A stretch of 64,000 nucleotides of DNA. Source: Solibacteraceae bacterium. Its GTDB lineage: Bacteria > Acidobacteriota > Terriglobia > Bryobacterales > Bryobacteraceae. Positions 1-64,000 of this stretch are shown piece after piece. The first letter of the stretch is position 1, and every line of letters begins with the position of its first letter. Under the pieces are notes generated by a model. The model saw nothing but the letters and a program-made list of their open reading frames with translations, searched no databases and was not told the DNA's origin. Location of the stretch: the NCBI GenBank assembly GCA_026984795.1, contig JALSRK010000013.1, forward strand, positions 1-64,000, written 5' to 3'. The translations under genes and the position numbers were made by a program.

Positions 1-89
1 TTCCCGCCCCCTGTCTCGAACCCCTTCACCACCACCTCTGCCCCGCCTTCCCAGCCCAGGATTTCATGATCATCCTGTGTTGGAATCAC
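1..89 (-). CDS. Possible 5' end of a minus-strand gene running off the left edge
   Basis: A minus-strand frame opens with GTG at 89 and stays open to the window edge, reading VIPTQDDHEILGWEGGAEVV then continuing with KGF and a glycine-rich stretch. A stop lies just upstream in the same frame. Only 29 residues are visible, so no family can be named and chance openness is a real alternative in GC-rich DNA. A GAGGA stretch touches the GTG, which is too close for a normal ribosome binding site. Confidence 0.2.
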   Translation of the reverse strand, partial: MIPTQDDHEILGWEGGAEVVVKGFETGGG

Positions 90-121
90 TCCTCGGTTTC
101 ATGATCATTCTCGGATTGGAA
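62..121. repeat. Pair of imperfect direct repeats with an ATGATCAT palindrome
   Basis: Two copies of a ~24-base motif (62-85 and 97-121) start with the identical 12 bases TTTCATGATCAT and end with TTGGAA, differing by a few bases and one indel. Each contains the 8-base palindrome ATGATCAT (66-73 and 101-108), with centres 35 bp apart. They lie upstream of the GltS-like gene and at the start of the possible leftward gene, a position that would suit an operator. No regulator gene is visible beside them. Confidence 0.5.
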
Positions 122-281
122 AATGCTTCGCGGGCCGGCGCAGATCCACCGTGCAGGCGGTCCAGCCGAGCCGTGTCCGGCGTTCTCTTTCTGATAAGAT
201 CCGCCCCATGGCCGGCGGGCGGCACCCCCCAAGGGAAACGAGCGCTGAGGAACCGGCGCCGGCGGCCCGCGGAGCAGATTG

Positions 282-1616
282 ATGGGCGCTGAGAGGCTGT
301 TTTCACCGGGAGTGTTGTTCACCGACTTTGCGGTGTTGAGTGCGCTGCTCCTCGCCGGGCAGTTGCTCCGGGCGCGGCTGCGGTGGCTGCGGGCGTGGCT
401 GATCCCTTCGGCGCTGATCGGGGGCGCGCTGGCGCTGGCCTTCGGGCCGAACGGCTTCGGCTGGCTGCCGCTGTCGGACCAGGTACGGGCCTATCCGGAG
501 ATCCTCGTCGTGCTCATCTTTGCCGCCCTGCCCTTCGGCTCGGCGCTGGGGGGATGGGGCCGGATGAAGCGGGAGGTGGGCGAGATGTTCTGCCACGTCA
601 CTTTCGGCATCTTCGCCCAGTACGGCTGGGGGATGCTGCTGGCCCTGCTGGCGCTGAACGTCTTCTGGGCTCTGCCTCCGGGGTTCGGCTTCGTCCTGGG
701 CATCGGCTTCTGGGGCGGTCCTGGGACGACGGCCGCCGCGGCGAGCGGCTTCGAGGCTTACGGCTGGCACGACGCCCTGACCCTCGGGCTCACCGCGTGG
801 ATGATCGGCGTGCTGGTCTCCATCTTCGTTGGGACGCTGCTGCTGAACATTCAGGCAAGACGGGGGCGGCTCGTCTTCTCCGGGACGGCCTCGGGCGCCG
901 CGGCGGACTCGGATGTCCCCAGGGCCGCGGTGGGATGGAAGACGATTTCCGCGCAATCGATGGAGAGTCTCACGCTTCACCTGGCGCTGATCTTCTCGGT
1001 CGCGCTCGTAGGGTGGCTGGGTTCCCAGCGCCTGCGAGAGATCTGGGGCGGGCCGTCGATCCCGGCTTTCGGGCTGGCGCTGATCGCGGGCTTCCTGCTG
1101 CGGCCGCTCCTGCCGGCGTCCCGGGCGGACCGTTACATCGACCGGGAGACGGTCCGCAGTATCAGCGGAGCCGCCACCGACTATCTTATCGTCGCGGGAA
1201 TGGCGGCGATCGAAGCGCCCCGGGTGGTCGAGTACGCGGCGCCACTGGCGGCGCTGCTGGCCTTCGGGGTACTGTTGTCGTTGTTCCAGGCGCTGGCGCT
1301 GGGTCCACGGATGTTCGAGCGGAACTGGTTCGAGAAGTCGATCCTGGTCTTCGGCATGAATACGGGGACGCTGGCCCAGGGGATCATGCTCCTGAGGATC
1401 GCCGATCCGGAAATGCGGTCGAACGCCCTAGGCATCTATGGGATCGTCGATCTGGCGATCAAGCCGATCACGCTGGGGATGGTGGTGGTGGGGCCGTTGT
1501 TGATCGGGAGCGGCTACGCGTTGCCCTTGGCCGCCGTTTGCTCGGCGCTGACTTTCGTCCCGCTGGCCGCAGCCAAGGCGGCGGGGTGGTGGGACAGCGG
1601 AAGGAGAGCACCATGA
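282..1616 (+). CDS. GltS-like sodium/glutamate symporter family protein
   Basis: Predicted inner-membrane secondary carrier of 444 residues, strongly hydrophobic throughout with about ten or more membrane segments. It has two related halves, the first holding the glycine-rich stretch GFWGGPGTTAAAA (about residues 145-157) and the second the WFEKSILVFGMNTG stretch, as in the GltS fold. The ATG at 282 has GGAG seven bases upstream; a TTG at 279 is the alternative. Its stop overlaps the start of the next gene (ATGA at 1613-1616), so the two are translationally coupled. That partner is a sugar-acid dehydratase-type enzyme, so the substrate may be an aldonate or similar organic acid rather than glutamate; this is inference from context. 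Confidence 0.75.
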   Translation: MGAERLFSPGVLFTDFAVLSALLLAGQLLRARLRWLRAWLIPSALIGGALALAFGPNGFGWLPLSDQVRAYPEILVVLIFAALPFGSALGGWGRMKREVGEMFCHVTFGIFAQYGWGMLLALLALNVFWALPPGFGFVLGIGFWGGPGTTAAAASGFEAYGWHDALTLGLTAWMIGVLVSIFVGTLLLNIQARRGRLVFSGTASGAAADSDVPRAAVGWKTISAQSMESLTLHLALIFSVALVGWLGSQRLREIWGGPSIPAFGLALIAGFLLRPLLPASRADRYIDRETVRSISGAATDYLIVAGMAAIEAPRVVEYAAPLAALLAFGVLLSLFQALALGPRMFERNWFEKSILVFGMNTGTLAQGIMLLRIADPEMRSNALGIYGIVDLAIKPITLGMVVVGPLLIGSGYALPLAAVCSALTFVPLAAAKAAGWWDSGRRAP

Positions 1617-2776
1617 AGATCACCGCAGCCAGAATCTATCTCGTACCGGCGGGACGCCACCGCTTTTGCCTGGTGAAGGTGCTCACCGACGCCGGGATCC
1701 ACGGCGTGGGCGAAGCAGCGCTGTCGTTCGGCGTAGGGGCGACGGCGGCGGGGGGGATGGTGAAGGATCTGGCCGAAATGATCGTGCTGGGCCGGGATCC
1801 GTTCCGCATCGAGGCCGTCTGGAGCGAGATGTACGACCATACATTCTGGGCCAAGGGCGGCGGACCGGTGGTGCTGGCGGGCATGAGCGCTATCGAGATC
1901 GCCCTGTGGGACATCAAGGGCAAGGCGCTCGGCGTACCGGTCTACGAGCTGCTAGGCGGCAAGGTGCGCGATGAGGTCCGCGTCTACGCGAACGGCTGGT
2001 CCTACGGCCTCAGCTCGCCGGAAGAGCAGGCCCGGGCGGCGGAAAAGGTCGTCGCCGACGGCTACGCGGCGATCAAGATGTACCCGCTGGCCAATCCCGT
2101 GGGGACCGGGGCGTCCGCCACGCTGCGGCACGTCTCGCACCGGTCGATCGACCCGGAATTCGAAGAGCTGGCCGTCTGCCGGGTGCGGGCGGTGCGCGAG
2201 GCCGTTGGGCCGAAAGTCGAGCTGATGGTGGACGCCAGCGCCGAACTCACCACTGACGCCGCCATCCGGTTCGGCCGCAAGCTGGAGGAGTTCGGTCTGG
2301 TGTTCTTCGAGGAGCCGGTGGACCCCTTCGACGCCGAGGCGCAGAAGAGGGTCTCGGATCAAGTCGGGATTCCGATTGCCGCCGGCGAGCGGCACTATCT
2401 GCGCTACGGCTTCCGCCGGATGCTGGAGCTGCACGCGGTGGACGTCGTGCAGCCGGCAGTGGGCCGCTCCGGCGGCCTGCTGGAGGTCGGCAAGATCGCC
2501 GCCATGGCCGAGACCTACAACGCGCGCATCGCGCCCCACAACTGCGCCGGCCCGGTAGCCACGGCCGCCTCGCTGCAACTGGACGCCTGCCTGCCTAACT
2601 TCTTCATGCAAGAGGTCTTCCCCTACCGCGTGCCGGAGCACTACGCCGTCGTGGACCGGCCGCCGGAGCGCGAGATCGCAGCCGGACGGCTGAAGATACC
2701 CGACCGGCCTGGTCTGGGCGTGGACCTGGTGGACGAGCGGGTGGAGCCGCACCTGTGGGCCGAGTGCGCGCGGTGA
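1613..2776 (+). CDS. Enolase-superfamily (mandelate racemase/galactonate dehydratase-like) enzyme
   Basis: A 387-residue protein of the mandelate racemase/muconate lactonizing branch. Such enzymes abstract a proton alpha to a carboxylate and use Mg2+, typically to dehydrate sugar acids. Visible are a Lys in AAIKMYP (K155), acidic metal ligands in VDAS (D207), FFEEP (E233/E234) and AGER (E259), the HN of APHN (H309), and a late Glu in FFMQE (E334), as in galactonate-dehydratase-like members. Length is normal for the family. The start overlaps the carrier gene by four bases, and a sulfatase follows, so uptake and dehydration of a sugar acid released from a polysaccharide is a reasonable role. 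The exact substrate cannot be read from the sequence. Confidence 0.88.
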   Translation: MKITAARIYLVPAGRHRFCLVKVLTDAGIHGVGEAALSFGVGATAAGGMVKDLAEMIVLGRDPFRIEAVWSEMYDHTFWAKGGGPVVLAGMSAIEIALWDIKGKALGVPVYELLGGKVRDEVRVYANGWSYGLSSPEEQARAAEKVVADGYAAIKMYPLANPVGTGASATLRHVSHRSIDPEFEELAVCRVRAVREAVGPKVELMVDASAELTTDAAIRFGRKLEEFGLVFFEEPVDPFDAEAQKRVSDQVGIPIAAGERHYLRYGFRRMLELHAVDVVQPAVGRSGGLLEVGKIAAMAETYNARIAPHNCAGPVATAASLQLDACLPNFFMQEVFPYRVPEHYAVVDRPPEREIAAGRLKIPDRPGLGVDLVDERVEPHLWAECAR

Positions 2777-2848
2777 GGCGCCAGCCGGACGGGCGGCGGT
2801 CCGGCGGCGAAGTTGCAATCCGGGCAGGGCGCCGGTAACGTGATTCTG

Positions 2849-4636
2849 ATGCTGAAGACAGTCTGGGCGGGTACGGCGGCGGCTCTGTTCGCCGTGTTTC
2901 TGAGCGGCTGCACCGCTCCGGAGAGGGTGGAGCGGCCCAACGTCCTGCTGATCCTCACGGACGATCAAGGCTACGGCGATCTGGGCGCCCACGGGAACCC
3001 CGTGATCAAGACGCCGGCGCTGGACAGGTTCTACAGTGAGTCGATCCGGCTGACGAACTTCCACGTGAGTCCCACCTGCTCGCCGACGCGGGCCGCCCTG
3101 ATGACGGGCCGCTACACGAACGCCACCGGGGCCTGGCACACCATCATGGGGCGCAGCCTCATGAACATCGAGGAGATCACGATGGCCGAGTGCTTCCGGG
3201 CCAGCGGCTACCGGACGGGCATCTTCGGCAAGTGGCACCTGGGCGACAACTATCCGTTCCGCCCGCAGGACCGGGGCTTCGACGAAGTCCTCATCCACGG
3301 GGGCGGCGGCGTGTGGCAGACGCCGGACTACTTCGGCAACGACTACACCGACGACACCTACCTGCACAACGGCCGCTACGAGAAGTACCAGGGCTTCTGC
3401 ACCGACGTCTGGTTCGCCAGCGCCATCGAGTTCATGCGGAAAGCCGAGGCGGAAGGCCGGCCTTTCTTTTGTTACTTGCCCACGAACGCGCCCCACGGGC
3501 CGATGTGGGCCCCGGAGAAGTACGCGGCTCTCTATAAGGGCGTCGAGGGCCTCGAGCAGCCGGGCTTCTACGGAATGATCACGAACATCGACGACAACTT
3601 CGCCCGGCTGTGGGACTTCCTGAGCCAGAGCGGCCTCGAGGAGAACACCATCGTCATCTTCATGACCGACAACGGCACCGCGGCGGGCGAGAAGGTGTTC
3701 AACGCGGGGATGCGCGGCAAGAAAGGCAGCCCCTACGAGGGCGGCCACCGGGCGCCGTTCTTCATCCGCTGGCCGGCGGGCGGGCTCACGGGGCCGCGCG
3801 ACATCGATACGCTCGCCGCGCACATCGACGTGCTCCCCACGCTGATCGACCTCTGCGGGCTGACGCGGCCCGACGGGCCGGAGATGCACGGCCGGTCCCT
3901 GCGGCCGCTGCTCTACCAGGAGCAGGTGGACTGGCCGGACCGGGTGATCGTTACCGACTCGCAGCGCATGGAGCACATCAAGCGCTGGCGGCGGACGGCG
4001 GTGATGACCCAGCGGTGGCGGCTGGTGAATCCGACGATCGACGGCGACCCGGAGCGCTTGGAGCTCTACGACATCCAGGCCGATCCGGCCCAGGAGCGCG
4101 ACGTGGCGGCCGAGCACCCGGAAGTCGTCGAGCGGCTGAAGCAAGCCTATGACGAGTGGTGGAAGCTGACTTCGGTGAGGGCGGATCAGTACTCCCGTAT
4201 CCAGCTCGGAGGGCTCGAGAACCCCATGCGGCTGACGGCCCATGACTGGCACGGCGACGGCGCCCTCAAGATCTGGAACCAGCGGTGGATCCGCCGGGGA
4301 CCGGCGGTGAACGGCTGGTGGGCGGTGAGCGTCCGCCGGGCGGGGAGGTTCCGGTTCGAGCTGCGGCGCTGGCCGAAAGAGGTGGACCTGCCGATCAGGG
4401 CCCCGTACGAGGACAAGGAGCCGAACCGCGAAAAGACGCCGGGGCGGGCGATCGATGCGGTGAAGGCGCGGCTGAAGATCGGCGATTTCGACGAGACGAT
4501 TCCGGTGAAGCCGGAAGACAAGGCGGCGGTCTTCGAGCTGGAGTTGCCGGCGGGCCCGGCGAGGCTGGAGACCTGGTTCTACGGGGCCTCGGGCGAGGAA
4601 CGCGGCGCCTACTACGTCTACGTCGAGCGGCTCTGA
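2849..4636 (+). CDS. Lipoprotein arylsulfatase (Cys-type)
   Basis: A 595-residue type I sulfatase that would hydrolyse sulfate esters outside the cytoplasm. The N-terminus MLKTVWAG...LSGC is a lipoprotein signal with lipobox Cys21. Metal site NVLLILTDDQ starts at residue 31 and the formylglycine motif C77-S-P-T-R81 is intact, so activity needs a formylglycine-generating enzyme, which is not in the window. The last ~120 residues form a beta-rich region seen in bacterial arylsulfatases. ATG 2849 was chosen because it gives a clean lipoprotein signal; the frame is open further upstream (TTG 2813). It follows the dehydratase by 72 bases on the same strand. Confidence 0.92.
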   Translation: MLKTVWAGTAAALFAVFLSGCTAPERVERPNVLLILTDDQGYGDLGAHGNPVIKTPALDRFYSESIRLTNFHVSPTCSPTRAALMTGRYTNATGAWHTIMGRSLMNIEEITMAECFRASGYRTGIFGKWHLGDNYPFRPQDRGFDEVLIHGGGGVWQTPDYFGNDYTDDTYLHNGRYEKYQGFCTDVWFASAIEFMRKAEAEGRPFFCYLPTNAPHGPMWAPEKYAALYKGVEGLEQPGFYGMITNIDDNFARLWDFLSQSGLEENTIVIFMTDNGTAAGEKVFNAGMRGKKGSPYEGGHRAPFFIRWPAGGLTGPRDIDTLAAHIDVLPTLIDLCGLTRPDGPEMHGRSLRPLLYQEQVDWPDRVIVTDSQRMEHIKRWRRTAVMTQRWRLVNPTIDGDPERLELYDIQADPAQERDVAAEHPEVVERLKQAYDEWWKLTSVRADQYSRIQLGGLENPMRLTAHDWHGDGALKIWNQRWIRRGPAVNGWWAVSVRRAGRFRFELRRWPKEVDLPIRAPYEDKEPNREKTPGRAIDAVKARLKIGDFDETIPVKPEDKAAVFELELPAGPARLETWFYGASGEERGAYYVYVERL

Positions 4637-4644
4637 AGAGCCGC
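4627..4644. terminator. Hairpin spanning the sulfatase stop codon
   Basis: A perfect 7-bp stem (GCGGCTC/GAGCCGC) has the loop TGAA, which contains the stop codon of the sulfatase gene. It lies between two convergent genes. There is no T-tract, so it may act weakly as a terminator on both strands or as a 3' end stabiliser. Confidence 0.45.
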
Positions 4645-4649
4645 AGCGA

Positions 4650-5267
4650 TCACTCCAGGCGGAGCGGGCGGTCGAGGACGACGTCGAGGGTGACGCCGGG
4701 GCGCAGCTCCACATCGCGGCCCCGGGTGAGCAGGACGGTGGCCAGGCCCACGCCGGCGCCGACGCCCGCCCCGATACCGGCCCCTTTCCAGCTCCGGTCC
4801 GTGAAGCCGCCGATCGAGGCGCCGGTCCCGGCGAGGATGGCGATGCGGGCGGCGTCACGGCCGTGGTTGGGCCCCTGCTGGATCAGGTTCTCTTCTTTAT
4901 CCACCTTCTGGCCGCTGCCGGCCGAATCGACGGAGCTGACCACCGGGGTGAACTTCAAAACCCTCCCGCGGGGCAGGGTGAGCGTCTCGAGCCGGATCGC
5001 CAGTTGGGCGCGGCCTTTCACGCGGCCCCCGCGCCGGGCATGGACGACGACGCCCTGGACGTAGCTGTTCGGCGGCACGACGATGCGCCCGCCCACGGTG
5101 ATGGGGCTGGCCGTGCGCATGTAGACGTAATCGCCTGGCTGGGCGGTGCGGGTGCTGATGGAGTTGACCATGCGCAGCAGGACGTGGGTCCCCGGCGGGA
5201 TCTGGGCGGCCGGGACGGCCGGGGAAGCCAAGGCGGCGGCGAGCAAGAGCGCGGCGGCGATCCGCAT
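4650..5267 (-). CDS. Secreted protein with VirB10/TrbI-like domain, function unknown
   Basis: A 205-residue exported protein with a signal peptide ending near PAVPAAQ. The central pattern (GTHVLLRMVNSISTRTAQPG, then IVVPPNSYVQGVV and GRVKGRA) resembles the beta-barrel repeat of VirB10/TrbI proteins, but no conjugation genes are nearby. A glycine-rich stretch (GIGAGVGAGVGLA) near residues 160-175 could be a membrane or surface-inserted segment. The start has a strong AGGAGG site. It is a single gene between convergent and divergent neighbours. Similar stand-alone proteins are common in acidobacteria with no assigned role. Confidence 0.6.
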   Translation of the reverse strand: MRIAAALLLAAALASPAVPAAQIPPGTHVLLRMVNSISTRTAQPGDYVYMRTASPITVGGRIVVPPNSYVQGVVVHARRGGRVKGRAQLAIRLETLTLPRGRVLKFTPVVSSVDSAGSGQKVDKEENLIQQGPNHGRDAARIAILAGTGASIGGFTDRSWKGAGIGAGVGAGVGLATVLLTRGRDVELRPGVTLDVVLDRPLRLE

Positions 5268-5387
5268 AGTTCTCCCTCCTGGTTGCTACAACCATGCTAA
5301 CCCCGGCCAGGGGAGGGAGTTGCGGCGATTCTTGCGGAGTCGGCGCGGTCAGGGGCGGGCCGGTGGCCGGAGGAAGGCGCCGTCCCG

Positions 5388-5393
5388 TAGAAT
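5388..5393 (+). promoter_or_regulatory. -10 box TAGAAT for the DUF3108 gene
   Basis: TAGAAT ends six bases before the GTG start at 5400, so transcription would begin at or next to the start codon. No convincing -35 box or ribosome binding site accompanies it. Confidence 0.45.
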
Positions 5394-5399
5394 CGACGC

Positions 5400-6122
5400 G
5401 TGAGGCCGGTGCGGCGGACGCGGGCGGCGGTGGCGGCGGCGTGGCTGGCGATGGCCGCGGCGGCCGCCGGCGCCGAGACTTTCCACTACCGCGTGGACTG
5501 GCGGTTCTGGCACGCCGGCGACATCGAGCTTCGCTACGGGGATGGCGAAGCCATAGCCACCCTGAAAACCCGCGGCTTCGTGGACGCCCTCTACCACGTG
5601 GACAACCGCTACCGGGTCGAGTTCGGCGAGGGCTGGTGCGCCCGGTCGGCGCGGTTCGATGTGCGGGAGGGGGCCAGGCGGCGGGAGATCCGGATCCGGT
5701 ACCACGACCCGCCGGGCAGGGTCCGGTACGTGGAGCGCGATCTGGTGCGGAAGCGCGTCGTTCTGAGGAAGTCCCTGCCCGTGCCGCCGTGCGTCCACGA
5801 CGAGTTGACGGCCCTGGCCCGCTTCCGGACGATGGAGCTGGAGCCGGGTGGAGAAGTGTGGCTGCCGGTGAGCAACGGGAAGAAGTCGGTGCGCGCGCGC
5901 GTGCGGGCGCTGGCGCGGGAGGAGGTGCAGACTCCGGCGGGCGTCTTCCCGGCCATACGCTACGAGGCGTTTCTGTTCAATAATGTCCTTTACCGGCGCC
6001 GGGGGCGGCTGTTGTTCTGGCTGACCGACGACGGCCGCCGCCTGCCGGTGCAGTTTCAGGTGCGGCTGCGCTTCTACTACGGCACGATCACGCTGCGCCT
6101 GGTCCGATACGAAAGCCGCTAG
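5400..6122 (+). CDS. DUF3108 family secreted protein
   Basis: A 240-residue protein with a basic N-terminus and a hydrophobic signal segment ending near AAAGAETF. The body is beta-rich and matches the DUF3108 style: an early YRVDWRFWHAGDIEL stretch, a middle PPCVHDELTALARFRT segment and a C-terminal LPVQFQVRLRFYYGTITL end. DUF3108 proteins are periplasmic or envelope proteins of unknown function. GTG 5400 is the only reasonable start that keeps the signal peptide, and the TAGAAT box is directly in front. The SGNH hydrolase gene begins five bases after its stop, so the two probably share a transcript. Confidence 0.75.
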   Translation: MRPVRRTRAAVAAAWLAMAAAAAGAETFHYRVDWRFWHAGDIELRYGDGEAIATLKTRGFVDALYHVDNRYRVEFGEGWCARSARFDVREGARRREIRIRYHDPPGRVRYVERDLVRKRVVLRKSLPVPPCVHDELTALARFRTMELEPGGEVWLPVSNGKKSVRARVRALAREEVQTPAGVFPAIRYEAFLFNNVLYRRRGRLLFWLTDDGRRLPVQFQVRLRFYYGTITLRLVRYESR

Positions 6123-6127
6123 AACCG

Positions 6128-7192
6128 ATGCGAATTCTGTTGCTCACGCTGTTGTCCAGCCTGACGGCCCTCTCGCTGCCGGCCCAGGAGAACGCGCTGC
6201 TGCGCGGCGCGGCGGCCGAGAAGGTCTTCACCCGCGCTTTGCAACTCGTGGAATCCACGATGATCACGGTGCCGGGCTTGGCCCGGGCCGCCGAACCGAT
6301 TCTGGAGAACTTGAAACAGGCGCGGATCAATCTCCAGGCCGCCGGCTACCGTGATTCCTCCCAGACCTATGCCTTCCTGACAAACCTGCGGGCCTATCTT
6401 TCGCTGGCCGATTCGCTGCCCAAGCCGTACCCGTTCCCGGAAGAGGCCCGGCGGCAGATGGCCGAACTCCGGCGGGCAGTGGAACGCCTGGACGCCCATT
6501 TCCAGGCGCTGTTACGCGACCGCGAGGTCCGCTTGCGGGACCCCGACCGCGACAACTTGAAGCGCTACGCCGAAGAGAACCTAAAAGTGGGCCCGCCACA
6601 ACCCGGGCGCCCGCGGGTCGTCTTCCTGGGGGACTCGATCACCGACGCCTGGCGGCTGAACGAGTACTTTCCGGAGAGCGACTTCATCAACCGCGGCATC
6701 AGCGGCCAGATCACCGGGCAGATGCTGGGCCGCATGAAGGCCGACGTGATCGATCTGAAGCCGCGGGCGGTGGTGATCCTCGGCGGCACCAACGACATCG
6801 CCCGGGGCGTGGAGCTGACGGCGATCGAGAACAACCTCACGATGATGGCCGAGCTGGCCAAGGCGCATCGGATCAAGGTGATTCTGGCGTCGCTGCTGCC
6901 GGTGCACGATTATCACAAGGACCGGAACCCGCGGTTCGAGCGCACGAAGCAGCGGCCGCCGAAGAAGATCCTGGATCTGAACGACTGGATCCGGGCCTAT
7001 TGCCGCCGCCAGCGGCACACCTATCTCGACTACTACTCGGCCATGGTGGACGCCAACGGCTTCCTGAAGAAGGAGCTCTCCGACGACGGCCTGCATCCGA
7101 ACGCAGCGGGTTACCGGGTAATGGCGCCGCTGGTGTGGAACGCGATCGTCAGGGTGGTCCCGAAGTTCGTCGGTCCGCGGCGGCCGCGGTGA
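6128..7192 (+). CDS. Secreted GDSL/SGNH-family hydrolase
   Basis: A 354-residue exported esterase-like protein. After a signal peptide (residues 1-19) there is a ~130-residue helical region, then an SGNH hydrolase domain. Block I is VVFLGDSITD with catalytic Ser170, followed by the Gly block in NRGISGQ, the Asn block GGTND, and the final Asp-His block DGLHPN. All four catalytic blocks are intact, so it should be an active esterase, acetylesterase or lipase on an extracytoplasmic substrate. The helical N-terminal extension is longer than in minimal family members and may bind a partner or substrate. It starts five bases after the DUF3108 gene. Confidence 0.88.
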   Translation: MRILLLTLLSSLTALSLPAQENALLRGAAAEKVFTRALQLVESTMITVPGLARAAEPILENLKQARINLQAAGYRDSSQTYAFLTNLRAYLSLADSLPKPYPFPEEARRQMAELRRAVERLDAHFQALLRDREVRLRDPDRDNLKRYAEENLKVGPPQPGRPRVVFLGDSITDAWRLNEYFPESDFINRGISGQITGQMLGRMKADVIDLKPRAVVILGGTNDIARGVELTAIENNLTMMAELAKAHRIKVILASLLPVHDYHKDRNPRFERTKQRPPKKILDLNDWIRAYCRRQRHTYLDYYSAMVDANGFLKKELSDDGLHPNAAGYRVMAPLVWNAIVRVVPKFVGPRRPR

Positions 7193-7267
7193 TCTTACGA
7201 TTCAAGCACCAAGGTCCAGTGCAATCCTACAGTCCGGCTATGGCGCTGCGAGTCTCGGCGGTTCCGG

Positions 7268-7273
7268 TATAGT
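7268..7273 (+). promoter_or_regulatory. -10 box TATAGT for the membrane sulfatase
   Basis: TATAGT ends 13 bases before the ATG at 7287, giving a leader of only a few bases. The upstream region shows no clear -35 match. Confidence 0.45.
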
Positions 7274-7286
7274 GTGAACATTCCCT

Positions 7287-9215
7287 ATGTGGGCCGGTAT
7301 ACGGCAGGCGGTACGGGTGCTGGCCGGGGGTGTGGTTGCTGGCGCGGCAGTAGGGATCCTCCATACGGTAGTGGAAGCCGGCCGAAGCCACTGGATCGGC
7401 TTAGGGCTCCACCGGCTGGCCATCACGTCGCTGAAGAGCCGATCTCTTCGCTGGATCTTGATCGGCGCGGGCGTGGCGGCGGCGGTATGGCTCTGCGACC
7501 GGACTTTGGCGAAACTGGTCCGCGACGGCGGGCAGGCCGATCGGGTCTTTCGCGGACTCCTTGCCGGGATTACGAGCCTCGGGATATTCGCCTTTTGGGC
7601 GTTCCAAGTGAACTCGACGACCTTCCGGGCGGCGTGGCGGGAGTTCGAAACGGGGCCGTGGTCGCTGACGCTGCCGCGGGCCGACTGGTCGCCGCTGGTG
7701 GTCGCGGCGAACCTGGGAATTCTCCTTATTGCCCTGGCCGTTGGGGCCGGGCTCTATCACGTGGTCCGGAAGCGCCAAGACCGGCGAGGGAGTACGAAAG
7801 GCCCAAGGAACGGGGTGGATTGGGTGGTGCCGGCAGCCGCTCTCGCAGTCGCTGGTACGGTTCTGTGGCCGAGCATCATCGCTTCCCGCTCCGTGGCGGA
7901 CGGACGGCCGAACATCATCCTGATCTCAATCGACACGCTCCGCGCAGACCACCTCGGCGCGTACGGCTACCCGCGGGACACGAGCCCGAACATCGATGCT
8001 CTGGCCCGTCAGGGCGTGGTGTTCGAGAACGCTGTGGCCCAGGCGAATTGGACCCTGCCTTCGCACATGTCGCTTCTCACATCACAAGTTCCGGCCGTCC
8101 ACGGGGTGCGCACTGTGAGGCAACGCCTCGACCCGGCCAAAGTCACATTGGCCGAGATCCTCAAGAACGCCGGGTACACGACGGTCGGCATTACGGGCGG
8201 TTACAACGTAGATGCGCGGTTCGGCTTCGCACAAGGCTTCGACGAATACACGGGCGACAAGTTCTACCACCTGATGCTCGAGGAAAAGGTGAAGTACGGC
8301 CAGGGGGTGCGGCTTTCTTATTTGCTGCCTGACGTCATCGATTTGCTGTCGCGGCCGGCAGCTCGTCCCTTCTTCCTTTTCTTGCACTTCTGGGACACCC
8401 ATGCTCCGTACATGCCGCACGAAGGTTACATCGAGAGATTCCCGAGCCGGGCGGAGGAGCCCGAGGTCTTCACCCACCAGATGGTGCTGGAGCTGAGACG
8501 CCATCCGGAAAAGGCCGGCCCCGAAATGCGGGAGCGCATCGCTGCGCTCTACGACAATGAAATCCGCTACGCAGACCACTACTTGGGGGTAGTGTTCCGG
8601 ACTCTGCGGGAACGCGGCCTCCGGGAAGACACGATTGTCGTCCTGACGTCGGATCATGGAGACGAGATGCTGGAGCACGGCCTCATCGGCCACGGGGTGG
8701 GCCTTTACGAACCAGAGGTCCACGTTCCGCTGATCGTCACGTATCCGCGGAAGCTGGCGGGAAACAAGCGCATCGCAAGCGTCGCCCGTTCCATCGACAT
8801 TCCCGTGACGATTCTCGAGCTGGCCGGGGTGGAGCCGCCGGAAAAGGTGGCACGGCAGTTACAGGGCGCCGACCTGTTTGCTCCCACGAGGGAAACAAAC
8901 GGCCCGCTGCCCGCGCTCAGTGAAGGACGGGGAGCGAGCGGGTGCCAGATTGCCTTGCGGATGGCCCGGTACAAGCTGATCCGGGATAGTTGCGGCGGCA
9001 AGGGCATCTCCGAGGAACTCTACGACCTGGAATCCGACCGGGCGGAGCGCGTCAATCTCCTCGAGCAGCGACCCGACGTAGCGCTGCAGCTTCGACAAGC
9101 GCTGGCCTCGTTGACACGGCAGCACGGTGAACTGGCAGGCGCGCATCCGCCGGAACGAATCGAACTCGACGAAGAGTTCCGGAAACGGCTGCGGTCGTTA
9201 GGCTACGTCCAGTAG
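7287..9215 (+). CDS. Membrane-anchored sulfatase-family protein with atypical nucleophile site
   Basis: A 642-residue protein with about five N-terminal membrane segments (within residues 1-200) followed by an alkaline-phosphatase-fold sulfatase domain. Metal residues are visible in ISIDTLRADHLGAYGY (D216, D221) and in the late VLTSDHGDEM stretch. At the position of the sulfatase motif C-x-P-x-R it has T256-L-P-S-H260, so the formylglycine Cys/Ser and the Arg are both replaced. Thr nucleophiles are known in the same fold in phosphoethanolamine and phosphoglycerol transferases. It may therefore be a phosphotransferase, phosphodiesterase or non-canonical sulfatase. It stands alone with its own -10 box. 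Confidence 0.8.
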   Translation: MWAGIRQAVRVLAGGVVAGAAVGILHTVVEAGRSHWIGLGLHRLAITSLKSRSLRWILIGAGVAAAVWLCDRTLAKLVRDGGQADRVFRGLLAGITSLGIFAFWAFQVNSTTFRAAWREFETGPWSLTLPRADWSPLVVAANLGILLIALAVGAGLYHVVRKRQDRRGSTKGPRNGVDWVVPAAALAVAGTVLWPSIIASRSVADGRPNIILISIDTLRADHLGAYGYPRDTSPNIDALARQGVVFENAVAQANWTLPSHMSLLTSQVPAVHGVRTVRQRLDPAKVTLAEILKNAGYTTVGITGGYNVDARFGFAQGFDEYTGDKFYHLMLEEKVKYGQGVRLSYLLPDVIDLLSRPAARPFFLFLHFWDTHAPYMPHEGYIERFPSRAEEPEVFTHQMVLELRRHPEKAGPEMRERIAALYDNEIRYADHYLGVVFRTLRERGLREDTIVVLTSDHGDEMLEHGLIGHGVGLYEPEVHVPLIVTYPRKLAGNKRIASVARSIDIPVTILELAGVEPPEKVARQLQGADLFAPTRETNGPLPALSEGRGASGCQIALRMARYKLIRDSCGGKGISEELYDLESDRAERVNLLEQRPDVALQLRQALASLTRQHGELAGAHPPERIELDEEFRKRLRSLGYVQ

Positions 9216-9329
9216 CGAAGCTCCAGCCCCGGCGGGGACCGATCGCGGCGGCCTTCCACGGGCCCTCTTCCCGGAACCCGAAGAGACGAAGTCTCCGTCT
9301 CACAGTGAGAAGATAGAAGTAGCACGCCG

Positions 9330-10430
9330 ATGCGCAGACGGCTCGCCATCCTCTTTCTGGGATTTTGCCTGGCCGCCGCCGCTCAACAGATGACGGTGCG
9401 CGAGCTGGTCGAGATGGTGCGCTCGTCCATTCAACTCGGGCACAAAGACAAGGAGGTCGCCCGGTACCTGAAGCGGGTGAAGTTGACCGAGCGGCTGAGC
9501 CCGTCGGTGATCGAGGACTTGCAGGGGCTGGGCGCCGGCCCGCGGACGCTCGAGGCGCTGCGGGCGCTCGCGGCTGCTTCGGCGGGATTGCCGGAGCCGG
9601 GCAAGGTGGAACCGAGGCGGCAGCGCGCCACCATCCCTCCGCCGCCGCCCGAGGAGCAGAAGCGGATCATCGAAGAGGTCCGCCAGTACGCCCTCGGCTA
9701 CGTTCGCCAGTTGCCGGACTTCATCTGCGTGCAGGTAACCCGGCGCTACGTGGACCCGCAAGGGCTGGAGTTCTGGCACAAGCTGGATACGATCACCGCC
9801 AAGCTCACCTACTTCGAGCAGAAGGAGGACTACAAGGTCATCCTGATCAACAACCGTCCGGTGGACCTGACCATGGATCAGGTCGGCGGCTCGACCTCTA
9901 CGGGCGAGTTCGGGACGATGATGAAGGAGATCTTCGACCCGGATACCGAGACGGAGTTCCAGTGGCTGAGGTGGGGCAAGCTGCGGGGGCGCATTTGCCA
10001 CGTCTACAGCTACTTCGTGCGCAAGGACAAGTCCAAGTGGGTGATCAGCTACGAGCGGAAACTGCGTACCGTCCCGGCCTATCGCGGCCTGATCTACGTG
10101 GACCGGGACACGGAAATGGTCACCCGCATTGTGCTCGAGGCGGTGAACATCCCGCCCAGCTTCCCCGTCCAGCAGGCGCGCACGGTGCTCGACTACGACT
10201 TCGTCGAGATCGGCGGGCGGCCCTATATGCTGCCGCTCAAGTTCGAGATGCGGATGCGGCAGGGCCGGATGCTGGTGAAGAACGAAGTCGAGTTCCGCAT
10301 GTACCGGAAGTTCGGCGCCGAGGCGGTGATCAAGTTCGAGACGCCGGACGAACTGCCGGACGAGATGTTCTCGGAGCAACCTCCCTCCCAGGAGCAGGGG
10401 CAGCCGCAACAGCAACCACAGCAGCAGTAG
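9330..10430 (+). CDS. Acidobacterial-type secreted protein, function unknown
   Basis: A 366-residue protein with a signal peptide ending at LAAAAQQ. A helical region (residues 20-85) is followed by a proline stretch PPPPPEEQ near residue 107, then a conserved-looking core starting with QYALGYVRQLPDFICVQVTR and containing lipoprotein-carrier-like beta strands (YRGLIYVDRDTEMVTRI). It ends in a Gln-rich tail. I recognise the LPDFICVQVTRRY style from uncharacterised acidobacterial secreted proteins, but no function is known. The ATG at 9330 gives a clean signal peptide; no good ribosome binding site is visible. The gene downstream is convergent. Confidence 0.65.
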   Translation: MRRRLAILFLGFCLAAAAQQMTVRELVEMVRSSIQLGHKDKEVARYLKRVKLTERLSPSVIEDLQGLGAGPRTLEALRALAAASAGLPEPGKVEPRRQRATIPPPPPEEQKRIIEEVRQYALGYVRQLPDFICVQVTRRYVDPQGLEFWHKLDTITAKLTYFEQKEDYKVILINNRPVDLTMDQVGGSTSTGEFGTMMKEIFDPDTETEFQWLRWGKLRGRICHVYSYFVRKDKSKWVISYERKLRTVPAYRGLIYVDRDTEMVTRIVLEAVNIPPSFPVQQARTVLDYDFVEIGGRPYMLPLKFEMRMRQGRMLVKNEVEFRMYRKFGAEAVIKFETPDELPDEMFSEQPPSQEQGQPQQQPQQQ

Positions 10431-10461
10431 CGTTGGAGCGGAATCCCCCGGCGGACCCTCG

Positions 10462-11706
10462 TCAATAGGCGCCAAACTCGGAAGCGGCCTCGAGCATCGC
10501 CTCGAAATTTTCAGGCGGCACGTCGGCGAGGACATTGTGGACCTGACAGAAGACATAGCCGCCGCCGGGCATCCAGATCTCCAGCCGCCGCCGGACGTCG
10601 TCGCGCACCTGGTCCGGCGTGCCGCGGATGAGCACCCCCTGGGTGTCGCAGCCGCCTCCCCAGAAGGTCAGATCCCGGCCGAATTCGCGCTTGAGGCGCT
10701 CGGGCTCCATGTAGCGGGCCGAGGTCTGCACGGGGTTGAGGATCTCGACGCCCGCCTCGATGAGCGCCGGGATGAGCTGATAGATGCCGCCGCAGTTGTG
10801 CATGAACAGGTGCGCTCCGCTCAGCTCCTTGATGCGGGAGTAGATCTTCTTGTGCCGGGGCAGGAAGAGCTCGCGGTAGGCGGCGGGTGAGAGCTGGGGG
10901 CCGCTCTGCATGCCCAGGTCGTCGCCGACGACGACGATGTCGAGCAGTCCCCGGAGCGACGGCAGGAGCTTCTCGACGAATTCCAGGTGGTGGTCGGTGA
11001 GCCGGTCCAGGAAGCGGGCGTAGCGGCGCTTCTCGCCGGCCACGTAGAGATAGACGTTCTCCATGCCGAAGAGCATCTGGCTCCACTCGAACAGGTTGCA
11101 GCCGACGGCCAGTGAGACGGCGTAGCCGGCCTCGCGCAGGCGGCGGGCGGCGGAGGCGATCTCGGCGATACGGGCGTCGGTGAGCGGCTCCTCATACGGG
11201 GGCGCGGGGATGGCCGCCCAGATCACCTGGTCCATCATCGGGCCAAGCGGGCCGTCGTAGTCCAGGCCGGCCTCGGCCAGGGGCCAGACGGTCTGATCGA
11301 TGTAGAAGCCGCCGGCGGGCATGCGCCCGATGGGGACGCCGTCCTGGTTCCGGACGATGAGATCGCCGTTGGCGCGTTCCGGCTCGAACCATTTGGGGAC
11401 GAGGGCGGGGGAGCCGTCGGGCAGGGTCCAGGACTTCGTCTCTTCGGGGCGGAAGAAAGCCCGCCCGACGTCCACGGCGTCTACGCGGAACCGCTCGAGG
11501 AACCAGTCTTCGGGCTGGGCGAGTTGCTGGATCAGGTCGTAGACGAAGGTGCAGCCGCCGCTGATGTTCAGATGCCGTTTCAGGCGGTTGTAAGCGATGG
11601 CCATGCTGCCGGTGGAGCGCATGGACCCGTGGTCGATGGGTACGCGGTCCGGCTCCCGGTGAGCGATGGCGGCGAGGACGCGCTCGCGGGCGGTCATGGC
11701 AGCCAT
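10462..11706 (-). CDS. UroD/MtaA-family methyltransferase-like protein
   Basis: A 414-residue cytoplasmic TIM-barrel protein of the uroporphyrinogen decarboxylase superfamily. The start MTARERVLAAIAHREPDRVP is typical of the methyltransferase branch (MtaA/MtbA-like), not of haem-pathway HemE. It holds HNC (in FMHNCGG) and a downstream Cys in GGGCDTQ, matching the H-x-C...C zinc set used to activate a methyl-accepting thiol. In acidobacteria and planctomycetes many such paralogues sit near sugar catabolic genes, with substrates unknown. The first ATG is 11706; ATG 11697 is an alternative. A TACACT box lies nine bases upstream of the start. Confidence 0.8.
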   Translation of the reverse strand: MAAMTARERVLAAIAHREPDRVPIDHGSMRSTGSMAIAYNRLKRHLNISGGCTFVYDLIQQLAQPEDWFLERFRVDAVDVGRAFFRPEETKSWTLPDGSPALVPKWFEPERANGDLIVRNQDGVPIGRMPAGGFYIDQTVWPLAEAGLDYDGPLGPMMDQVIWAAIPAPPYEEPLTDARIAEIASAARRLREAGYAVSLAVGCNLFEWSQMLFGMENVYLYVAGEKRRYARFLDRLTDHHLEFVEKLLPSLRGLLDIVVVGDDLGMQSGPQLSPAAYRELFLPRHKKIYSRIKELSGAHLFMHNCGGIYQLIPALIEAGVEILNPVQTSARYMEPERLKREFGRDLTFWGGGCDTQGVLIRGTPDQVRDDVRRRLEIWMPGGGYVFCQVHNVLADVPPENFEAMLEAASEFGAY

Positions 11707-11713
11707 TCCGCGT

Positions 11714-11923
11714 TCAGTGTATCGCCGCGGCGATGATGATGCTGAGCGAGAGCAACACGAAGCCGGCGAAGACGGCCAGGGCGGTGTTGCGCTCCTCGAG
11801 GATCTCGCGCCGGAACGGTGCCAGGAACAGGTTGGCGAAGGGCCGGAACAGCAGGGCGAAGGCGATCAGGCCCAGGGCGAGGAAGAGGATGGCGGTGAGG
11901 AAGCTCCCGAAGTTGAAGTACAT
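11714..11923 (-). CDS. Small DUF350-type membrane protein
   Basis: A 69-residue protein starting MYFNFGSFLTAILF, with two membrane segments separated by the polar loop FRREILEERNTALAVF. This loop-plus-segment pattern is the DUF350 repeat; here a single unit is present, whereas family members often carry two. The role is unknown. ATG 11923 is preferred over the longer frame because GGAGG lies upstream and the extra N-terminal residues are proline- and arginine-rich noise. It is divergent from rpsU, with overlapping -10 boxes. Confidence 0.65.
   Translation of the reverse strand: MYFNFGSFLTAILFLALGLIAFALLFRPFANLFLAPFRREILEERNTALAVFAGFVLLSLSIIIAAAIH
11716..11721 (-). promoter_or_regulatory. -10 box TACACT for the UroD-like gene
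   Basis: On the minus strand TACACT ends nine bases before the ATG at 11706 and lies at the 3' end of the upstream DUF350 gene. No -35 match is visible. Confidence 0.35.
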
Positions 11924-11962
11924 GGCGACGCAGGCCTCCGTGCCCCGCGGCGGCGGCCGCGG

Positions 11963-11993
11963 TTGTCGATCGGCTCCGGAACCCTCTATCATA
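11963..11993. promoter_or_regulatory. Overlapping divergent promoters (DUF350 gene / rpsU)
   Basis: The block 11987-11993 reads TATCAT on the plus strand and TATGAT on the minus strand, offset by one base. On the plus strand TTGTCG (11963-11968) is 18 bases upstream and could drive rpsU with a ~95-base leader. The minus-strand box points to the DUF350 gene. Competing polymerase binding is implied. Confidence 0.45.
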
Positions 11994-12015
11994 GTGGAGA
12001 GTCGGCTCACTGCCT

Positions 12016-12031
12016 GAATTCCCCGGAATTC
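12016..12031. promoter_or_regulatory. Inverted repeat in the rpsU leader
   Basis: GAATTCC and GGAATTC form a 7-bp inverted repeat with a two-base spacer, located between the putative rpsU promoter and its start. It could be a protein operator; the short loop makes an RNA hairpin less likely. Confidence 0.35.
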
Positions 12032-12095
12032 CCTTTGAGCGTACGGAGGCGCCGCTGCGCCGCAAACTCCCGACAGAGAGGGGGTGAGAGAGAGT

Positions 12096-12293
12096 TTGGC
12101 TTACGTCATCGTCCAGGACGGCGAAACCCTGGAGAGCGCCCTGCGCCGCTTCAAGCGCAAGGTGCAGCAAGAAGACATCATCAAAGAGATCAAGCGTCAC
12201 TCCTATTACTTGAAGCCGGGCGAGAAGCGGCGTCTGAAGCAGGCGCTGGCCCGCAAAAGGAGCCGCAAGAAGCGGGCTAAAGAGATGGACTAG
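12096..12293 (+). CDS. rpsU: 30S ribosomal protein bS21
   Basis: A 65-residue basic protein, the usual length of S21, which helps base-pairing between mRNA and the 16S 3' end on the small subunit. It begins LAYVIVQDGETLESALRRF and ends in a Lys/Arg-rich tail. I place the start at TTG 12096 because GGGGTGAG lies seven bases upstream and the product then matches the family start. The GTG at 12084 would overlap that ribosome binding site. A strong terminator follows, so it is a single-gene transcript. Confidence 0.93.
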   Translation: MAYVIVQDGETLESALRRFKRKVQQEDIIKEIKRHSYYLKPGEKRRLKQALARKRSRKKRAKEMD

Positions 12294-12315
12294 CCTCCCC
12301 GGCCTGCGGGGATCG

Positions 12316-12350
12316 AACGGCGGCGTCCCGAGCGGGGCGGCGCCGTTTTT
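12316..12350 (+). terminator. Rho-independent terminator after rpsU
   Basis: A GC-rich stem (ACGGCGGCGTCCC with GGGGCGGCGCCGT, loop GAGC, one mismatch and one wobble) is followed directly by TTTTT. It lies 22 bases after the rpsU stop. Confidence 0.85.
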
Positions 12351-12566
12351 CATTTCCGGCGGACGGGAGCGCTCGGTGGCTGTCTGGCCGGTTGTCGGAT
12401 CCCCGGCAACTCAGAGAAGGCGGAAAGCGCCAGCGAGCACAGGAACAGAGCAACGGGTTTGGGCTTCACGGGCAGTCCACTCGTCCAAGAAATCGAGCAG
12501 ATGGGCTTGTCCCTTCAGACGGGCGATCGCAACAGAGGCCGCTGGTTCGAGACCCTGCCGGCGTCA

Positions 12567-12572
12567 TAGAAT
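12567..12572 (+). promoter_or_regulatory. -10 box TAGAAT for the SDR gene
   Basis: TAGAAT ends eight bases before ATG 12581, so the leader would be almost absent. The 230-base gap behind it after the rpsU terminator shows nothing else recognisable. Confidence 0.45.
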
Positions 12573-12580
12573 ATCGCTTC

Positions 12581-13339
12581 ATGGCTGAGAAACCTCTTTC
12601 CGGCAAACGCGCCCTGGTGACGGGCGCCAGCAAGGGTCTGGGGAAGGCGATCGCGGCGGCGCTGGCGGAGGCTGGGGCGCGGCTGGCGCTGGTGGCGCGG
12701 AGCCCGGAGCCGCTGAAGGCCGCCGCCGAAGAGATCCGCGCCGGAGGCGGCGAGGCCGACGCGTTTCCGGCGGACGTGGCGGTCGAGGAGCAGGTGCGCG
12801 CGCTGGCCGACACGATCATGGAGCGCTTCGGCGGGATCGACATCCTGGTGAACAACGCCGGCATCAACGTCCGCAAGCCGGTGACGGAGCTCTCCTTCGA
12901 GGAGTGGAAGCGGGTGATCGACACGAACCTGACCGGCGTCTATCTGATGTGCCATTACTTCGTGCCCCAGATGAAGGGCCGGGGCTGGGGCCGGATCCTC
13001 AACCTGACGTCGATCATGAGCTGGGTGGCGCTGCCCGGGCGCACCGCCTACGCGGCGAGCAAGGCGGGGCTGCTGGGTTTCACCCGGGCGCTGGCCCTGG
13101 AGCTGGCCGAGGACGGCATCACCTGCGTGGGCATCAGCCCGGGGCCGTTCGCCACCGAGATGAACCGGCCGCTGATCGAGAACCCCGAGGTGAACGCGCA
13201 GTTCATGGCCCGGGTGCCGCTGAAGCGCTGGGGCAAGGTGGAAGAGGTGGGCAAGCTGGCCGTCTACTTGTGCACCGAGGAGGCCGGCTTCATCACCGGC
13301 ACGGACATCCTGATCGACGGCGGCTGGACGGCCCAGTAG
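12581..13339 (+). CDS. Short-chain dehydrogenase/reductase
   Basis: A 252-residue cytoplasmic NAD(P)-dependent oxidoreductase of the classical SDR family. Visible motifs are the cofactor loop TGASKGLG, the NNAG strand, catalytic Ser in NLTSIMS, the Y-x-x-x-K pair in TAYAASKAG, and the C-terminal GTDILIDGGW. Closest in style to gluconate 5-dehydrogenase and 3-oxoacyl-ACP reductase members, but substrate cannot be fixed. The in-frame extension upstream of ATG 12581 lacks family similarity. A malate/lactate-dehydrogenase-2-type gene follows after 40 bases, suggesting a shared role in oxidising hydroxy acids or sugars. Confidence 0.9.
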   Translation: MAEKPLSGKRALVTGASKGLGKAIAAALAEAGARLALVARSPEPLKAAAEEIRAGGGEADAFPADVAVEEQVRALADTIMERFGGIDILVNNAGINVRKPVTELSFEEWKRVIDTNLTGVYLMCHYFVPQMKGRGWGRILNLTSIMSWVALPGRTAYAASKAGLLGFTRALALELAEDGITCVGISPGPFATEMNRPLIENPEVNAQFMARVPLKRWGKVEEVGKLAVYLCTEEAGFITGTDILIDGGWTAQ

Positions 13340-13379
13340 GGCGGCGGGCGGCCTGGCGGCGGACCTGGGCGAGGATCCG

Positions 13380-14426
13380 ATGACGGAAGCTTTTCGCATC
13401 CCGCACGAGCGTCTGCGCGAGATCGCGACGCGTCTGCTGGAGGCGTTGGGGGCGCCCCCGGAGAAGGCGGCGCTGGTGGCCGACTCCCTGGTGGCGGCGA
13501 ACCTGCGCGGGGTGGACTCCCACGGGGTGCACCTGCTCTCCTACTATGCCGAGCACCTGCGCCGGGGCCTGATCGATCCCGGCGCCGACGGCCGGGTGGT
13601 CTCCGAGAGCGGGGCGTGCCTGCTGTTCGATGGCGAGCACGCTTTCGGCCAATGGGTCTCGGCGCAGTGCTGCGATCACGCCGCGCGGCTGGCCCGAGAG
13701 CACGGGCTGGGGATGGCGGTCGCCCGCGACTCGAACCATTTCGGGGCGGCGGCCTACTGGGGGCAGCGGATCAGCCGCCACGGCATGATCGCCATGGTGA
13801 TGTCGAACGCCTCGCCGTCGGTTCCGCCGTGGCAAGGGCGCGAAGGGCGCATCGGGACGAACCCGATGTGCGTTTGCCTGCCGACGACGGGGCGGGGCGC
13901 GTGGCTGCTGGACATGGCCACGACGACGGTGGCCAAGAACCGGATCCTGCGGGCCGAAGCCAACAATGAGCCGAGCATTCCGCCGGGTTGGGCGATGGAC
14001 GAGGAAGGCGTGCCCACCACGGTGACGAAGAAGGCCAAGCTGCTGATGCCGTTGGGTGGCTACAAGGGCAGTGGACTCGGGCTGCTGTGCGAAATTCTCT
14101 CCGGGGTGCTGGGCGGCGGCGCCATCGGGCTGGCCCTCGGCGGCACGTACCTGTTCGACCGGCCGATGAGGACCAGCCACATGTTCCTGGCGATCGATGT
14201 GGGGCGGTTCCTGCCGCTCGAAGAGTTCCAGCGGCGGATGGAGAAGCTGGTGGCGGAGGTCAAGTCCAGCGCGCCGGCCCGGGGCTATGACGAAGTGCTG
14301 GTGGCCGGCGAGCCGGAACAGCGCATCGAAGAGGAGCGCCTGCGGAAAGGCGTTCCCGTGGATCCGGGGACATGGGAGGCGCTCGAACGGCTGGCCGGGG
14401 AGACGGGTGTCGAACTGGAGCCGTGA
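13380..14426 (+). CDS. Ldh2-family (malate/L-lactate/ureidoglycolate) dehydrogenase
   Basis: A 348-residue protein of the NAD(P)-dependent malate/L-lactate dehydrogenase 2 family, structurally unlike Rossmann dehydrogenases. Typical stretches are VDSHGVHLL near residue 46, RDSNHFGAAAYW (catalytic His region) near 117, GTNPMCVCLP, the LLDMATTTVAK block, and GYKGSGLGLLCE near 225. Members oxidise 2-hydroxy acids such as malate, L-sulfolactate, ureidoglycolate or sugar-derived hydroxy acids. Length is normal. It follows an SDR in the same direction with 40 bases between them, so the two may act in one catabolic route. Confidence 0.88.
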   Translation: MTEAFRIPHERLREIATRLLEALGAPPEKAALVADSLVAANLRGVDSHGVHLLSYYAEHLRRGLIDPGADGRVVSESGACLLFDGEHAFGQWVSAQCCDHAARLAREHGLGMAVARDSNHFGAAAYWGQRISRHGMIAMVMSNASPSVPPWQGREGRIGTNPMCVCLPTTGRGAWLLDMATTTVAKNRILRAEANNEPSIPPGWAMDEEGVPTTVTKKAKLLMPLGGYKGSGLGLLCEILSGVLGGGAIGLALGGTYLFDRPMRTSHMFLAIDVGRFLPLEEFQRRMEKLVAEVKSSAPARGYDEVLVAGEPEQRIEEERLRKGVPVDPGTWEALERLAGETGVELEP

Positions 14427-14462
14427 AGCCGTCGGCGTAGCAGCCGGGCGCCGGCCGGATGC

Positions 14463-14468
14463 TAAGAT
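14463..14468 (+). promoter_or_regulatory. -10 box TAAGAT for acylphosphatase
   Basis: TAAGAT ends nine bases before ATG 14478. There is no -35 match and no ribosome binding site in between, which suits a leaderless transcript. Confidence 0.4.
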
Positions 14469-14477
14469 TGCTGATCG

Positions 14478-14756
14478 ATGGAGAAGAAGCTGGCGCGCCG
14501 GTACTGGATCCGCGGCCTGGTGCAAGGCGTAGGGTTCCGATATTTCGTGGAGCGAGTGGCCTACGAACTCGGCGTCTCCGGCTGGGTGCGCAACCTGCCG
14601 GACGGGCGGGTGGAAGTCTACGCGGTCGGGACGCCGGAACAGTTGAAGGAGCTGGAGGGCTATCTGTGGCGGGGGCCGCGGTGGGCCGACGTGCGCGGGG
14701 TGGAGTCGCAGGAGGCGGCCGTCGAACGGGTTTCCGGTTTCCGCATCACCGGATGA
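14478..14756 (+). CDS. acyP: Acylphosphatase
   Basis: A 92-residue protein, the normal size for this enzyme, which hydrolyses carboxyl-phosphate bonds such as those of acetyl phosphate and 1,3-bisphosphoglycerate. The signature VQGVGFRYF holds the phosphate-binding loop and catalytic Arg21; GWVRNLPDGRVEV holds catalytic Asn39. The fold is a small cytoplasmic ferredoxin-like sandwich. The gene has its own -10 box and sits 83 bases ahead of apt, on the same strand. Confidence 0.95.
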   Translation: MEKKLARRYWIRGLVQGVGFRYFVERVAYELGVSGWVRNLPDGRVEVYAVGTPEQLKELEGYLWRGPRWADVRGVESQEAAVERVSGFRITG

Positions 14757-14774
14757 GCGCGCCGGGGGCGGTGT

Positions 14775-14780
14775 TAGAAT
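14775..14780 (+). promoter_or_regulatory. -10 box TAGAAT for the apt operon
   Basis: TAGAAT lies 59 bases before apt ATG 14840. Unlike the other boxes here it leaves room for a leader with a ribosome binding site (GGGAGG near 14821). It is the only promoter-like signal visible ahead of the long housekeeping operon. Confidence 0.4.
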
Positions 14781-14839
14781 CAGGGGTTCCGCGCCAGCGG
14801 CGAAGCCCGGCCGCTTGAACAGGGAGGACGCAGAAACCG

Positions 14840-15361
14840 ATGGAAGAACTCAAGAAATTGATCCGCGAGGTGCCGGACTTCCCGAAACCCGGGATCCTGT
14901 TCTATGACATCACCACGCTGCTCAAGGACCCGGAGGGCCTGCGGCGGGCGACCGAGGCGCTGAAGGAGGCGGTGGCCGGCGAGAGCTTTGACGTGGTGGC
15001 CGGCATCGAGTCCCGGGGGTTCATCTTCGCTCCGATCCTGGCGCGGGAACTCGGCAAGGGCTTCATTCCGGTGCGCAAGCCGGGCAAACTGCCGGCGGCC
15101 ACCGAGAAGGTCGAGTACGAGCTCGAGTACGGCACCGATGCGGTGGAAGTACACCGGGACGCCATCTCGAAAGGGACGCGGGTGCTGGTGGTCGATGACC
15201 TGCTGGCCACCGGAGGCACCGCCGCGGCGGTGGCGCAATTGGTCGAAAAGCTGGGCGGCGAGGTGGCGGCCTTCGCTTTCGTCATCGAACTGGACTTCTT
15301 GAAAGGCCGGGACAAGCTCACCGGCTACCGCGTTCACAGCCTTCTGCACTACCAGTCATGA
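14840..15361 (+). CDS. apt: Adenine phosphoribosyltransferase
   Basis: A 173-residue purine salvage enzyme that joins adenine to PRPP to make AMP in the cytoplasm. The N-terminal [20 protein letters not shown] and the PRPP-binding motif [13 protein letters not shown] (near residue 115) are diagnostic. Length matches bacterial Apt. GGGAGG lies upstream of the ATG. Its stop overlaps the ispE start (ATGA). PRPP synthase is encoded two genes downstream, so the operon couples PRPP supply and use. Confidence 0.97.
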
Positions 15362-16326
15362 GCAGGGAGCCCAGGCGGGCGAGCGTACGCGCTCTGGCGA
15401 AGATCAACCTGACGCTGCGCGTGCTCGGCTGCCGGCCCGACGGCTACCACGAGTTGAGGACGGTGCTGCAGACGATCTCGCTGGCCGACCGGCTGGAGAT
15501 CGTCTTTACGCCGGCTTCGAGAAGCCACGTCCACATCGAGACGGATTTGCCCGGTCCGCCCGAGGAGAACCTGGCCGTGCGTGCGGCGCGGGCGGTGATG
15601 GACCGCGGGCGCATTCGCGGGGGGGTCGAGATCCGCCTGGAGAAGCGGATCCCGGCAGGCGGAGGTCTCGGCGGGGGGTCGAGCGACGCAGCGGCGGTGC
15701 TGCTGGCGCTGCCGGTGCTGGCCGGCCGGAGGCTGGAGCTTTCCACCCTGCTGGAGCTGGCCGAGGGACTGGGCAGCGATGTACCGTTCTTCCTGCTGGG
15801 GGGCACGGCGCTGGGGGTCGGCCGGGGAGCCGAGGTGCACCCGCTCCCGGAGGCGCCCGCGCTCCGCGGCCTGCTGGTGATGCCCGGGGTAGCCGTCTCG
15901 ACGGCCGAGGCCTACCGGGCGCTGGGGCGCGGATTGACGGCGCCGGGGAGCAGTTGCGATACTAAGAGCGTTGAGGCCCTGACCTGGAGGTTGGGGCCGG
16001 GTTTTTCCGCGGAGCGCTGGGCGGAGTCCGCCGTAAACGACTTCGAGGATTACGCGTTCAACGCTCATCCCACTTTGCGGAACATCGCCCGAAAGCTTCG
16101 GCGATCAGGCGCCGTTCCGGTGATGATGAGCGGGAGCGGCTCTTCCGTGTTCGGCATATTCGAACGGGTTGAGAATCTCGAGCGGGCTCGCCGTGCTTTA
16201 CGCGGCCTTCGGAGTGAATCCTTTTACCTGGTGAGCCGAGGCCGCTACCGCAGAATGTGGTGGCAGCGCCTCAAGGGGCACCTGAGAGACGAGCAATGGC
16301 CGCCCCGAAGCCGGTACGCACGATGA
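15358..16326 (+). CDS. ispE: 4-diphosphocytidyl-2-C-methyl-D-erythritol kinase
   Basis: A 322-residue GHMP kinase of the non-mevalonate isoprenoid pathway, phosphorylating CDP-ME. It starts with the typical [19 protein letters not shown] region and has the ATP motif [15 protein letters not shown] near residue 98; the C-terminal [12 protein letters not shown] motif is also present. The C-terminus carries about 30 extra basic and Trp-containing residues that overlap the beginning of prs. It overlaps apt by four bases and prs by at least four, so translation is tightly coupled. Confidence 0.95.
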
Positions 16327-17264
16327 CGTTCGATCATTTCAAGGTTTTCACGGGGAACGCCAACCCCGAGCTGGCCCGCGAAATCTGTAAGGAGCTGGGC
16401 TGTGAACTGGGCGAAGCGGCAGTCCGGCGGTTCTCGGACGGCGAAGTGCATTTGCAGATCCTCGAGAACGTCCGCGGGTGCGACGTGTTCGCCGTGCAGC
16501 CCACCTGCACTCCGGTAGACACGCACCTGATGGAGCTGCTGTTGATGATCGACGCCCTGAAACGCGCCTCAGCGGACCGCATCACGGCGGTTCTGCCCTA
16601 TTACGGCTATGCTCGCCAGGACCGGAAGGACCGGCCCCGGGTGCCGATCTCGGCCAAGCTGGTGGCCTCGCTTCTGGAGCGGGCGGGCGCGGACCGTGTG
16701 CTGTGTCTGGATCTCCACGCGGCCCAGATCCAGGGGTTCTTCGACATTCCCGTGGATCATCTCTTCGCCACCCCGGTGGTGATCGAGTACTTCAAGGACC
16801 GCAAGGGGCAGATGACGGTCGTCTCGCCGGACGCCGGCGGGGTGGAGCGGGCGCGGGCGCTGGCCAAGCGGCTCGAAGCTCCGCTGGCGATCATCGACAA
16901 ACGCCGGGCGGACGTCAACGTCGCCCACGTGATGCACGTGATCGGCGAAGTGGAGGGCCAGGACTGTTTGATCGTCGATGACCTGATCGACACCGCCGGC
17001 ACGCTGGTCAAGAGCGCCGAAGCGCTCTACAAACACGGGGCGAAGAGTGTCGCGGCGTTCGCCACCCATCCGGTCTTGTCCGGGGACGCGGTGGACCGGA
17101 TCTGCAGCTCACGCCTGGACGAGGTGGTGGTGACCAACTCGATTCCGCTCAAGAAGCAGGCGCGGGAGTGCGGCAAGTTCCGGGTGCTGACCGTGGGGCC
17201 GCTGCTGGCCCAGGCGATCCAGTCCATCCACATGGAAGACTCCGTCAGCAAGCTGTTCGTATAG
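16323..17264 (+). CDS. prs: Ribose-phosphate pyrophosphokinase (PRPP synthase)
   Basis: A 313-residue cytoplasmic enzyme making PRPP from ribose 5-phosphate and ATP, feeding nucleotide, His and Trp synthesis. Conserved blocks include [10 protein letters not shown] at the start, [45 protein letters not shown] and the PRPP loop [13 protein letters not shown] 16323 overlaps the ispE stop (ATGA) and gives the usual length; ATG 16296, which has a weak GAGAG upstream, would add nine residues. The kinase upstream is coupled to it. Confidence 0.96.
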
Positions 17265-17339
17265 GAAGAACCACTCGAGCGACACAGGCGCGGGGCGCCG
17301 CCGTGAAAAGGGCGGTGCGGCCCCGGCAAGGGAGCAGGT

Positions 17340-17966
17340 ATGAGAAAAGACATTACGATCGTCGCTGAGCCCCGTCCGGCGCGGGGCAAGAACGAAGCGC
17401 GCCGGCTGCGGGCCAAGGGGCGCGTTCCGGGGGTCGTCTACGGCGCCGGCAAGCCGGCCACGGCGGTCGCGCTGGACCCGATCGAGGTCACCAAGATCCT
17501 CTACAGCGACACGGGACACAACACGATCTTCAACGTCGAGATCAACGGCGAGGGGACAGTGCCGGCGATGTTCGTCGATTGGCAGTTCGACCCGGTCAAG
17601 GATTCCTTGCTGCACGTGGACCTGAAGCGGATCGACCTGACACAGAAGGTCTCCGTCAAGGTCCCGGTCCATACCGAGGGCGACCCGCGGGGGGTCAAGC
17701 AGCAGGGTGGCCTGCTGGAGATCGTGACGCGGGAGATCGAGATTGAGTCGCTGCCCGACGATATTCCGTCGCACATTACGGTGGATGTGCGTCCCTTGTT
17801 GATCGGGCAGAACCTCCGGGCCGGCGACATCGATCTTGGCGACAAGATCACGCTGAAGAGCAATCCCGACACGGTGATCTGCCACGTGATCGCGTTGCGG
17901 ACCTCCGAGACGGCGGCGGTGTCCGAGGAAGAGGCCGGGCCGGAGGCGGAGCCGGGTAAGGAGTGA
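17340..17966 (+). CDS. rplY: 50S ribosomal protein bL25, CTC-type
   Basis: A 208-residue two-domain L25 (CTC form), which binds 5S rRNA. The N-terminal domain has KNEARRLRAKGRVPGVVYG and the C-terminal TL5 domain runs from about residue 95 (LTQKVSVKVPVHTEG) to 185, ending in an acidic tail. The long form is usual outside enterobacteria. AAGGGAG precedes the ATG. The peptidyl-tRNA hydrolase gene starts three bases after its stop, the classic ctc-pth pair. Confidence 0.95.
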   Translation: MRKDITIVAEPRPARGKNEARRLRAKGRVPGVVYGAGKPATAVALDPIEVTKILYSDTGHNTIFNVEINGEGTVPAMFVDWQFDPVKDSLLHVDLKRIDLTQKVSVKVPVHTEGDPRGVKQQGGLLEIVTREIEIESLPDDIPSHITVDVRPLLIGQNLRAGDIDLGDKITLKSNPDTVICHVIALRTSETAAVSEEEAGPEAEPGKE

Positions 17967-17969
17967 TGT

Positions 17970-18623
17970 TTGGCGGCGGATCGGGATTCCGGCGAAGCCG
18001 AGGCGGTGGCTGACGAGGCACTGGAGCCGCTGCGCCGTCTCATCGTCGGGCTGGGCAATCCGGGTAAACGTTACGCCGAAACGCCGCACAACCTGGGATT
18101 CATGGTGGTGGACCGGCTGGCGGAACGCAATGGGATAGCGGTGAAGCGGCGGGAGTGCCAGGCGCTGATCGGGACCGGCCGGTTCGGGGACTGCGAGGTG
18201 ATGCTGGCCAAGCCGCAAACGTTCATGAACTTGAGCGGGGTGGCGGTGAAGTCACTGATGGAGAAGTTTTCGTTCGCGGCGCCGGAGCTGATCGTCGTCT
18301 ACGACGACCTGGACTTGCCGTGGACATCGTTGCGGATCCGCACGAAGGGCTCTTCGGGCGGCCACAAGGGGATGGAGAGCATCATCCGCAGCATCGGCGC
18401 CAGGGAGTTCGTCCGGGTGCGGCTCGGGATCCATCCCGGCCATCCGGTCTCCGACGGCGCCGGGTTCGTGCTCGCCCCGTTCCGGCGGGCGCAGAAAAAA
18501 GAATTGGACGAGCTGCTCGACCACGCGTCTGAGGCGGTGGAGTCCATTGTCGCCGAGGGCGTCGAAAAGGCCATGACGAAGTTCAATCGTCGCGCCCCCG
18601 GCGGAGGTGAAGATAAAGAATGA
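17970..18623 (+). CDS. pth: Peptidyl-tRNA hydrolase
   Basis: A 217-residue cytoplasmic enzyme that frees tRNA from prematurely released peptidyl-tRNA. LIVGLGNPGKRY (Asn30), the catalytic His40 in TPHNLGF, KPQTFMNLSG and DDLDLP are all present. The start is TTG 17970, set by AAGGAG six bases upstream. The nearby ATG 17966 is in another frame and soon stops. This gives about 20 extra N-terminal residues relative to the family; GTG near 18006 is the alternative. Its stop overlaps rpsF (ATGA). Confidence 0.95.
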   Translation: MAADRDSGEAEAVADEALEPLRRLIVGLGNPGKRYAETPHNLGFMVVDRLAERNGIAVKRRECQALIGTGRFGDCEVMLAKPQTFMNLSGVAVKSLMEKFSFAAPELIVVYDDLDLPWTSLRIRTKGSSGGHKGMESIIRSIGAREFVRVRLGIHPGHPVSDGAGFVLAPFRRAQKKELDELLDHASEAVESIVAEGVEKAMTKFNRRAPGGGEDKE

Positions 18624-19045
18624 GAATCTACGAAGAACTGTTCATTGTGGACCCGGGTTTGCCGGAAGAAGAGATCGACGCCGTCACCGGCATGATCGAA
18701 GAGGTCGTCAAAGAGGCCGGCGGCAAGGTCGAGAAGGTGGAGAAATGGGGCCGGCGCAAGCTGGCCTACCGGATCCAGAAGAAGGAAGAGGGCTACTACG
18801 TGCTGGTCCAGTTTTCCGCGGCGGGCAGCACGGTGAAGGAGATCGAGCGGCGCTTGCGGGTGGACGAACGCGTGATGCGGTACCTGACGGTGCGGATCGA
18901 CGAAAGGCTCAAGTGGCTCGAGAAACGCCGCAAGCAGCGGGAGAAGCGGCTGGCCAAGAGGCCCCAGGCCGCGGCGCCGGCTCACGCCCAGCCGGCCAAA
19001 GCGCCCGGAGCGCCGGCGCCGGCGCGTCCGGAAGGAGGTGATTGA
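18620..19045 (+). CDS. rpsF: 30S ribosomal protein bS6
   Basis: A 141-residue ribosomal protein that pairs with S18 on the small-subunit platform. It starts [18 protein letters not shown] and contains [20 protein letters not shown], both diagnostic. A Lys/Arg- and Ala/Pro-rich tail of about 40 residues extends past the core. It overlaps pth by four bases with GGAGGTGA upstream, and rpsR begins two bases after its stop. The ssb gene that often sits between rpsF and rpsR is absent. Confidence 0.96.
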
Positions 19046-19047
19046 GC

Positions 19048-19344
19048 ATGGCGGAAGCGAAGGGACGGCCCATCAGCGCATCGCAGAAGCCGACCGGCGG
19101 CGACAAGGCGGTCGTCAGCCGCAAGCAGTATTTCCGGCGTAAGAAGGTTTGCCGCTTCTGCGTGGAGCGCATCGACGACATCGACTACAAGAATACGGAC
19201 CTGTTGAGGGCCTTCATCTCCGAGCGGGGCAAGATCATTCCCCGGCGAATCTCGGGCGTCTGCAGTCCTCACCAGCGCCGGTTGACGACGGCCATCAAAC
19301 GCGCCAGGCACGTCGCTCTGCTGCCTTTCGTAGCCGAGGTCTGA
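19048..19344 (+). CDS. rpsR: 30S ribosomal protein bS18, zinc-ligand form
   Basis: A 98-residue S18. It keeps a full set of potential zinc ligands: Cys35 and Cys38 (VCRFC), Cys72 (GVCSPHQRR) and His75, so it is the C+ paralogue type. The core stretch [19 protein letters not shown] is standard. AAGGAGGTG within the rpsF end is an excellent ribosome binding site for ATG 19048. It is followed by rplI after 41 bases. Confidence 0.95.
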
Positions 19345-19385
19345 GCCGGCGGTCCAACGGCGGGAGGAATCCAGGGAGAACGAGC

Positions 19386-19913
19386 ATGGAAGTCATCCTG
19401 AGGCAAGACATCGACAAACTGGGCGGCCGGGGCGATATCGTCACGGTGGCCGACGGGTACGCGAGAAACTACTTGCTGCCGAAGCGCCTGGCGGTGCCGG
19501 CCACCGAGGCCAACAAGAAAATCGTCGCCCAGGAACGCGAGGCTCATCTGCGCCGCGAAGCGAAAGCCAAGGCGGAGGCCGAGCAGCTGGCCAAGCTGAT
19601 GGAGGGCCTCACCGTCACGATCGAGCACAAGGCCGGCGAGCACGACCAGTTGTTCGGCTCGGTGACGGCGCGCAACATCTCCGATGCCCTGGGGAAGCAG
19701 AACTTCACTGTCGATCACCGCAAGATTCAGCTCGAGGAGCCGATCAAGCAGTTGGGCGAGTACCGCATTCCCATCAAGCTGCATCGGGAGGTGACGGTGG
19801 AGATCGGCGTCCAGGTAGTGCCCGAGGGAGGCCCTGCGGCCCCACCGGAACCCGGAGCGGAAAAAGAGGCAGCCTCGGAAGAGCCGGCGCCGGCCGAGGA
19901 AGCCGGAGAGTGA
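19386..19913 (+). CDS. rplI: 50S ribosomal protein bL9
   Basis: A 175-residue L9. The N-terminal domain MEVILRQDIDKLGGRGDIV...DGYARNYLLPKRLA is diagnostic; a central helix rich in Lys/Arg/Glu (residues 45-75) leads to the C-terminal rRNA-binding domain, and a Pro/Glu-rich acidic tail of ~25 residues is extra. GGGAG precedes the ATG. An SDR gene follows after 21 bases with no terminator, so the ribosomal operon appears to read through. Confidence 0.96.
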   Translation: MEVILRQDIDKLGGRGDIVTVADGYARNYLLPKRLAVPATEANKKIVAQEREAHLRREAKAKAEAEQLAKLMEGLTVTIEHKAGEHDQLFGSVTARNISDALGKQNFTVDHRKIQLEEPIKQLGEYRIPIKLHREVTVEIGVQVVPEGGPAAPPEPGAEKEAASEEPAPAEEAGE

Positions 19914-19934
19914 GCGCTGGGGGCCGCGCCTGCC

Positions 19935-20681
19935 ATGCCGTATTTCGACCTCAACGGACAAACCGCGGTGGTGACCGGCGCCGCCACGGGAATCGGGGAG
20001 GCGATTGCGCGGCGCCTGGCGGGGGCCGGCGCGACGGTGGCCGTCTCCGACGTGGACGCCGAGGGCGCCGGGAAGGTGGCGGCCTCGATCGGCCGGGGGG
20101 CCTTCCCCGTCGAGATCGACATCGCCGATCCGGCGTCGGTGGCGCGGGGCGTCGCTCAGGTGATCGAGCGGACCGGCCGGATCGACGTCTGGGTGAACAA
20201 CGCCGGGGTGGCCGGGAAGGCGGCTCCGATCTGGGAACAGAGCGACGAGGACTGGCAGCGCGTCATCGCCATCAACTTGACCGGCACGTTCTACTGTTGC
20301 CGCGCTGTGATTCCTCACATGCGCGAGCGCGGCTACGGCCGGATCGTCAATGTGGCTTCGGTGGCCGGCAAAGAGGGGAATCCGAACATGGGCGCCTACT
20401 CGGCGAGCAAGGCCGGCGTGATCGCCCTGACGAAGTCGATCGCCAAGGAGGTGGCGCTCGAGGGAATCTGCGTCAACAGCGTCGCCCCGGCGGTGGTGAA
20501 GACGCGCATCCTGGACGAATTGACGCCGGAGCAGATCGCCTATATGACCTCGAAGATCCCGATGCGCCGCACCGGCAAGCCGGAAGAGATCGCCGCCGTG
20601 GTGCACTTTCTGTCCAGTCCAGACTGCTCGTTCGTGACCGGCCAGTGCTACGACGCCAGCGGCGGCCGGGCCACTTATTGA
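19935..20681 (+). CDS. Short-chain dehydrogenase/reductase
   Basis: A 248-residue classical SDR with TGAATGIG, NNAG, catalytic Ser in NVASVAG, Y-x-x-x-K in GAYSASKAG and a C-terminal GQCYDASGGRATY. Style is close to 3-oxoacyl-ACP reductase and 2-keto-3-deoxy-L-fuconate-dehydrogenase-like proteins. It sits 21 bases behind rplI and 12 bases before the HEAT-repeat gene, so it is probably cotranscribed with ribosomal genes. That would give constitutive, growth-linked expression. Substrate unknown. Confidence 0.88.
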   Translation: MPYFDLNGQTAVVTGAATGIGEAIARRLAGAGATVAVSDVDAEGAGKVAASIGRGAFPVEIDIADPASVARGVAQVIERTGRIDVWVNNAGVAGKAAPIWEQSDEDWQRVIAINLTGTFYCCRAVIPHMRERGYGRIVNVASVAGKEGNPNMGAYSASKAGVIALTKSIAKEVALEGICVNSVAPAVVKTRILDELTPEQIAYMTSKIPMRRTGKPEEIAAVVHFLSSPDCSFVTGQCYDASGGRATY

Positions 20682-20693
20682 CCGGTTGACGAC

Positions 20694-21992
20694 GTGATCC
20701 TCACCCCCCAACGCTACGCCGAGGTCTCCGCCTACGAACTGCTCCAGGCGGCCGCCCGGGGCCACGTCAGCATCGACCACCGGTTCCTCCACGCGCTGCT
20801 GGATGAGCCGGAGCGGACGCTGCCCGGCATCGTCCGCTTCGCCATGGAGCTGAAGGAGCGCGACGACCGGTTCGATCTCGAAGAAGATCTCGTCCTGATC
20901 GCCCGGCACCTGCACCGGCCGGAGCTGCTCCCGTTTCTGATGGAGCGGGTCCGCGAGGCGCCCGAGGACGTCCCGGAGCTCCTGGTGGAGACGATCTGCT
21001 CGTTCCGCGACGCGGCGCTCGAGCCGCTGCTCGAGCTGCACCGGGAGATCGGACCGAAGCCGGCGAGCGAGATTCCCTTCCTGCTGGCCTCCTTGGGGGT
21101 AAAGGACGAGCGGATCGAGAAAGCGCTGGCGGAGGCAGCCGAAGCCGGCCACGAGGACGCCGACTTCTTCTGGACCGTCTACCGCGACATCTCCGAGGCC
21201 GCCGACGAGCCGGAACCGTTCGACATCTACGAGCACTATCCGGAACAGGAGCCGCCGCCGTTCTTGGACCTGGCGCCGGAAGAGCGTCTCGAGTTTCTGG
21301 AAGCCGGGGAGCCGGAGCTGCGGGCCGCGGCCATCATGACGCTCGGCGACGAGACCGACCTCAGCCCGGAGATCCTGCGGCGGTTGCACGAAGCGGCCCG
21401 GTCCGATCCCGACGCCCGGGTCCGCGGCGCCGCCTGGCGGGCGCTGGCGCTGGAGATCGAGGACGAGCACCTCCATGAGGAGATGCGGGAGCGCCTTCAG
21501 CAGATCGACACGCCGCCGGAGGAGCGCGCCGGACTGATCGTGGCCCTGGCGCCACACGCCGACGAGCACCGGATCCGCCGGCGGGTGCTGGAGTTGTACG
21601 AGAAGCCGGAGACCAGGGCGGCGGCGCTCGAAGCCATGTGGCGGTCGGCGGACCGCACCTTCGGACCGCTGGTCCGGCGCGCCCTTGGCGACCCCGACCC
21701 CCGCATCCGGGAGCAGGCTCTGATGGGGGTGGGATACCTCCAGATGAGAGGCGAGATGGGCCGCGTAAAGGCAATGTTCGACGACCCGAACCTGCGGCCC
21801 GCGGCGCTGATGGCCTATGCGCTGGCCATGCCTTCGAAGGTAACGCCCGCCCATATGCGGAGCCTGTTCAAGAAGATCGCCGAGGCAGCGGGCGGACTCG
21901 ACGCCGCCGAGGCTCACCTCGTCGAAATGGCCCTGGACCAGCGCCTCCGCAACGCGGGCTACGAGCCGCTGTACGGTTTGGAGGAGGAGTGA
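20694..21992 (+). CDS. HEAT-repeat protein, function unknown
   Basis: A 432-residue, very acidic, all-helical protein without signal peptide. Repeated units such as DPDARVRGAAWRALALE, ETRAAALEAMWRSADR and DPDPRIREQALMGVGYL are HEAT/PBS-lyase-like alpha-solenoid repeats, mostly in residues 205-370. Such proteins serve as binding scaffolds. The start is GTG 20694, twelve bases after the SDR stop; no strong ribosome binding site is visible. It is the last gene of the ribosomal operon and could be a cofactor-enzyme or assembly scaffold, but nothing proves this. Confidence 0.75.
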   Translation: MILTPQRYAEVSAYELLQAAARGHVSIDHRFLHALLDEPERTLPGIVRFAMELKERDDRFDLEEDLVLIARHLHRPELLPFLMERVREAPEDVPELLVETICSFRDAALEPLLELHREIGPKPASEIPFLLASLGVKDERIEKALAEAAEAGHEDADFFWTVYRDISEAADEPEPFDIYEHYPEQEPPPFLDLAPEERLEFLEAGEPELRAAAIMTLGDETDLSPEILRRLHEAARSDPDARVRGAAWRALALEIEDEHLHEEMRERLQQIDTPPEERAGLIVALAPHADEHRIRRRVLELYEKPETRAAALEAMWRSADRTFGPLVRRALGDPDPRIREQALMGVGYLQMRGEMGRVKAMFDDPNLRPAALMAYALAMPSKVTPAHMRSLFKKIAEAAGGLDAAEAHLVEMALDQRLRNAGYEPLYGLEEE

Positions 21993-22086
21993 AGCACCGC
22001 GGAACGGCCTGTGCCTCCGGGGCGCGGGATACGCCGCCGGCGAACCTCTGCTTCGTTGGCGATCCGGCAGGCGGAAGCGGTCCGGA

Positions 22087-23565
22087 TCATTCGGTCCCGG
22101 AAGCGCCGGCGGCCTCTGCCGCTTCCCGGTGGATCTCCTGGAAGTAACGCTCGACGAACGGCTGGAGTTCGAGGGGGATCTCGTCTCGGTGGACCTCGGC
22201 GGCGGCGCCCCGATGGACGGCCTGGGTTTCCCTGTAGGGCGTCTGGAGCCGCTGGGGACCGGACGAGACCTCGACCATGACGTCACCCTTCAGGTTCCGG
22301 GCCCGGCGCCCCAGGATCTCCGCCAGCTTGCCCATCGCCTCGGCCTGCTCGGCCGCCCGGACATCCTTGGCTCCGTTTCGTCGCCCGGCGGCATTCTGCG
22401 GTCCCGCCCGGCCGGGTTGCCCCCCGGGCTCCGGCTGTCCCTCGGCCTGGGCCGGCGCCATCATCTGCGCCCCCTGCCGGTTGGCCTCCCCTCCCGGCCG
22501 TTTTGCCGGGGAGCCTTCACCGTCGAGGGAGCCCTCCGAAGGGGCGCCGCGCTTCTGCGGGCCCTCCCGCCGGGATTGTTCGGCGGCGCTTCTGCGCTGT
22601 GCCAACACCCGCCGGCCGGTGACCTTCGGCGCTTTGAGATCCAGTTTGTTGAGCAGTTTCGCGAAGGCGTCTTGCATCTTGCGCAGCAGATCGTTTTCCG
22701 GCTCGGGCAAGGAGAAGTCTTCATCCCGGGCAGGTGGCTCGGCGGCGCCGTCCGCCCCGGCCCGATCGAGGGGCGACGGCGAGGAAGTTTCGGCGGTATC
22801 CGCGTTGTCGAGAGGCTGCCCCGTCGCTGCGTCGGGGAGTCTTGCCTCCTCCGATGCCTCACCGTCGGCCGCTCCGGCGAGGTCACCGGGGTTGGTCCGA
22901 TCGGAGTTGCGACCCCTTCGGGGGCGGTAACGGGCTTCCTCCCCCGCACCCGGATCGGGGCGCTCGGCGTTCTCTCGATCGGGCTCCTCCCAAGCATGAA
23001 TCATCTCCTCGGTCGGCCGGAAGATGCCCACGGCCGCCTGCACTACCGGCGGCTGCAAGTCGAGACGGCGTTCGGTCCCGTAGCGCCAGGCGAAGAGCGA
23101 GCCGGCCGCCAGGGCCGCAAGAGCGGCGGCGTACACGGTCCGAGGCAGCCGGCAAGGGATGACGCGGCCCGGGTCCGCGGTGCGGGCCAATTCCTCAGCC
23201 GTCCGCCGCTGGAGTTCGATGATCTCCGCCCGGGAGCGGCCGTTTTCCGGCATCCGGGAGAAATACCACGCGGTGGACAAGGCATCGTGCCAACGGCAGG
23301 CGGCATCGGCCCGCTGCAGGAGCTGATAGGGCTCCGGGAGACGCCGGCGGACCCTCCAGAGCGTGCTTGTTCCGACACCGGCCACGCCCACCGCGAGCCA
23401 GGCCCAGGACAGGACCGGCCCGCCGAAGATGATCAAAGCAGCCGCGGCGGCCATCCAGATTGCCGCAGCCAGGGACGCTTCTTCGAGGACCAACAGCGTG
23501 AGGCGGCGCCGGCGCAGCCGCAGCGCGAACTGGTAGAGCGGGTCTCGATGGTCCGATCTCGGCAA
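22087..23565 (-). CDS. DUF4175-like membrane protein with long disordered tail
   Basis: A 492-residue protein with two N-terminal membrane segments (about residues 30-75) and a third near 145-160. The middle is disordered and charged, rich in Pro, Glu, Ala and Gly (190-420). The short conserved-looking end is ELQPFVERYFQEIHR. The N-terminal half resembles DUF4175-type proteins that accompany MoxR/Bat-like gene sets, but no such genes are here. The start is TTG 23565; a TACAAT box lies upstream and there is no better start. Function unknown. It is divergent from a zinc-ribbon gene, 47 bases away. Confidence 0.6.
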   Translation of the reverse strand: MPRSDHRDPLYQFALRLRRRRLTLLVLEEASLAAAIWMAAAAALIIFGGPVLSWAWLAVGVAGVGTSTLWRVRRRLPEPYQLLQRADAACRWHDALSTAWYFSRMPENGRSRAEIIELQRRTAEELARTADPGRVIPCRLPRTVYAAALAALAAGSLFAWRYGTERRLDLQPPVVQAAVGIFRPTEEMIHAWEEPDRENAERPDPGAGEEARYRPRRGRNSDRTNPGDLAGAADGEASEEARLPDAATGQPLDNADTAETSSPSPLDRAGADGAAEPPARDEDFSLPEPENDLLRKMQDAFAKLLNKLDLKAPKVTGRRVLAQRRSAAEQSRREGPQKRGAPSEGSLDGEGSPAKRPGGEANRQGAQMMAPAQAEGQPEPGGQPGRAGPQNAAGRRNGAKDVRAAEQAEAMGKLAEILGRRARNLKGDVMVEVSSGPQRLQTPYRETQAVHRGAAAEVHRDEIPLELQPFVERYFQEIHREAAEAAGASGTE

Positions 23566-23582
23566 CGTAACCCTGTCTTTTT

Positions 23583-23588
23583 ATTGTA
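23583..23588 (-). promoter_or_regulatory. -10 box TACAAT for the DUF4175-like gene
   Basis: On the minus strand TACAAT ends 17 bases before the TTG start at 23565, with the weak site AGGG between them. It lies in the 47-base gap shared with the divergent zinc-ribbon gene. Confidence 0.4.
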
Positions 23589-23612
23589 GTCTGAAGGGGA
23601 GCGGCCCCACTG

Positions 23613-24077
23613 ATGGACGAACGCGCATTCTATATTGAGGCGCCCACGACGCGCACGGCGGAGTTGACTTGTCCCCATTGCCGGACCACGGCATCCTACT
23701 CGCTTCGCTGGGTGGTCCGGCGCAAGAAGAACAGGATTCCCGAGGGAGCCGACGAGCGCGACCGCGCCCGTTTCGCCAAGGCCCAGAGCTACATGGTCCT
23801 CGCCGAGGACAAGGTGACTTGCAGCAACACCCAGTGCCGGCGCACGTTCGAGATCTCGGGCATCAAGACCATGGCTTTCCTGAACCCCGAGCAGGAAGTC
23901 GCCGCGGGCAAGCCAACCGCGCAGCCGGCCGGCCAACAGCCGCGGAAGAAAAAGGCGAAGGCCAGGCAGAAGAGATCCGGCCGCCCGCAGCCGGGCCAAA
24001 AGAAAGCGCAGAAGCAAAAGAAAAAGAAGAAGCCCAAGGTTTACTTTCCCAGCGACTACATCCACTACCGGCCGTAG
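23613..24077 (+). CDS. Zinc-ribbon protein with Lys-rich tail, function unknown
   Basis: A 154-residue protein with Cys20-P-H-Cys23 and Cys70-x4-Cys75, a likely zinc ribbon split by ~46 residues. After residue 95 the chain becomes almost entirely Lys, Gln, Arg and Pro, then ends KVYFPSDYIHYRP. A tail this basic suggests binding to nucleic acid, but there is no direct evidence. No signal peptide. AGGGGAG lies 12 bases before the ATG, rather far. I do not recognise a named family. Confidence 0.6.
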   Translation: MDERAFYIEAPTTRTAELTCPHCRTTASYSLRWVVRRKKNRIPEGADERDRARFAKAQSYMVLAEDKVTCSNTQCRRTFEISGIKTMAFLNPEQEVAAGKPTAQPAGQQPRKKKAKARQKRSGRPQPGQKKAQKQKKKKKPKVYFPSDYIHYRP

Positions 24078-24348
24078 GCCCGCCGGCGTGCCGAGGCAGA
24101 GGAGGAAAACCCGGTCCTGGACGTGCCGTGAGAAGGCCGGTGGCCGAGTGGATCGCCGTGATGTTGACTCGTAGCGGGCCGCGGCCGCGCGGCAGCGCCA
24201 CATCTCGCCCTTGATCGGCAGCCCTGGGGTCTGCTCTCGACATGTGGCATCAACCGCGCTCCCTCCCCTCTCCTGCCGAGAATACGGTTACGCCGGCCGC
24301 CGAGGGGAGGGCGGCCGAACGAGGCGCGGACAGCGGCGGATGGGCGCG
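24078..24348. other. Intergenic stretch before tRNA-Gly
   Basis: No credible gene is visible between the zinc-ribbon gene and the tRNA promoter. It holds a perfect 10-bp inverted repeat, CCCTCCCCTC (24261-24270) and GAGGGGAGGG (24302-24311), with a 31-base loop, of unclear role. Short open frames here lack ribosome binding sites and protein-like composition. Confidence 0.5.
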
Positions 24349-24377
24349 TTGACCACCGATGGCAGCGCCCCTACAAT
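24349..24377 (+). promoter_or_regulatory. Promoter of tRNA-Gly
   Basis: TTGACC (24349-24354) and TACAAT (24372-24377) are 17 bases apart, a near-consensus housekeeping sigma promoter. The tRNA begins 50 bases after the -10 box. Confidence 0.75.
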
Positions 24378-24427
24378 GAGTAAGTGGAGAGCGGCTGCAG
24401 CCGCTCGACTCCGCTGATCCGTACCGG

Positions 24428-24502
24428 GCGGGAGTAACTCAAGGGTAGAGTCACGGCCTTCCAAGCCGTTGGTTGCGGGTTCGAGTCCCGTCTCCCGCTC
24501 CA
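24428..24502 (+). tRNA. tRNA-Gly (anticodon TCC)
   Basis: Acceptor stem GCGGGAG pairs with CTCCCGC. The D arm, the anticodon stem ACGGC/GCCGT around loop CTTCCAA (anticodon TCC) and the T arm GCGGG-TTCGAGT-CCCGT all fold correctly. The CCA end is encoded (24500-24502). It decodes GGA and GGG codons. Confidence 0.95.
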
Positions 24503-24639
24503 ACACCCCCCAGTTTACGATTGCTTCTTCTCACAAGCAGCCGGTTCCGCGGCCCGCCCGGATCCGGGCCGGTCGGCGAAGGGGGTCTGTTCGGTTCCTT
24601 GCCCGGCGCTTCCCGTAGCGCCCGAGGCGATGTAAGCCT

Positions 24640-24669
24640 TTGACCGTATTGGCTCGTTCTCCCTATAAT
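24640..24669 (+). promoter_or_regulatory. Promoter of the first TonB-dependent receptor
   Basis: TTGACC (24640-24645) and TATAAT (24664-24669) are 18 bases apart. This is one of the few full -35/-10 promoters in the window and leaves a leader of about 145 bases before ATG 24822. Confidence 0.7.
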
Positions 24670-24683
24670 GAATTTGCCAGCAT

Positions 24684-24706
24684 GTCCCGGGCAGCGCACC
24701 CGGGAC
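24684..24706 (+). promoter_or_regulatory. 5' leader hairpin ahead of the TonB receptor
   Basis: GTCCCGGG and CCCGGGAC form a perfect 8-bp stem with a 7-base loop just downstream of the transcription start. It is too early and lacks a T-tract for a terminator, so it may stabilise the mRNA or bind a regulator. The rest of the 24503-24821 gap holds no gene. Confidence 0.5.
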
Positions 24707-24821
24707 CAGCCAGGGGTTCTGATCTGACAGGAGTCTGGCGATGCCAGTGCCTGGAAGCTCGCTTCCTCGTTTGGCTGAACCCAGCCCTCTTTATCCCTCA
24801 CCACAGTTGGAGGAATGTTCC

Positions 24822-27800
24822 ATGCCAAGAACATCTACGCACGACTTCTCCCTCCGGTGGATTGTGCGGGCCCTTCTGTTCCTCGCGGCGCTGGGTACTT
24901 GTTTCGCCCAGACCGCCACGATCACCGGACGGGTCACCGATCCCACCGGCGCAGTGATTCCCGGAACGAAGATTACCGTCACCAACGAGGCCACCGGGGT
25001 CTCGCGAACCGTCGAAACCAACGAGACCGGCTATTACACGGTGCCCCTGCTTCCCCCCGGCCGGTACCGGATCGACGTGGAGCAGGAAGGCTTCAAGCCG
25101 GTCACCCGAACCGGCATCGTCCTCGAAGTGGACCAGCGGGCTGAGATCAACTTCACGCTGGAGATCGGCGCCATCACCGAACAGGTGGAAGTCACCGCCG
25201 CCGCCATGCAGTTGAACACCGTCGACGCGAGCCGGGGGCAGGTGATCGAGAACCAGCGGATCGTCGAGCTGCCCTTGAACGGCCGCAACTACAACCAGTT
25301 GGCGCTGCTTTCGGCCGGCACCGTGCAGCCCGTCGGCGGCCGCTACGGCGGTTTCTCCTCCGGCGGCATGCGCACCACCCAGAACAACTTCATCCTCGAC
25401 GGCGTGGACAACAACGGCGTCGAGCTGGCCGGGGCCCAGCGGCGCAGCGAGATGGTGCAGCCCTCGATCGACGCCATCCAGGAGTTCAAGGTCCAGACCA
25501 ACGCCTACGCCGCCGAGTACGGCCGGGCCATGGGCAGCGTGATCAACGTGACCACCAAGAGCGGCACCAACGAGCTGCACGGCACGCTGTTCGAGTTCCT
25601 GCGCAACGAGAAACTGGATGCCAAGAACTTCTTCGACCCGCACGACAAGCCCAAGCCCCCCTTCAAGCGCAACCAGTACGGCTTCTCGCTCGGCGGCCCG
25701 CTCTACATCCCGAAGCTGATCGACGGCCGCAACAAGCTCTTCTGGTTCGGCGATTATGAGGGTACCCGAATCCGGGAGAGCCGCACCGCCACCAGCACCA
25801 TCCCCACGCTGAAGATGCGGCAGGGCGACTTCTCCGAGCTGCTGGCCGAGAAGGGCAAGAAGATCATCGACCCGCTCACCGGCAAGCCTTTCCCGGGCAA
25901 CATCATTCCCCAGGACCGGCTCGATCCGCTGGCCCTCAAGCTCATCAACCTATACCCCGAGCCGCAAAAGCCGGGCCTGGCGGCCAACTACGTCTACCAA
26001 TCGCCCCGCAAGCAGGACGTCGACAAGTGGGACGTGCGGGCCGACGTCAACATCCGTTCCGCGGACAACGTCTTCTGGCGTTTGAGCAAGCACGACCTTA
26101 CCGCCCCGGTTGCCCTCTCGCTGCCACCCCCTGCTTACGGTGGCGGATATGACTGGCTCACCGAGGGCATCAACACCGGCGCCGGTTGGAACCACATCTG
26201 GACGCCCAACCTGATCATGTCGATCCGCGGCGCCTGGAACTTCGCTCTCTTCAAGCGCGACAACCCGGCGCAGACCGGCGGCGAGCTGCTGAACGAGAAG
26301 TACGGGATCAAAGGCGGCAACAACTCGATTCCCGGCAGCTTCTCGATCATGTCGATTTCCGGCTACCGGAACGTGGGTATCGGCGCCTACAACCCGGTGG
26401 ACCGGGATTCCCAGAACCGCCAGATCGCCGGCGACATGACCTGGACCCACGGCACGCACACCATCAAATTCGGAGCCAACATCATCCGCGCCCAGAACAA
26501 CATCTTCAACATCCGCCACGAGATGGGCACCTGGTACTTCAACGGCAAGTTCACCAAGGACGGCATGGCCGACTTCCTTCTCGGCATGGCCAGCCGGTGG
26601 CGGTGGGAGTCGCGGCTTCAGGTCCAGTTGCGCGCCTGGAACATGGGCTACTACATCCAGGACGACTGGAAGGTCACCCCGCGGCTGACCTTGAACCTTG
26701 GCGCCCGCTACGAGGTGTCGCTACCCTTCGTGGACAAGTACGACCGGATGGGGATCTTCGACACTTACACCGATCCGGCCAACCCCCGGCTGATCTACGC
26801 CGGCTCGGAGGGCAAGGACCGCTTCAACCGGGCCATGATCGCCACCGACACGAACAACATCATGCCGCGGCTGGGTCTGGCCTACAAACTCACCGACCGT
26901 ACGGTGGTCCGTGTCGGCTACGGCATCTTCTACGGCTTCATGGAGCCGTACGGCGATGGACTTTTCTTGATCGGCAACCCGCCGAACGCCTACGTCGTGA
27001 ACCGCTCTTCGAGCAAGAAGACGCCGGCGGCGATCTTGAACGAGGGGCCCCCGGAAGGATCCACCGATCTCGAAAAGGCCACCGGCCTGTCGTTCATCTC
27101 CTACGAGCGCTACCCGCCGCAGTTCTACGCCCAGCAGTGGAATTTCAACATCCAGCGGGAGTTCGGCCGGGACTGGCTGTGGGAGATCGGCTATTCGGGC
27201 TCCAAGGGTACCCACCTGGTGCGGCGCTACGACGACAACTTCTCACCGCCCGGCCCGGGCGACATCAACGCCAAACGGCCTTACAAGAGCGCCGAGATCC
27301 CGGGGACCGGAATCGTCACCTCGCCGCTGGGCCAGGTGGTCGGATACCACCACAACGGCAACTCCATCTACCACGCCTTGGTCACCCGGCTCGAGAAACG
27401 CTTCTCACGGGGCTTCACGGTGTTGCTTTCCTATACCTTCTCGAAGACCATCGGCGACGTCTGCGGCGCGGCGGCCATGGGCAATACGTCCGGCTGCGGT
27501 TTCCAGGACGTCCGCTACCTGAACCTCGAGCGGAGCGTGGACAACCAGGACGTGCCGCACCGGTTCGTCGTCAGCACGATCTTCGACCTGCCGTTCGGCC
27601 GGGGCCGGGCGGTCGGTTCGAACTGGGGGGGTGTGACGAACGCCATCTTCGGCGGCTGGTCGATCGGCTCGATCGTGACCATGGCCAACGGCCGGCCGTA
27701 CAACGTCATCGTGCAGGGCAACCCGGCCAATACCGGGACCCACGGCATCGTCAACCGGCCCAACGTGCTCGGCGACCCGTATCAGTGGGACCGGACGATT

Positions 27801-28091
27801 GAGCAGGACTTCAACGTGACCGCATTCGAGCCGAACGAGCAGTACAAGATCGGCAATGCCGGCCGGAACATCATGCGCCAGCGCGGCTTCTTCAACTGGG
27901 ATTTCTCGGCGCTGAAGAACTTCCAGTTGTATGAGCGCTTGCGGCTGCAGTTCCGCTTCGAGGCGTTCCACTTCACCAATACGCCGCGCTTCGGCCAGGC
28001 CGGCAATGTCGTCGGGACGAGCAACTTCGGGCGAATCACGAGCGCCGGCACGCCCCGCAACCTGCAGTTCGGCTTGAAGCTGATCTGGTAA
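24822..28091 (+). CDS. Oar-like TonB-dependent receptor
   Basis: A 1089-residue outer-membrane protein. After a signal peptide ending at CFAQ comes a carboxypeptidase-regulatory-like domain (TATITGRVTDPTGAVIPG, residues ~33-115), a plug domain (around NGRNYNQLALLS and NFILDGVDNN), and a long 22-strand-type barrel ending NLQFGLKLIW with a terminal aromatic residue. This architecture is the Oar-like receptor type, expanded in acidobacteria and linked to import of large substrates. ATG 24822 is set by GGAGG and the signal peptide. It has its own strong promoter and terminator. Substrate unknown. Confidence 0.92.
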   Translation: MPRTSTHDFSLRWIVRALLFLAALGTCFAQTATITGRVTDPTGAVIPGTKITVTNEATGVSRTVETNETGYYTVPLLPPGRYRIDVEQEGFKPVTRTGIVLEVDQRAEINFTLEIGAITEQVEVTAAAMQLNTVDASRGQVIENQRIVELPLNGRNYNQLALLSAGTVQPVGGRYGGFSSGGMRTTQNNFILDGVDNNGVELAGAQRRSEMVQPSIDAIQEFKVQTNAYAAEYGRAMGSVINVTTKSGTNELHGTLFEFLRNEKLDAKNFFDPHDKPKPPFKRNQYGFSLGGPLYIPKLIDGRNKLFWFGDYEGTRIRESRTATSTIPTLKMRQGDFSELLAEKGKKIIDPLTGKPFPGNIIPQDRLDPLALKLINLYPEPQKPGLAANYVYQSPRKQDVDKWDVRADVNIRSADNVFWRLSKHDLTAPVALSLPPPAYGGGYDWLTEGINTGAGWNHIWTPNLIMSIRGAWNFALFKRDNPAQTGGELLNEKYGIKGGNNSIPGSFSIMSISGYRNVGIGAYNPVDRDSQNRQIAGDMTWTHGTHTIKFGANIIRAQNNIFNIRHEMGTWYFNGKFTKDGMADFLLGMASRWRWESRLQVQLRAWNMGYYIQDDWKVTPRLTLNLGARYEVSLPFVDKYDRMGIFDTYTDPANPRLIYAGSEGKDRFNRAMIATDTNNIMPRLGLAYKLTDRTVVRVGYGIFYGFMEPYGDGLFLIGNPPNAYVVNRSSSKKTPAAILNEGPPEGSTDLEKATGLSFISYERYPPQFYAQQWNFNIQREFGRDWLWEIGYSGSKGTHLVRRYDDNFSPPGPGDINAKRPYKSAEIPGTGIVTSPLGQVVGYHHNGNSIYHALVTRLEKRFSRGFTVLLSYTFSKTIGDVCGAAAMGNTSGCGFQDVRYLNLERSVDNQDVPHRFVVSTIFDLPFGRGRAVGSNWGGVTNAIFGGWSIGSIVTMANGRPYNVIVQGNPANTGTHGIVNRPNVLGDPYQWDRTIEQDFNVTAFEPNEQYKIGNAGRNIMRQRGFFNWDFSALKNFQLYERLRLQFRFEAFHFTNTPRFGQAGNVVGTSNFGRITSAGTPRNLQFGLKLIW

Positions 28092-28154
28092 CCGCAGATC
28101 CGCGCCGGCTGCCCTCCCCCGGCAGCCGCGACGGACAGCGCTTCGGATATCAAC

Positions 28155-28188
28155 GGCCGCCCGGCTCCGGTCCGGCGGCCTTCTTATT
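28155..28188 (+). terminator. Rho-independent terminator after the first TonB receptor
   Basis: GGCCGCC pairs with GGCGGCC (loop of 12 bases) and is followed by TTCTTATT. A second hairpin (GGCTGCC/GGCAGCC) lies just upstream, between the stop codon and this stem. Confidence 0.75.
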
Positions 28189-28218
28189 GTCCGCGCTCTG
28201 CCGCGTCCCCACACCCGG

Positions 28219-28224
28219 TAGAAT
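28219..28224 (+). promoter_or_regulatory. -10 box TAGAAT for the small HMA-like gene
   Basis: TAGAAT lies 24 bases before ATG 28249, with AGAGG in between as a ribosome binding site. Confidence 0.4.
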
Positions 28225-28248
28225 GGATCACGAAGAGGCAACCCAGCC

Positions 28249-28476
28249 ATGGCCAGCACCGAAATCCGTTTCCGTCTGCTCAAGCCCCTGGACGAAGCCG
28301 GGCTGGAGCGGCTCGCGCGGCTGCATTCGGTCTACGGGATTCACCGCGTGCGGCCGTCGGAGAACCTCGAGGAGATCACCGTGGACTACGATGCCTCGCG
28401 GCTCACTCCGGAACAGGTGGAGGCGTTGCTGCGGCGCTTCGGCGTGTCAGCGATCCCGGAACCCGCGGCGGCCTGA
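28249..28476 (+). CDS. Small HMA-fold-like protein without metal motif
   Basis: A 75-residue protein with an apparent beta-alpha-beta-beta-alpha-beta order (IRFRLLKPLDEAGLERLARL ... EEITVDYDASRLTPEQVEALLRRF), like heavy-metal-associated domains. The CxxC metal-binding pair is absent and the protein has no Cys at all, so it is not a copper chaperone in the usual sense. No function can be assigned. It converges with moaB, 19 bases away. Confidence 0.6.
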   Translation: MASTEIRFRLLKPLDEAGLERLARLHSVYGIHRVRPSENLEEITVDYDASRLTPEQVEALLRRFGVSAIPEPAAA

Positions 28477-28495
28477 GGCGCGCCAGAGTGCGGCT

Positions 28496-29008
28496 TCACC
28501 GGGATACATCCCAAGCCAGATGCTCCAGTTCGGGAGCCATCAGCTTTTCCCAAGCGAGCCGGACGGCCGCCGGGGAGCCGGGCGTCGAAAAGACCACGCA
28601 ACCCTGGTAGACGCCTGCGGTCGCCCGCGAGAGCATCGCCGCCGGGCCGATCTCCTGGTAGCTGAGCATGCGGAAGAGCTCGCCGAAACCAGGCAGCGTT
28701 TTTTCCAGCTTGCGGGCCAGGACGTCATAGGTAGTGTCGCGGCGGGAGATGCCGGTACCGCCATTGAACAGGATCACCCGCGCCTCGCCGTGGGCCAGCT
28801 CGTCCAGCACCCGTTCCACCTCGGCTGGTTCGTCCCGGATCAGCCGGTAGGCCGCGACTTCATGTCCACGACCCCGAATCCGCTCCTCCAGATAGGCCCG
28901 GTTAACGTCGGTCTCCGGCGTCCGCGTGTCGCTGACTGTGACGATGGCCACCGGAACCGGCCCGCGGGCGGATGCGCATTGCTTGTGACGCCGCAAACTT
29001 TCGCTCAT
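28496..29008 (-). CDS. moaB: MoaB/Mog-family molybdenum cofactor protein
   Basis: A 170-residue cytoplasmic protein. [33 protein letters not shown] and the [20 protein letters not shown] block are the molybdopterin-binding signatures. MoaB/Mog adenylylate molybdopterin before metal insertion; assignment between the two is not certain, and here I favour MoaB from length and style. No other molybdopterin genes lie in the window. No strong ribosome binding site is visible before ATG 29008. Confidence 0.88.
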
Positions 29009-29149
29009 GGGGCTCGTCTCTTCACAGAGTAGCCCAGGTCGGCGACGCGCTCTTGCCGGCCGCGAAGAACCTGGCGATCGCCGCGCGGGGGGCCGCCATC
29101 GCTCGTCCGGCCGGGCGCCGGTGATCGCAACGGAGGCGGGCTCCGTCTT

Positions 29150-30568
29150 TCAGGCGCCGGCGCAGACGGCCGCTGCCCGATCCTGCCAGGCATCGTTCGC
29201 TTCCAGGCTCTTGAGCTTGGCGGCGAACGTGGTACGTTTCAGTCCAAGCATTTCGGCGGCCCTCTTCTTGTTGCCCCCCGTTTTCCGCATGGCCTGTTCG
29301 AGCAAGGCGCGTTCGATGCGGCCCACGGTCTCTTCGAAATCCAGGCCCTGGTCGGGCAGGGCGATCACCGGAACCTCTCCGGGCGGGGGCGCCGGCCGGC
29401 GGGCGGCGGGCAACCGGAAGTCGCTCGGGTAGAGCATCGTCCGGTCGCCGCTCAGCGCGATGGCCATCTCGACGGCGTTCTCGAGCTGGCGGACGTTACC
29501 CGGCCAGTCGTAGCGCTCCAGCCGCTCGAGGGCTTCCGGAGAGATCCGCCGCGGCGGCAAGGCCTCGGCCTCGCAGACCTTCTCGATGAAGTGGTTCACC
29601 AGCAGCGGAACGTCGCCCCGCCGCTCACGCAATGGGGGCAACGGCAGCGGGACGACGTTCAGACGGTAGTAGAGGTCCTCCCGGAACTTGCCTTCGCGAA
29701 CACGCCGGACCAGGTCGCAATTGGTGGCCGCGATCACCCGCACGTCCACCCGGATCGTTTCCGAACTGCCCAACCGCTGAAACTCGCGCTCCTGGAGCAC
29801 CCGCAGCAGCTTGGCCTGCAGCTCGAGCGGCATCTCTCCGATCTCGTCGAGGAAGAGGGTGCCGCGGTCGGCCTGCTCGAATCTCCCGATGCGGTTCGCG
29901 ACCGCGCCGGTGAACGCTCCCCGTACGTGGCCGAACAGCTCGGCTTCGAGCAGGTTCTCCGGCAGAGCGCTGCAGTTTACCGCCACCATGGGCCGGTTCG
30001 CCCGGGGGCTGGCCATGTGGATCGCCCGGGCCACCATCTCTTTGCCCGTGCCGGTCTCGCCGGTGATCAGGACGGTACTGCGTCGGGCGCCGATCAGCCG
30101 CACGACCTCCAAGACGTCCTGCATCGGGCGGCTCTCGCCGATCAGGAACCGCCGCCACGGCTCGGCCACCCGTTCGTTGCCGAGCCTGGCCGCTCGCAAG
30201 TTACGGTGGTGGACGGCGGCGCTTTCGAGCGCTTCCCGCAGCGCTTCCGCCGGCGCGGCGGCATTGACTACCTGGAAGGCCCCGAGCCGTGCCAAGCGCA
30301 CCGCATCCATCACCGTCGCCCCCTGGTCGGCGATGATCACCGGCGCCAGCGCGTTCACCCTTTGGATCTCTTCCAGCACCTCGGCGGCCTCCCAGTTCGG
30401 GAGCGGAAACCAGGCGACTACAACGTCATAGACCGAGACCTTCAAGTGTTCCAAACCAGCCAGCATTCCATCCGCCGTCTCCACCGCTGCAGCGTGCAGC
30501 CCGGCCGCCGCACGCTGAGCCGCTGGAGCGCTTTCCGCCGACGTGATGAACAGAACCCTGAGCGCCAT
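29150..30568 (-). CDS. Sigma-54-dependent activator with degenerate receiver domain
   Basis: A 472-residue NtrC-type regulator. An N-terminal receiver-like domain (1-120) has Asp48 in VSVYDVVVA, but the paired N-terminal acids and the conserved Lys near 105 (here GAFQVVNAAAP) are missing, so normal phosphorylation is doubtful. The AAA+ domain has Walker A GETGTGKE (170-177), the sigma-54 contact loop GAFTGA, Walker B LFLDEIGEM and the R-finger region. A Fis-type HTH follows at the end (GGNKKRAAEMLGLKRTTFAAK). No partner histidine kinase is adjacent. It is divergent from a rhodanese lipoprotein gene. Confidence 0.9.
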   Translation of the reverse strand: MALRVLFITSAESAPAAQRAAAGLHAAAVETADGMLAGLEHLKVSVYDVVVAWFPLPNWEAAEVLEEIQRVNALAPVIIADQGATVMDAVRLARLGAFQVVNAAAPAEALREALESAAVHHRNLRAARLGNERVAEPWRRFLIGESRPMQDVLEVVRLIGARRSTVLITGETGTGKEMVARAIHMASPRANRPMVAVNCSALPENLLEAELFGHVRGAFTGAVANRIGRFEQADRGTLFLDEIGEMPLELQAKLLRVLQEREFQRLGSSETIRVDVRVIAATNCDLVRRVREGKFREDLYYRLNVVPLPLPPLRERRGDVPLLVNHFIEKVCEAEALPPRRISPEALERLERYDWPGNVRQLENAVEMAIALSGDRTMLYPSDFRLPAARRPAPPPGEVPVIALPDQGLDFEETVGRIERALLEQAMRKTGGNKKRAAEMLGLKRTTFAAKLKSLEANDAWQDRAAAVCAGA

Positions 30569-30698
30569 GGTCGTATCCGATTCCCAGCCGCTTCGGGGCC
30601 GGCTTTCACCGTTTCTTCCCCTAAGCTCCCCCTTCCATCGGATTGTGTCTGGAAATCTTTAAGACTTTTTCAACTTACTCCCTGCTGGTATGCCGGCT

Positions 30699-30704
30699 TA
30701 TACT
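30699..30704 (+). promoter_or_regulatory. -10 box TATACT for the rhodanese lipoprotein
   Basis: TATACT ends seven bases before ATG 30712. I saw no sigma-54 -24/-12 element (GG-N10-GC) in this divergent gap. Confidence 0.5.
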
Positions 30705-30711
30705 GGTAGGG

Positions 30712-31125
30712 ATGCGTGCCCTTGTTTCCAGCCTGTGTTTTCTGACACTTACCCTCTCCGCTTGCTCTTCAGAAACGATCACCCACGTCGTCACGCCGTC
30801 GGTTGAGACCCTCACCGCCGACCAGCTGCGGCAGATGCTCGAGAACGATCCGAACGTCGTCTTTGTCGATGTCCGCTCCTCCCTCGAGATCCAATACGAC
30901 GGCACTGTCAAAGGCTTCATCCACATCCCGATCGAGGAGTTCGAGCGCCGGTATTCGGAGCTCCCCAAGGACAAGACGATCATCGTCGCCTGCTCCATGG
31001 GAGCCCGCTCCGGACGGGCGGCGAAGATCCTCAAAGAGCACGGCTACCAGCACGTCTACGCCGTCGGCATGAGAGAGTACCAGGCCAAGGGTTATCCTCT
31101 GATCCATCCCAAGCTGTCCGAGTGA
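30712..31125 (+). CDS. Rhodanese-like lipoprotein
   Basis: A 137-residue envelope protein. The N-terminus MRALVSSLCFLTLTLSAC is a lipoprotein signal with Cys18. A single rhodanese domain follows, with VVFVDVRSSLEIQYDGTVKG and the active loop ACSMGARSGRAA, whose Cys is intact. It could carry sulfur as a persulfide or act in envelope redox chemistry. ATG 30712 is chosen for the signal peptide; the frame is open upstream to 30643 without similarity. It is divergent from the sigma-54 activator. Confidence 0.85.
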   Translation: MRALVSSLCFLTLTLSACSSETITHVVTPSVETLTADQLRQMLENDPNVVFVDVRSSLEIQYDGTVKGFIHIPIEEFERRYSELPKDKTIIVACSMGARSGRAAKILKEHGYQHVYAVGMREYQAKGYPLIHPKLSE

Positions 31126-31236
31126 CCCCTGTTTCAGATACTCTCCCCGGAGCGCCGGCCCCCGGTCCGCCGTCTCGACGCCTGCGATAAAGTAGCTTCA
31201 CGTTCGGATTTCAGAATCGAGTCAAGGAGGTCTGCG

Positions 31237-32199
31237 ATGAACCGCCGTCAGTTTCTTCACCGGGCGCCGGCCGCCGGCGCCGCGGCGCTCACCCCGGAGG
31301 CAGCGGGCGCTCCTGGGGCTGCGGGTCACCCGCAAGCCAATGAGACGGAAGTCGTCATCGAGCGCCCACAGCAGGGCCGGCCCCATAAGGGCAAAGTGCT
31401 CGTGGCGATCCAACCCCATGCCGACGACATTTCCCTGTTTGCTTCCGGGACGGTCGCCAAACTGGTACAGGAAGGCTACACCGGGCACTTGATCCGGGTG
31501 ACGAACGACGACATGGCCGGTCCGGGCACCATCGGCGAGACGGTGCTGGCCAATGAAAAGGACAACGACGCCGTGGCCCGCGTGCTCGGCTTGAAGAGGG
31601 TCTTCAACCTGAACTACAACAACCACCGGCTTGACGACATCTCGGTCGTCGAGCTGCGGTCGCGCTTGATCTTCTTGTTCCGCCTGCTCCAGGCGGACAC
31701 CGTGGTCTGCTACGACCCCTGGGGGCACTACGAGGAGAACCCGGACCACTACGTCATGGCCCGGGCCATCGAGTCGGCCTGCTGGATGGCCGGGATGAAC
31801 AAGGACTATCCGGAGCACTTCGCTGCCGGATTGAAACCCAAGAGCGTCCGGGAGCGCTACTATTTCGCCCGGGGGCCTCAACTGGTGAACCGTGTCGTGG
31901 ACATCTCGAAGACTGTCGGGACGAAGATCGACTGCATCGTCGCCAACAAGGCCCAAGGGCCCGGCGGGGACAATGGGGCTCGCCTGCGCCGGCGCCTGGC
32001 CGCGAAGGGCCTGCGGTTGCCTGAGTTGGGCGGCGACGACGAGACGGCCAACCGCGAGTATGTGCGGCTATTCTTGCTGGAGGCGAACCGGGAGCTCGGG
32101 CGCAGATACGGTCTGGAATACGCCGAGGCGTTCCACTACATCGGCCCCAAAGAGTCCCCCGTCGAAGGATACGTGGCCAAGCACGCCGTGCGCCTCTGA
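31237..32199 (+). CDS. Tat-exported PIG-L/LmbE-family deacetylase
   Basis: A 320-residue protein with a twin-arginine signal (MNRRQFLH). The metal motif PHADD (in VAIQPHADDISLFASG) is the PIG-L/LmbE zinc site; members remove N-acetyl groups from GlcNAc-containing molecules. A further conserved stretch is DHYVMARAIESACW. GGAGG sits upstream of the ATG. It is the first of several exported enzymes in this region that could act on amino-sugar derivatives. Substrate cannot be read from the sequence. Confidence 0.87.
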   Translation: MNRRQFLHRAPAAGAAALTPEAAGAPGAAGHPQANETEVVIERPQQGRPHKGKVLVAIQPHADDISLFASGTVAKLVQEGYTGHLIRVTNDDMAGPGTIGETVLANEKDNDAVARVLGLKRVFNLNYNNHRLDDISVVELRSRLIFLFRLLQADTVVCYDPWGHYEENPDHYVMARAIESACWMAGMNKDYPEHFAAGLKPKSVRERYYFARGPQLVNRVVDISKTVGTKIDCIVANKAQGPGGDNGARLRRRLAAKGLRLPELGGDDETANREYVRLFLLEANRELGRRYGLEYAEAFHYIGPKESPVEGYVAKHAVRL

Positions 32200-32220
32200 T
32201 TCGAGCGTTCCAGTTGAGGC

Positions 32221-33333
32221 TCACGAGAGCCGGACGCGGCGGAAGTCGATCTTGCTCTCGTCGCTTTCGCCGAGCCCCAGCAGGCCGGCTATTTCGACGA
32301 ACTCCGGCTGCATCCGCACGAAGAGGCTGTCTTCGTCGTTCGGAGCCAGGGCGATGGGCAACATCCCCATCTCTTCGCGCTTGCGGTCGAGCGCCGTCCA
32401 GCCGACGCGGTCCACCGCCACCGGATCAGTGGCGAAGTAGAGCGTCTTGTGCTCCCAGAGATACTTCCCGGTCTTGCTTCCCGGGCCGCCGTGATAAGCC
32501 CCGAGGATGCCGTCGATGACGTGCAGGACGACTTTCTCGCGGAAGATCCGGTGATCGACCACCGCCGGAATGAAGTAGCCGCAGGCGTTGTTCGAACTGG
32601 AGACATGGCTGCGGGCGACGTTGTTCACCAGCCCGTGAGAGAGATTCTTCAGCGCGATGGTGAAGCCGGCGGACTGATGGTGCTTGAGCACCCCGAGAGT
32701 GACGACCTTGTTGACCTCCTGGGTGAGGAACTTCGCCAGATAGGAGCGCCGGTGGTGCGGGTTCGACGGGTCGCCGCCCTTGGGGATCAGCGCCATTTCG
32801 ACGTACTCATCCGGATCGTAGCGGTCCATGTCGAGCTGGAACTCCCCCACCTCGTCGGTGGCCCAGGTCCAGCGGACGCCCTCGGGCAACCAGCGGTCGA
32901 ATCCCCCACCGAGGAACTGCTTGCGGTAGCGGTCGAAGGCCACGATGTCCCGGCGCGGAATGCCGGCGGCCTCAAGCCCGGCGACGATCTCTTGAAAGAC
33001 CTCCGGGGCGGAAATGATGTAGGGCTGCCCCACCGGATTCACCTTGATCCCGACCACGTCGCCGCGTTCGAAGAAGACGCGCCAGGCTTCCTGCCAGCTC
33101 GGCGCTCCGGTAAGCTCCATCATGCCGCGGCGCATCATCTCGCGGACCGGTTCCCGCTGATACTTACCCTCGATGATCGAGCCTGGATGCTCGACGGCGA
33201 CCACGCGGCCAGGGTACGGTCCGGGGATGCCCAGTTTGCCGGCGCCCGCATCGGCCCGCGCATTTGTTGTGACCCTGCGAAGTAGCGCCGGCGCCATGGC
33301 GGCGCGAAGCAGATCCCGGCGGCCCAGCTTCAT
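32221..33333 (-). CDS. Tat-exported DUF362 family protein
   Basis: A 370-residue protein with a Tat signal (MKLGRRDLLRAAMAPALL). The body has DUF362 features: GDVVGIKVNPVGQP, KVVTLGVLKHHQSAGFTIALKN, and the C-terminal FATDPVAVDRVGW. The catalytic role of DUF362 proteins is not established; some carry FeS clusters, but here no CxxCxxC cluster is visible. The ATG at 33333 has GGAGG six bases upstream and gives the Tat motif at the right place. It converges with the PIG-L gene and is divergent from the lactonase-amidohydrolase fusion. Confidence 0.82.
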   Translation of the reverse strand: MKLGRRDLLRAAMAPALLRRVTTNARADAGAGKLGIPGPYPGRVVAVEHPGSIIEGKYQREPVREMMRRGMMELTGAPSWQEAWRVFFERGDVVGIKVNPVGQPYIISAPEVFQEIVAGLEAAGIPRRDIVAFDRYRKQFLGGGFDRWLPEGVRWTWATDEVGEFQLDMDRYDPDEYVEMALIPKGGDPSNPHHRRSYLAKFLTQEVNKVVTLGVLKHHQSAGFTIALKNLSHGLVNNVARSHVSSSNNACGYFIPAVVDHRIFREKVVLHVIDGILGAYHGGPGSKTGKYLWEHKTLYFATDPVAVDRVGWTALDRKREEMGMLPIALAPNDEDSLFVRMQPEFVEIAGLLGLGESDESKIDFRRVRLS

Positions 33334-33364
33334 ATACCACCTCCGTACGCGATGAATTGCTTCG

Positions 33365-33437
33365 ATTATACCCGGCCCGCCAGCTCGGTTCTTTGGTGAA
33401 AGCATGAGAGAGGAGCGGCCGGCACGTCCGATATAAT
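33365..33437. promoter_or_regulatory. Divergent -10 boxes for the DUF362 and fusion genes
   Basis: TATAAT occurs on the minus strand (33370-33365, toward DUF362) and on the plus strand (33432-33437, toward the fusion gene). Both leave leaders of about 25-35 bases with good ribosome binding sites. Neither has a clear -35 box. Confidence 0.5.
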
Positions 33438-33473
33438 CGGGCCCGAACGGACAAAGACGGAAGGGAGGTTTCC

Positions 33474-35606
33474 ATGAGCCGGCAATGGACGCGAACAGCA
33501 ATCGCCGCGATGCTGCTGGCCCCGCTGGTGAACGCTCAGGGCGAGGAGAAGCTCTTCGTAGCCGAGCCGTTTACCGCCGAGGGCTCCTTCACCGGGCACA
33601 TCGAAGGGCCCGCTTGCGACGCCGAAGGCAACGTCTACGCGGTGAGCTTCGCCCGCCAGCCGACGATCGGCGTGGTGACGCCGGACGGCCGGGCGTCGGT
33701 CTTCGTCGAGCTTACCGGCGGCAGCCTCGCCAACGGCATCCGCTTCGGCCCCGACGGCATGATGTACGTCGCCGACTACACGAACCACAACATCCTGCGC
33801 ATCGATCCGCGCACCCGCCGTATTGAGGTCTTCGCCCACGACGACCGCATGAACCAGCCCAACGATCTGGCCGTCACCCCTGACGGCGCGCTCTACGCCA
33901 GCGACCCGGACTGGAAGGCCGGCACCGGCCAGGTCTGGCGCATCGGCCGCGACGGCGCCTGCACCCGCGTCGCCGAGGGCATGGGGACGACCAACGGGAT
34001 CGAGGTCTCGCCCGACGGGAGCACGCTCTATGTCAACGAGTCTGCGCAGCGCAACGTCTGGGCCTTCACCATCGAGAAAGACGGTTCGCTGTCGAACAAG
34101 CGCCTCGTCATCCGCTTCCCGGACCACGGCATGGACGGCATGCGCTGCGACCTCGACGGCAACCTCTACATCACCCGTTACGGCAAGGGCACAGTAGTGA
34201 AGATCACGCCCAGAGGCGAGGTGATCCGCGAGATCGGCGTGCTGGGGGCGCGGCCGAGCAACCTGGCTTTCGGCGGCCCGGACGGCCGCACCTGCTACGT
34301 CACCGAGGTGGAGCACCGGCGGCTGGTGCGCTTCCGGGTGGACCGCGCCGGGCTGGCCTGGTGGCGCTGGCAGGAGGCGCAGGCCGCCCGGGCGAAATAC
34401 GACCTGGTGCTGAAGGGAGGCCGCCTGATCGACCCGCGCAACGGCATCGACGCCCGCCGCGACATCGCCGTCGCCGGCGGCAAGGTCGCCCTGGTGGCCG
34501 AAGAGATCCCAGCCTCAGAGGCGAAGAAGGCGGTGAACCTCGACGGCCTGATCGTCACGCCCGGCCTCATCGACATCCACGTGCATGTCTATGCCGGCAC
34601 GGGATTGAGGGCCCTCACCGGCGACAACAGCGTCTATCCCGACGGCTTCTCGTTCCGCACCGGCGTGACCACGATGGTGGACGCCGGCACCTCCGGGTGG
34701 CGCAACTTTCCGGACTTCCGCCAGCGGGTGATCGAGCGCGCCAAGACCCGGGTGCTGGCGTTTCTGAATATCTGCGGCGTGGGCATGGCTCCGAAGGGCG
34801 AGAACGACCCGAACGACATGGACGCCGAAGCCGCCGCCGCCATGGCCCGCCGCCACCGGGACATCATCGTCGGATTCAAGGCCGCCCACTACAGCGAGGA
34901 CGACTGGCTCGACATCGACCGCGCCGTGCAGGCGGGCAAGCTGGCGGGCTTGCCGGTGATGGTCGATTTCGGCTACATCGGCCCGCACCGTACCCTGGCC
35001 ACGCTGCTCACCGAGAAGCTGCGGCCCGGCGACATCTACACGCACTGCTACTCCGGCCACCGCCTCGAGCTGCTGCCCAATGGCAAACTGAATCCGGCGA
35101 TGTTCGCCGGCCGCCGCCGCGGGGTGCTCTTCGACCTCGGCCACGGCGGGGGCAGCTTCTACTGGAAGGTGGCCGTGCCGGCCTTCGAACAGGGATTCCC
35201 GCCGGACACGATCTCGACGGACCTGCACACCGGCAGCATGAACGCCGGCATGAAGGACCTGCCGAACGTGATGTCGAAGGTCCTGAACCTGGGCGTGCCG
35301 CTCGCCCGCGTCATCGAGATGACCACCTGGGCGGCGGCCCGAACCATCCACCGGCAAGAGCTGGGCCACTTGAGCCCGGGCGCGGTGGCCGACATCACCG
35401 TGCTGCGCCTGGAGGAGGGCCGCTTCGGCTTCCTCGACGCCGCCGGCGCCCGCAACACGGGCAAGAAGCGGCTGGGGGTGGAGATGACGATCCGAGCCGG
35501 TAAAGTGGTCTGGGACCTCAACGGGCGCGCCGGCCTGGACTGGCGGTCCTTCCCTTACAAGCCGCGCCGGCCGCCGCAGCGCAAGCGCACCGCCGGTGGG
35601 CCCTGA
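33474..35606 (+). CDS. Secreted lactonase (SMP-30) - amidohydrolase fusion
   Basis: A 710-residue protein with a Sec signal ending near LVNAQG. Residues 25-300 form an SMP-30/gluconolactonase-type propeller with its metal set intact: Glu44 (HIEGP), Asn130 (NQPND), Asn174 (TTNG) and Asp221 (GMDGM). From residue 308 an amidohydrolase domain of the dihydroorotase/EF_0837-AHA_3915 style follows: DIHVH (His369, His371), a candidate carboxylated Lys in GFKAAHY, YTHCYSGH and the STDLHTG Asp. So one chain could open an aldonolactone and cleave an amide. EF_0837-type amidohydrolases usually neighbour SelA-like PLP enzymes, as here. Confidence 0.88.
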   Translation: MSRQWTRTAIAAMLLAPLVNAQGEEKLFVAEPFTAEGSFTGHIEGPACDAEGNVYAVSFARQPTIGVVTPDGRASVFVELTGGSLANGIRFGPDGMMYVADYTNHNILRIDPRTRRIEVFAHDDRMNQPNDLAVTPDGALYASDPDWKAGTGQVWRIGRDGACTRVAEGMGTTNGIEVSPDGSTLYVNESAQRNVWAFTIEKDGSLSNKRLVIRFPDHGMDGMRCDLDGNLYITRYGKGTVVKITPRGEVIREIGVLGARPSNLAFGGPDGRTCYVTEVEHRRLVRFRVDRAGLAWWRWQEAQAARAKYDLVLKGGRLIDPRNGIDARRDIAVAGGKVALVAEEIPASEAKKAVNLDGLIVTPGLIDIHVHVYAGTGLRALTGDNSVYPDGFSFRTGVTTMVDAGTSGWRNFPDFRQRVIERAKTRVLAFLNICGVGMAPKGENDPNDMDAEAAAAMARRHRDIIVGFKAAHYSEDDWLDIDRAVQAGKLAGLPVMVDFGYIGPHRTLATLLTEKLRPGDIYTHCYSGHRLELLPNGKLNPAMFAGRRRGVLFDLGHGGGSFYWKVAVPAFEQGFPPDTISTDLHTGSMNAGMKDLPNVMSKVLNLGVPLARVIEMTTWAAARTIHRQELGHLSPGAVADITVLRLEEGRFGFLDAAGARNTGKKRLGVEMTIRAGKVVWDLNGRAGLDWRSFPYKPRRPPQRKRTAGGP

Positions 35607-35639
35607 CGCGCCGCCTGCGCGGCCGCCGCAACGCCGGGC

Positions 35640-36824
35640 CTATGCCGCTCCCAGCGCCTCGCCCACGCGGCGGGCGACGATCTCCGCCTCGCCCGGCATG
35701 AGCATCCACGGGTTGACGATCAGGTGGTCTTTCGAGCCCGGGGTCACCCGGATGGACGGCTCGCCGTCTTCGAGTTCCTTCACCACTTGCGGCACCGTCT
35801 TGCCCACCTGGCGTTCGTCCCACCAAATGTGCACGTGGGGCACGTGGTTGGCGATCTCGGGTACCACGATCTCTGTCTTCACCGTCGGAACCGAAGAAAC
35901 GGCATCGACGATCAGTCGCGCCCGGCGATCCAGCTCCCGCCGCTCCTCCGCGTCGTCCTGAGCCAGGTAGATTTCCAGCGCCACCATCATGCCGAGCATC
36001 TCTTCCTTGTTGACCTTCATTCCCCGGCCGATCGTATCGCCGTGAGGAGACGTGTTCAATCGCGCCGCGGCGATCAGATCCTTGCGCCCGAGCAGCAGGC
36101 CGGCGCTCTGCGGTCCGCGGATGCCCTTGCCGCCCGAGAAGGTCACCAGGTCGAAGCCCATGCGCGTGTAGGCCGTCAGGTTCGCGCGCGGCGGTACGTC
36201 GGCGGCGGCGTCGGTGAAGGTGGGAACTCCGTATTTCTTGCCGATTTCCACGAATTCTTCGCGGTGGACCTTTCCTCTAGGGTCGGCCGTGTTCAGGAAG
36301 AACATCATCGCCGTCTGGTCGTTGATCGCGTTCTCGATCTCCTCGCGGGTCTCCACCTCGATCAGCTTGATGCCGCAGTCGCGAATCGCGTGATCGTAGC
36401 CGAAGCGGTGCGACTTCTGAATGATCACCTCGTTCTTCATGCCCGTGGTGTCGGGCAGGCGCCTGATCTTCTCCGGATCGGTGCCGGTCAAGCAGGCGGC
36501 GGTGCCGAGGGTCAGCGCCGAAGCCGCCCCGGCGGTGACCATCGCCGCCTCGCAGCCGAGCAGCTCCGCAATCCGCTTGCCGACGGCGTCGTGAAGCTCA
36601 TCCAACACCACGTACTGGCGTGACGCGTAGAGGATGGCGTCCATCACCTCGGGGGGCATCAGCGACGCCGTCAGAGCAGTATAAGTGCCGGCCGCGTTGA
36701 GGAACGGCCGGACCCCCAGTTCACGGAAATAATCGCGCCCGGTGCGCCGGCCGCAGCCCGTCACGCCAACGCCGGCCAAGGGCGCGGCGCCCAACGCTCC
36801 GAGAAATCCTCGCCGGTTCAACAT
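35640..36824 (-). CDS. Tat-exported SelA-like PLP-dependent enzyme
   Basis: A 394-residue protein of the SelA-like fold-type I PLP family that includes D-glucosaminate-6-phosphate ammonia-lyase (DgaE). The PLP Lys is K233 in FSGGKGIRGPQS, with the preceding FTDAAADVPP aspartate region. It starts MLNRRGFLGALGAAP, a Tat motif, and VTGC at residues 21-24 is a possible lipobox. Tat export of a folded, cofactor-loaded enzyme would make sense for PLP. It is not a selenocysteine synthase in this setting, as no sel genes are present. AAGGAGG lies before ATG 36824. It converges with the lactonase-amidohydrolase gene. Confidence 0.85.
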   Translation of the reverse strand: MLNRRGFLGALGAAPLAGVGVTGCGRRTGRDYFRELGVRPFLNAAGTYTALTASLMPPEVMDAILYASRQYVVLDELHDAVGKRIAELLGCEAAMVTAGAASALTLGTAACLTGTDPEKIRRLPDTTGMKNEVIIQKSHRFGYDHAIRDCGIKLIEVETREEIENAINDQTAMMFFLNTADPRGKVHREEFVEIGKKYGVPTFTDAAADVPPRANLTAYTRMGFDLVTFSGGKGIRGPQSAGLLLGRKDLIAAARLNTSPHGDTIGRGMKVNKEEMLGMMVALEIYLAQDDAEERRELDRRARLIVDAVSSVPTVKTEIVVPEIANHVPHVHIWWDERQVGKTVPQVVKELEDGEPSIRVTPGSKDHLIVNPWMLMPGEAEIVARRVGEALGAA

Positions 36825-37012
36825 GGTAACGATGACCTCCTTTGCGGTTTTGATCTTGACGCTTCCGGCGGCCGGAGTCAAGCGGGGTTGCCCGCCGGGG
36901 GATTCCACGTGGACATCCCTGTGCGGCCCCTCTCGCTGCTTTCCGGCCGTCCGGCCGCTCCCGGCGGGGCCTTCGGCAATGCGGGCGCACCCGTGGTCCG
37001 GGTATTCCGAGC

Positions 37013-37041
37013 TTGACCGGGCGCACCATGCGTCTTAACAA
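37013..37041 (+). promoter_or_regulatory. Possible promoter for the 37072 frame
   Basis: TTGACC (37013-37018) and TAACAA (37036-37041) are 17 bases apart. The -35 box is good, the -10 box weak. The start codon at 37072 is 30 bases further on. Confidence 0.35.
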
Positions 37042-37071
37042 AGAATTCAAGAGCGAAAAATACCCGGATCG

Positions 37072-37713
37072 ATGCGGCAACGAGATGAGAGATCATGGGC
37101 CGCTACGGCCCTTGCGGGCGCACTCCTGGCTCTCGCGCTGCCGCATAGTGCGGCGTTCGTCGGAAAAACGCCGGTTCAAGTGTGCTGGAGCGGCCTGGGA
37201 CCGCTGGTCGAAGGGCGGTCGGTGAAACTGACGCTCGCCGGCGGGACGCGCATCCGGGGCCGTGTAATTGCGGTTCACCGGGAGGCGCTCGAGATCGCCG
37301 TGAAGAAGACTTCGGCTCGGACGGCGGCTCCGAAGGGCCGCCGGGAGATTCCGCGGAGCCAGGTGAAATCGATCTCCGTGCGCAAGAAGCGAAGCGTTCT
37401 GGGGCGGGCGATCTTGACGCCGTTGCTCGGGCTGGCGGGGGCCGCCGGCGCCGCCGGCCTCATCTCCTGGGAGGTGCTCCTGGCGGGTTCGAGCGACGGG
37501 GCTCAGTGGGCGTTCGTTCTGGGCGTCGCTGCCGGCGCGGCAACGCTCGGATATCGCCTCGGCTCGCGCCTGGACCACAAGTGGGTCGAGATCCTTCTGC
37601 TGCCGGAGGCCGGGCCTTCCTGCCGGGGAGTGCCGCCCGGGCCGCCCCCCGCAGCGATCCCGGGCGCGGGCGAAACCAAAGATGGTAGACTCGACTCCAC
37701 GGGAGGTGAAGGT
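37072..37713 (+). CDS. Secreted protein of unknown function, frame open into ridA
   Basis: The frame from ATG 37072 begins with a signal-peptide-like MRQRDERSWAATALAGALLA and a small beta-rich domain (VKLTLAGGTRIRGRVIAVHR, EIPRSQVKSISVRKK), followed by one or two hydrophobic glycine/alanine segments. I recognise the LAGGTRIRGRV...IPRSQV pattern from uncharacterised acidobacterial envelope proteins. The frame has no stop before ridA: translation would continue through residue 214 into RidA, giving a 361-residue fusion. Either a real fusion, an internal start at 37714, or a lost stop or sequence error explains this. I mark the end at the base before the ridA start. Confidence 0.5.
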
Positions 37714-38157
37714 ATGGCAAACGACCGCAGAACGATGCTGAAGACGGCCGCCGCCGCGCTGGCCGGCGTGGGCGCCGCCCAAGCGGCCGGCAAGGAAGAG
37801 AAAAAAGTTCACGGACTGCCGGAAAACCCCGAAAAGACACCGCTGTTCTCGCCGGTGGTCACTTTCGGCCGGCTGGTGTTCCTCTCCGGCATCGGGGCCC
37901 ACTTTCCCGGCGACATCAAGGCCCACACCAACCACGTCCTCGACGAGATCGAGAAGCGTTTGAAGATGGCGGGCTCCTCGATGGACAAAGTCCTCAAGGT
38001 CAGTGTCTTCCTGAACGACATCAAGGACTACGACGCCATGAACGAGGTCTACCGGGGCCGCTTCGGCAAGCAGCCGCCGGTGAGGACCACGGTGGCGCCG
38101 GCCGGCGGGATCCCGGGCAAGTCGCTCGTCGAGATCGACGTGATCGCTTACGTGTGA
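37714..38157 (+). CDS. ridA: Tat-signal RidA-family imine deaminase
   Basis: A 147-residue protein whose first part MANDRRTMLKTAAAALAGVG is a Tat signal ending near AQA. The body is RidA: PVVTFGRLVFLSGIG, VSVFLNDIKDYDAMNEVY, and the key Arg124 (PVRTTV) with Glu140, so the imine-hydrolysing site is intact. RidA normally clears reactive enamines made by PLP lyases in the cytoplasm; export is unusual. GGAGGTGAA sits six bases before ATG 37714 and TAGACT (37686-37691) is a plausible -10 box, which support an independent start despite the open frame upstream. Confidence 0.85.
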   Translation: MANDRRTMLKTAAAALAGVGAAQAAGKEEKKVHGLPENPEKTPLFSPVVTFGRLVFLSGIGAHFPGDIKAHTNHVLDEIEKRLKMAGSSMDKVLKVSVFLNDIKDYDAMNEVYRGRFGKQPPVRTTVAPAGGIPGKSLVEIDVIAYV

Positions 38158-38259
38158 GCGGTCTTCGGTGGGCCGGAAGACAGCGATTGCGGCCCCGCGC
38201 CGGGCGGTGTACGCTGGGTCTTTCGGCCCAAATCCCACGCTAAGACGAGGGTTAGGACG

Positions 38260-38562
38260 ATGCCGGTGAAGGACGATCTGCTCGAAATACTCTGTTGCCC
38301 GAAGACGATGGCTCCGCTCAAGGTGGTGGATGCCGCCGCTCTGGCGAAGATCAACGAACGGATCCAGGCCGGCGGCGTGACGTATGAAAGCGGCGCGCCG
38401 GTGAAGGAGCCGCTCGAAGAGGCGCTCGTCACGGTGGACAACGAGAGACTCTACGCGGTCAAGGACAGCATCCCCATCATGCTGATCGACGAGTCGATTC
38501 CCACCGCGCAACTGGGCGAGGAGGTCACGGCGCTGCTGCGGGCCATTCCCGGCAAACAGTGA
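38260..38562 (+). CDS. Trm112-like protein
   Basis: A 100-residue protein resembling Trm112p-like/YcaR proteins: it begins DDLLEILCCPKTMAPLKVV and ends with the LYAVKDSIPIMLIDES strand (usual form: YPIrdGIPvmL). Trm112 proteins are small zinc-binding partners of methyltransferases and glycosyltransferases. Here only CC at residues 12-13 is present; the second Cys pair is missing and a ~40-residue insertion separates the parts, so zinc binding is doubtful. It stands alone with weak AGGA upstream. Confidence 0.7.
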   Translation: MPVKDDLLEILCCPKTMAPLKVVDAAALAKINERIQAGGVTYESGAPVKEPLEEALVTVDNERLYAVKDSIPIMLIDESIPTAQLGEEVTALLRAIPGKQ

Positions 38563-38649
38563 GGCCGCTCTCCGGACCGGTGCCGCTCCGGCGATTGGTC
38601 CACCGTTTTCCCTCGGCTGGCGGCTAAACCCCGCCCTTCAAGGGCCGAT

Positions 38650-39870
38650 ATGCACAGCAGGATGACGGGCGAGCCGCTGCGTGTGCTCCTGGTGGAAGAC
38701 AACCCCGGCGACGCGCGTCTGCTCCAGGAGACGCTCGGCGAGGAGGCGGGGGACGCCTTCGAGATCGAGTGGCGGCAGACCCTCGAAGAAGCCGTCGAGT
38801 GCGCCCGGTCAGACCCCCGCCGGGTGATCGTCCTCGATCTCAACCTTCCCGACAGCGAAGGGTTCCAGACCTTCTCCCGGATGAAGGCGGCGGCCCCGCA
38901 GACGCCCATCGTCGTGCTCACCGGCCTCGAGGACGAGCAGTTGGGCCTGCGGGCCATTCAGCACGGGGCCCAGGACTATCTCGTCAAGAGCGATCTGACG
39001 GCCGGCCAGGTGGTCCGGGCGGTACGATACGCCGTGGAGCGCCACCGGAGCAGGCTCCGGGAACGGGAGCGCGCGCACGAGGTGAACCGGGGCAAGGTGA
39101 TCGGCCTCGTCGGGGCCAAGGGGGGTGTGGGGACATCCACGGTGGCGTTGAACGTCGCGGCGCTGCTGGCGAGAACCACCGGACGCTCGATTGCCGCAGT
39201 GGAGCTGACGGGCCGCCGGGGCAGCTTTTCGGCGATGCTCGGCGAGAGCCCAACCCACACGCTGGCGACGCTCTTGCGGTTCGACCCGGCGACGGCCACC
39301 GAAGAAATGTTCGACAAGTGCCTCTACCGGGCCCCCTACGGCTTCGACGTGCTCTTCTCCCCCCAGCAACCCAGCGAGTTTCTTGATCCCGGCGCCGACG
39401 ATCTCCGCGACTTGATCGACCGGCTGGCTCAACGCTGCGCCTACACTCTCCTCGACCTGCCGGGCATCGGTCTGCATGAGACCGAAGCGGCGCTCGGCGG
39501 CTGCGATGCCCTGGTTCTCGTCGGTGAGCGGGACCGCGCCGGCGTCGCCGCCGCCCATGCCGCGGTGGGCTGGCTGCGGAACCACCAGGTCCCGCCGGCG
39601 GGGCTGGTGTTGGTGAACCGCGTTCTGCTCACCGACGTCTCTTCGCCCCGGGCGGTGGCCTCCGAGCTCCGCTGCGACCTGTTCGGCGTCGTTCCGCCGG
39701 CCCCGGATCTCGCCGCTGGGGCCCAGCGCGTCGGCGCTCCGCTGGCGTTGCACCGGCCTTTGAGCGCTCCGGCCCGGATGCTCACCACCATCGCCGAGCG
39801 GATCGCCCGGGCCGTCAGCGGCCCTTCACGCGCCCGGCTGCTGACGCCGGAGAAGGCCCATCGGGCGTAG
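38650..39870 (+). CDS. Receiver-ParA/CpaE-like ATPase fusion
   Basis: A 406-residue cytoplasmic protein. Residues 8-130 are a canonical receiver domain (VLLVEDN acidic pair, phospho-Asp in VLDLNLP, Thr in VVLTG, Lys in DYLVKS). Residues ~148-390 are a MinD/ParA-type ATPase with deviant Walker A GAKGGVGTST and YTLLDLPG. This is the CpaE-like order (receiver then ATPase) used in pilus localisation, but no tad/cpa genes are near. Phosphorylation could therefore control an ATPase that positions something at the membrane or pole. ATG 38662 is an alternative start. Confidence 0.85.
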   Translation: MHSRMTGEPLRVLLVEDNPGDARLLQETLGEEAGDAFEIEWRQTLEEAVECARSDPRRVIVLDLNLPDSEGFQTFSRMKAAAPQTPIVVLTGLEDEQLGLRAIQHGAQDYLVKSDLTAGQVVRAVRYAVERHRSRLRERERAHEVNRGKVIGLVGAKGGVGTSTVALNVAALLARTTGRSIAAVELTGRRGSFSAMLGESPTHTLATLLRFDPATATEEMFDKCLYRAPYGFDVLFSPQQPSEFLDPGADDLRDLIDRLAQRCAYTLLDLPGIGLHETEAALGGCDALVLVGERDRAGVAAAHAAVGWLRNHQVPPAGLVLVNRVLLTDVSSPRAVASELRCDLFGVVPPAPDLAAGAQRVGAPLALHRPLSAPARMLTTIAERIARAVSGPSRARLLTPEKAHRA

Positions 39871-39935
39871 CTCTCCCGCCGGGCCGCACCTGGCGAACCA
39901 CGCGATCGCTTCTGTACTTCCCTGAGCCGGACCGG

Positions 39936-39941
39936 TAGAAT
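39936..39941 (+). promoter_or_regulatory. -10 box TAGAAT for the penicillin-acylase-family gene
   Basis: TAGAAT lies 20 bases before ATG 39962. No ribosome binding site beyond GAGGA is visible. Confidence 0.4.
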
Positions 39942-39961
39942 ACGCCCGAGGATCGCGAACC

Positions 39962-42331
39962 ATGAGACTTCTACTCGCGCCGACGCGCGCAACGCGCGCT
40001 CCGGCCGTCCTTCTCGCCGCCGTTGTCCTCGCCTGGTGCGCTTGCGCCCCGGCGCCCCTTCGCCTGGAGACCGAAGCCGATCTTCGCAACGCCGCCGAGG
40101 CCCGCCTGGCGCAGCTCGACGGCGCGATCGCCCTCGAAGGCCTCGAGCGTCCCGTCGAAGTGCTGCGCGACGAATGGGGAGTGGCCCACATCTACGCGGA
40201 AACCGTCCACGATCTCTTCTTCGCCCAGGGTTTCGTCGCCGCCCAGGACCGGCTCTATCAGATGGAGATCTGGAGGCGCACCGGCGCCGGCGAACTAGCT
40301 GAGGTCTTCGGCGAGGAATACCTCGAGCGCGACCGGCTGGCCCGGCTGGTGCGCTACCGCGGCGACATGGAGGCCGAGTGGCGGAGCTACTCGCCGGACG
40401 CCAGAAAGATCGCCGCGGCGTTCACCGAAGGAATCAACGCCTATATCCGCCACCGCGGTGACAATCTGCCCATCGAGTTCGAGCTGCTCGGCTTCCGGCC
40501 CAAGAAGTGGAAGCCCGAGGACTGCCTGCTGCGGGTGGCCGGCCTCATGATGGTGCGCAACGTCCGCCAGGAGATCGCCCGGACAGAGATGACAGCGAAG
40601 CTCGGGCTGGCGATGACCCGGAAGTTCTTCCCCGCCGATCCGCCTGTCAGCTTCGCCCCGGATTCCGAGCTGGAGCTGGATGGGCTGGACGGCCGCGTCA
40701 TTGAGAACTACCTGCGCGTTTCCGCCATTCCCCGGCTGCCGGGCGCCGACGGCAGCAACAACTGGGTCGTCTCGCCCGCGCTGTCGGCCACCGGCAAGCC
40801 GCTGCTCGCCGGCGATCCGCACCGCGCCCTCACGCTTCCGTCGCTGCGTTACATGGTGCACCTGATCGGACCCGGCTGGAACGTGATCGGGGCGGGAGAG
40901 CCGGCGCTTCCGGGTGTGGCCATCGGCCACAACGAGCGCATCGGCTGGGCCTTCACCATCGTGCAGTACGACCTGGCGGACCTCTTCGTCGAGCGCGTCG
41001 ATCCGGAGACCCCGCGGCGCTACCGTTACGGCGGCGAGTGGCTGAAGATGAAGGTGGAGCGCGAGAAGGTCCGGGTGAAGGGGCGCGACGAGCCGGTCGA
41101 GGTGGAATTGAAGTTCACCCGCCACGGCCCGGTGATCTGGGAGGATCCCGAGCGGCCCCGCGTGGTGGCTTTGCGCTGGGCGGGTCAGGAGCCCGGGACG
41201 GCGGGGTACCTGGGCAGCCTGGCGCTGGACCGGGTGGGGAATTGGGAAGAGTTCGTCGAGGCGATGCGGAGCTGGAAGGCGCCGGCCGAGAACATCGTCT
41301 ATGCCGACGTGGAGGGCAACATCGGCTGGATTCCGGCGGGGCTGCTGCCCATCCGGAAGAACTGGCGCGGCCTGTTCCCCGTGCCGGGGTTTACCGCTCA
41401 GTACGAGTGGCGCGGTTTCCGCGACGTGGACGAGCTGCCCCGGCGGTTCAACCCGCCCGAAGGCTTTATCGCCACTGCCAACCACAACATCCGGCCGCCG
41501 GACTATCCTTACGACCTCGGCTTCGACTGGGCGCCCGGGTACCGCTTCGCGCGGATACGGGAAGTGCTCTCCCGAGGCGGAAAGTTCACCGTAGGTGACT
41601 TCGAGCGGCTCCAGCACGACGAACTTTCGCTGCCCGCGCGGCGCCTGGTGCGGCTGGTCGAGACCGCCCCGGTAGCCGGCAGCGCCGTCTTCCGGCAAGC
41701 CAAGCAGATGCTGGGCGAGTGGGACTGCGTCGTAGGCAAGGGCTCGGCCGCCGCGGCGCTCTACGAGGTCTGGCAGCCGCTGCTGGCCGATCACCTGGTA
41801 GCCGCCGAGGCGCCGGGCTTCGATCCCGAGCTGATCCTCGAGAACCTCGCCATGCCCGTCCTCATCAAGCTGCTCTCCGAGTCGCCGGATCGCGACGGGA
41901 TCCTGCGCGATTCCCTGGAAGAGGCCTGGCAAGAGACGGTCCGGCTGTTGGGGCCGGATCCGGCCGAGTGGCGCTGGGGCGCGCTGCACCACGCTGTTTT
42001 CCGCCACCCGCTGGCGAACACGGATCCCCGGCGCGCGGTCTTCGATCTGGCTCCGGTCGAGCGCGGCGGGGACGGCTTCACGGTGAACGCCACCCGTGGT
42101 CCAGGCTTCCGCCAGACGCACGGGGCCTCCTACCGCCACGTGCTCGATCTGGCCGATTGGGACCGCTCGGTCTTCACCTCGACGCCGGGCCAGTCGGGCC
42201 AGCCCGCGAGCCCACACTATTCCGACCTGCTCGCGCCCTGGGCCGAGGGCCGTTACGCGCCGCTGCTGTTCTCCCGCGCGGCGGTAGAGGACCATACCGC
42301 TCACCGGCTGACACTCGAGCCGGCGAGCTGA
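39962..42331 (+). CDS. Penicillin-amidase-family N-terminal nucleophile hydrolase
   Basis: A 789-residue exported hydrolase made as a single precursor. A signal segment ends near VLAWCAC (possibly a lipoprotein). The alpha part (to ~264) contains RDEWGVAHIYAETVHDLFFAQGF; autocleavage is expected before Ser265 in PGADGSNNWVVSP, which becomes the catalytic N-terminal Ser of the beta chain. Family members cleave amides such as acyl-homoserine lactones, beta-lactam side chains or cyclic lipopeptides; substrate is not clear. The spacer and beta chain (NATRGPGFRQTHGASYRHV) are complete. It converges with the TPR gene. Confidence 0.92.
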   Translation: MRLLLAPTRATRAPAVLLAAVVLAWCACAPAPLRLETEADLRNAAEARLAQLDGAIALEGLERPVEVLRDEWGVAHIYAETVHDLFFAQGFVAAQDRLYQMEIWRRTGAGELAEVFGEEYLERDRLARLVRYRGDMEAEWRSYSPDARKIAAAFTEGINAYIRHRGDNLPIEFELLGFRPKKWKPEDCLLRVAGLMMVRNVRQEIARTEMTAKLGLAMTRKFFPADPPVSFAPDSELELDGLDGRVIENYLRVSAIPRLPGADGSNNWVVSPALSATGKPLLAGDPHRALTLPSLRYMVHLIGPGWNVIGAGEPALPGVAIGHNERIGWAFTIVQYDLADLFVERVDPETPRRYRYGGEWLKMKVEREKVRVKGRDEPVEVELKFTRHGPVIWEDPERPRVVALRWAGQEPGTAGYLGSLALDRVGNWEEFVEAMRSWKAPAENIVYADVEGNIGWIPAGLLPIRKNWRGLFPVPGFTAQYEWRGFRDVDELPRRFNPPEGFIATANHNIRPPDYPYDLGFDWAPGYRFARIREVLSRGGKFTVGDFERLQHDELSLPARRLVRLVETAPVAGSAVFRQAKQMLGEWDCVVGKGSAAAALYEVWQPLLADHLVAAEAPGFDPELILENLAMPVLIKLLSESPDRDGILRDSLEEAWQETVRLLGPDPAEWRWGALHHAVFRHPLANTDPRRAVFDLAPVERGGDGFTVNATRGPGFRQTHGASYRHVLDLADWDRSVFTSTPGQSGQPASPHYSDLLAPWAEGRYAPLLFSRAAVEDHTAHRLTLEPAS

Positions 42332-42396
42332 GCCCGCTTCGAGCGCCATCGTCCGGCAGCGGGAATACCGCGACGATGCGGCGCCAGTCTGGAAGA

Positions 42397-44697
42397 TCAC
42401 CTGCACTCGGGCAACAGCGCCTCGGAGAGAGTCGTCGGGCAGGAGCATGGCGGCCTGTCGGGGCCGGCCCCTCCCAGGTGAGCGAGGGTGCACTTTGCCA
42501 CCGGCGATTCAGGGGAAAGAGCGGCCGCGGTTTCGAGTTTCCGGCGAGCTTCCTCAAGACGGCCCTGACTAGCCAAGAACAAGCCGTAAACGAGGTACGT
42601 GCGGGCCACTTCGGGCCGGCGGGTTTCGATTTGCCGCAGTTCGGTTTCGGCCTCTACGCTTTGGCCGGCGAGAGCGCGGACAACCGCTTTGGCGAGGAGC
42701 AGATCGGTATCGCCGGGCGCCGCTTCGGTGGTTCGGCCCAGCAGCTCCAGAGCATCGGTGTAGCGGTTGTGCTGGACCAGGAAGATAGCCGCCCGGCGAG
42801 CCAGCGATGGGCGGGTGACAGCGAACCGCAAGCCTTGCTCCGACGCGCTCTCAGCTTCGGCCCGGCGACCGCACGCATCCAAGAGTTCGGCTTTGAGAAG
42901 AAAATAATCTCCCTTCCGCCGGGCTTTGGCCGTCTGGTCCAGCACTTGGAGGGCGCGCTCCGGCCCGCTGGTGTAAAACGTTGCGATGGCCAGCTCCAAC
43001 CGGGCCCTGGGCCGCCGGGCGACCGCAAGCTCGAGGAACCGCCGCGCGAGGTCGTAGTGACCGGCCCGCAGCAGCGACCTACCGGCGCCCTCGCGCACCT
43101 CCGCGGGGGCGTTCCGCCTCAGCAACGTCTCGAATTCGCGGATTGCGTCCCCGGTGCGTCCGTCGGCGAGTAGTAGTTGAGCGAAGCGTAGTTGCAAGTC
43201 CGGCTGGTCGGGACGGAGCTTTGCCAGCCTGCCGAACCGCTCGATCTGCTGCCTTCTCCGTTCGGCGGGGGGCAGGCTAGCCAACTCGATCATCACCGGT
43301 TCCTTGCTGAAGTCACGTCCCTGGGACGGCCGCACCTGCTGAAACTTCCCTAGGTACTCCGCCGCTTCCTGCCGACGATCGAGCGCCATCAGCGCCCGGC
43401 CCAGGTGCAGCAGGATCTTTGGATCTTCCGGACCCACGGCGAGAGCCCGCCGGAAGGCCTTCTCGGCATCGGCGGGGCGGCTCAGGTCCATGTAGACCAA
43501 GCCCAACAGATCGAGCGCCGGCGCGCCTTCGGGCTGAAGAGCGGCGGCCCTTTCCAAAAGGGCCAGCGCCTCGGCGGGACGGCCCACTCGCCTGAGCAGC
43601 CACGCCCGGGAAACGTACGCTCCGCCGAACTTCTCGTCCAGGCTGATCGCCTTGGCCAGCTCGTCGAGAGCCTTTTCCGGTTCCGCCCGCCAGATGAGAT
43701 GCGCCAGGTCGTAGTGCGCCCGGGCGTCGTCCGGGTGTCGCTCGAGGTACCAGGCGAGCTCCCGGAAGCCCTCCTCCCGGCGTGACTCCGTCCGGGCGCA
43801 CACCCGGCCGCGGTCACGCCGGGCGGTGTCGTCGTCGGGGCGCAGCTTGAGGTATTCGTCCAACGCGAGCGCGGCGTCACCGTAATAACCGGCCCCCTCG
43901 GCGGCCCTCGCGAGGGATCGCAAGATGTCGGCCCGCCGGGGAGCTGCTTTGCGGGCCTTGGCGAGCCAGAACACCGCCCGGCTGTAATCGCGCAGTTCCG
44001 AGTTGACGAGTCCAAGTTCAAGGAGCGCGTCCGCCTCGCCCGGGTGGAGTTTGACAGCCGCTTCAAGGGCGCTGCGGGCGCGTTGGTAATGGCCGGCGCG
44101 GGCCGCGGCACGGCCTAAGTTGAACAAGACATCGAAGTCTCCGGGATACGAGACCAGCACCGACTGGAACGCCTGCTCAGCCCGTTCATACAGCCCGATC
44201 CGAGCACACGTCAGCCCGAGAGTGAACAGCAGCTTCGGATCCCGACCGGCGCTCTTCTCGAGAGTGTCCAGAATCTCCGCCGCCGCCTTGGTCTTCCCGG
44301 CCCAGTGCAAGGCTTCGGCCCGGAGAAGGAGCGCCGCGGGACCGGAGTCGGTGACACGGGCCAGGTGCCGCAAGGCTTCGGCCCCTCTTCGCTGTTCGAC
44401 CGCCAGCCGGGCGAGCTGCAAGCGGGCGTTCTGGTGGTCCGGCCTGAGACTCAGGAGGCGTTCGAAAAAGGAACGCGCCTTTTCCGGCTGCCCGCAGAGC
44501 AGATAGTGGTTTCCGGTGTTGTTCAGCAGCGCCGGCGACGGCGCGCCAGCGGCGAGCGCACTTTGGTAGAGCGCCTCGGCCTCCTTGCATCTGCCTTTCT
44601 GGTCAAGCTCGGCGGCCTGACGCAGAAGGGAGTGCTGAGGTGCGGCAAGCGCCGCAAGGGTGAGCAGAACGCAGGTTGCGCCAAGCACTGCGCGCAT
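42397..44697 (-). CDS. Secreted TPR-repeat protein
   Basis: A 766-residue protein with a signal peptide (MRAVLGATCVLLTLAALAA) and about 17 tetratricopeptide repeats filling the chain, e.g. PALLNNTGNHYLLCGQPEKA and GDFDVLFNLGRAAARAGHYQ. The Cys-containing tail PPCSCPTTLSEALLPECR could form disulfides in the periplasm. TPR proteins act as binding scaffolds. It follows the second TonB receptor on the same strand but behind a strong terminator, so shared transcription would be partial at most. ATG 44697 is preferred over the TTG upstream because of the signal peptide. Confidence 0.85.
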   Translation of the reverse strand: MRAVLGATCVLLTLAALAAPQHSLLRQAAELDQKGRCKEAEALYQSALAAGAPSPALLNNTGNHYLLCGQPEKARSFFERLLSLRPDHQNARLQLARLAVEQRRGAEALRHLARVTDSGPAALLLRAEALHWAGKTKAAAEILDTLEKSAGRDPKLLFTLGLTCARIGLYERAEQAFQSVLVSYPGDFDVLFNLGRAAARAGHYQRARSALEAAVKLHPGEADALLELGLVNSELRDYSRAVFWLAKARKAAPRRADILRSLARAAEGAGYYGDAALALDEYLKLRPDDDTARRDRGRVCARTESRREEGFRELAWYLERHPDDARAHYDLAHLIWRAEPEKALDELAKAISLDEKFGGAYVSRAWLLRRVGRPAEALALLERAAALQPEGAPALDLLGLVYMDLSRPADAEKAFRRALAVGPEDPKILLHLGRALMALDRRQEAAEYLGKFQQVRPSQGRDFSKEPVMIELASLPPAERRRQQIERFGRLAKLRPDQPDLQLRFAQLLLADGRTGDAIREFETLLRRNAPAEVREGAGRSLLRAGHYDLARRFLELAVARRPRARLELAIATFYTSGPERALQVLDQTAKARRKGDYFLLKAELLDACGRRAEAESASEQGLRFAVTRPSLARRAAIFLVQHNRYTDALELLGRTTEAAPGDTDLLLAKAVVRALAGQSVEAETELRQIETRRPEVARTYLVYGLFLASQGRLEEARRKLETAAALSPESPVAKCTLAHLGGAGPDRPPCSCPTTLSEALLPECR

Positions 44698-44719
44698 GGG
44701 AGCAACACGATCGTAACGC

Positions 44720-44757
44720 AAAAGGCCTGCCCTCGCCTCGGACAGGCGAGGGCAGGC
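44720..44757 (-). terminator. Strong terminator of the second TonB receptor
   Basis: A perfect 14-bp stem (GCCTGCCCTCGCCT/AGGCGAGGGCAGGC) with a 5-base loop is followed on the minus strand by CTTTT. It lies between the receptor stop and the TPR gene start. It is the longest perfect inverted repeat I noticed in the window. Confidence 0.85.
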
Positions 44758-44781
44758 GCAGGGGCCGAGTGTGACAAGTGG

Positions 44782-47700
44782 TCAGAATTCGATCCTGCCG
44801 CCCAGCTGCAGCCGGCGGCCGAAGGAATTCCGCCTGATGTTGTCAGTGGTTCCGAACTTGCTGCTGTAGATGTTCGTGTAAGGATTCTCCCAGGTCATCG
44901 TATTCGGGGCGTTGAAAGCGTCCATCCGCAATTGGAACCGGACCTTCTCGGTGATGTTGAAGTCCTTCACGATGGACATGTCCATCACGAAGAAGCCGGG
45001 TCCGGTAAGTCCGTCGAACTGCCAGGGGTTCGAACGCCGAGTGTACGGCGGCAGTTTGTCGAAAACAGACGTGTCGAACCAACGCTCCGGCCGTGGATTG
45101 TCGATCACGGGATTCCCCTTCACAATCATGCCGCCGAAGCGCAGGAACTCGCCGGATCTCCATGTGATCAGGCTCGACAGCACCCAGCCGCCGAGGATTC
45201 CGTCCACCACCGGATGGGCGTTGCTCAGGTACCGGCGGCCCCGGCCGAACGGCAAGTCCACGGTGCCGGCGAAAGAGACCCGGTGGTGCTCGCGGTTGCT
45301 GTCCTGCCAGGTCCAGTTCTGCAGAAACGAATCGACGTTGTCGTAGAAGACCTGCTCGCGCTGCACATTGAAGTTGTACCCGAACATGAACGAGTAACCG
45401 CTGCGGTACCGCTTCACCAGCCGGATCTGCAGGGAGTGATATTTCATGTCGCCGCCCTTGATGGCGTCGTTTTCCCTCAAGCTGAGGTACTGGGGGTAAG
45501 GCCTCATCAGCGACTGTAGGCTCACTTCTTTCTGATAACGCAAAGGCCCCGGGAACTTGTCCGGCGTCAAGTAGTTGTAGAAGGGGTTGGGCACCTTCTG
45601 GTTGACGGCGCTGCCGAATTCCAGCGCCGGCCGGGGATCGGTCTGGTTCACGTCGGGGCGCACCGAAACCTGACTGGAGAAATTCAGGTAGTACGTGACG
45701 TCGAGCACCATCGCGAGCGGCAGTTCTCGTTGCAGGGACAGGTTGAAGCGGTTGCTCCGCCCGCGCGGCCGGTTGCCGGGAACGACGAAGTTGATGCTGT
45801 CACCCAGGTTCGTGTACCGGCCGAGTTTTTTCTCCGTGAGCGGGGTGAGCGGATTCGTCGGTGGGAATGGATCGTCCAGAACCATCTGAGGGACTCCCTG
45901 CACCGCCGGCGGCGCTCCGGAAACGGCCTTATAGCCGTGATAGTACGTGTTGTCGAAGATGTTGTTCTGGCCGGTGGCGGTCCACGGCGTGACGTAGAGC
46001 CCCCAGCCTGCGCGCAGCGACGTCTTGTCGTTGATCCGGTAAGCGGCGCCGACGCGCGGTGAGAATCCACCCCAGGGGGACTGGTCCCACTGGCCCCGGT
46101 GCTCGCTGTCGGCGAAATGGAACGCCCCGTTGAAGATCGTCGGCCCGTCATAGAACTGCCGCAATTCTTCCGGCATCACCGGAGCCGTGGCAGGGTCGTT
46201 CATTTCCGGGATGGGGTCGTTCAGGTCGAGGGGCCGCGTCAGGCGGTTCTTGGGGTCGCGGTAGGCCTGCTCATACTCGTACCGCAGGCCGAGGTTGATC
46301 GTCAGGTTCCGGCTGACCTTCCAATCGTCGTTGATGAAGCTGCTGAAGGAGCGGTTCTGCCCACGTGGAACGATGGAAACCGTCATCGATGTCGTGCCGC
46401 CGTTCCAGGCCGTCGGCGGCCGCGCCGTCGGCTGGATGGCCCCCAGCAGGAACGTAGCGTAGCCATCGCCGGACAGCCGGGTGTCAGGGCTGACGTAAGT
46501 ATCCGCCGTGGCGTCTTCCTGGAAGCCGAAGCCTGGATACTGCATGATCAGTAGGCTCGTGGTCCGGGTGCCACGGGTATCGAAGCCGACCTTGATGTAG
46601 TGCTTGCCGCGCTGCTGGGCCAGCTTGGCGGCGAACGAATCGCCGTTCGGATGCTGCTGCCAGAAGCCTCCACCCGGGCCCATATGCGTAATGGCCCCGC
46701 CGTTGCGCACTGTCATGCGGGGAATCAGCACGGGGATCATTGGGTCCGAGTATAGCGGCTTGTACCAGTCCGAGCCCGGCCAAAGCCTGGACCATTCCTC
46801 GAGCGTACTCGTTGATCCGGGCCGCGCATCGTCGATGAAGTTCTGATAACTCCCGTTCAAGTCCAACACCGTCGAGGGACTGAGCACATAGACGACATCA
46901 CCGGAAACCGACATGGCGTTGCGCTGGCTGCCGCGGTCCGATACGAATACATCGGAGCCGGTCGGATTGGAGGTCGTCACCGGCGTCCACAGTTTGCTGA
47001 AACGGCCGTAAACCCGCAGTTTCTCCGTCACGTTGTAGTCTACGCGTTCCGAGAGGTTGTGATAGTCGAACGTGATCGGCAACGGCGCGTAGTAGTTGTT
47101 GATGTGATAGGGGCCGTCTCCGGTCCGGTTGGGCTTCCACAGCCGGTCCATGTAATCCCTGGCGACGCGGCTCTGCCGGGAGAGCGGGATGCGGTTGCCG
47201 GGGAAGGGGTCCCGCTTGACGATCGAGCCATCCGGGGAGGTCCAAGTGGAAAAGGGGTCGTAGACGGTGCGCAAGCCGCCGATGTTGTTCAGCGATTGGG
47301 AGAAGTCGCCTTTTCTCTCGAGATCGGTGGGCAGCGTGCTGAACAGGTCATTCGCCTGGGTCCTCTTGTGCTGCTCGTAAGCAAAGAAACTGAACAGCTT
47401 GTTTTTCAGGATCGCGTTGCCCAGCGTGCCGCCGAAGATGTGGTTGCGCTCTTTGTTGATCGTGTGACGGACGCGGTTCTCCACCGCGTTCGCCCAGGGA
47501 TACTGGCCCTGATAGAAAGCGACCCCGTGCCATTCGTTGGTCCCGGACTTCATCGTCAAACTGATGGCCGATCCGGAACTGTGCCCGTATTCGGCATCCA
47601 CGGCATTCTGCTGGACGGTGACCTCCTGGACCGAATCCGGCGCCGGCATGTAGCTGGTCTTGTAACCCATGACGATGGGGCTGCCATCGATTTGTAGGTC

Positions 47701-48282
47701 ATTCGAGAAGTTGCTGCCCCCGCCGATCTCCTGCCGGTTCCCAGACCAAGTGAAGTAGGGCTCTTGTTCGCGGGCCCGGTCGTTCAGCCTCACGGCGGGA
47801 TCTACCTGGGAGAGCAGCAAGGGATTCCGGTAGACCTGGGGCAGCCTGGCAGTGATCACGCTGTCAACCGTCGTTTCCAGCTTGCCCGTGTTGAACTGGA
47901 CGGTCGTAGCCTCCGCAGTGACAGTGATCTCTTGCTGGACGTCGCCCACTTCCATCACGGCGTCTACGGTGACGTCGCCGCGGGAAACCAGGTTGATGTC
48001 CTCCTGGACGAACTTCCGGAATCCGGGGGCCTCGACGGTGACCGTGTATGTCCCCGGCAGCACCATATCGAACAGGTAGGCCCCCGTCTCGCTGGTCTGA
48101 CGAGTCGCGCTCACGCCTGTATTCACGTTCAGCAGTGTGACAGTGGCCCCTGGGATCGCTGCGTTGCTGGCGTCGGTCACCGTGCCCTGGATCCTGCCCC
48201 GATATTCCTGAGCCGTGGCTAGTGAGCAGGAGAACACCAGAACAAGCAAGATAGTTCCAGAAATGGCGAGTATTCTCTTCAT
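44782..48282 (-). CDS. Oar-like TonB-dependent receptor
   Basis: An 1166-residue outer-membrane receptor. Signal peptide to about residue 24 (ATAQEY), carboxypeptidase-regulatory-like domain (RGRIQGTVTDASNAAIPGA), plug domain (YFTWSGNRQEIGGGSNFSND ... VTVQQNAVDAEYGHSSGSAI) and a long barrel ending QLGGRIEF with terminal Phe. AAGGGAG precedes ATG 48282; the frame is open further upstream without similarity. It is divergent from a membrane-anchored winged-helix-type protein across a ~300-base gap, an arrangement that suggests regulation by that neighbour. Substrate unknown. Confidence 0.92.
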   Translation of the reverse strand: MKRILAISGTILLVLVFSCSLATAQEYRGRIQGTVTDASNAAIPGATVTLLNVNTGVSATRQTSETGAYLFDMVLPGTYTVTVEAPGFRKFVQEDINLVSRGDVTVDAVMEVGDVQQEITVTAEATTVQFNTGKLETTVDSVITARLPQVYRNPLLLSQVDPAVRLNDRAREQEPYFTWSGNRQEIGGGSNFSNDLQIDGSPIVMGYKTSYMPAPDSVQEVTVQQNAVDAEYGHSSGSAISLTMKSGTNEWHGVAFYQGQYPWANAVENRVRHTINKERNHIFGGTLGNAILKNKLFSFFAYEQHKRTQANDLFSTLPTDLERKGDFSQSLNNIGGLRTVYDPFSTWTSPDGSIVKRDPFPGNRIPLSRQSRVARDYMDRLWKPNRTGDGPYHINNYYAPLPITFDYHNLSERVDYNVTEKLRVYGRFSKLWTPVTTSNPTGSDVFVSDRGSQRNAMSVSGDVVYVLSPSTVLDLNGSYQNFIDDARPGSTSTLEEWSRLWPGSDWYKPLYSDPMIPVLIPRMTVRNGGAITHMGPGGGFWQQHPNGDSFAAKLAQQRGKHYIKVGFDTRGTRTTSLLIMQYPGFGFQEDATADTYVSPDTRLSGDGYATFLLGAIQPTARPPTAWNGGTTSMTVSIVPRGQNRSFSSFINDDWKVSRNLTINLGLRYEYEQAYRDPKNRLTRPLDLNDPIPEMNDPATAPVMPEELRQFYDGPTIFNGAFHFADSEHRGQWDQSPWGGFSPRVGAAYRINDKTSLRAGWGLYVTPWTATGQNNIFDNTYYHGYKAVSGAPPAVQGVPQMVLDDPFPPTNPLTPLTEKKLGRYTNLGDSINFVVPGNRPRGRSNRFNLSLQRELPLAMVLDVTYYLNFSSQVSVRPDVNQTDPRPALEFGSAVNQKVPNPFYNYLTPDKFPGPLRYQKEVSLQSLMRPYPQYLSLRENDAIKGGDMKYHSLQIRLVKRYRSGYSFMFGYNFNVQREQVFYDNVDSFLQNWTWQDSNREHHRVSFAGTVDLPFGRGRRYLSNAHPVVDGILGGWVLSSLITWRSGEFLRFGGMIVKGNPVIDNPRPERWFDTSVFDKLPPYTRRSNPWQFDGLTGPGFFVMDMSIVKDFNITEKVRFQLRMDAFNAPNTMTWENPYTNIYSSKFGTTDNIRRNSFGRRLQLGGRIEF

Positions 48283-48377
48283 TACAAACTCCCTTCGACC
48301 TCCGGTCCGCGGGCGGATGTACCCCGAGCCGCTTTCAGCTGTGCAGGCGGAATAACGGCGCACATCCCCGCGCCAGT

Positions 48378-48406
48378 ACGCTAATTCGCTTGTCGGGAGG
48401 GGTCAA
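48378..48406 (-). promoter_or_regulatory. Possible promoter of the second TonB receptor
   Basis: On the minus strand TTGACC (48406-48401) is 17 bases from TAGCGT (48383-48378). The -35 box is good, the -10 box poor, as expected for a promoter needing an activator. The leader would be ~90 bases. Confidence 0.4.
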
Positions 48407-48508
48407 GTGGCAGGAAGGTGACTAAACAGTGAACGCGCTCTCACAGACAGCGACGACGCGTGGAACCTGAAGTGTGCGGGGGAGCTAATCGAGAGAGCAC
48501 CAACGACC

Positions 48509-48537
48509 TTGTGCCGGTTTCGGACCGGTGTTATACT
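48509..48537 (+). promoter_or_regulatory. Promoter with embedded inverted repeat (winged-helix-type gene)
   Basis: TTGTGC (48509-48514) and TATACT (48532-48537) are 17 bases apart. The spacer holds the inverted repeat CCGGT-N5-ACCGG (48514-48528). A protein bound there would block polymerase, which suits autorepression by the product of the following gene or another regulator. Confidence 0.5.
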
Positions 48538-48576
48538 GCCCGCGTTTCCATAGTATTCACGTGAACGGTGGGCGCC

Positions 48577-49917
48577 ATGCAAGCCTTGCTGGACCGCTGG
48601 GGAATTCGGGAGGTCCCGACATCCGATGAGCGGTGGAAGTTGGTGGAACGGATTCTCGCGAGCGACGCGTTCCACAGGGCGCCGCAACTGCGGGACATCT
48701 TGGTCTACGTCGCCGCCCGGAGCCTGGCCGAGTCTCCGGTTACGATCAGCGAGCAGGAAATCGGGTCTCTTGTGCTTGGCCGCGGCCCGGACTTCGACCC
48801 CGGACACGACAATATCGTACGGGCACAAATGCGGCATCTTCGCTTGAAGCTTGCCGAATATTTCTCCGGAGAAGGGCGCTCGGAACCTGTATTGGTCACT
48901 ATCCCGAAAGGCCACTATGTGGCGCGGTTCGAACCGCGCCCGCTGCCCACCGCCAGGGAACCAAGGCAGGCGGGCGGAGCGCCGGAGGCTCCGGGGGCGG
49001 GCGGTCCCTCGATCCCGATCTTCAGGAAGGGCCGCCGCGTGGCTGTCGTCGCTGTGCTCGCGGCGGCCGCCGGTTTCCTGACGGGCCGGCTGGCTCCCCG
49101 GGAGCCGCCGCTCGCTCCTAAAGGGTATTCGATCTACGACGACGTGCTCGGTCCAGGAATCGGCGCCGACGCCCGGGAGACAGTGCTCGTGCTGGGCAAC
49201 CCGGTGGTGCTGCTCTACGCCGGCTCACCATCGAAAGAAGGCAAAGAAATCGGCGCCGGGGCGGCGATCCGGATACCGCCAAAGCTCGCAAGACAGTTCG
49301 AGTCCGCTATCAACCGTGCCGATAAGGCCATGCCTTATCGCCTGCTGCAGATCAAAACAAACGACTATACAGGCCTGGGTGACGCCACCGGATGCTTCTA
49401 CCTCGGTGGGCTGCTGCGCACCCTTGGCCGGCAACTTGTGGTGACACAAGCCCGTTTCCTGAGCTGGGACTCAGCGCTGCGGCGGAACTTGATCATCCTC
49501 GGGTCCCCCCATATCAACGAGTGGGCCGACGCCAACATTCCCCGGCACGACTACACGATCGTCAAGATGGGAATCGAGAACCGGAATCCTCGCCGGGGAG
49601 AACCCAGTATCTACCGCGAGAAGTGGGACTCGTCCGGCAACCCGGTGCTGGATCACGGCCTCATCTGGGCCTGGAAGACCCCGGCCGGTTCCCGTGTCCT
49701 CGTGCTGGCCGGGCCATCGAGCGCCGCCACCGGCGCCATGGCCCAACTGTTTGCCGACCCGGAGCGGTTCCGGCCCATCTACGAGAAACTCAAGGCCGAC
49801 ACTCCGGGAGGTGGCTTCCCGTCGGACTGGCAGGTGCTTTTCCGGGTGGACATCCGGGACAACCTGCCGATCAAAGTGACCTACCTCAACCACCGGATCT
49901 ATGCGCCGTTGCCGTAG
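48577..49917 (+). CDS. Membrane-anchored winged-helix-type protein, putative transmembrane regulator
   Basis: A 446-residue protein. Residues 15-120 match a domain seen in acidobacteria and proteobacteria ahead of TolB/TPR or unknown outer domains: ERWKLVERILASDAFHRAPQ, EIGSLVLGRGPDFDPGHDNI, VRAQMRHLRLKL and IPKGHYVARF. It looks like a ToxR-style cytoplasmic DNA-binding domain. One membrane segment (~152-172) follows, and then an extracytoplasmic domain (180-446) with NLIILGSPHINEW and GSRVLVLAGPSSAATGAMA, recurrent in acidobacteria and of unknown function. ATG 48577 is chosen; GTG 48568 is possible. DNA binding is inferred, not shown. Confidence 0.7.
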   Translation: MQALLDRWGIREVPTSDERWKLVERILASDAFHRAPQLRDILVYVAARSLAESPVTISEQEIGSLVLGRGPDFDPGHDNIVRAQMRHLRLKLAEYFSGEGRSEPVLVTIPKGHYVARFEPRPLPTAREPRQAGGAPEAPGAGGPSIPIFRKGRRVAVVAVLAAAAGFLTGRLAPREPPLAPKGYSIYDDVLGPGIGADARETVLVLGNPVVLLYAGSPSKEGKEIGAGAAIRIPPKLARQFESAINRADKAMPYRLLQIKTNDYTGLGDATGCFYLGGLLRTLGRQLVVTQARFLSWDSALRRNLIILGSPHINEWADANIPRHDYTIVKMGIENRNPRRGEPSIYREKWDSSGNPVLDHGLIWAWKTPAGSRVLVLAGPSSAATGAMAQLFADPERFRPIYEKLKADTPGGGFPSDWQVLFRVDIRDNLPIKVTYLNHRIYAPLP

Positions 49918-49962
49918 ACGGCGGCCTCCAGCATCGCTCAACGCCCGCAGTATCCTGGGTTT

Positions 49963-51564
49963 ATGCGCCTTGCTTTCCTGGCGGTGTCTCTGTGGCTGGC
50001 GGGCGGCTTGACCGCCGCCCAGCGGGACGCCGCCGGACTCTACGCTCGCCACTGCGGCAAGTGTCACGATCCCGACCGCGCCGGCCAGACGCCCACGATC
50101 AACGAATTGCGCCTCCTCCCACCTGAGGAGATCCTCGGCGCCATGCTGACCGGCACAATGAAACAGCCGGCGGAACGTCTCAGCGACGAGGAAAAACGCG
50201 CCCTCGCGGAATGGATCGCCGGGCGCGCCCTGGGCTCCGCTCCGAACACGCTCCGCGTGGATTATCGGCACCGTGGCGATGCCCGCCACGAAGAATTCTC
50301 CCTCGACGGACTCTGGCGGGAGGGCGAGTGGGCGGGACCCCAACGTCCCGGCACCGCAGGCTTGAATCTCGGCAAGTACCGTTTTGTTGTCCGCTACGTG
50401 CGCGACGGCCGCCTGCACTATGCCGGCGGCTTCTCGAGCATCTACGGGGAGTGGGAAACCACGGCCGAGGCTAAGAAGCGCACGCGGGAGTTCCACGAAA
50501 GCGTCCGGTTCCCCATGCCGCGGGCGCCGGTGAGAGTTGTCATCGAGAAGCGCGACCGCCGCAACCGCTTCCAGCCCGTGTGGAGCACCGTCGTGCGCCC
50601 CGAGCAGGCGCGCCGTGTCGCCGTTCCGGGCGGCCTGAAAGCCGAACCGCTGATGAAAAACGGCGACCCCGCGGGCAAAGTGGACCTGCTCGTCCTGGGC
50701 GACGGCTACACTGCGGCCGAGATGAAAACGTGGCGCGCCGACGCCTCCCGCGCGGTCGAAGCTCTGTTTTCGGTCTCCCCGTTCCGCGAACGGCGGCAAG
50801 ACTTCAACGTCTGGATCCTCGACACCCCAGCGGCCCGAAGCGGTGTGTCGCGCCCTTCGAACGGCATCGAGCGGACCTCGCCCCTCCACGCCACCTACGA
50901 TGCCCTCGGCAGCGAGCGGTACGTGCTCGTTTTCGATGACAAGCACCTGCGCGATATCGCCGCCGCGGCCCCCTACGACTTCCTGCTCATCCTCGTCAAC
51001 GAGCGCAAGTACGGCGGCGGCGGCATCTACAATCTCTACGCCACGGCAGCGGCTCACAACGCTTTCACGCCCTACTTGATCGTTCACGAGTTCGCCCACC
51101 ACTTCGCCGGCCTGGCCGACGAGTACTACACGAGCGACGTCGCCTACGAGCTGGATCCCGACGCGCCCGAGCCCTGGGAGCCGAACGTGACCCGCGACCC
51201 CAAGGCAGACAAATGGGCGGACCTGCTGGCCCCGGGCATCCCGCTGCCTACGCCCTGGCCCAAGGCCGAATTCGAGCGCCGCCAGCAGCAGACCCAGGCC
51301 AAGCGGAGGCGGTTGCGCGCCGGCGGCGCCTCCGAACAGGAACTGGAACAGCTCTTCCGCGAGGAACGCGAGTGGACCACGAAGCTCCTCTCACAGGCGA
51401 AATACGCGGGGAAGGTCGGGGCTTTCGAGGGTGCGAACTACTCGCCCCGGGGCTTCTACCGGCCGCAGGTGGATTGCCTGATGTTCACCCGCGACGACGT
51501 CGGTTTCTGCGCCGTCTGCCGCCGGGCCATCGAGCGGGTCATCGACCTTTACACCGGGCGCTGA
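49963..51564 (+). CDS. Secreted cytochrome c - M64 metallopeptidase fusion
   Basis: A 533-residue exported protein (signal to ~19, TAAQ). Residues 20-92 are a monohaem cytochrome c domain with haem site C31-G-K-C-H35 and a candidate axial Met66 (TGTMK). Residues 97-533 are a peptidase M64 (IgA-protease-like) with its N-terminal beta domain and zinc motif H375-E-F-A-H379-H-F-A-G-L-A-D386. Both active centres look intact. M64 proteases normally lack a haem domain, so the fusion is unusual. A triheme c7-type cytochrome gene lies 150 bases downstream and could exchange electrons with it. Confidence 0.88.
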   Translation: MRLAFLAVSLWLAGGLTAAQRDAAGLYARHCGKCHDPDRAGQTPTINELRLLPPEEILGAMLTGTMKQPAERLSDEEKRALAEWIAGRALGSAPNTLRVDYRHRGDARHEEFSLDGLWREGEWAGPQRPGTAGLNLGKYRFVVRYVRDGRLHYAGGFSSIYGEWETTAEAKKRTREFHESVRFPMPRAPVRVVIEKRDRRNRFQPVWSTVVRPEQARRVAVPGGLKAEPLMKNGDPAGKVDLLVLGDGYTAAEMKTWRADASRAVEALFSVSPFRERRQDFNVWILDTPAARSGVSRPSNGIERTSPLHATYDALGSERYVLVFDDKHLRDIAAAAPYDFLLILVNERKYGGGGIYNLYATAAAHNAFTPYLIVHEFAHHFAGLADEYYTSDVAYELDPDAPEPWEPNVTRDPKADKWADLLAPGIPLPTPWPKAEFERRQQQTQAKRRRLRAGGASEQELEQLFREEREWTTKLLSQAKYAGKVGAFEGANYSPRGFYRPQVDCLMFTRDDVGFCAVCRRAIERVIDLYTGR

Positions 51565-51714
51565 TCCGTTGAGGGCCTCCCGCTTCGCCAGGATCGAGGG
51601 AACCGCAAACCCCGGCGCGGCCGTCGTGTACCATGAAGAAGAAAAGAACCTGCAACCCTCCCGGCGGCGCCTGCCGCTCGGACCGATCGATCAAGGAACC
51701 GAGGAGTGAAACGC

Positions 51715-52041
51715 ATGAGACCAGTCGTTGCTTTCTTGCTCACACTGACCGTGTTCGTGGCGTTGAGTGCGATCGCCGCCAAAGCGCCGGACAAGATCGT
51801 CTTCGAAACGAAAATGGGCAACGTGACCTTCAACCACAAGGCCCACGTGGATCGCGCGGGCGGCAAGTGCGAAACCTGTCACGACAAGCTCTTCCCGCAA
51901 TCCCGCAAGCCCATCAACTTCAAGCAAGGCATGCACAAGCCGGCCGAGAAAGCCCAGAAGTCTTGCGGCGCCTGCCATCATCCGGGCGGCAAGGCCTTCG
52001 AAACGAAGGGAAACTGCAAGAAATGCCACGTGAGGAAATAG
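51715..52041 (+). CDS. Cytochrome c7-type triheme protein
   Basis: A 108-residue periplasmic multihaem cytochrome. After a signal peptide (to ~22, IAAKA) come three CxxCH haem sites: CETCH, CGACH and CKKCH, with extra His in FNHKAHVDR and MHKPAEKAQ as likely distal ligands. This is the short c7/triheme type that shuttles electrons across the periplasm. ATG 51715 is chosen because GAGGAG lies eight bases upstream; GTG 51706 would overlap that site. It stands behind the cytochrome-M64 fusion. Confidence 0.9.
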   Translation: MRPVVAFLLTLTVFVALSAIAAKAPDKIVFETKMGNVTFNHKAHVDRAGGKCETCHDKLFPQSRKPINFKQGMHKPAEKAQKSCGACHHPGGKAFETKGNCKKCHVRK

Positions 52042-52074
52042 GCTGAGATTCCAGCCCCCGATAAGAATTCCCGG

Positions 52075-52104
52075 GACCGGCGCCGGCGCCTCCGGCCGCC
52101 GGTC
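52075..52104. terminator. Hairpin between the c7 cytochrome and cysE
   Basis: GACCGGCG and CGCCGGTC form a perfect 8-bp stem with a 14-base GC-rich loop. It lies between convergent genes and lacks a good T-tract, so its terminator role is tentative. Confidence 0.45.
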
Positions 52105-52127
52105 TCTGCATGATCAGCCAGCCTTCG

Positions 52128-52799
52128 CTATTGGGCGCGCTCGGCCGTCTTTGTCTCGCGCAGCGCCCGCACCTCGGCTTCCAGCCCGGCGATGCGCTTG
52201 TTCACTTCTTCGAATGCCTGCATCACCGGATCTGGCAACTTGCCGTGTTCCAGCACCTCTTGTTCAGACTCGAGGAACCTCTCGCCGCGCTGCCGGACAA
52301 TCCGCCCGGGAACCCCCACCACTGTCGAATGGTCCGGAACGGACTTGATCACCACGCTACCGGCGCCGATCTTGACATAGTCGCCGATGGTAATGTTCCC
52401 CAGCACCTTGGCGCCGCTGCCGACCACTACGTGGTTGCCGATCGTCGGGTGCCGCTTCCCTTTCTCCTTGCCGGTGCCCCCAATCGTCACTCCCTGATAG
52501 AGCAGCACGTCGTCGCCGATTTCCGTCGTCTCGCCGATCACCACCCCCATACCGTGGTCGATGAAGAACCGCCGGCCGATCTTCGCCCCCGGGTGAATCT
52601 CTATTCCAGTAATCGCGCGGTTGATCTGGGAGATGATCCGGGCGATCAGCAGCATCCTGCGCCGATAGAACCAGTGAGCGAGTCGGTGCCAGAGGATGGC
52701 ATGGAAGCCCGGATAGCAAAGCACGATCTCCAGCACGCTGCGGGCCGCCGGGTCTTCGCGGAAGACCGTCTCGATCTGCTCCTTGATGGCGCGAAACAT
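52128..52799 (-). CDS. cysE: Serine O-acetyltransferase
   Basis: A 223-residue cytoplasmic enzyme that makes O-acetylserine for cysteine synthesis. The helical N-terminal part ([16 protein letters not shown]) is followed by the left-handed beta-helix with hexapeptide repeats: [17 protein letters not shown] (catalytic Asp-His), [22 protein letters not shown] and the CoA-site GVPGRIV. It is the shorter bacterial form. ATG 52799 is preferred; in-frame codons upstream lack similarity. It is the last gene of the lpxC-to-cysE minus-strand run, with its own GATAAT box. Confidence 0.95.
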
Positions 52800-52811
52800 C
52801 CTGTACGTTCC

Positions 52812-52817
52812 ATTATC
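52812..52817 (-). promoter_or_regulatory. -10 box GATAAT for cysE
   Basis: On the minus strand GATAAT ends 12 bases before ATG 52799, with AGGA next to the start codon. Confidence 0.35.
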
Positions 52818-52929
52818 CGCCCGCTGGATGGGTAAGCCCAAACGGCGGGGCCGGTTCCATCGTTACCCCCGCCGGCGCCTCACCCCCGGCGCCCGTTACC
52901 GTTCCAACGTCCCGCCGCCGGCCTTGCGC

Positions 52930-53826
52930 CTATGTGCCCTGGGGTCCGGCGGCGTACTTCCGGGCCAGGCCAGCGTCCTCAGCCACCTCGTCGGAGAAAT
53001 AGTTGTACATACCGACGATGCAGGCGTCGGTCTTCTTGATGCTCGCGTAGGCGTAGCGGAAGGCCTTTTCGAGCGATTCCTTCCGCTCCGACAGCCGCCC
53101 GGCCGCCAGAATCTTGAAAGCCAGACACGGCTTCCGGACCTGCCGGATGCGGGTGGTCATCCGGTCCCGGTCCGAGGCTACGAACACCTCGCCAAGCACC
53201 CGTTCCCCTCCCAGGAGTTTCCACAACTCCTGCTTCGGACGGGTCATGTAATAGAAGCACGTCATGTAGAGGTCGGTTTCCCAGCCGGCATCTTCCATAC
53301 GAGCCAGGTTGTCGGGGTTGTGCGTCGAGACGCCGGCGAGCACTCCGGCGTCGTGGACGCGCTTGACGTAGTCGTGCACTCTGCCGGCTTCGCCCTTGCG
53401 GAAAGCCGGGTCGGTGACGGCGCCGTGATGGCAGATGGCGATCGGCTCCAGGGGAAGAATCTTTTCGAGCGGGGCGTGGCGCGGCGACGCCAGGCAGATG
53501 AACTGGATCCGGGAGCCTTTCTCCCTCGCGCCCAAGATCCCGTCGCGCACGGTGTCCGAGTATGACGACTGGAACGTGTTGATGCCGTACTTCTCACAAT
53601 GCAACAGGAACTCGGCGATTCGCGCAGCGGTGTAGTACTCCATCATGTGCCGGGAGAGCTTGAGGGAGGAGTGCGAAAACCCACGCATCGGGTTGCCGCC
53701 GGCGATCAGCCGCGAGACCGAGTGCTTGCCGATCGCGATCCGCGGCATAGAGTGGCCCGCCTCCGCCGCTGCGGCCAGGGGCGCCGCCATGACAGACTGC
53801 AGAAACCTGCGCCGGCCGGTCCTCAT
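52930..53826 (-). CDS. Tat-signal aldo/keto-reductase-like protein
   Basis: A 298-residue protein with a twin-arginine signal (MRTGRRRFLQSVMAAPLAA). The rest looks like an aldo/keto reductase TIM barrel: SRLIAGGNPMRG, then GINTFQSSYSD at the place of the usual FDTA-x-x-YG, and a conserved barrel. The catalytic Asp is replaced by Gln and the catalytic Lys strand reads FICLASP, so normal NADPH-linked reduction is doubtful; NADPH is also not expected outside the cytoplasm. It may have lost catalysis or changed chemistry. GAGGTGAG precedes ATG 53826. Confidence 0.7.
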   Translation of the reverse strand: MRTGRRRFLQSVMAAPLAAAAEAGHSMPRIAIGKHSVSRLIAGGNPMRGFSHSSLKLSRHMMEYYTAARIAEFLLHCEKYGINTFQSSYSDTVRDGILGAREKGSRIQFICLASPRHAPLEKILPLEPIAICHHGAVTDPAFRKGEAGRVHDYVKRVHDAGVLAGVSTHNPDNLARMEDAGWETDLYMTCFYYMTRPKQELWKLLGGERVLGEVFVASDRDRMTTRIRQVRKPCLAFKILAAGRLSERKESLEKAFRYAYASIKKTDACIVGMYNYFSDEVAEDAGLARKYAAGPQGT

Positions 53827-53916
53827 CTCACCTCGCACCCCGGATTGTTTCACCGAACGCCGCTGGTTGCAACCCGGGCCGCCGGGATGAAACCGACCAC
53901 CGCTGCGGGCGTCGCT

Positions 53917-55731
53917 TCAGTTCGATGCCAGCTCTTCTTCGAGGAGCTGCTTTTCGTGCAGTTCCGCGTACCAGCGGCCGGCGGCGATGAGCGACTCATG
54001 GGCGCCCTCCTCGATCACCCGTCCCTGGCCGATGACGTAGATCCGGTCTGCCCGGCGCACGGTGGAAACGCGGTGGGAGATGAGCACGGTCGTGCGCTCG
54101 GCCATCAGCCCCGACAGCGATTCGAGGATCCGCTCCTCGGTCGCCGTGTCCACGCTCGAGAGGGCGTCGTCGAGGATGAGGATCCGCGGGTTCCGGAGGA
54201 TGGCCCGGGCGATGGCGGTGCGCTGTTTCTGGCCGCCGGAAAGCGTGATGCCCCGTTCGCCCACCACAGTCTGATAGCCGTCGGGAAATCGGGCCACGTC
54301 GTCGGCCAGCCCCGCCAGTTCGGCCGCCCAACGGATCTGTTCCTCGGTCGCGTCGGGTACGCCGAAGGCGATGTTCTCGGCCAGGGTGGCGCTGAACAGG
54401 AACGTCTCCTGGGGGACAAAGCCGATGATCCGCCGCAGTTCGGCGAGCCGGAGTTCGCGCAGGTCGATGCCGTCCAGCAGCAGCCGCCCGCCGGTGGGAT
54501 CGTAGAAACGCGGGATGAGCTGCGCCAGGCTCGTCTTGCCGCTGCCCGTGTGCCCGACGATGGCCACAGTAGCGCCGGCCGGGATTTCCAGGTCGATGCC
54601 GTCCAACACCTTCGCGCCGTCGAGGACCAGCTCCACGCCCTCCATCCGGATCCCGCCCCGAAGCGGGGAGGGGAGGACGGCGGGCGCCGGCGGGTCGGCG
54701 ATCTTCGGCCGCTGAGCCAGCAGCTCCTGGATGCGCCCGAGGGAAGCTCGCCCCCGCTCCACAAGGTTCACCACCCAGCCCATCGCCACCATAGGCCAGA
54801 TCAGCATTCCCAGGTAAACGTTGAACATCAGGAACGAGCCCAGCGTGATCTGCCCGTCGAGCAGCCGGTGGCCTCCATACCAGAGCACCAGCAGAAACGA
54901 CAGGCCCGTCAGGCTGTGCAAGGCCGGCAGGAAGAAGCCGGAAATGCGCGCCAGCCGCAGCGCCTCGGCCACGTAACTCTTGTTGAGCTCCTCGAAGGCC
55001 CGCTGCTCGGCTTCCTCCTGGACGTAGGCCTTCAAGACCCGGATGCCGGTGAGGTTCTCCTGGACGCGGCTGCTGATATCGGAAAACAGCCCCTGGATGC
55101 GCCGGAACCGGTCATGGATGAGCTTGCCCAGGCGCGCGACGAGCAAGCTCACCAGGGGGGCCGGCAGCAGCGCCACCAGCGTCAGCTTCCAGTCCACGCC
55201 GGCCATGATCGAGATCGCCAGCAGGGCGGTCAGCCCGGTGTCGGCCGAATACATGACGCCGGGACCGAGCATCATCCGTACCGCGTTGAGATCGTTGGTG
55301 GCCCGGGCCATGATGTCGCCGGTCCGGTAGCGGCTGAAGAAGGACGGTTCGAAACGCAGGATGTGAGCGAAGATGTCGTTGCGGAGGTCGTACTCCACGT
55401 CTCGGGAAATGGTGATCAGCACCACCCGCATGGCGTACTGGAAGACGCCCTTCGCCGCGGTCAGCGCCACCAGCAGGCCTGCGAGGCGGGCGGCCCGCGC
55501 CAAGGTGAACTGGGCGCTGAGGGCATCCACCCCGTAGCCGATGGCCAGCGGGATGGCGGCTCCGAACAGGTTGCGCATCACCAGCGCGCCGACGCCCAGA
55601 GCGATCCGCCGGCGGTAAGGAGTCAGGTAGGGGGCAAGCAGCCGTATGACGGTGCGGTATGGAGCAGGGGGAAGTTCCGCCGTTGCCGCCCCGGTGGCGA
55701 ACGACGGTCGGTGGCTCGATCCGCGCGGCAA
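53917..55731 (-). CDS. MsbA-like ABC transporter (fused membrane and ATPase domains)
   Basis: A 604-residue half-transporter of the MsbA/multidrug exporter type. Six membrane segments lie in residues ~35-320, then an ATPase with Walker A GHTGSGKTS, signature LSGGQKQR, Walker B ILILDDALSSVD and the switch His in LISHRVS. All motifs are intact. The start is TTG 55731, only three bases after the previous stop, implying coupling; no ATG fits. Its operon with lpxC suggests lipid or lipid-A-precursor export, though drug export cannot be excluded. Confidence 0.92.
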   Translation of the reverse strand: MPRGSSHRPSFATGAATAELPPAPYRTVIRLLAPYLTPYRRRIALGVGALVMRNLFGAAIPLAIGYGVDALSAQFTLARAARLAGLLVALTAAKGVFQYAMRVVLITISRDVEYDLRNDIFAHILRFEPSFFSRYRTGDIMARATNDLNAVRMMLGPGVMYSADTGLTALLAISIMAGVDWKLTLVALLPAPLVSLLVARLGKLIHDRFRRIQGLFSDISSRVQENLTGIRVLKAYVQEEAEQRAFEELNKSYVAEALRLARISGFFLPALHSLTGLSFLLVLWYGGHRLLDGQITLGSFLMFNVYLGMLIWPMVAMGWVVNLVERGRASLGRIQELLAQRPKIADPPAPAVLPSPLRGGIRMEGVELVLDGAKVLDGIDLEIPAGATVAIVGHTGSGKTSLAQLIPRFYDPTGGRLLLDGIDLRELRLAELRRIIGFVPQETFLFSATLAENIAFGVPDATEEQIRWAAELAGLADDVARFPDGYQTVVGERGITLSGGQKQRTAIARAILRNPRILILDDALSSVDTATEERILESLSGLMAERTTVLISHRVSTVRRADRIYVIGQGRVIEEGAHESLIAAGRWYAELHEKQLLEEELASN

Positions 55732-55734
55732 ACC

Positions 55735-56289
55735 TCAGCTCTCGTCGCCGGAAGAATCCAGGTGCCCCACAGTCTTGAGCCGCCGGTAGAGCCGTTCCAC
55801 TTCTTCTTCATCTTCGGGGCGCAGAATCCGGTACTTGGGCGATTCGAGGGCCCGGCGCTCTTCCGGCGGATCCTCTCCCCAGAACTGCCAGTGTGGGATG
55901 CCATCGATCAGCGCCCACCGCGCATGCTGCCGCAGCGACTGCAGCAGATGGCCGGCCGAGCGCGGCTCTCCCGGGTAGACGAGGAACAAAGGTGATTCTT
56001 CTCCCTCGAGGGCCAGGCGCACAACCAAGGGCGAGATCCATCCGGTCCGGTCCACTCTGCGGATCGCCTTCCAGGCGATGCGCCGCCGCCCGATAGTGAG
56101 CGCCTCGGCACTGATCTCCACCGGCGGCCGGAACGCCAGATACAACAGGAGGGCGCCCGTCACCAGGAACAGCACGACGGCTACATAGGACGGCGCCCAC
56201 CGGGCGGCGAACCACAACGAGGCGGTCCCCAGCGCCAGCGCCGCCACCCCCGCCGGCAGGTACATTCTCGATGGCACATACCGGACCAT
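55735..56289 (-). CDS. Membrane protein with PH-like domain, function unknown
   Basis: A 184-residue protein with two membrane segments (residues ~10-55) followed by a short beta-rich domain (PPVEISAEALTIGRRRIAWK ... RVDRTGWISPLVVRLAL) of bacterial PH-like style, then an acidic helical end (EDEEEVERLYRRLKTV). GGAAGGG lies before ATG 56289. Its stop is three bases from the ABC transporter start, so the two are likely coupled. No specific function is known; similar small PH-like membrane proteins act as modulators. Confidence 0.65.
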   Translation of the reverse strand: MVRYVPSRMYLPAGVAALALGTASLWFAARWAPSYVAVVLFLVTGALLLYLAFRPPVEISAEALTIGRRRIAWKAIRRVDRTGWISPLVVRLALEGEESPLFLVYPGEPRSAGHLLQSLRQHARWALIDGIPHWQFWGEDPPEERRALESPKYRILRPEDEEEVERLYRRLKTVGHLDSSGDES

Positions 56290-56384
56290 GGCCCTTCCAA
56301 CTCTCAGACTACCCCTGCCGCCCGGCTCCGTCAATTCCCAGACGCCCCTGGGGACTTCGCCCGGCGCGGGGGCCGCGCCGGCGG

Positions 56385-57275
56385 TCAAACGACCGCGGCC
56401 TGGACCTCCGCCGGCCGCAGCTGGTCCCACGTGACTACCTCATAGAGCGAGGCGTCGGCCATGATCCTGGCCACCAGCGCCACATGCATCGCATGCCCGG
56501 CCCGCTCGGCGATCACATGTCCGAGTACGGGCCGCCCCAGCAGGGCCAGATCCCCGATCAGATCCAGCACCTTGTGCCGGCAAGGCTCGTCCGGGAACCG
56601 CAGGCCTTCGGGGTTCATCACCCCGTCGCGGTCGAATCCCACCGCGTTTTCGAGGCTCGCCCCGCGAATCAGGCCCATATCGCGCATCCGATCCAGTTCG
56701 TGGGCGAAGCCGAAGGTCCGCGCCGGCGCGATCTCCCGGGCGTAGGCATCCGGCGACAGGGTCAGATCGAGCCGCTGGTGACCTACCATGGGGTGATCGA
56801 AAAACACGTGGCAGGTCACCCGGAACTCACCGGCCGGGAGAATCTCGATCCGTTTGTCGCCGCCCTCGACCCGCACCGGCTTCCGGATCCGCAAGTACCG
56901 GCGTTTCCGCCGCTGGCGCCGGATGCCCGCCTCTTGCAACATCTCGAGGAACGGCCGTCCGCTGCCGTCCAGGATGGGCACTTCGAGGTTGTCGATCTCC
57001 ACGATCACATTGTCAACGCCCATACTGTAGAAAACGCTCAGCAGATGCTCGGTCGTCGAGATCAGCACCCCCTGGTGCATCAAGCTCGTGGCGTAACTCA
57101 CCCGTGCCACGTTGCTCCACCTGGCGGCCACCGGGAATCCCCCCAGGTCGGTCCGGCGGAAGACTACTCCCGTGCCTGCCGGGGCTGGACAGATCCGAAT
57201 CGATACGGGAGCGCCACTGTGCAACCCAATCCCCTGGACCGCCACGGGCTTTCCGATCGTTCGTTCTACAAGCAT
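56385..57275 (-). CDS. lpxC: UDP-3-O-acyl-N-acetylglucosamine deacetylase
   Basis: A 296-residue zinc enzyme, committed step of lipid A synthesis. Zinc ligands His77 (TTEH), His234 and Asp238 (PCRHKVLDLIGD) and the catalytic His261 (RAGH) are intact, and ERTIGKPVAVQGIGLHSG is the usual start. This marks the organism as a lipid-A maker. ATG 57275 is used; the frame upstream (to 57344) lacks similarity. It heads the minus-strand run with the PH-like protein and the MsbA-like transporter. Confidence 0.97.
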   Translation of the reverse strand: MLVERTIGKPVAVQGIGLHSGAPVSIRICPAPAGTGVVFRRTDLGGFPVAARWSNVARVSYATSLMHQGVLISTTEHLLSVFYSMGVDNVIVEIDNLEVPILDGSGRPFLEMLQEAGIRRQRRKRRYLRIRKPVRVEGGDKRIEILPAGEFRVTCHVFFDHPMVGHQRLDLTLSPDAYAREIAPARTFGFAHELDRMRDMGLIRGASLENAVGFDRDGVMNPEGLRFPDEPCRHKVLDLIGDLALLGRPVLGHVIAERAGHAMHVALVARIMADASLYEVVTWDQLRPAEVQAAVV

Positions 57276-57453
57276 TCGGCCGATGCCGCCTTTCCGAGCG
57301 AGTGGGTCGCCTCGATGCGCTGCTCCTCCACTCGCAACCATCACATTTTAAACGAGATGCTCTTTCCACGGTGTGTCTTTTTTGCAACAGAATCGCACGC
57401 CGGGTGTGGTGATCTTGCAAATCCAGCGCTGTGGGGGGCGCTTCCGGCGGGGT

Positions 57454-57459
57454 TATGAT
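57454..57459 (+). promoter_or_regulatory. -10 box TATGAT for polA
   Basis: TATGAT ends seven bases before ATG 57467 and overlaps two other in-frame ATGs (57455, 57458). This favours 57467 as the start of a leaderless message. Confidence 0.45.
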
Positions 57460-57466
57460 GAGGTGC

Positions 57467-60046
57467 ATGCAGGCCCCCACCCTGTTTCTGATCGATGCCT
57501 TCGGCTTCATTTTCCGGGCCTACCACGCCCGCGCCCGCTCCGGCGCGCCCCCCATGCGGACCAGCACGGGCCTGGCGACCGAGGCAGTCTACATCTTCCA
57601 CAACATGCTGCGGAAGCTCTTGCAGGAGCATCGGCCGGACTACATCGCCGCGGTCTTCGAGAGCGAGGGGCCCACGCTGCGGGAGCAGCAGTTCACCGAC
57701 TACAAAGCCAATCGGCCCGAGATGCCCCCGGACCTGGCCGAGCAGATCCCCTACGTCCGCCGCCTGCTGGCGGCTATGCGCATCCCGGTGCTCGAATTTC
57801 CTGGCTACGAGGCCGACGACGTGATCGGCACGATCGCCCGGCAGAGCGCCGCCAAGGGAATCCGGGTGGTCATCGTCTCGAGCGACAAAGACATGCTGCA
57901 ACTAGTTGACGGCGGCGTCAAAATGCTCGATCCGCGCAAGGACGATCTGCTCTACGACCGGGAAAAGGTCCGAGAATACATGGGCGTCGAGCCCGAGCAG
58001 ATCCCCGACTTCCTGGCCCTGAAAGGCGATGCGATCGACAACATCCCCGGCGCTCCCGGCATCGGCGACAAGGGGGCCCGGGCGCTCGTCGAGCAATACG
58101 GCTCCGTCGAGCGGCTGCTGGATCACGCCGCCGAAATCAAGCGCAAGACCTACCGCGAGAGCCTCGAGCAGAACCGTGACCAGATCCTGATGAGCAAGAA
58201 CCTGGCGACGATCGAGACCGCCGTGCCCATCTCCTGGGAGTTGGAAGATCTGGCCGCCCGCGAACCGGACAAGAAAGCCCTGGCCGAGCTGTACCGTGAA
58301 CTGGAGTTCTACAGTCTGCTCAAAGACCTGGGCGCCGGCGAGACCGAGGCCGCGCCCGAAGAAGACTTCCGCGAATTCAAGACCCCCGAGGCTCTCGAAG
58401 ACTGGCTCGGGCGCCTGGCGCCGGGCGCCCGCCTGGGCGTCGCCCTTTCGGAGACCGGGGAAGGCGAGCTGAAGCAGACCCTGCTCGGCCTGGCCGCGCG
58501 GCCCGGGGAAGGGCGATCCCTGGGCGCGGATCTGTTGCCCCGGGTCCGCTCGATCCTCGAAGACCCGGACCGCAAGAAAGCGGCCCTCGACATCAAGTCG
58601 CTCTGCCTGCGCCTGCGCCGTTTTGGGCTCGAGCCCGCCGGCTTCAGCGACGATCCGATCCTCTACAACTTCCTCCTGACCGCCGACCCCGCTTCGTCCA
58701 CCCCCGAAGCCGTTCTACAGCGGCGTCTGGGCCGCCGGGCCGACAGCCGGGTGGAAGCGTTGGCCGCCTGGAGCCTGGAGCTTGCCCGGAGGCTGGGCGA
58801 GGAAGTGGACCGTGCCGGGTTCCGGGATCTTTACGAAACGATCGACCTGCCCCTGGTGGGCGTCCTGCTGCGGATGGAGGAGACCGGCATCCGCGTCGAT
58901 CCCAAGGCCTTGGACGATCTTTCCCGGCGCATGGAAGCGGAGATCGAGAAGCTCACTGCCGAGATCCACCGCCACGCCGGCCACGCCTTCAACATCAACT
59001 CGCCCCAGCAGCTCGCCAGGGTGCTCTTCGAGGAGCTGAAACTGCCCGCGCCGCCGCGTTCGGGCAAGCGCAAGGGATACTCCACCGCCGCCGATGTGCT
59101 CGAAGGCCTGGCGCTCGAACATCCCATCGCCGCCCTGGTGCTCGAATATCGCCAGCTGGTGAAGCTCAAAGGCACTTACGTGGACGCCCTGCCGGCGCTC
59201 ATCTCGCCCGAAACCGGCCGGCTCCACACCACGTTCAACCCCGTCGGGGCTGCCACGGGCCGGCTCTCGTCTTCGAACCCCAACCTGCAGAACATCCCCA
59301 TCCGCACCGTACTCGGCCGGGAGATCCGCGCCGCCTTCGTGCCCGAACCGGGCTGGAAGCTGCTGGTCGCCGACTACTCCCAGATCGAGCTGCGCCTGCT
59401 CGCCCACATGTCCAAGGACCCGGTGCTGGTCGAGGCCTTCCGCCGGGGCGAGGACATCCACACCCGGACGGCCGCCGAGGTCTTCGGCGTCGCCAAAGAC
59501 GCCGTGACGCCCGAGCTGCGCCGCGCCGCCAAAGCGGTCAATTTCGGCATCGTCTACGGGCTCAGCGCTTTCGGCCTCGCCAACCAGTTGGGCATTCCCC
59601 GCGAGGATGCCGAGCGCTATATCACCGCCTACTTCGAGCGCTACCAGGGTGTCAAACGGTTCATCGAAGAGACCATCGCCAAAGTGCGCGAGGCCGGCGA
59701 GACCCGCACCCTGTTCGGCCGCCGCCGCCCCATCCCCGACATCAACTCCCGTAACGCCAACGCCCGCGGCTTCGCCGAAAGGACCGCCGTGAATACGCCG
59801 CTGCAAGGAACCGCCGCCGATCTCATCAAGCTGGCGATGATCGCTATCGACCATGAGCTCCGGACCCGCGGCCTCGCCTCGCGCCTGCTGCTCCAGGTCC
59901 ACGATGAACTCGTGCTCGAAGGGCCTCCCGGCGAGATCGAGCAGACGGCGGCGCTGGTGAAGGAGAAGATGGAAAACGTCTACCGCCTCGACGTTCCTTT
60001 GGTCGTCGAGGTCGGGATCGGAGATAATTGGCGAGATGCGAAGTGA
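57467..60046 (+). CDS. polA: DNA polymerase I
   Basis: An 859-residue DNA repair and Okazaki-fragment polymerase. Residues 1-290 are the 5'-3' exonuclease (FLIDAFGFIFRAYHA, GYEADDVIGT, SSDKDMLQLV, PGAPGIGDKGA). Residues ~300-470 are the proofreading-exonuclease fold but without the D-x-E of motif I (reads VALSETGE) or the Y-x-x-x-D of motif III, so proofreading is predicted lost. The polymerase part has DYSQIELR, RRAAKAVNFGIVYG and VHDELVLE. ATG 57467 begins the conserved protein; ATG 57455 or 57458 would add a few residues. Confidence 0.96.
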   Translation: MQAPTLFLIDAFGFIFRAYHARARSGAPPMRTSTGLATEAVYIFHNMLRKLLQEHRPDYIAAVFESEGPTLREQQFTDYKANRPEMPPDLAEQIPYVRRLLAAMRIPVLEFPGYEADDVIGTIARQSAAKGIRVVIVSSDKDMLQLVDGGVKMLDPRKDDLLYDREKVREYMGVEPEQIPDFLALKGDAIDNIPGAPGIGDKGARALVEQYGSVERLLDHAAEIKRKTYRESLEQNRDQILMSKNLATIETAVPISWELEDLAAREPDKKALAELYRELEFYSLLKDLGAGETEAAPEEDFREFKTPEALEDWLGRLAPGARLGVALSETGEGELKQTLLGLAARPGEGRSLGADLLPRVRSILEDPDRKKAALDIKSLCLRLRRFGLEPAGFSDDPILYNFLLTADPASSTPEAVLQRRLGRRADSRVEALAAWSLELARRLGEEVDRAGFRDLYETIDLPLVGVLLRMEETGIRVDPKALDDLSRRMEAEIEKLTAEIHRHAGHAFNINSPQQLARVLFEELKLPAPPRSGKRKGYSTAADVLEGLALEHPIAALVLEYRQLVKLKGTYVDALPALISPETGRLHTTFNPVGAATGRLSSSNPNLQNIPIRTVLGREIRAAFVPEPGWKLLVADYSQIELRLLAHMSKDPVLVEAFRRGEDIHTRTAAEVFGVAKDAVTPELRRAAKAVNFGIVYGLSAFGLANQLGIPREDAERYITAYFERYQGVKRFIEETIAKVREAGETRTLFGRRRPIPDINSRNANARGFAERTAVNTPLQGTAADLIKLAMIAIDHELRTRGLASRLLLQVHDELVLEGPPGEIEQTAALVKEKMENVYRLDVPLVVEVGIGDNWRDAK
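60023..60028 (+). promoter_or_regulatory. -10 box GATAAT for the cyclophilin gene
   Basis: GATAAT lies inside the 3' end of polA and ends seven bases before ATG 60036. Confidence 0.35.
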
Positions 60047-60752
60047 CAGGTTTCCTCCCGCCGTCCTCTTCGTTTTGCTCGCGCTGGCCTGGGCTTGCGC
60101 TCCCGCTCCCCAGGAGCAGCCCAAGGCTCCCGCGAAGCCCGAGAAGCCGCCCCAGCGCTACCAGGTTCGCTTCGAGACGTCCAAGGGCGAGTTCGTCGTC
60201 GAAGTCCACCGCGATTGGGCTCCCCGGGGAGCGGACCACTTCTATGACCTGGTGACGAGCAAGTTCTACGATGGGGTGCGCTTCCACCGCGTCATCCGCC
60301 GCTACATCGTCCAGTGGGGCATCAACGGCGATCCGAAGATCCAGGCGCTTTACGGCCGGATGCAGATCCGCGACGATCCGGTGAAGCAAAGCAACAAACG
60401 CGGTACCGTCTCGTTTGCGAAGCTGGGCCCGAACAGCCGCACCACCCAGGTTTTCATCAACCTGCGCGACAACGAGGCGCTGGACAAGGAGGGCTTTGCG
60501 CCCTTCGGCAGGGTGATCGAGGGAATGGACGTGGTCGAGCGGTTCTGGAGCTCCTACGGAGAAGTCGCGCCGCGGGGAACCGGGCCGGACCCTACGCGCA
60601 TCGAAACCGAAGGCAACGCCTATCTTGACCGGGAATTCCCGCGCCTCGACTACATCAAGCGAGCCACGGTGATCTTCAAGGAACCGCAGCCGGAAGAGGC
60701 TGCGGCCGAACCGGAACAGCCAGGCGCTTCCCCCTCGCTGCCGGCCTCCTGA
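60036..60752 (+). CDS. Cyclophilin-type peptidyl-prolyl isomerase, exported
   Basis: A 238-residue envelope foldase. The N-terminus (VLFVLLALAWAC) is a signal or lipoprotein signal followed by a Pro/Lys linker. The cyclophilin domain has FETSKGEFVVEVHRDWAPRG, the FHRVI active-site strand with its Arg, GTVSFAKLGPNS and FINLRDN. The domain includes an insertion (YGRMQIRDDPVKQSNKRG) and a Pro/Glu-rich tail. The first 11 bases overlap the polA end. It speeds cis-trans isomerisation at proline in exported proteins. Confidence 0.9.
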   Translation: MRSDRFPPAVLFVLLALAWACAPAPQEQPKAPAKPEKPPQRYQVRFETSKGEFVVEVHRDWAPRGADHFYDLVTSKFYDGVRFHRVIRRYIVQWGINGDPKIQALYGRMQIRDDPVKQSNKRGTVSFAKLGPNSRTTQVFINLRDNEALDKEGFAPFGRVIEGMDVVERFWSSYGEVAPRGTGPDPTRIETEGNAYLDREFPRLDYIKRATVIFKEPQPEEAAAEPEQPGASPSLPAS

Positions 60753-60869
60753 CGGAACCCTGTGCCGGCCGCTGCCGGGAAGCGGATGGGGCCAGGGCAG
60801 CGGAGGCCGGCCCGGATGTTCCCCTCGGGTCCCGCCGCCCGGGGCGCGTCGGCGCCGGCCGCGAGCCCC

Positions 60870-61472
60870 TCACTCAGAGGGCGACTGCTGTGCGAGCCGC
60901 TCCAGCCGCTCAACGGCTTCCCGGAACTCCACCGCCAGGGCGCGCGTCCGCCCGTCCCGGGGAGGGAGTGCATCGGCCACCGCCCGGTAGTACCACAATG
61001 TGCCTTCCCGGCCGCCCCGGAACCGTTTCCAGACCTCCTCGCCGGCAGAACCCAGGTCCCGGATCGTGGAACGGATGTTGTGCAGCTTGTCGGCGAGGAT
61101 GACGAGCAGCGCCGAGGAAGAAACCTCGGGCAGCGTGGCGATAAACGCGTCCTTGCGCCTTTTCCACGGCGGCTTCGGTTCGATGTCGGTGTCCGTGCAG
61201 GCGTCCACGATTGTCGCTACGCCCTCGCCGAACATCCTGGCGATCAGCTCGCGCGTTGCCGCGCCGCCTTGGTCCTCCACCGCGTCGTGCAGGAGCGCCG
61301 CGATCGCTTCCTCCTCGGTGCCGCCGAACTCGAGCACGGTGGCGGCGACGGCCAGCAGATGCGCCAGGTAGGGCGCGCCTCCCGGTCCCTTGCGCCGCTG
61401 GCTGCGGTGCAGGCGGGCGGCGAAGACGAGGGCCTCGCTGAAATCAGCCGACAGCTCCGTCATGGGGAACAT
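60870..61472 (-). CDS. HD-domain protein, SpoT/Mesh1-like alarmone hydrolase
   Basis: A 200-residue single-domain protein. HRSQRRKG (residues 22-29), PYLAH (His38), LLHDAVED (His62, Asp63) and LADKLHNIRS are the HD motif set of RelA/SpoT hydrolases; there is no synthetase, TGS or ACT domain. It is therefore predicted to be a small alarmone hydrolase that degrades (p)ppGpp, although other nucleotide substrates are possible. ATG 61472 is chosen over 61463 on a weak GGA site; both lack a good leader. It is divergent from the DapA-family gene. Confidence 0.8.
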   Translation of the reverse strand: MFPMTELSADFSEALVFAARLHRSQRRKGPGGAPYLAHLLAVAATVLEFGGTEEEAIAALLHDAVEDQGGAATRELIARMFGEGVATIVDACTDTDIEPKPPWKRRKDAFIATLPEVSSSALLVILADKLHNIRSTIRDLGSAGEEVWKRFRGGREGTLWYYRAVADALPPRDGRTRALAVEFREAVERLERLAQQSPSE

Positions 61473-61622
61473 GTTCGCACATCCGGCGGCATCGGAAACC
61501 ACTGCCCGGCGCCCGAGCCCCGCAGGACGTCCGGACAGTGTTCTACCATGAGTCTGGGCCGCGCCCCGGGCCGGCTGCTCCAAACGCCGGCCGCCCGGGG
61601 GGCGCCGCCTGGGAGGCGGGAG

Positions 61623-62513
61623 TTGAATTTCGGTGGAATCTTGCCGGCGGCCGTCACGCCGATCGACGAAGAAGAGCGTTTCCAGTCCGCCGCCTTCGAG
61701 GCGCTCCTCGAACGCCTCTATGAGGGCGGGGCGGACGGGATCTACGTCAGTGGAAATACCGGCGAGGGGCTGGCGCAGCCGCTCGAGGACCGCGAGAAGT
61801 TAATCGAGGCGGCGGTGCGGAGCTCGCCTCCCGGCAAGATTGTAATCGCCCACGTGGGCGCCTGGCGCACTGCGGACGCGATCCGTTTGGCGAGACATGC
61901 ATCCCGGCTGGGGGTGGCCGCCGTGAGCAGCCTGCCGCCGGTGGGGGAATACGGCTTCCGGGAAGTCAAACAGTACTATTCCGACCTGGCGGCCGCCGCG
62001 ACCGCTCCGGTGTTCGTCTACTATTATCCGGCGTTTTCGCAGGCCATCTCGTCGTTGAACGCCCTCGAAGAGCTGCTCGAGATCCCCAACATCGCCGGCA
62101 TCAAGTTCACCGGTTTCGACCTCTACACACTCTCGCTGGTCAAACAGACGGGCGCGGTGGTTTTCAACGGGCACGACGAAGTGCTCGTCGCCGGTCTGCT
62201 CATGGGCGCCGACGGCGGCATCGGCAGCTTTTACAATCTCGTGCCGGAACTGTTCGTGGAACTTTACGAAAAGGCGGCCGGCGGCGATTGGCCGGCGGCG
62301 CGCGCCGTGCAGGCCCGCATCAACGAACTGATTCATTTGACGCTCGAGTTCCCCATGCTGCCGGCCATCAAGAAGATGTTGGGGTGGTCCGGCATCGACT
62401 GCGGGCCCTGTTTCCGTCCCCGCCGGCAGTTGAGCCGTGAAGAGGAGCAGCGCCTCGCCGCCGCGCTGGCCGCCTCGAGCTTCGCAGGGGCCTCCTTCGC
62501 CCGGCCCGGCTGA
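61623..62513 (+). CDS. DapA-family aldolase (dihydrodipicolinate synthase/NanA-like)
   Basis: A 296-residue TIM-barrel lyase that uses a Schiff-base Lys. GGILPAAVTPIDEEERF begins the fold, SGNTGEG is the substrate loop, the catalytic Tyr lies in VFVYYYPAF and the Lys in NIAGIKFTG. The loop sequence and overall style are nearer N-acetylneuraminate lyase and keto-sugar-acid aldolases than true DapA. The start is TTG 61623, supported by GGGAGG six bases upstream and by family length; ATG 61549 would add 24 low-complexity residues. It converges with the M2 peptidase gene. Confidence 0.88.
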   Translation: MNFGGILPAAVTPIDEEERFQSAAFEALLERLYEGGADGIYVSGNTGEGLAQPLEDREKLIEAAVRSSPPGKIVIAHVGAWRTADAIRLARHASRLGVAAVSSLPPVGEYGFREVKQYYSDLAAAATAPVFVYYYPAFSQAISSLNALEELLEIPNIAGIKFTGFDLYTLSLVKQTGAVVFNGHDEVLVAGLLMGADGGIGSFYNLVPELFVELYEKAAGGDWPAARAVQARINELIHLTLEFPMLPAIKKMLGWSGIDCGPCFRPRRQLSREEEQRLAAALAASSFAGASFARPG

Positions 62514-62520
62514 GGGGCGC

Positions 62521-64000
62521 TCACCAGCCCACCGGCTGTCCTTCGTTCTGTTTGTCGAGCCACTCCTTGAGCGGCGCGAAGTAATCGAGGATGGCAGTCG
62601 CGTCCATCTCCCGCGATCCGGTCAGCGCCTCCAGCGCCTCCGGCCAGGGACGGCTCTGTCCCATCTCCAGCATGGCGATCAGCCGCTTGCCCGCCTCCTT
62701 GTTGTTGAAGATCGAGCAACGGTGCAGCGGCCCCTTGCAGCCGGCGGCCCTGGCCAAGGCCCGGTGGAACTGGAACTGCAAGATGTCCGCCAGGAAGTAA
62801 CGCGTGTAGGGAACGTTGGCCGGCACGTGGTACTTGGCCCCGGGGTCGAAATCCTCCTCGGTGCGCTCCACCGGCGGAGCCACGCCCTGGTATTTCCGCC
62901 GCAGCTCCCACCACGCCTGGTTGTAACGCTCCGGCGGAATCTCGCCGGAGAAAACCTTCCAGCGCCACTGGTCGATCAGCAGCCCGAACGGCAGGAAAGC
63001 GACTTTGTCGAGCGCCCGCCTGAGGAGCAGTCCGATATCCTTGGACGCGTCGGGAGCGCGGTCCAGCAGGCCGATCTTTACCAGGTACTCGGGCGTCACC
63101 GAGAGGGCGATGGTATCGCCGACCGCCTCGTGGAAGCCGTCATTGGCGCTGTCGCGGAACAGGAACGGCTGCTTGCTGTAAGCCCGCTGATAGAAGTTGT
63201 GGCCGAGTTCGTGATGGATGGTGGTAAAGTCCTCGGCGGTAATGTCGATGCACATCTTGATCCGCAGGTCTTGCTCGGCGTCGATGTCCCAGGCGCTGGC
63301 GTGGCAGACGACCTCCCGGTCCCGCGGCTTGGTGAACAGTGACCGCTCCCAGAAGGTTTCCGGCAAGGGGTCGAACCCAAGGGAGACAAAGAACCGCTCG
63401 CCGTAGCGCACCATCTGCCGGGGAGTCACGTGCCGGCGTTTCAGGATGGAGGTGAGGTCGTAGCCCGGGTCGGCGTTGCGCGGGGCCACCAGCGGATAGA
63501 TGTTGGCCCATTCCTGCGCCCAGACGTTCCCCAGCAGGTGGGCAGGGATCGGGCCGCGGGCGGGAACGATCTCCGGCCCGTACTTCTCCCGCAACTTCCG
63601 CCGAACATAAGCGTGCAACGCAAGGTACAGCGGGCGCACCTGCTCCCAAAGCCGGTCGAGCTCGGCGGCGAAGGCGTCCGGCGGCATGTCGTACTTCGAT
63701 CGCCACATCTCTCCGGTGTCGGCGAAGCCGAGTTCGCGGGCGCCCTTGTTGGCCAGCTCGACAAAGCGCACGTAGTCCTTCCGCATCGGCCGGGCGATGG
63801 TGCGCCAGCCGATCCAGACATCCCGGAGACGCCGTTCGCTGCGGCTCTCGGCCATGATGCGCGTGATCTCCTCGAGGTCCATGCACCGGCCGCCTTCCGG
63901 GCAGTACTTGCCCTTGCCGTAGGCGCTCTCCATCCGGGTGGCGATCTGAGCCAGCTCTTCGGCCTCCTTGGGATCCGACGGCGCCGCCAGCGAAAGAGAA
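62521..64000 (-). CDS. M2-family metallopeptidase (ACE-like), 5' end outside the window
   Basis: The visible 3' portion encodes about 493 residues of a peptidase related to angiotensin-converting enzyme. The zinc motif HHELGH and the downstream Glu in FHEAVGDT are intact, as are YGKGKYCPEGG and LFRDSANDGFH. These enzymes remove C-terminal dipeptides and are usually exported or periplasmic. The frame remains open past the internal Met at 63933 to the edge (…DPKEAEELAQIATRM before it), so the start and any signal peptide lie beyond 64000. It converges with the aldolase gene with seven bases between the stops. Confidence 0.93.
   Translation of the reverse strand, partial: SLSLAAPSDPKEAEELAQIATRMESAYGKGKYCPEGGRCMDLEEITRIMAESRSERRLRDVWIGWRTIARPMRKDYVRFVELANKGARELGFADTGEMWRSKYDMPPDAFAAELDRLWEQVRPLYLALHAYVRRKLREKYGPEIVPARGPIPAHLLGNVWAQEWANIYPLVAPRNADPGYDLTSILKRRHVTPRQMVRYGERFFVSLGFDPLPETFWERSLFTKPRDREVVCHASAWDIDAEQDLRIKMCIDITAEDFTTIHHELGHNFYQRAYSKQPFLFRDSANDGFHEAVGDTIALSVTPEYLVKIGLLDRAPDASKDIGLLLRRALDKVAFLPFGLLIDQWRWKVFSGEIPPERYNQAWWELRRKYQGVAPPVERTEEDFDPGAKYHVPANVPYTRYFLADILQFQFHRALARAAGCKGPLHRCSIFNNKEAGKRLIAMLEMGQSRPWPEALEALTGSREMDATAILDYFAPLKEWLDKQNEGQPVGW

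Follow-up and report, generated by a model that had tools for sequence, protein, structure and literature searches.

RidA and PLP lyases are usually regarded as cytoplasmic, and RidA protects PLP enzymes from enamines. What a RidA and a SelA-like PLP enzyme might do together outside the cytoplasm is the question raised by a locus in the Solibacteraceae bacterium GCA_026984795.1. The stretch of DNA analyzed, termed the window, spans 64,000 nt (contig JALSRK010000013.1, positions 1 to 64,000). Five genes at positions 31237–38157 encode proteins with N-termini predicted to be of the export type. A PIG-L-family deacetylase on the plus strand (31237..32199; 320 amino acids; PF02585, 66.3 bits, above cut-off) begins with the RR-type signal MNRRQFLHR. 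It is followed by a DUF362 protein on the minus strand (32221..33333; 370 amino acids; PF04015, 58.8 bits; RR-type signal MKLGRRDLL) and by a 710-amino-acid fusion on the plus strand (33474..35606) with a Sec-type signal. The fusion joins an SMP-30/gluconolactonase domain (residues ~44–278; SGL, PF08450, 155.4 bits, above cut-off) to an amidohydrolase/deacetylase region (~308–681) that matches Pfam amidohydrolase domains. The SelA/DgaE-like PLP enzyme (35640..36824, minus strand; 394 amino acids; SelA, PF03841, 49.3 bits) and RidA, of the Rid enamine/imine deaminase family (37714..38157, plus strand; 147 amino acids; PF01042, 73.6 bits, above cut-off), carry Tat-type signals, that of RidA reading MANDRRTMLK...AQAAG. 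Three starts were adjusted by eye: DUF362 at 33333, SelA-like at 36824 (MLNRRGFLG) and RidA at 37714, which comes after ggaggtgaaggt in a frame open back to 37072. The Pfam matches, N-terminal motifs and coordinates bear out the initial annotation, which described a cluster of exported enzymes with genes on both strands. The five-gene cluster contains no transporter, kinase or aldolase, which speaks against an amino-sugar-acid pathway.

The Tat label is motif-based: N-termini are of the RR type in PIG-L, DUF362, SelA-like and RidA, and of the Sec type in the fusion. All 16 aligned SelA-like sequences keep the RR; among 132 distinct homologues, the N-terminus is RRx-hydrophobic in 120, another RR form in 3, short or truncated in 8 and without RR in 1. 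The gene for this single exception begins at contig base 1. RR or KR precedes a hydrophobic stretch in 48 of 57 RidA homologues, and RR is found in 28 of 31 DUF362 homologues. Retention of these motifs in relatives of the three proteins supports the export signals proposed earlier. The lipobox suggested for the SelA-like enzyme is represented in the window by VTGC, but Cys occupies this position in only 2 of 16 aligned rows. We rejected the idea that the lipobox characterizes the family.

We counted pairs of families within 5 kb across the order, in 119 genomes besides the window's own. The families are designated SELA (SelA-like), AMID (amidohydrolase) and SGL (SMP-30 lactonase); RraA, DUF362 and PIGL are likewise family labels. 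Counts are lower bounds; three rows matching only the SGL half were left out and weaker RidA, PIG-L and DUF362 rows removed by score. Expected values were computed for genomes of 6 Mb with genes placed uniformly, and genera were also counted because related genomes are non-independent. DUF362 and RidA were paired at least 29 times (0.30 expected), SELA and RidA at least 18 (0.40), SELA and AMID at least 13 (0.75), SELA and DUF362 at least 11 (0.51), AMID and DUF362 at least 11 (0.48), and AMID and RidA at least 9 (0.36). These core pairs exceed chance by at least 17- to 97-fold, each in 5–10 genera. PIG-L pairs among the matches listed were few: at least 5 with SELA, 2 with AMID, 2 with DUF362 and 0 with RidA. 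Thus, four families are linked beyond chance. Among the matches listed, all five occur together in 0 of 119 genomes, so the same neighborhood recurs in the order as its core but, in these matches, not as the full set. RraA was weakly linked (best 39 rows: AMID 3, DUF362 3, RidA 3, SELA 0). Observations at the nearest loci tell against the pathway: the closest SelA-like homologues (L038–L045; 63–72% identical) have no partner genes nearby, and the 40 nearest homologue loci contain RidA in 13, DUF362 in 5 and a strong amidohydrolase match in 2.

Related gene groups occur in other lineages. We surveyed neighbors within 6 kb of SELA at 78 of 80 loci (L197 and L236 dropped out because our script called no SelA gene there) and grouped the loci by organism label; some MAG labels are doubtful, as with L193, labeled Arcobacter. 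Gene calls came from a simple script; neighbors were identified by BLAST against a few references, an approach that may overlook distant PIG-L or lactonase genes. The 22 Bacteroidota loci contain AMID in 20, RidA in 18, glucose/sorbosone dehydrogenase (GSDH) in 13, RraA in 11, an SBF transporter in 6, TRAP in 3 and SGL in 2. AMID, RidA and SELA form a single same-strand run in 16 of the 22, and L221 and L226 contain operons of unfused SGL, amidohydrolase, RidA and SelA, in that order. DUF362 is found in none of the 22, which argues against the pathway, as do the 52 acidobacterial or other loci, where AMID occurs in only 3, DUF362 in 6 and RidA in 14. PIG-L, part of the cluster in the initial annotation, appears in 0 of 22 Bacteroidota loci and in few pairs in the order, and its regular membership is not supported. 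A Granulicella plasmid carries a row of RraA, SelA-like, RidA, a second PLP protein, amidohydrolase, lactonase and a BBE-domain protein; nearly all starts are RR- or Sec-like, the BBE protein being the exception. In Klebsiella, amidohydrolase, DgaE, KDGP aldolase and lactonase form a row. The lyase and amidohydrolase there lack signal sequences, but the lactonase begins signal-like, so this operon is an imperfect example of an all-cytoplasmic counterpart. Two Haladaptatus clusters contain PIG-L and SelA-like genes together with glucose dehydrogenase and Rid, Halomontanus has PIG-L, D-aminoacylase and SelA-like together, and the module proposed below would extend to one Planctomycetota MAG contig (L222).

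The initial annotation took the SelA-like protein for a DgaE-type lyase. Indeed, DgaE is its best solved relative, and the PLP lysine (K213 of the 7lc0 chain; 217 in the paper's numbering; Lys233 in the window) is kept in 132 of 132 homologues, the window included. That assignment overlooked the absence of the phosphate site and of the proton donor. DgaE His163 is kept in 1 of 132 homologues, and the phosphate arginines Arg301 and Arg332 in 4 and 16, respectively, with both together in none. At the compared DgaE positions the window has A180/D181 and H330/T361, and position 346 is a gap or Trp depending on the alignment. The His162/His163 pair is retained in Salmonella DgaE, Klebsiella DgaE and an Ensifer homologue. 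H163A DgaE releases an enamine (PMC9529869). NCBIfam scores fall below the DgaE cut-offs (TIGR01437, 195.7 vs 385.3; NF047797, 170 vs 600), and with the missing residues they led us to reject a true DgaE; a tRNA selenium transferase was likewise rejected (TIGR00474, 49.8 vs 267.9 bits). In a midpoint-rooted FastTree phylogeny, drawn without support values, most exported SelA-like proteins separate from DgaE and haloarchaeal proteins, and a second exported-looking group, containing the second Granulicella PLP protein, groups with rhizobial proteins. Two rhizobial homologues adjoin aepX phosphonate genes, and the family is therefore broad.

The amidohydrolase half of the fusion passes NF006689 (426.5 vs cut-off 371). 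We take the metal site of such enzymes to follow the scheme HxH-K-H-H-D. Five of the ligands are conserved in all compared sequences; the scheme breaks down in the exported amidohydrolases at β5, where Asp (Asp498 in the window) replaces His. This Asp is found in 58 of 58 close homologues, the window included, and in Granulicella, whereas His is present in all five other relatives compared (Klebsiella, Mesorhizobium, Thermomicrobium, 2ogj and 2ics). The substitution may alter the reaction, which counts against the amino-sugar-acid reading; a literature search on COG3964-type amidohydrolases found nothing useful. The SMP-30 half has lactonases as its nearest solved relatives, led by gluconolactonase 8djf, and is predicted to hydrolyze aldonolactones. 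Fusion as a family trait was rejected, since a fused SGL occurs in 0 of 29 close amidohydrolase loci (including L092, with too little upstream sequence to judge). Rather, the fusion joins operon partners, because unfused lactonase, AMID, RidA and SelA-like share operons at two Bacteroidota loci. An Arg near the C terminus of RidA aligns in PVRTTV/PARVAV and is presumably the substrate arginine. PIG-L aligns with its best solved match, 3wl4 (labeled uncharacterized), at PHADD/PHPDD and NPDH/HPDH, with H-x-D-D and a distal His present; the second and third matches are diacetylchitobiose deacetylases.

The initial annotation assigned DUF362 no established site and overlooked its fold. In the predicted model (pLDDT only 65.9), DUF362 resembles LarA: the ten best structural matches have Z-scores of 9.1–11.7 and RMSDs of 3.4–4.5 over 170–224 residues (next Z, 5.6), and nine of these carry the names of LarA-type enzymes, whereas 4nar is unnamed. 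Foldseek TM-scores to those entries are only 0.33–0.39. DUF362 and LarA belong to the same Pfam clan, CL0471 (PMC11770544). The LarA superfamily comprises nickel-pincer 2-hydroxyacid racemases/epimerases. DUF362 resembles them in modeled fold but differs in its Tat-type signal and in the lack of any sequence match in a profile search of solved chains. His219, Lys229 and His243 are invariant in 31 of 31 homologues, and H219-x9-K229-x13-H243 recalls LarA H174-x9-K184-x15-H200 by spacing only, in a stretch modeled at pLDDT <50. LarC is present in 116 of 120 genomes, the source genome included. We set it aside as evidence that DUF362 carries a nickel cofactor: being nearly universal, and found also where a DUF362 match is absent, it does not discriminate.

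We slightly favor the reading that N-acylated 2-amino-aldonic acids are broken down outside the cytoplasm, in the periplasm or at the surface, by the enzymes of this cluster. Gene content, export motifs, co-conservation, residue differences and the DUF362 fold match are what the data show; we infer the substrate, an N-acyl amino-aldonate, as well as the order, each reaction and the subcellular site. The SMP-30 domain would open an (N-acyl)amino-aldonolactone arising from an exported sugar oxidoreductase or oxidative chitin cleavage, and the fused amidohydrolase would take off the acyl group. PIG-L may act earlier, deacetylating the sugar or oligomer. The exported SelA-like enzyme would eliminate the C3 hydroxyl of a non-phosphorylated substrate; because the DgaE proton donor His163 is absent, we propose that the enamine is released. 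Enamines are the type of intermediate destroyed by RidA, which would hydrolyze this one to a 2-keto-3-deoxy acid and ammonia. The product might then pass to an exported RraA-type aldolase/decarboxylase or to an acid transporter, and the modeled fold of DUF362 suggests a possible LarA-type epimerase/racemase acting on hydroxy acids. Half of the Bacteroidota loci have an RraA-type gene in the operon; the source genome has six RraA-family copies, three of them exported-looking, outside the cluster. In further agreement with the pathway, it contains one PQQ dehydrogenase and five GH20 matches. The RraA copies and the PQQ dehydrogenase are, however, unlinked to the cluster, and the genome has no GSDH, all of which argues against the pathway.

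The unit of amidohydrolase, SelA-like enzyme and RidA might instead convert other N-acyl beta-hydroxy-alpha-amino acids, such as those of the D-serine or D-threonine type derived from peptides or the cell wall, to simple keto acids, with sugar-handling neighbors incidental. The unrelated fold-type III enzyme OngC acts on D-serine and D-threonine as well, deaminating both (PMC9537276), the SelA-like family extends to the aepX-linked rhizobial proteins, and the 52 acidobacterial or other loci have just one SGL and one seven-bladed lactonase close to SELA. We nevertheless consider this alternative unlikely: lactonases are found repeatedly beside the unit (window, L221, L226, Granulicella and Klebsiella), sugar oxidoreductases accompany it in 13 of 22 Bacteroidota loci, and the lyase's best solved relative is DgaE.

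There is about an even chance that amidohydrolase, SelA-like, RidA and DUF362 alone form one system beside which PIG-L is an unrelated exported deacetylase. The scarcity of PIG-L pairs fits this arrangement, as do seven PIG-L family matches in the source genome; the same-strand row AMID-x-DUF362-PIGL-SELA in G076 and G095 (one genus) and the pairings in Haladaptatus and Halomontanus do not. Alternatively, if Bryobacterales send many enzymes out through Tat, the five genes could be adjacent without functional link. Among the matches listed, the exact set is confined to the source genome, both strands are used, and a loose Tat-like motif scan, which missed DUF362 and RidA, marked 6 of 50 window genes, 2 of them in the cluster. 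The excess of core pairs and the cross-phylum operons make such a chance gathering very improbable.

The exported pathway first proposed thus largely holds up as a pathway type, through conserved signals, cross-phylum operons and cytoplasmic precedents, and is not supported as one conserved five-gene neighborhood. It is tempting to speculate, though we consider it less likely than not, that Acidobacteriota, Bacteroidota and Planctomycetota share a complete envelope module for amino-sugar-acid catabolism in which a Tat PLP lyase passes an enamine to a Tat RidA, with a rebuilt-metal-site amidohydrolase and, in Acidobacteriota, a Tat cofactor-loaded, LarA-like DUF362 epimerase. If so, PLP and Rid chemistry would be a regular part of envelope metabolism, and a toxic intermediate would be kept away from cytoplasmic PLP enzymes. 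A conserved exported RidA–lyase pair would place enamine chemistry in the envelope, with a dedicated partner for a lyase without its own proton donor. The proposal suggests functions that can be tested for three exported families with little definition so far (SelA-like class V, Asp-type amidohydrolases and DUF362) and hints at how soil and marine bacteria may use oxidized chitin or other amino-sugar acids.

By analogy, the preferred pathway would do outside the cytoplasm what the Dga and Ong routes do inside it. Our literature searches found no exported version, in agreement with the initial annotation; the papers found describe cytoplasmic routes. The Dga pathway (DgaABCDEF) shares a homologous SelA-type PLP lyase, and its Klebsiella relative adds a homologous amidohydrolase and lactonase in one row, with no RidA among the genes listed around DgaE. 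Its substrate is imported and phosphorylated by a PTS (PMC9529869), and its DgaE has His162/His163 and three phosphate arginines, unlike the exported SelA-like proteins. The Ong route of Pseudoalteromonas (OngB, OngC, OngD and KdgK) acts on non-phosphorylated GlcNAc1A/GlcN1A through an amidohydrolase, a PLP deaminase and a RidA needed for growth, giving a keto-deoxy acid; OngB and OngC are predicted by the authors to be cytoplasmic (PMC9537276). The activities and their order are those proposed for the exported cluster, whereas OngB (D-aminoacylase-type) and OngC (fold-type III), judged from the paper's description, are non-orthologous to the cluster enzymes. We take CE14 to be the PIG-L family and RutC to be a RidA-family protein. 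A predicted chitin route in Natrarchaeobius has CE14, GDH (glucose dehydrogenase), DGA and RutC together; its authors suggest that the route includes a phosphorylated intermediate and describe RutC as a repressor (PMC12343721). SelA-like proteins of haloarchaea related to Natrarchaeobius have no signal sequence, unlike those of the cluster, but the likeness lies in the grouping of a CE14 deacetylase, a sugar dehydrogenase, a DgaE-like lyase and RutC.

Gene calls and Pfam and NCBIfam scans bore out the five genes at 31237–38157 and their families: PIG-L (31237..32199, +), DUF362 (32221..33333, −), an SMP-30/amidohydrolase fusion (33474..35606, +), a SelA-like PLP enzyme (35640..36824, −), and RidA (37714..38157, +). 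The gene set is real, and its core (SelA-like, amidohydrolase, RidA, and DUF362) is conserved in relatives. Judged from sequence, it probably constitutes the extracytoplasmic amino-sugar-acid pathway proposed in the initial annotation, with a putative substrate and reactions, although PIG-L is a doubtful member. The SelA-like start at 36824 lies inside a longer open frame, and the DUF362 start at 33333 also falls short of its longest frame. RidA begins at 37714 within a frame open from 37072. The 214 codons upstream (37072–37713) have a signal-like start and no stop before RidA; their coding signature is weak, with GC by codon position (0.72/0.59/0.77 versus 0.63/0.41/0.88 in RidA) atypical of coding here. 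A Pfam scan of the entire frame from 37072 onward matched in the RidA part only, with no family in the upstream 214 codons.

Each protein was used to search one set of 120 Bryobacterales genomes, and coordinates were compared in the 119 other than the window's own. Conservation of the neighborhood, proposed initially as a check, extends to pairs of core families: among the matches listed, pairs within 5 kb number at least 13 for SelA-amidohydrolase, 18 for SelA-RidA, 11 for SelA-DUF362, 11 for amidohydrolase-DUF362, 9 for amidohydrolase-RidA, and 29 for DUF362-RidA (in at least 29 genomes; the order's commonest pair among these matches), far above the 0.30–0.75 expected per core pair. All five together, however, occur in no other genome of the 120 among the matches listed. 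One genome (G010) has a DUF362-RidA-SelA-amidohydrolase row spanning about 4 kb, and two (G076, G095) have amidohydrolase-x-DUF362-PIG-L-SelA on a single strand. Two findings count against a unit: the nearest SelA homologues (63–72% identical) lack the partners beside them, and an amidohydrolase lies within 6 kb of SelA in only 3/52 acidobacterial or other loci of a named collection. By eye, a uronate-isomerase-like gene adjoins SelA-like in two related genera (loci L046, L048, L053–L056, L062, L063), often with a further PIG-L-like gene and a GH42-like one, which suggests a related sugar-acid setting. A conserved row resembling MoxR, DUF58, and von Willebrand-type membrane proteins, of no evident catabolic link, was also seen by eye near SelA-like (L040, L045, L051, L058–L061, L064–L066, L072).

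Comparison across phyla is the decisive evidence on the gene set as a unit. A SelA profile search (best 80 of 494 confirmed stretches kept, 78 used) recovered related sequences from entries that carry the labels Bacteroidota, Planctomycetota, and Verrucomicrobia. Most are MAGs, but isolates, among them Maribacter algarum and Saonia flava, also occur. Among the 78 loci used, those of Bacteroidota contain the amidohydrolase in 20/22 and RidA in 18/22; both join SelA in one same-strand run in 16/22. The order SMP-30 > amidohydrolase > RidA > SelA is found in Saprospiraceae (L221) and Lewinella (L226), with SMP-30 54–58% identical to that of the window; because SMP-30 and amidohydrolase are operon neighbors there, the window fusion joins operon neighbors. 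No fused copy was found in 29 close amidohydrolase loci. Further members of the flavobacterial operons are a glucose/sorbosone dehydrogenase together with cytochrome c, an RraA-type protein that looks exported, another lipoprotein-like gene of the Rid family, and transporters of the TRAP or SBF type. Granulicella tundricola MP5ACTX9 carries the row RraA-SelA-RidA-second PLP protein-amidohydrolase-lactonase-BBE domain protein; BBE proteins we take to be sugar oxidases. On Sinorhizobium and Rhizobium plasmids (L256, L258), a SelA-like gene from another branch of the family adjoins aepX phosphonate genes.

The export-type N-termini initially claimed are, by motif counts, kept across relatives of SelA-like, RidA, and DUF362, and twin-arginine starts are a conserved property of these three. 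RR is invariant in 16/16 aligned SelA-like sequences and present in 123/132 homologues (eight of the other nine are short or truncated, and one is cut by a contig end). DUF362 homologues have RR in 28/31, and RidA homologues RR or KR ahead of a hydrophobic stretch in 48/57. A simple scan placed a hydrophobic N-terminus ahead of the domain in 51/58 amidohydrolases besides the window's; some of the remaining 7 are truncated or misread by the scan.

These putatively exported amidohydrolases form a distinct subfamily: the β5 metal His is replaced by Asp in 58/58 close homologues and in Granulicella, and is His in all five relatives compared. Five amidohydrolases of the family stand in tandem in L164 (G021 contig 1), as also in rows of G023 and G025. 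Among solved structures, diacetylchitobiose deacetylases are the second and third best matches to PIG-L. The DUF362 model is moderate (pLDDT 65.9, pTM 0.73); of its top ten structural matches, nine bear the names of LarA-type enzymes and one is a Thermotoga protein without a name (Z 9.1–11.7, next 5.6), consistent with the Pfam clan common to DUF362 and LarA (PMC11770544). A His-Lys-His motif invariant in 31/31 DUF362 homologues, in a stretch of model pLDDT < 50, resembles the LarA cofactor site (PMC12611868, PMC9283937) in spacing only. In many genomes (L156, L157, L158, L160, L171), a second DUF362 subgroup, 33–36% identical and with an RR start, has RidA and a secreted-looking protein of ~263–310 amino acids as neighbors.

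The best solved relative of SelA-like is Salmonella DgaE (7lc0, E 1.6e-53). The PLP lysine is kept in 132/132 homologues, the proton donor His163 in 1/132, and both phosphate arginines, Arg301 and Arg332, in 0/132. A His pair present in Salmonella and Klebsiella DgaE and an Ensifer homologue is missing in three haloarchaeal and the compared exported proteins. DgaE H163A liberates free enamine, and RidA is named as the enzyme class that breaks down such enamines (PMC9529869). We infer that the exported lyases would use a non-phosphorylated substrate and depend on RidA. A Rid gene adjoining Haladaptatus SelA-likes, one of which lacks His163, fits this reliance; the haloarchaeal loci L260, L261, and L269, whose incomplete gene tables list no Rid gene, and the many acidobacterial SelA loci without RidA nearby do not.

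Elsewhere, the source genome has six RraA-family copies, three of them exported-looking, one PQQ dehydrogenase, and five GH20 matches; no GSDH was found in this genome. With these genes, all away from the cluster, a complete route is possible. The open-licence literature searched yielded no description of an exported version. In haloarchaea, a route of CE14, glucose dehydrogenase, and a DgaE homologue is predicted (PMC12343721). Klebsiella offers a parallel in amidohydrolase-DgaE-KDGP aldolase-lactonase, of which the first three lack a signal sequence and the lactonase start is signal-like. In the Ong pathway, OngB removes acetyl from N-acetylglucosaminate and OngC converts glucosaminate by deamination into 2-keto-3-deoxygluconate; OngD, a RidA protein, is essential in a role unknown to its authors (PMC9537276). 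OngB and OngC are predicted to be cytoplasmic (PMC9537276), whereas the window set has export-type starts.
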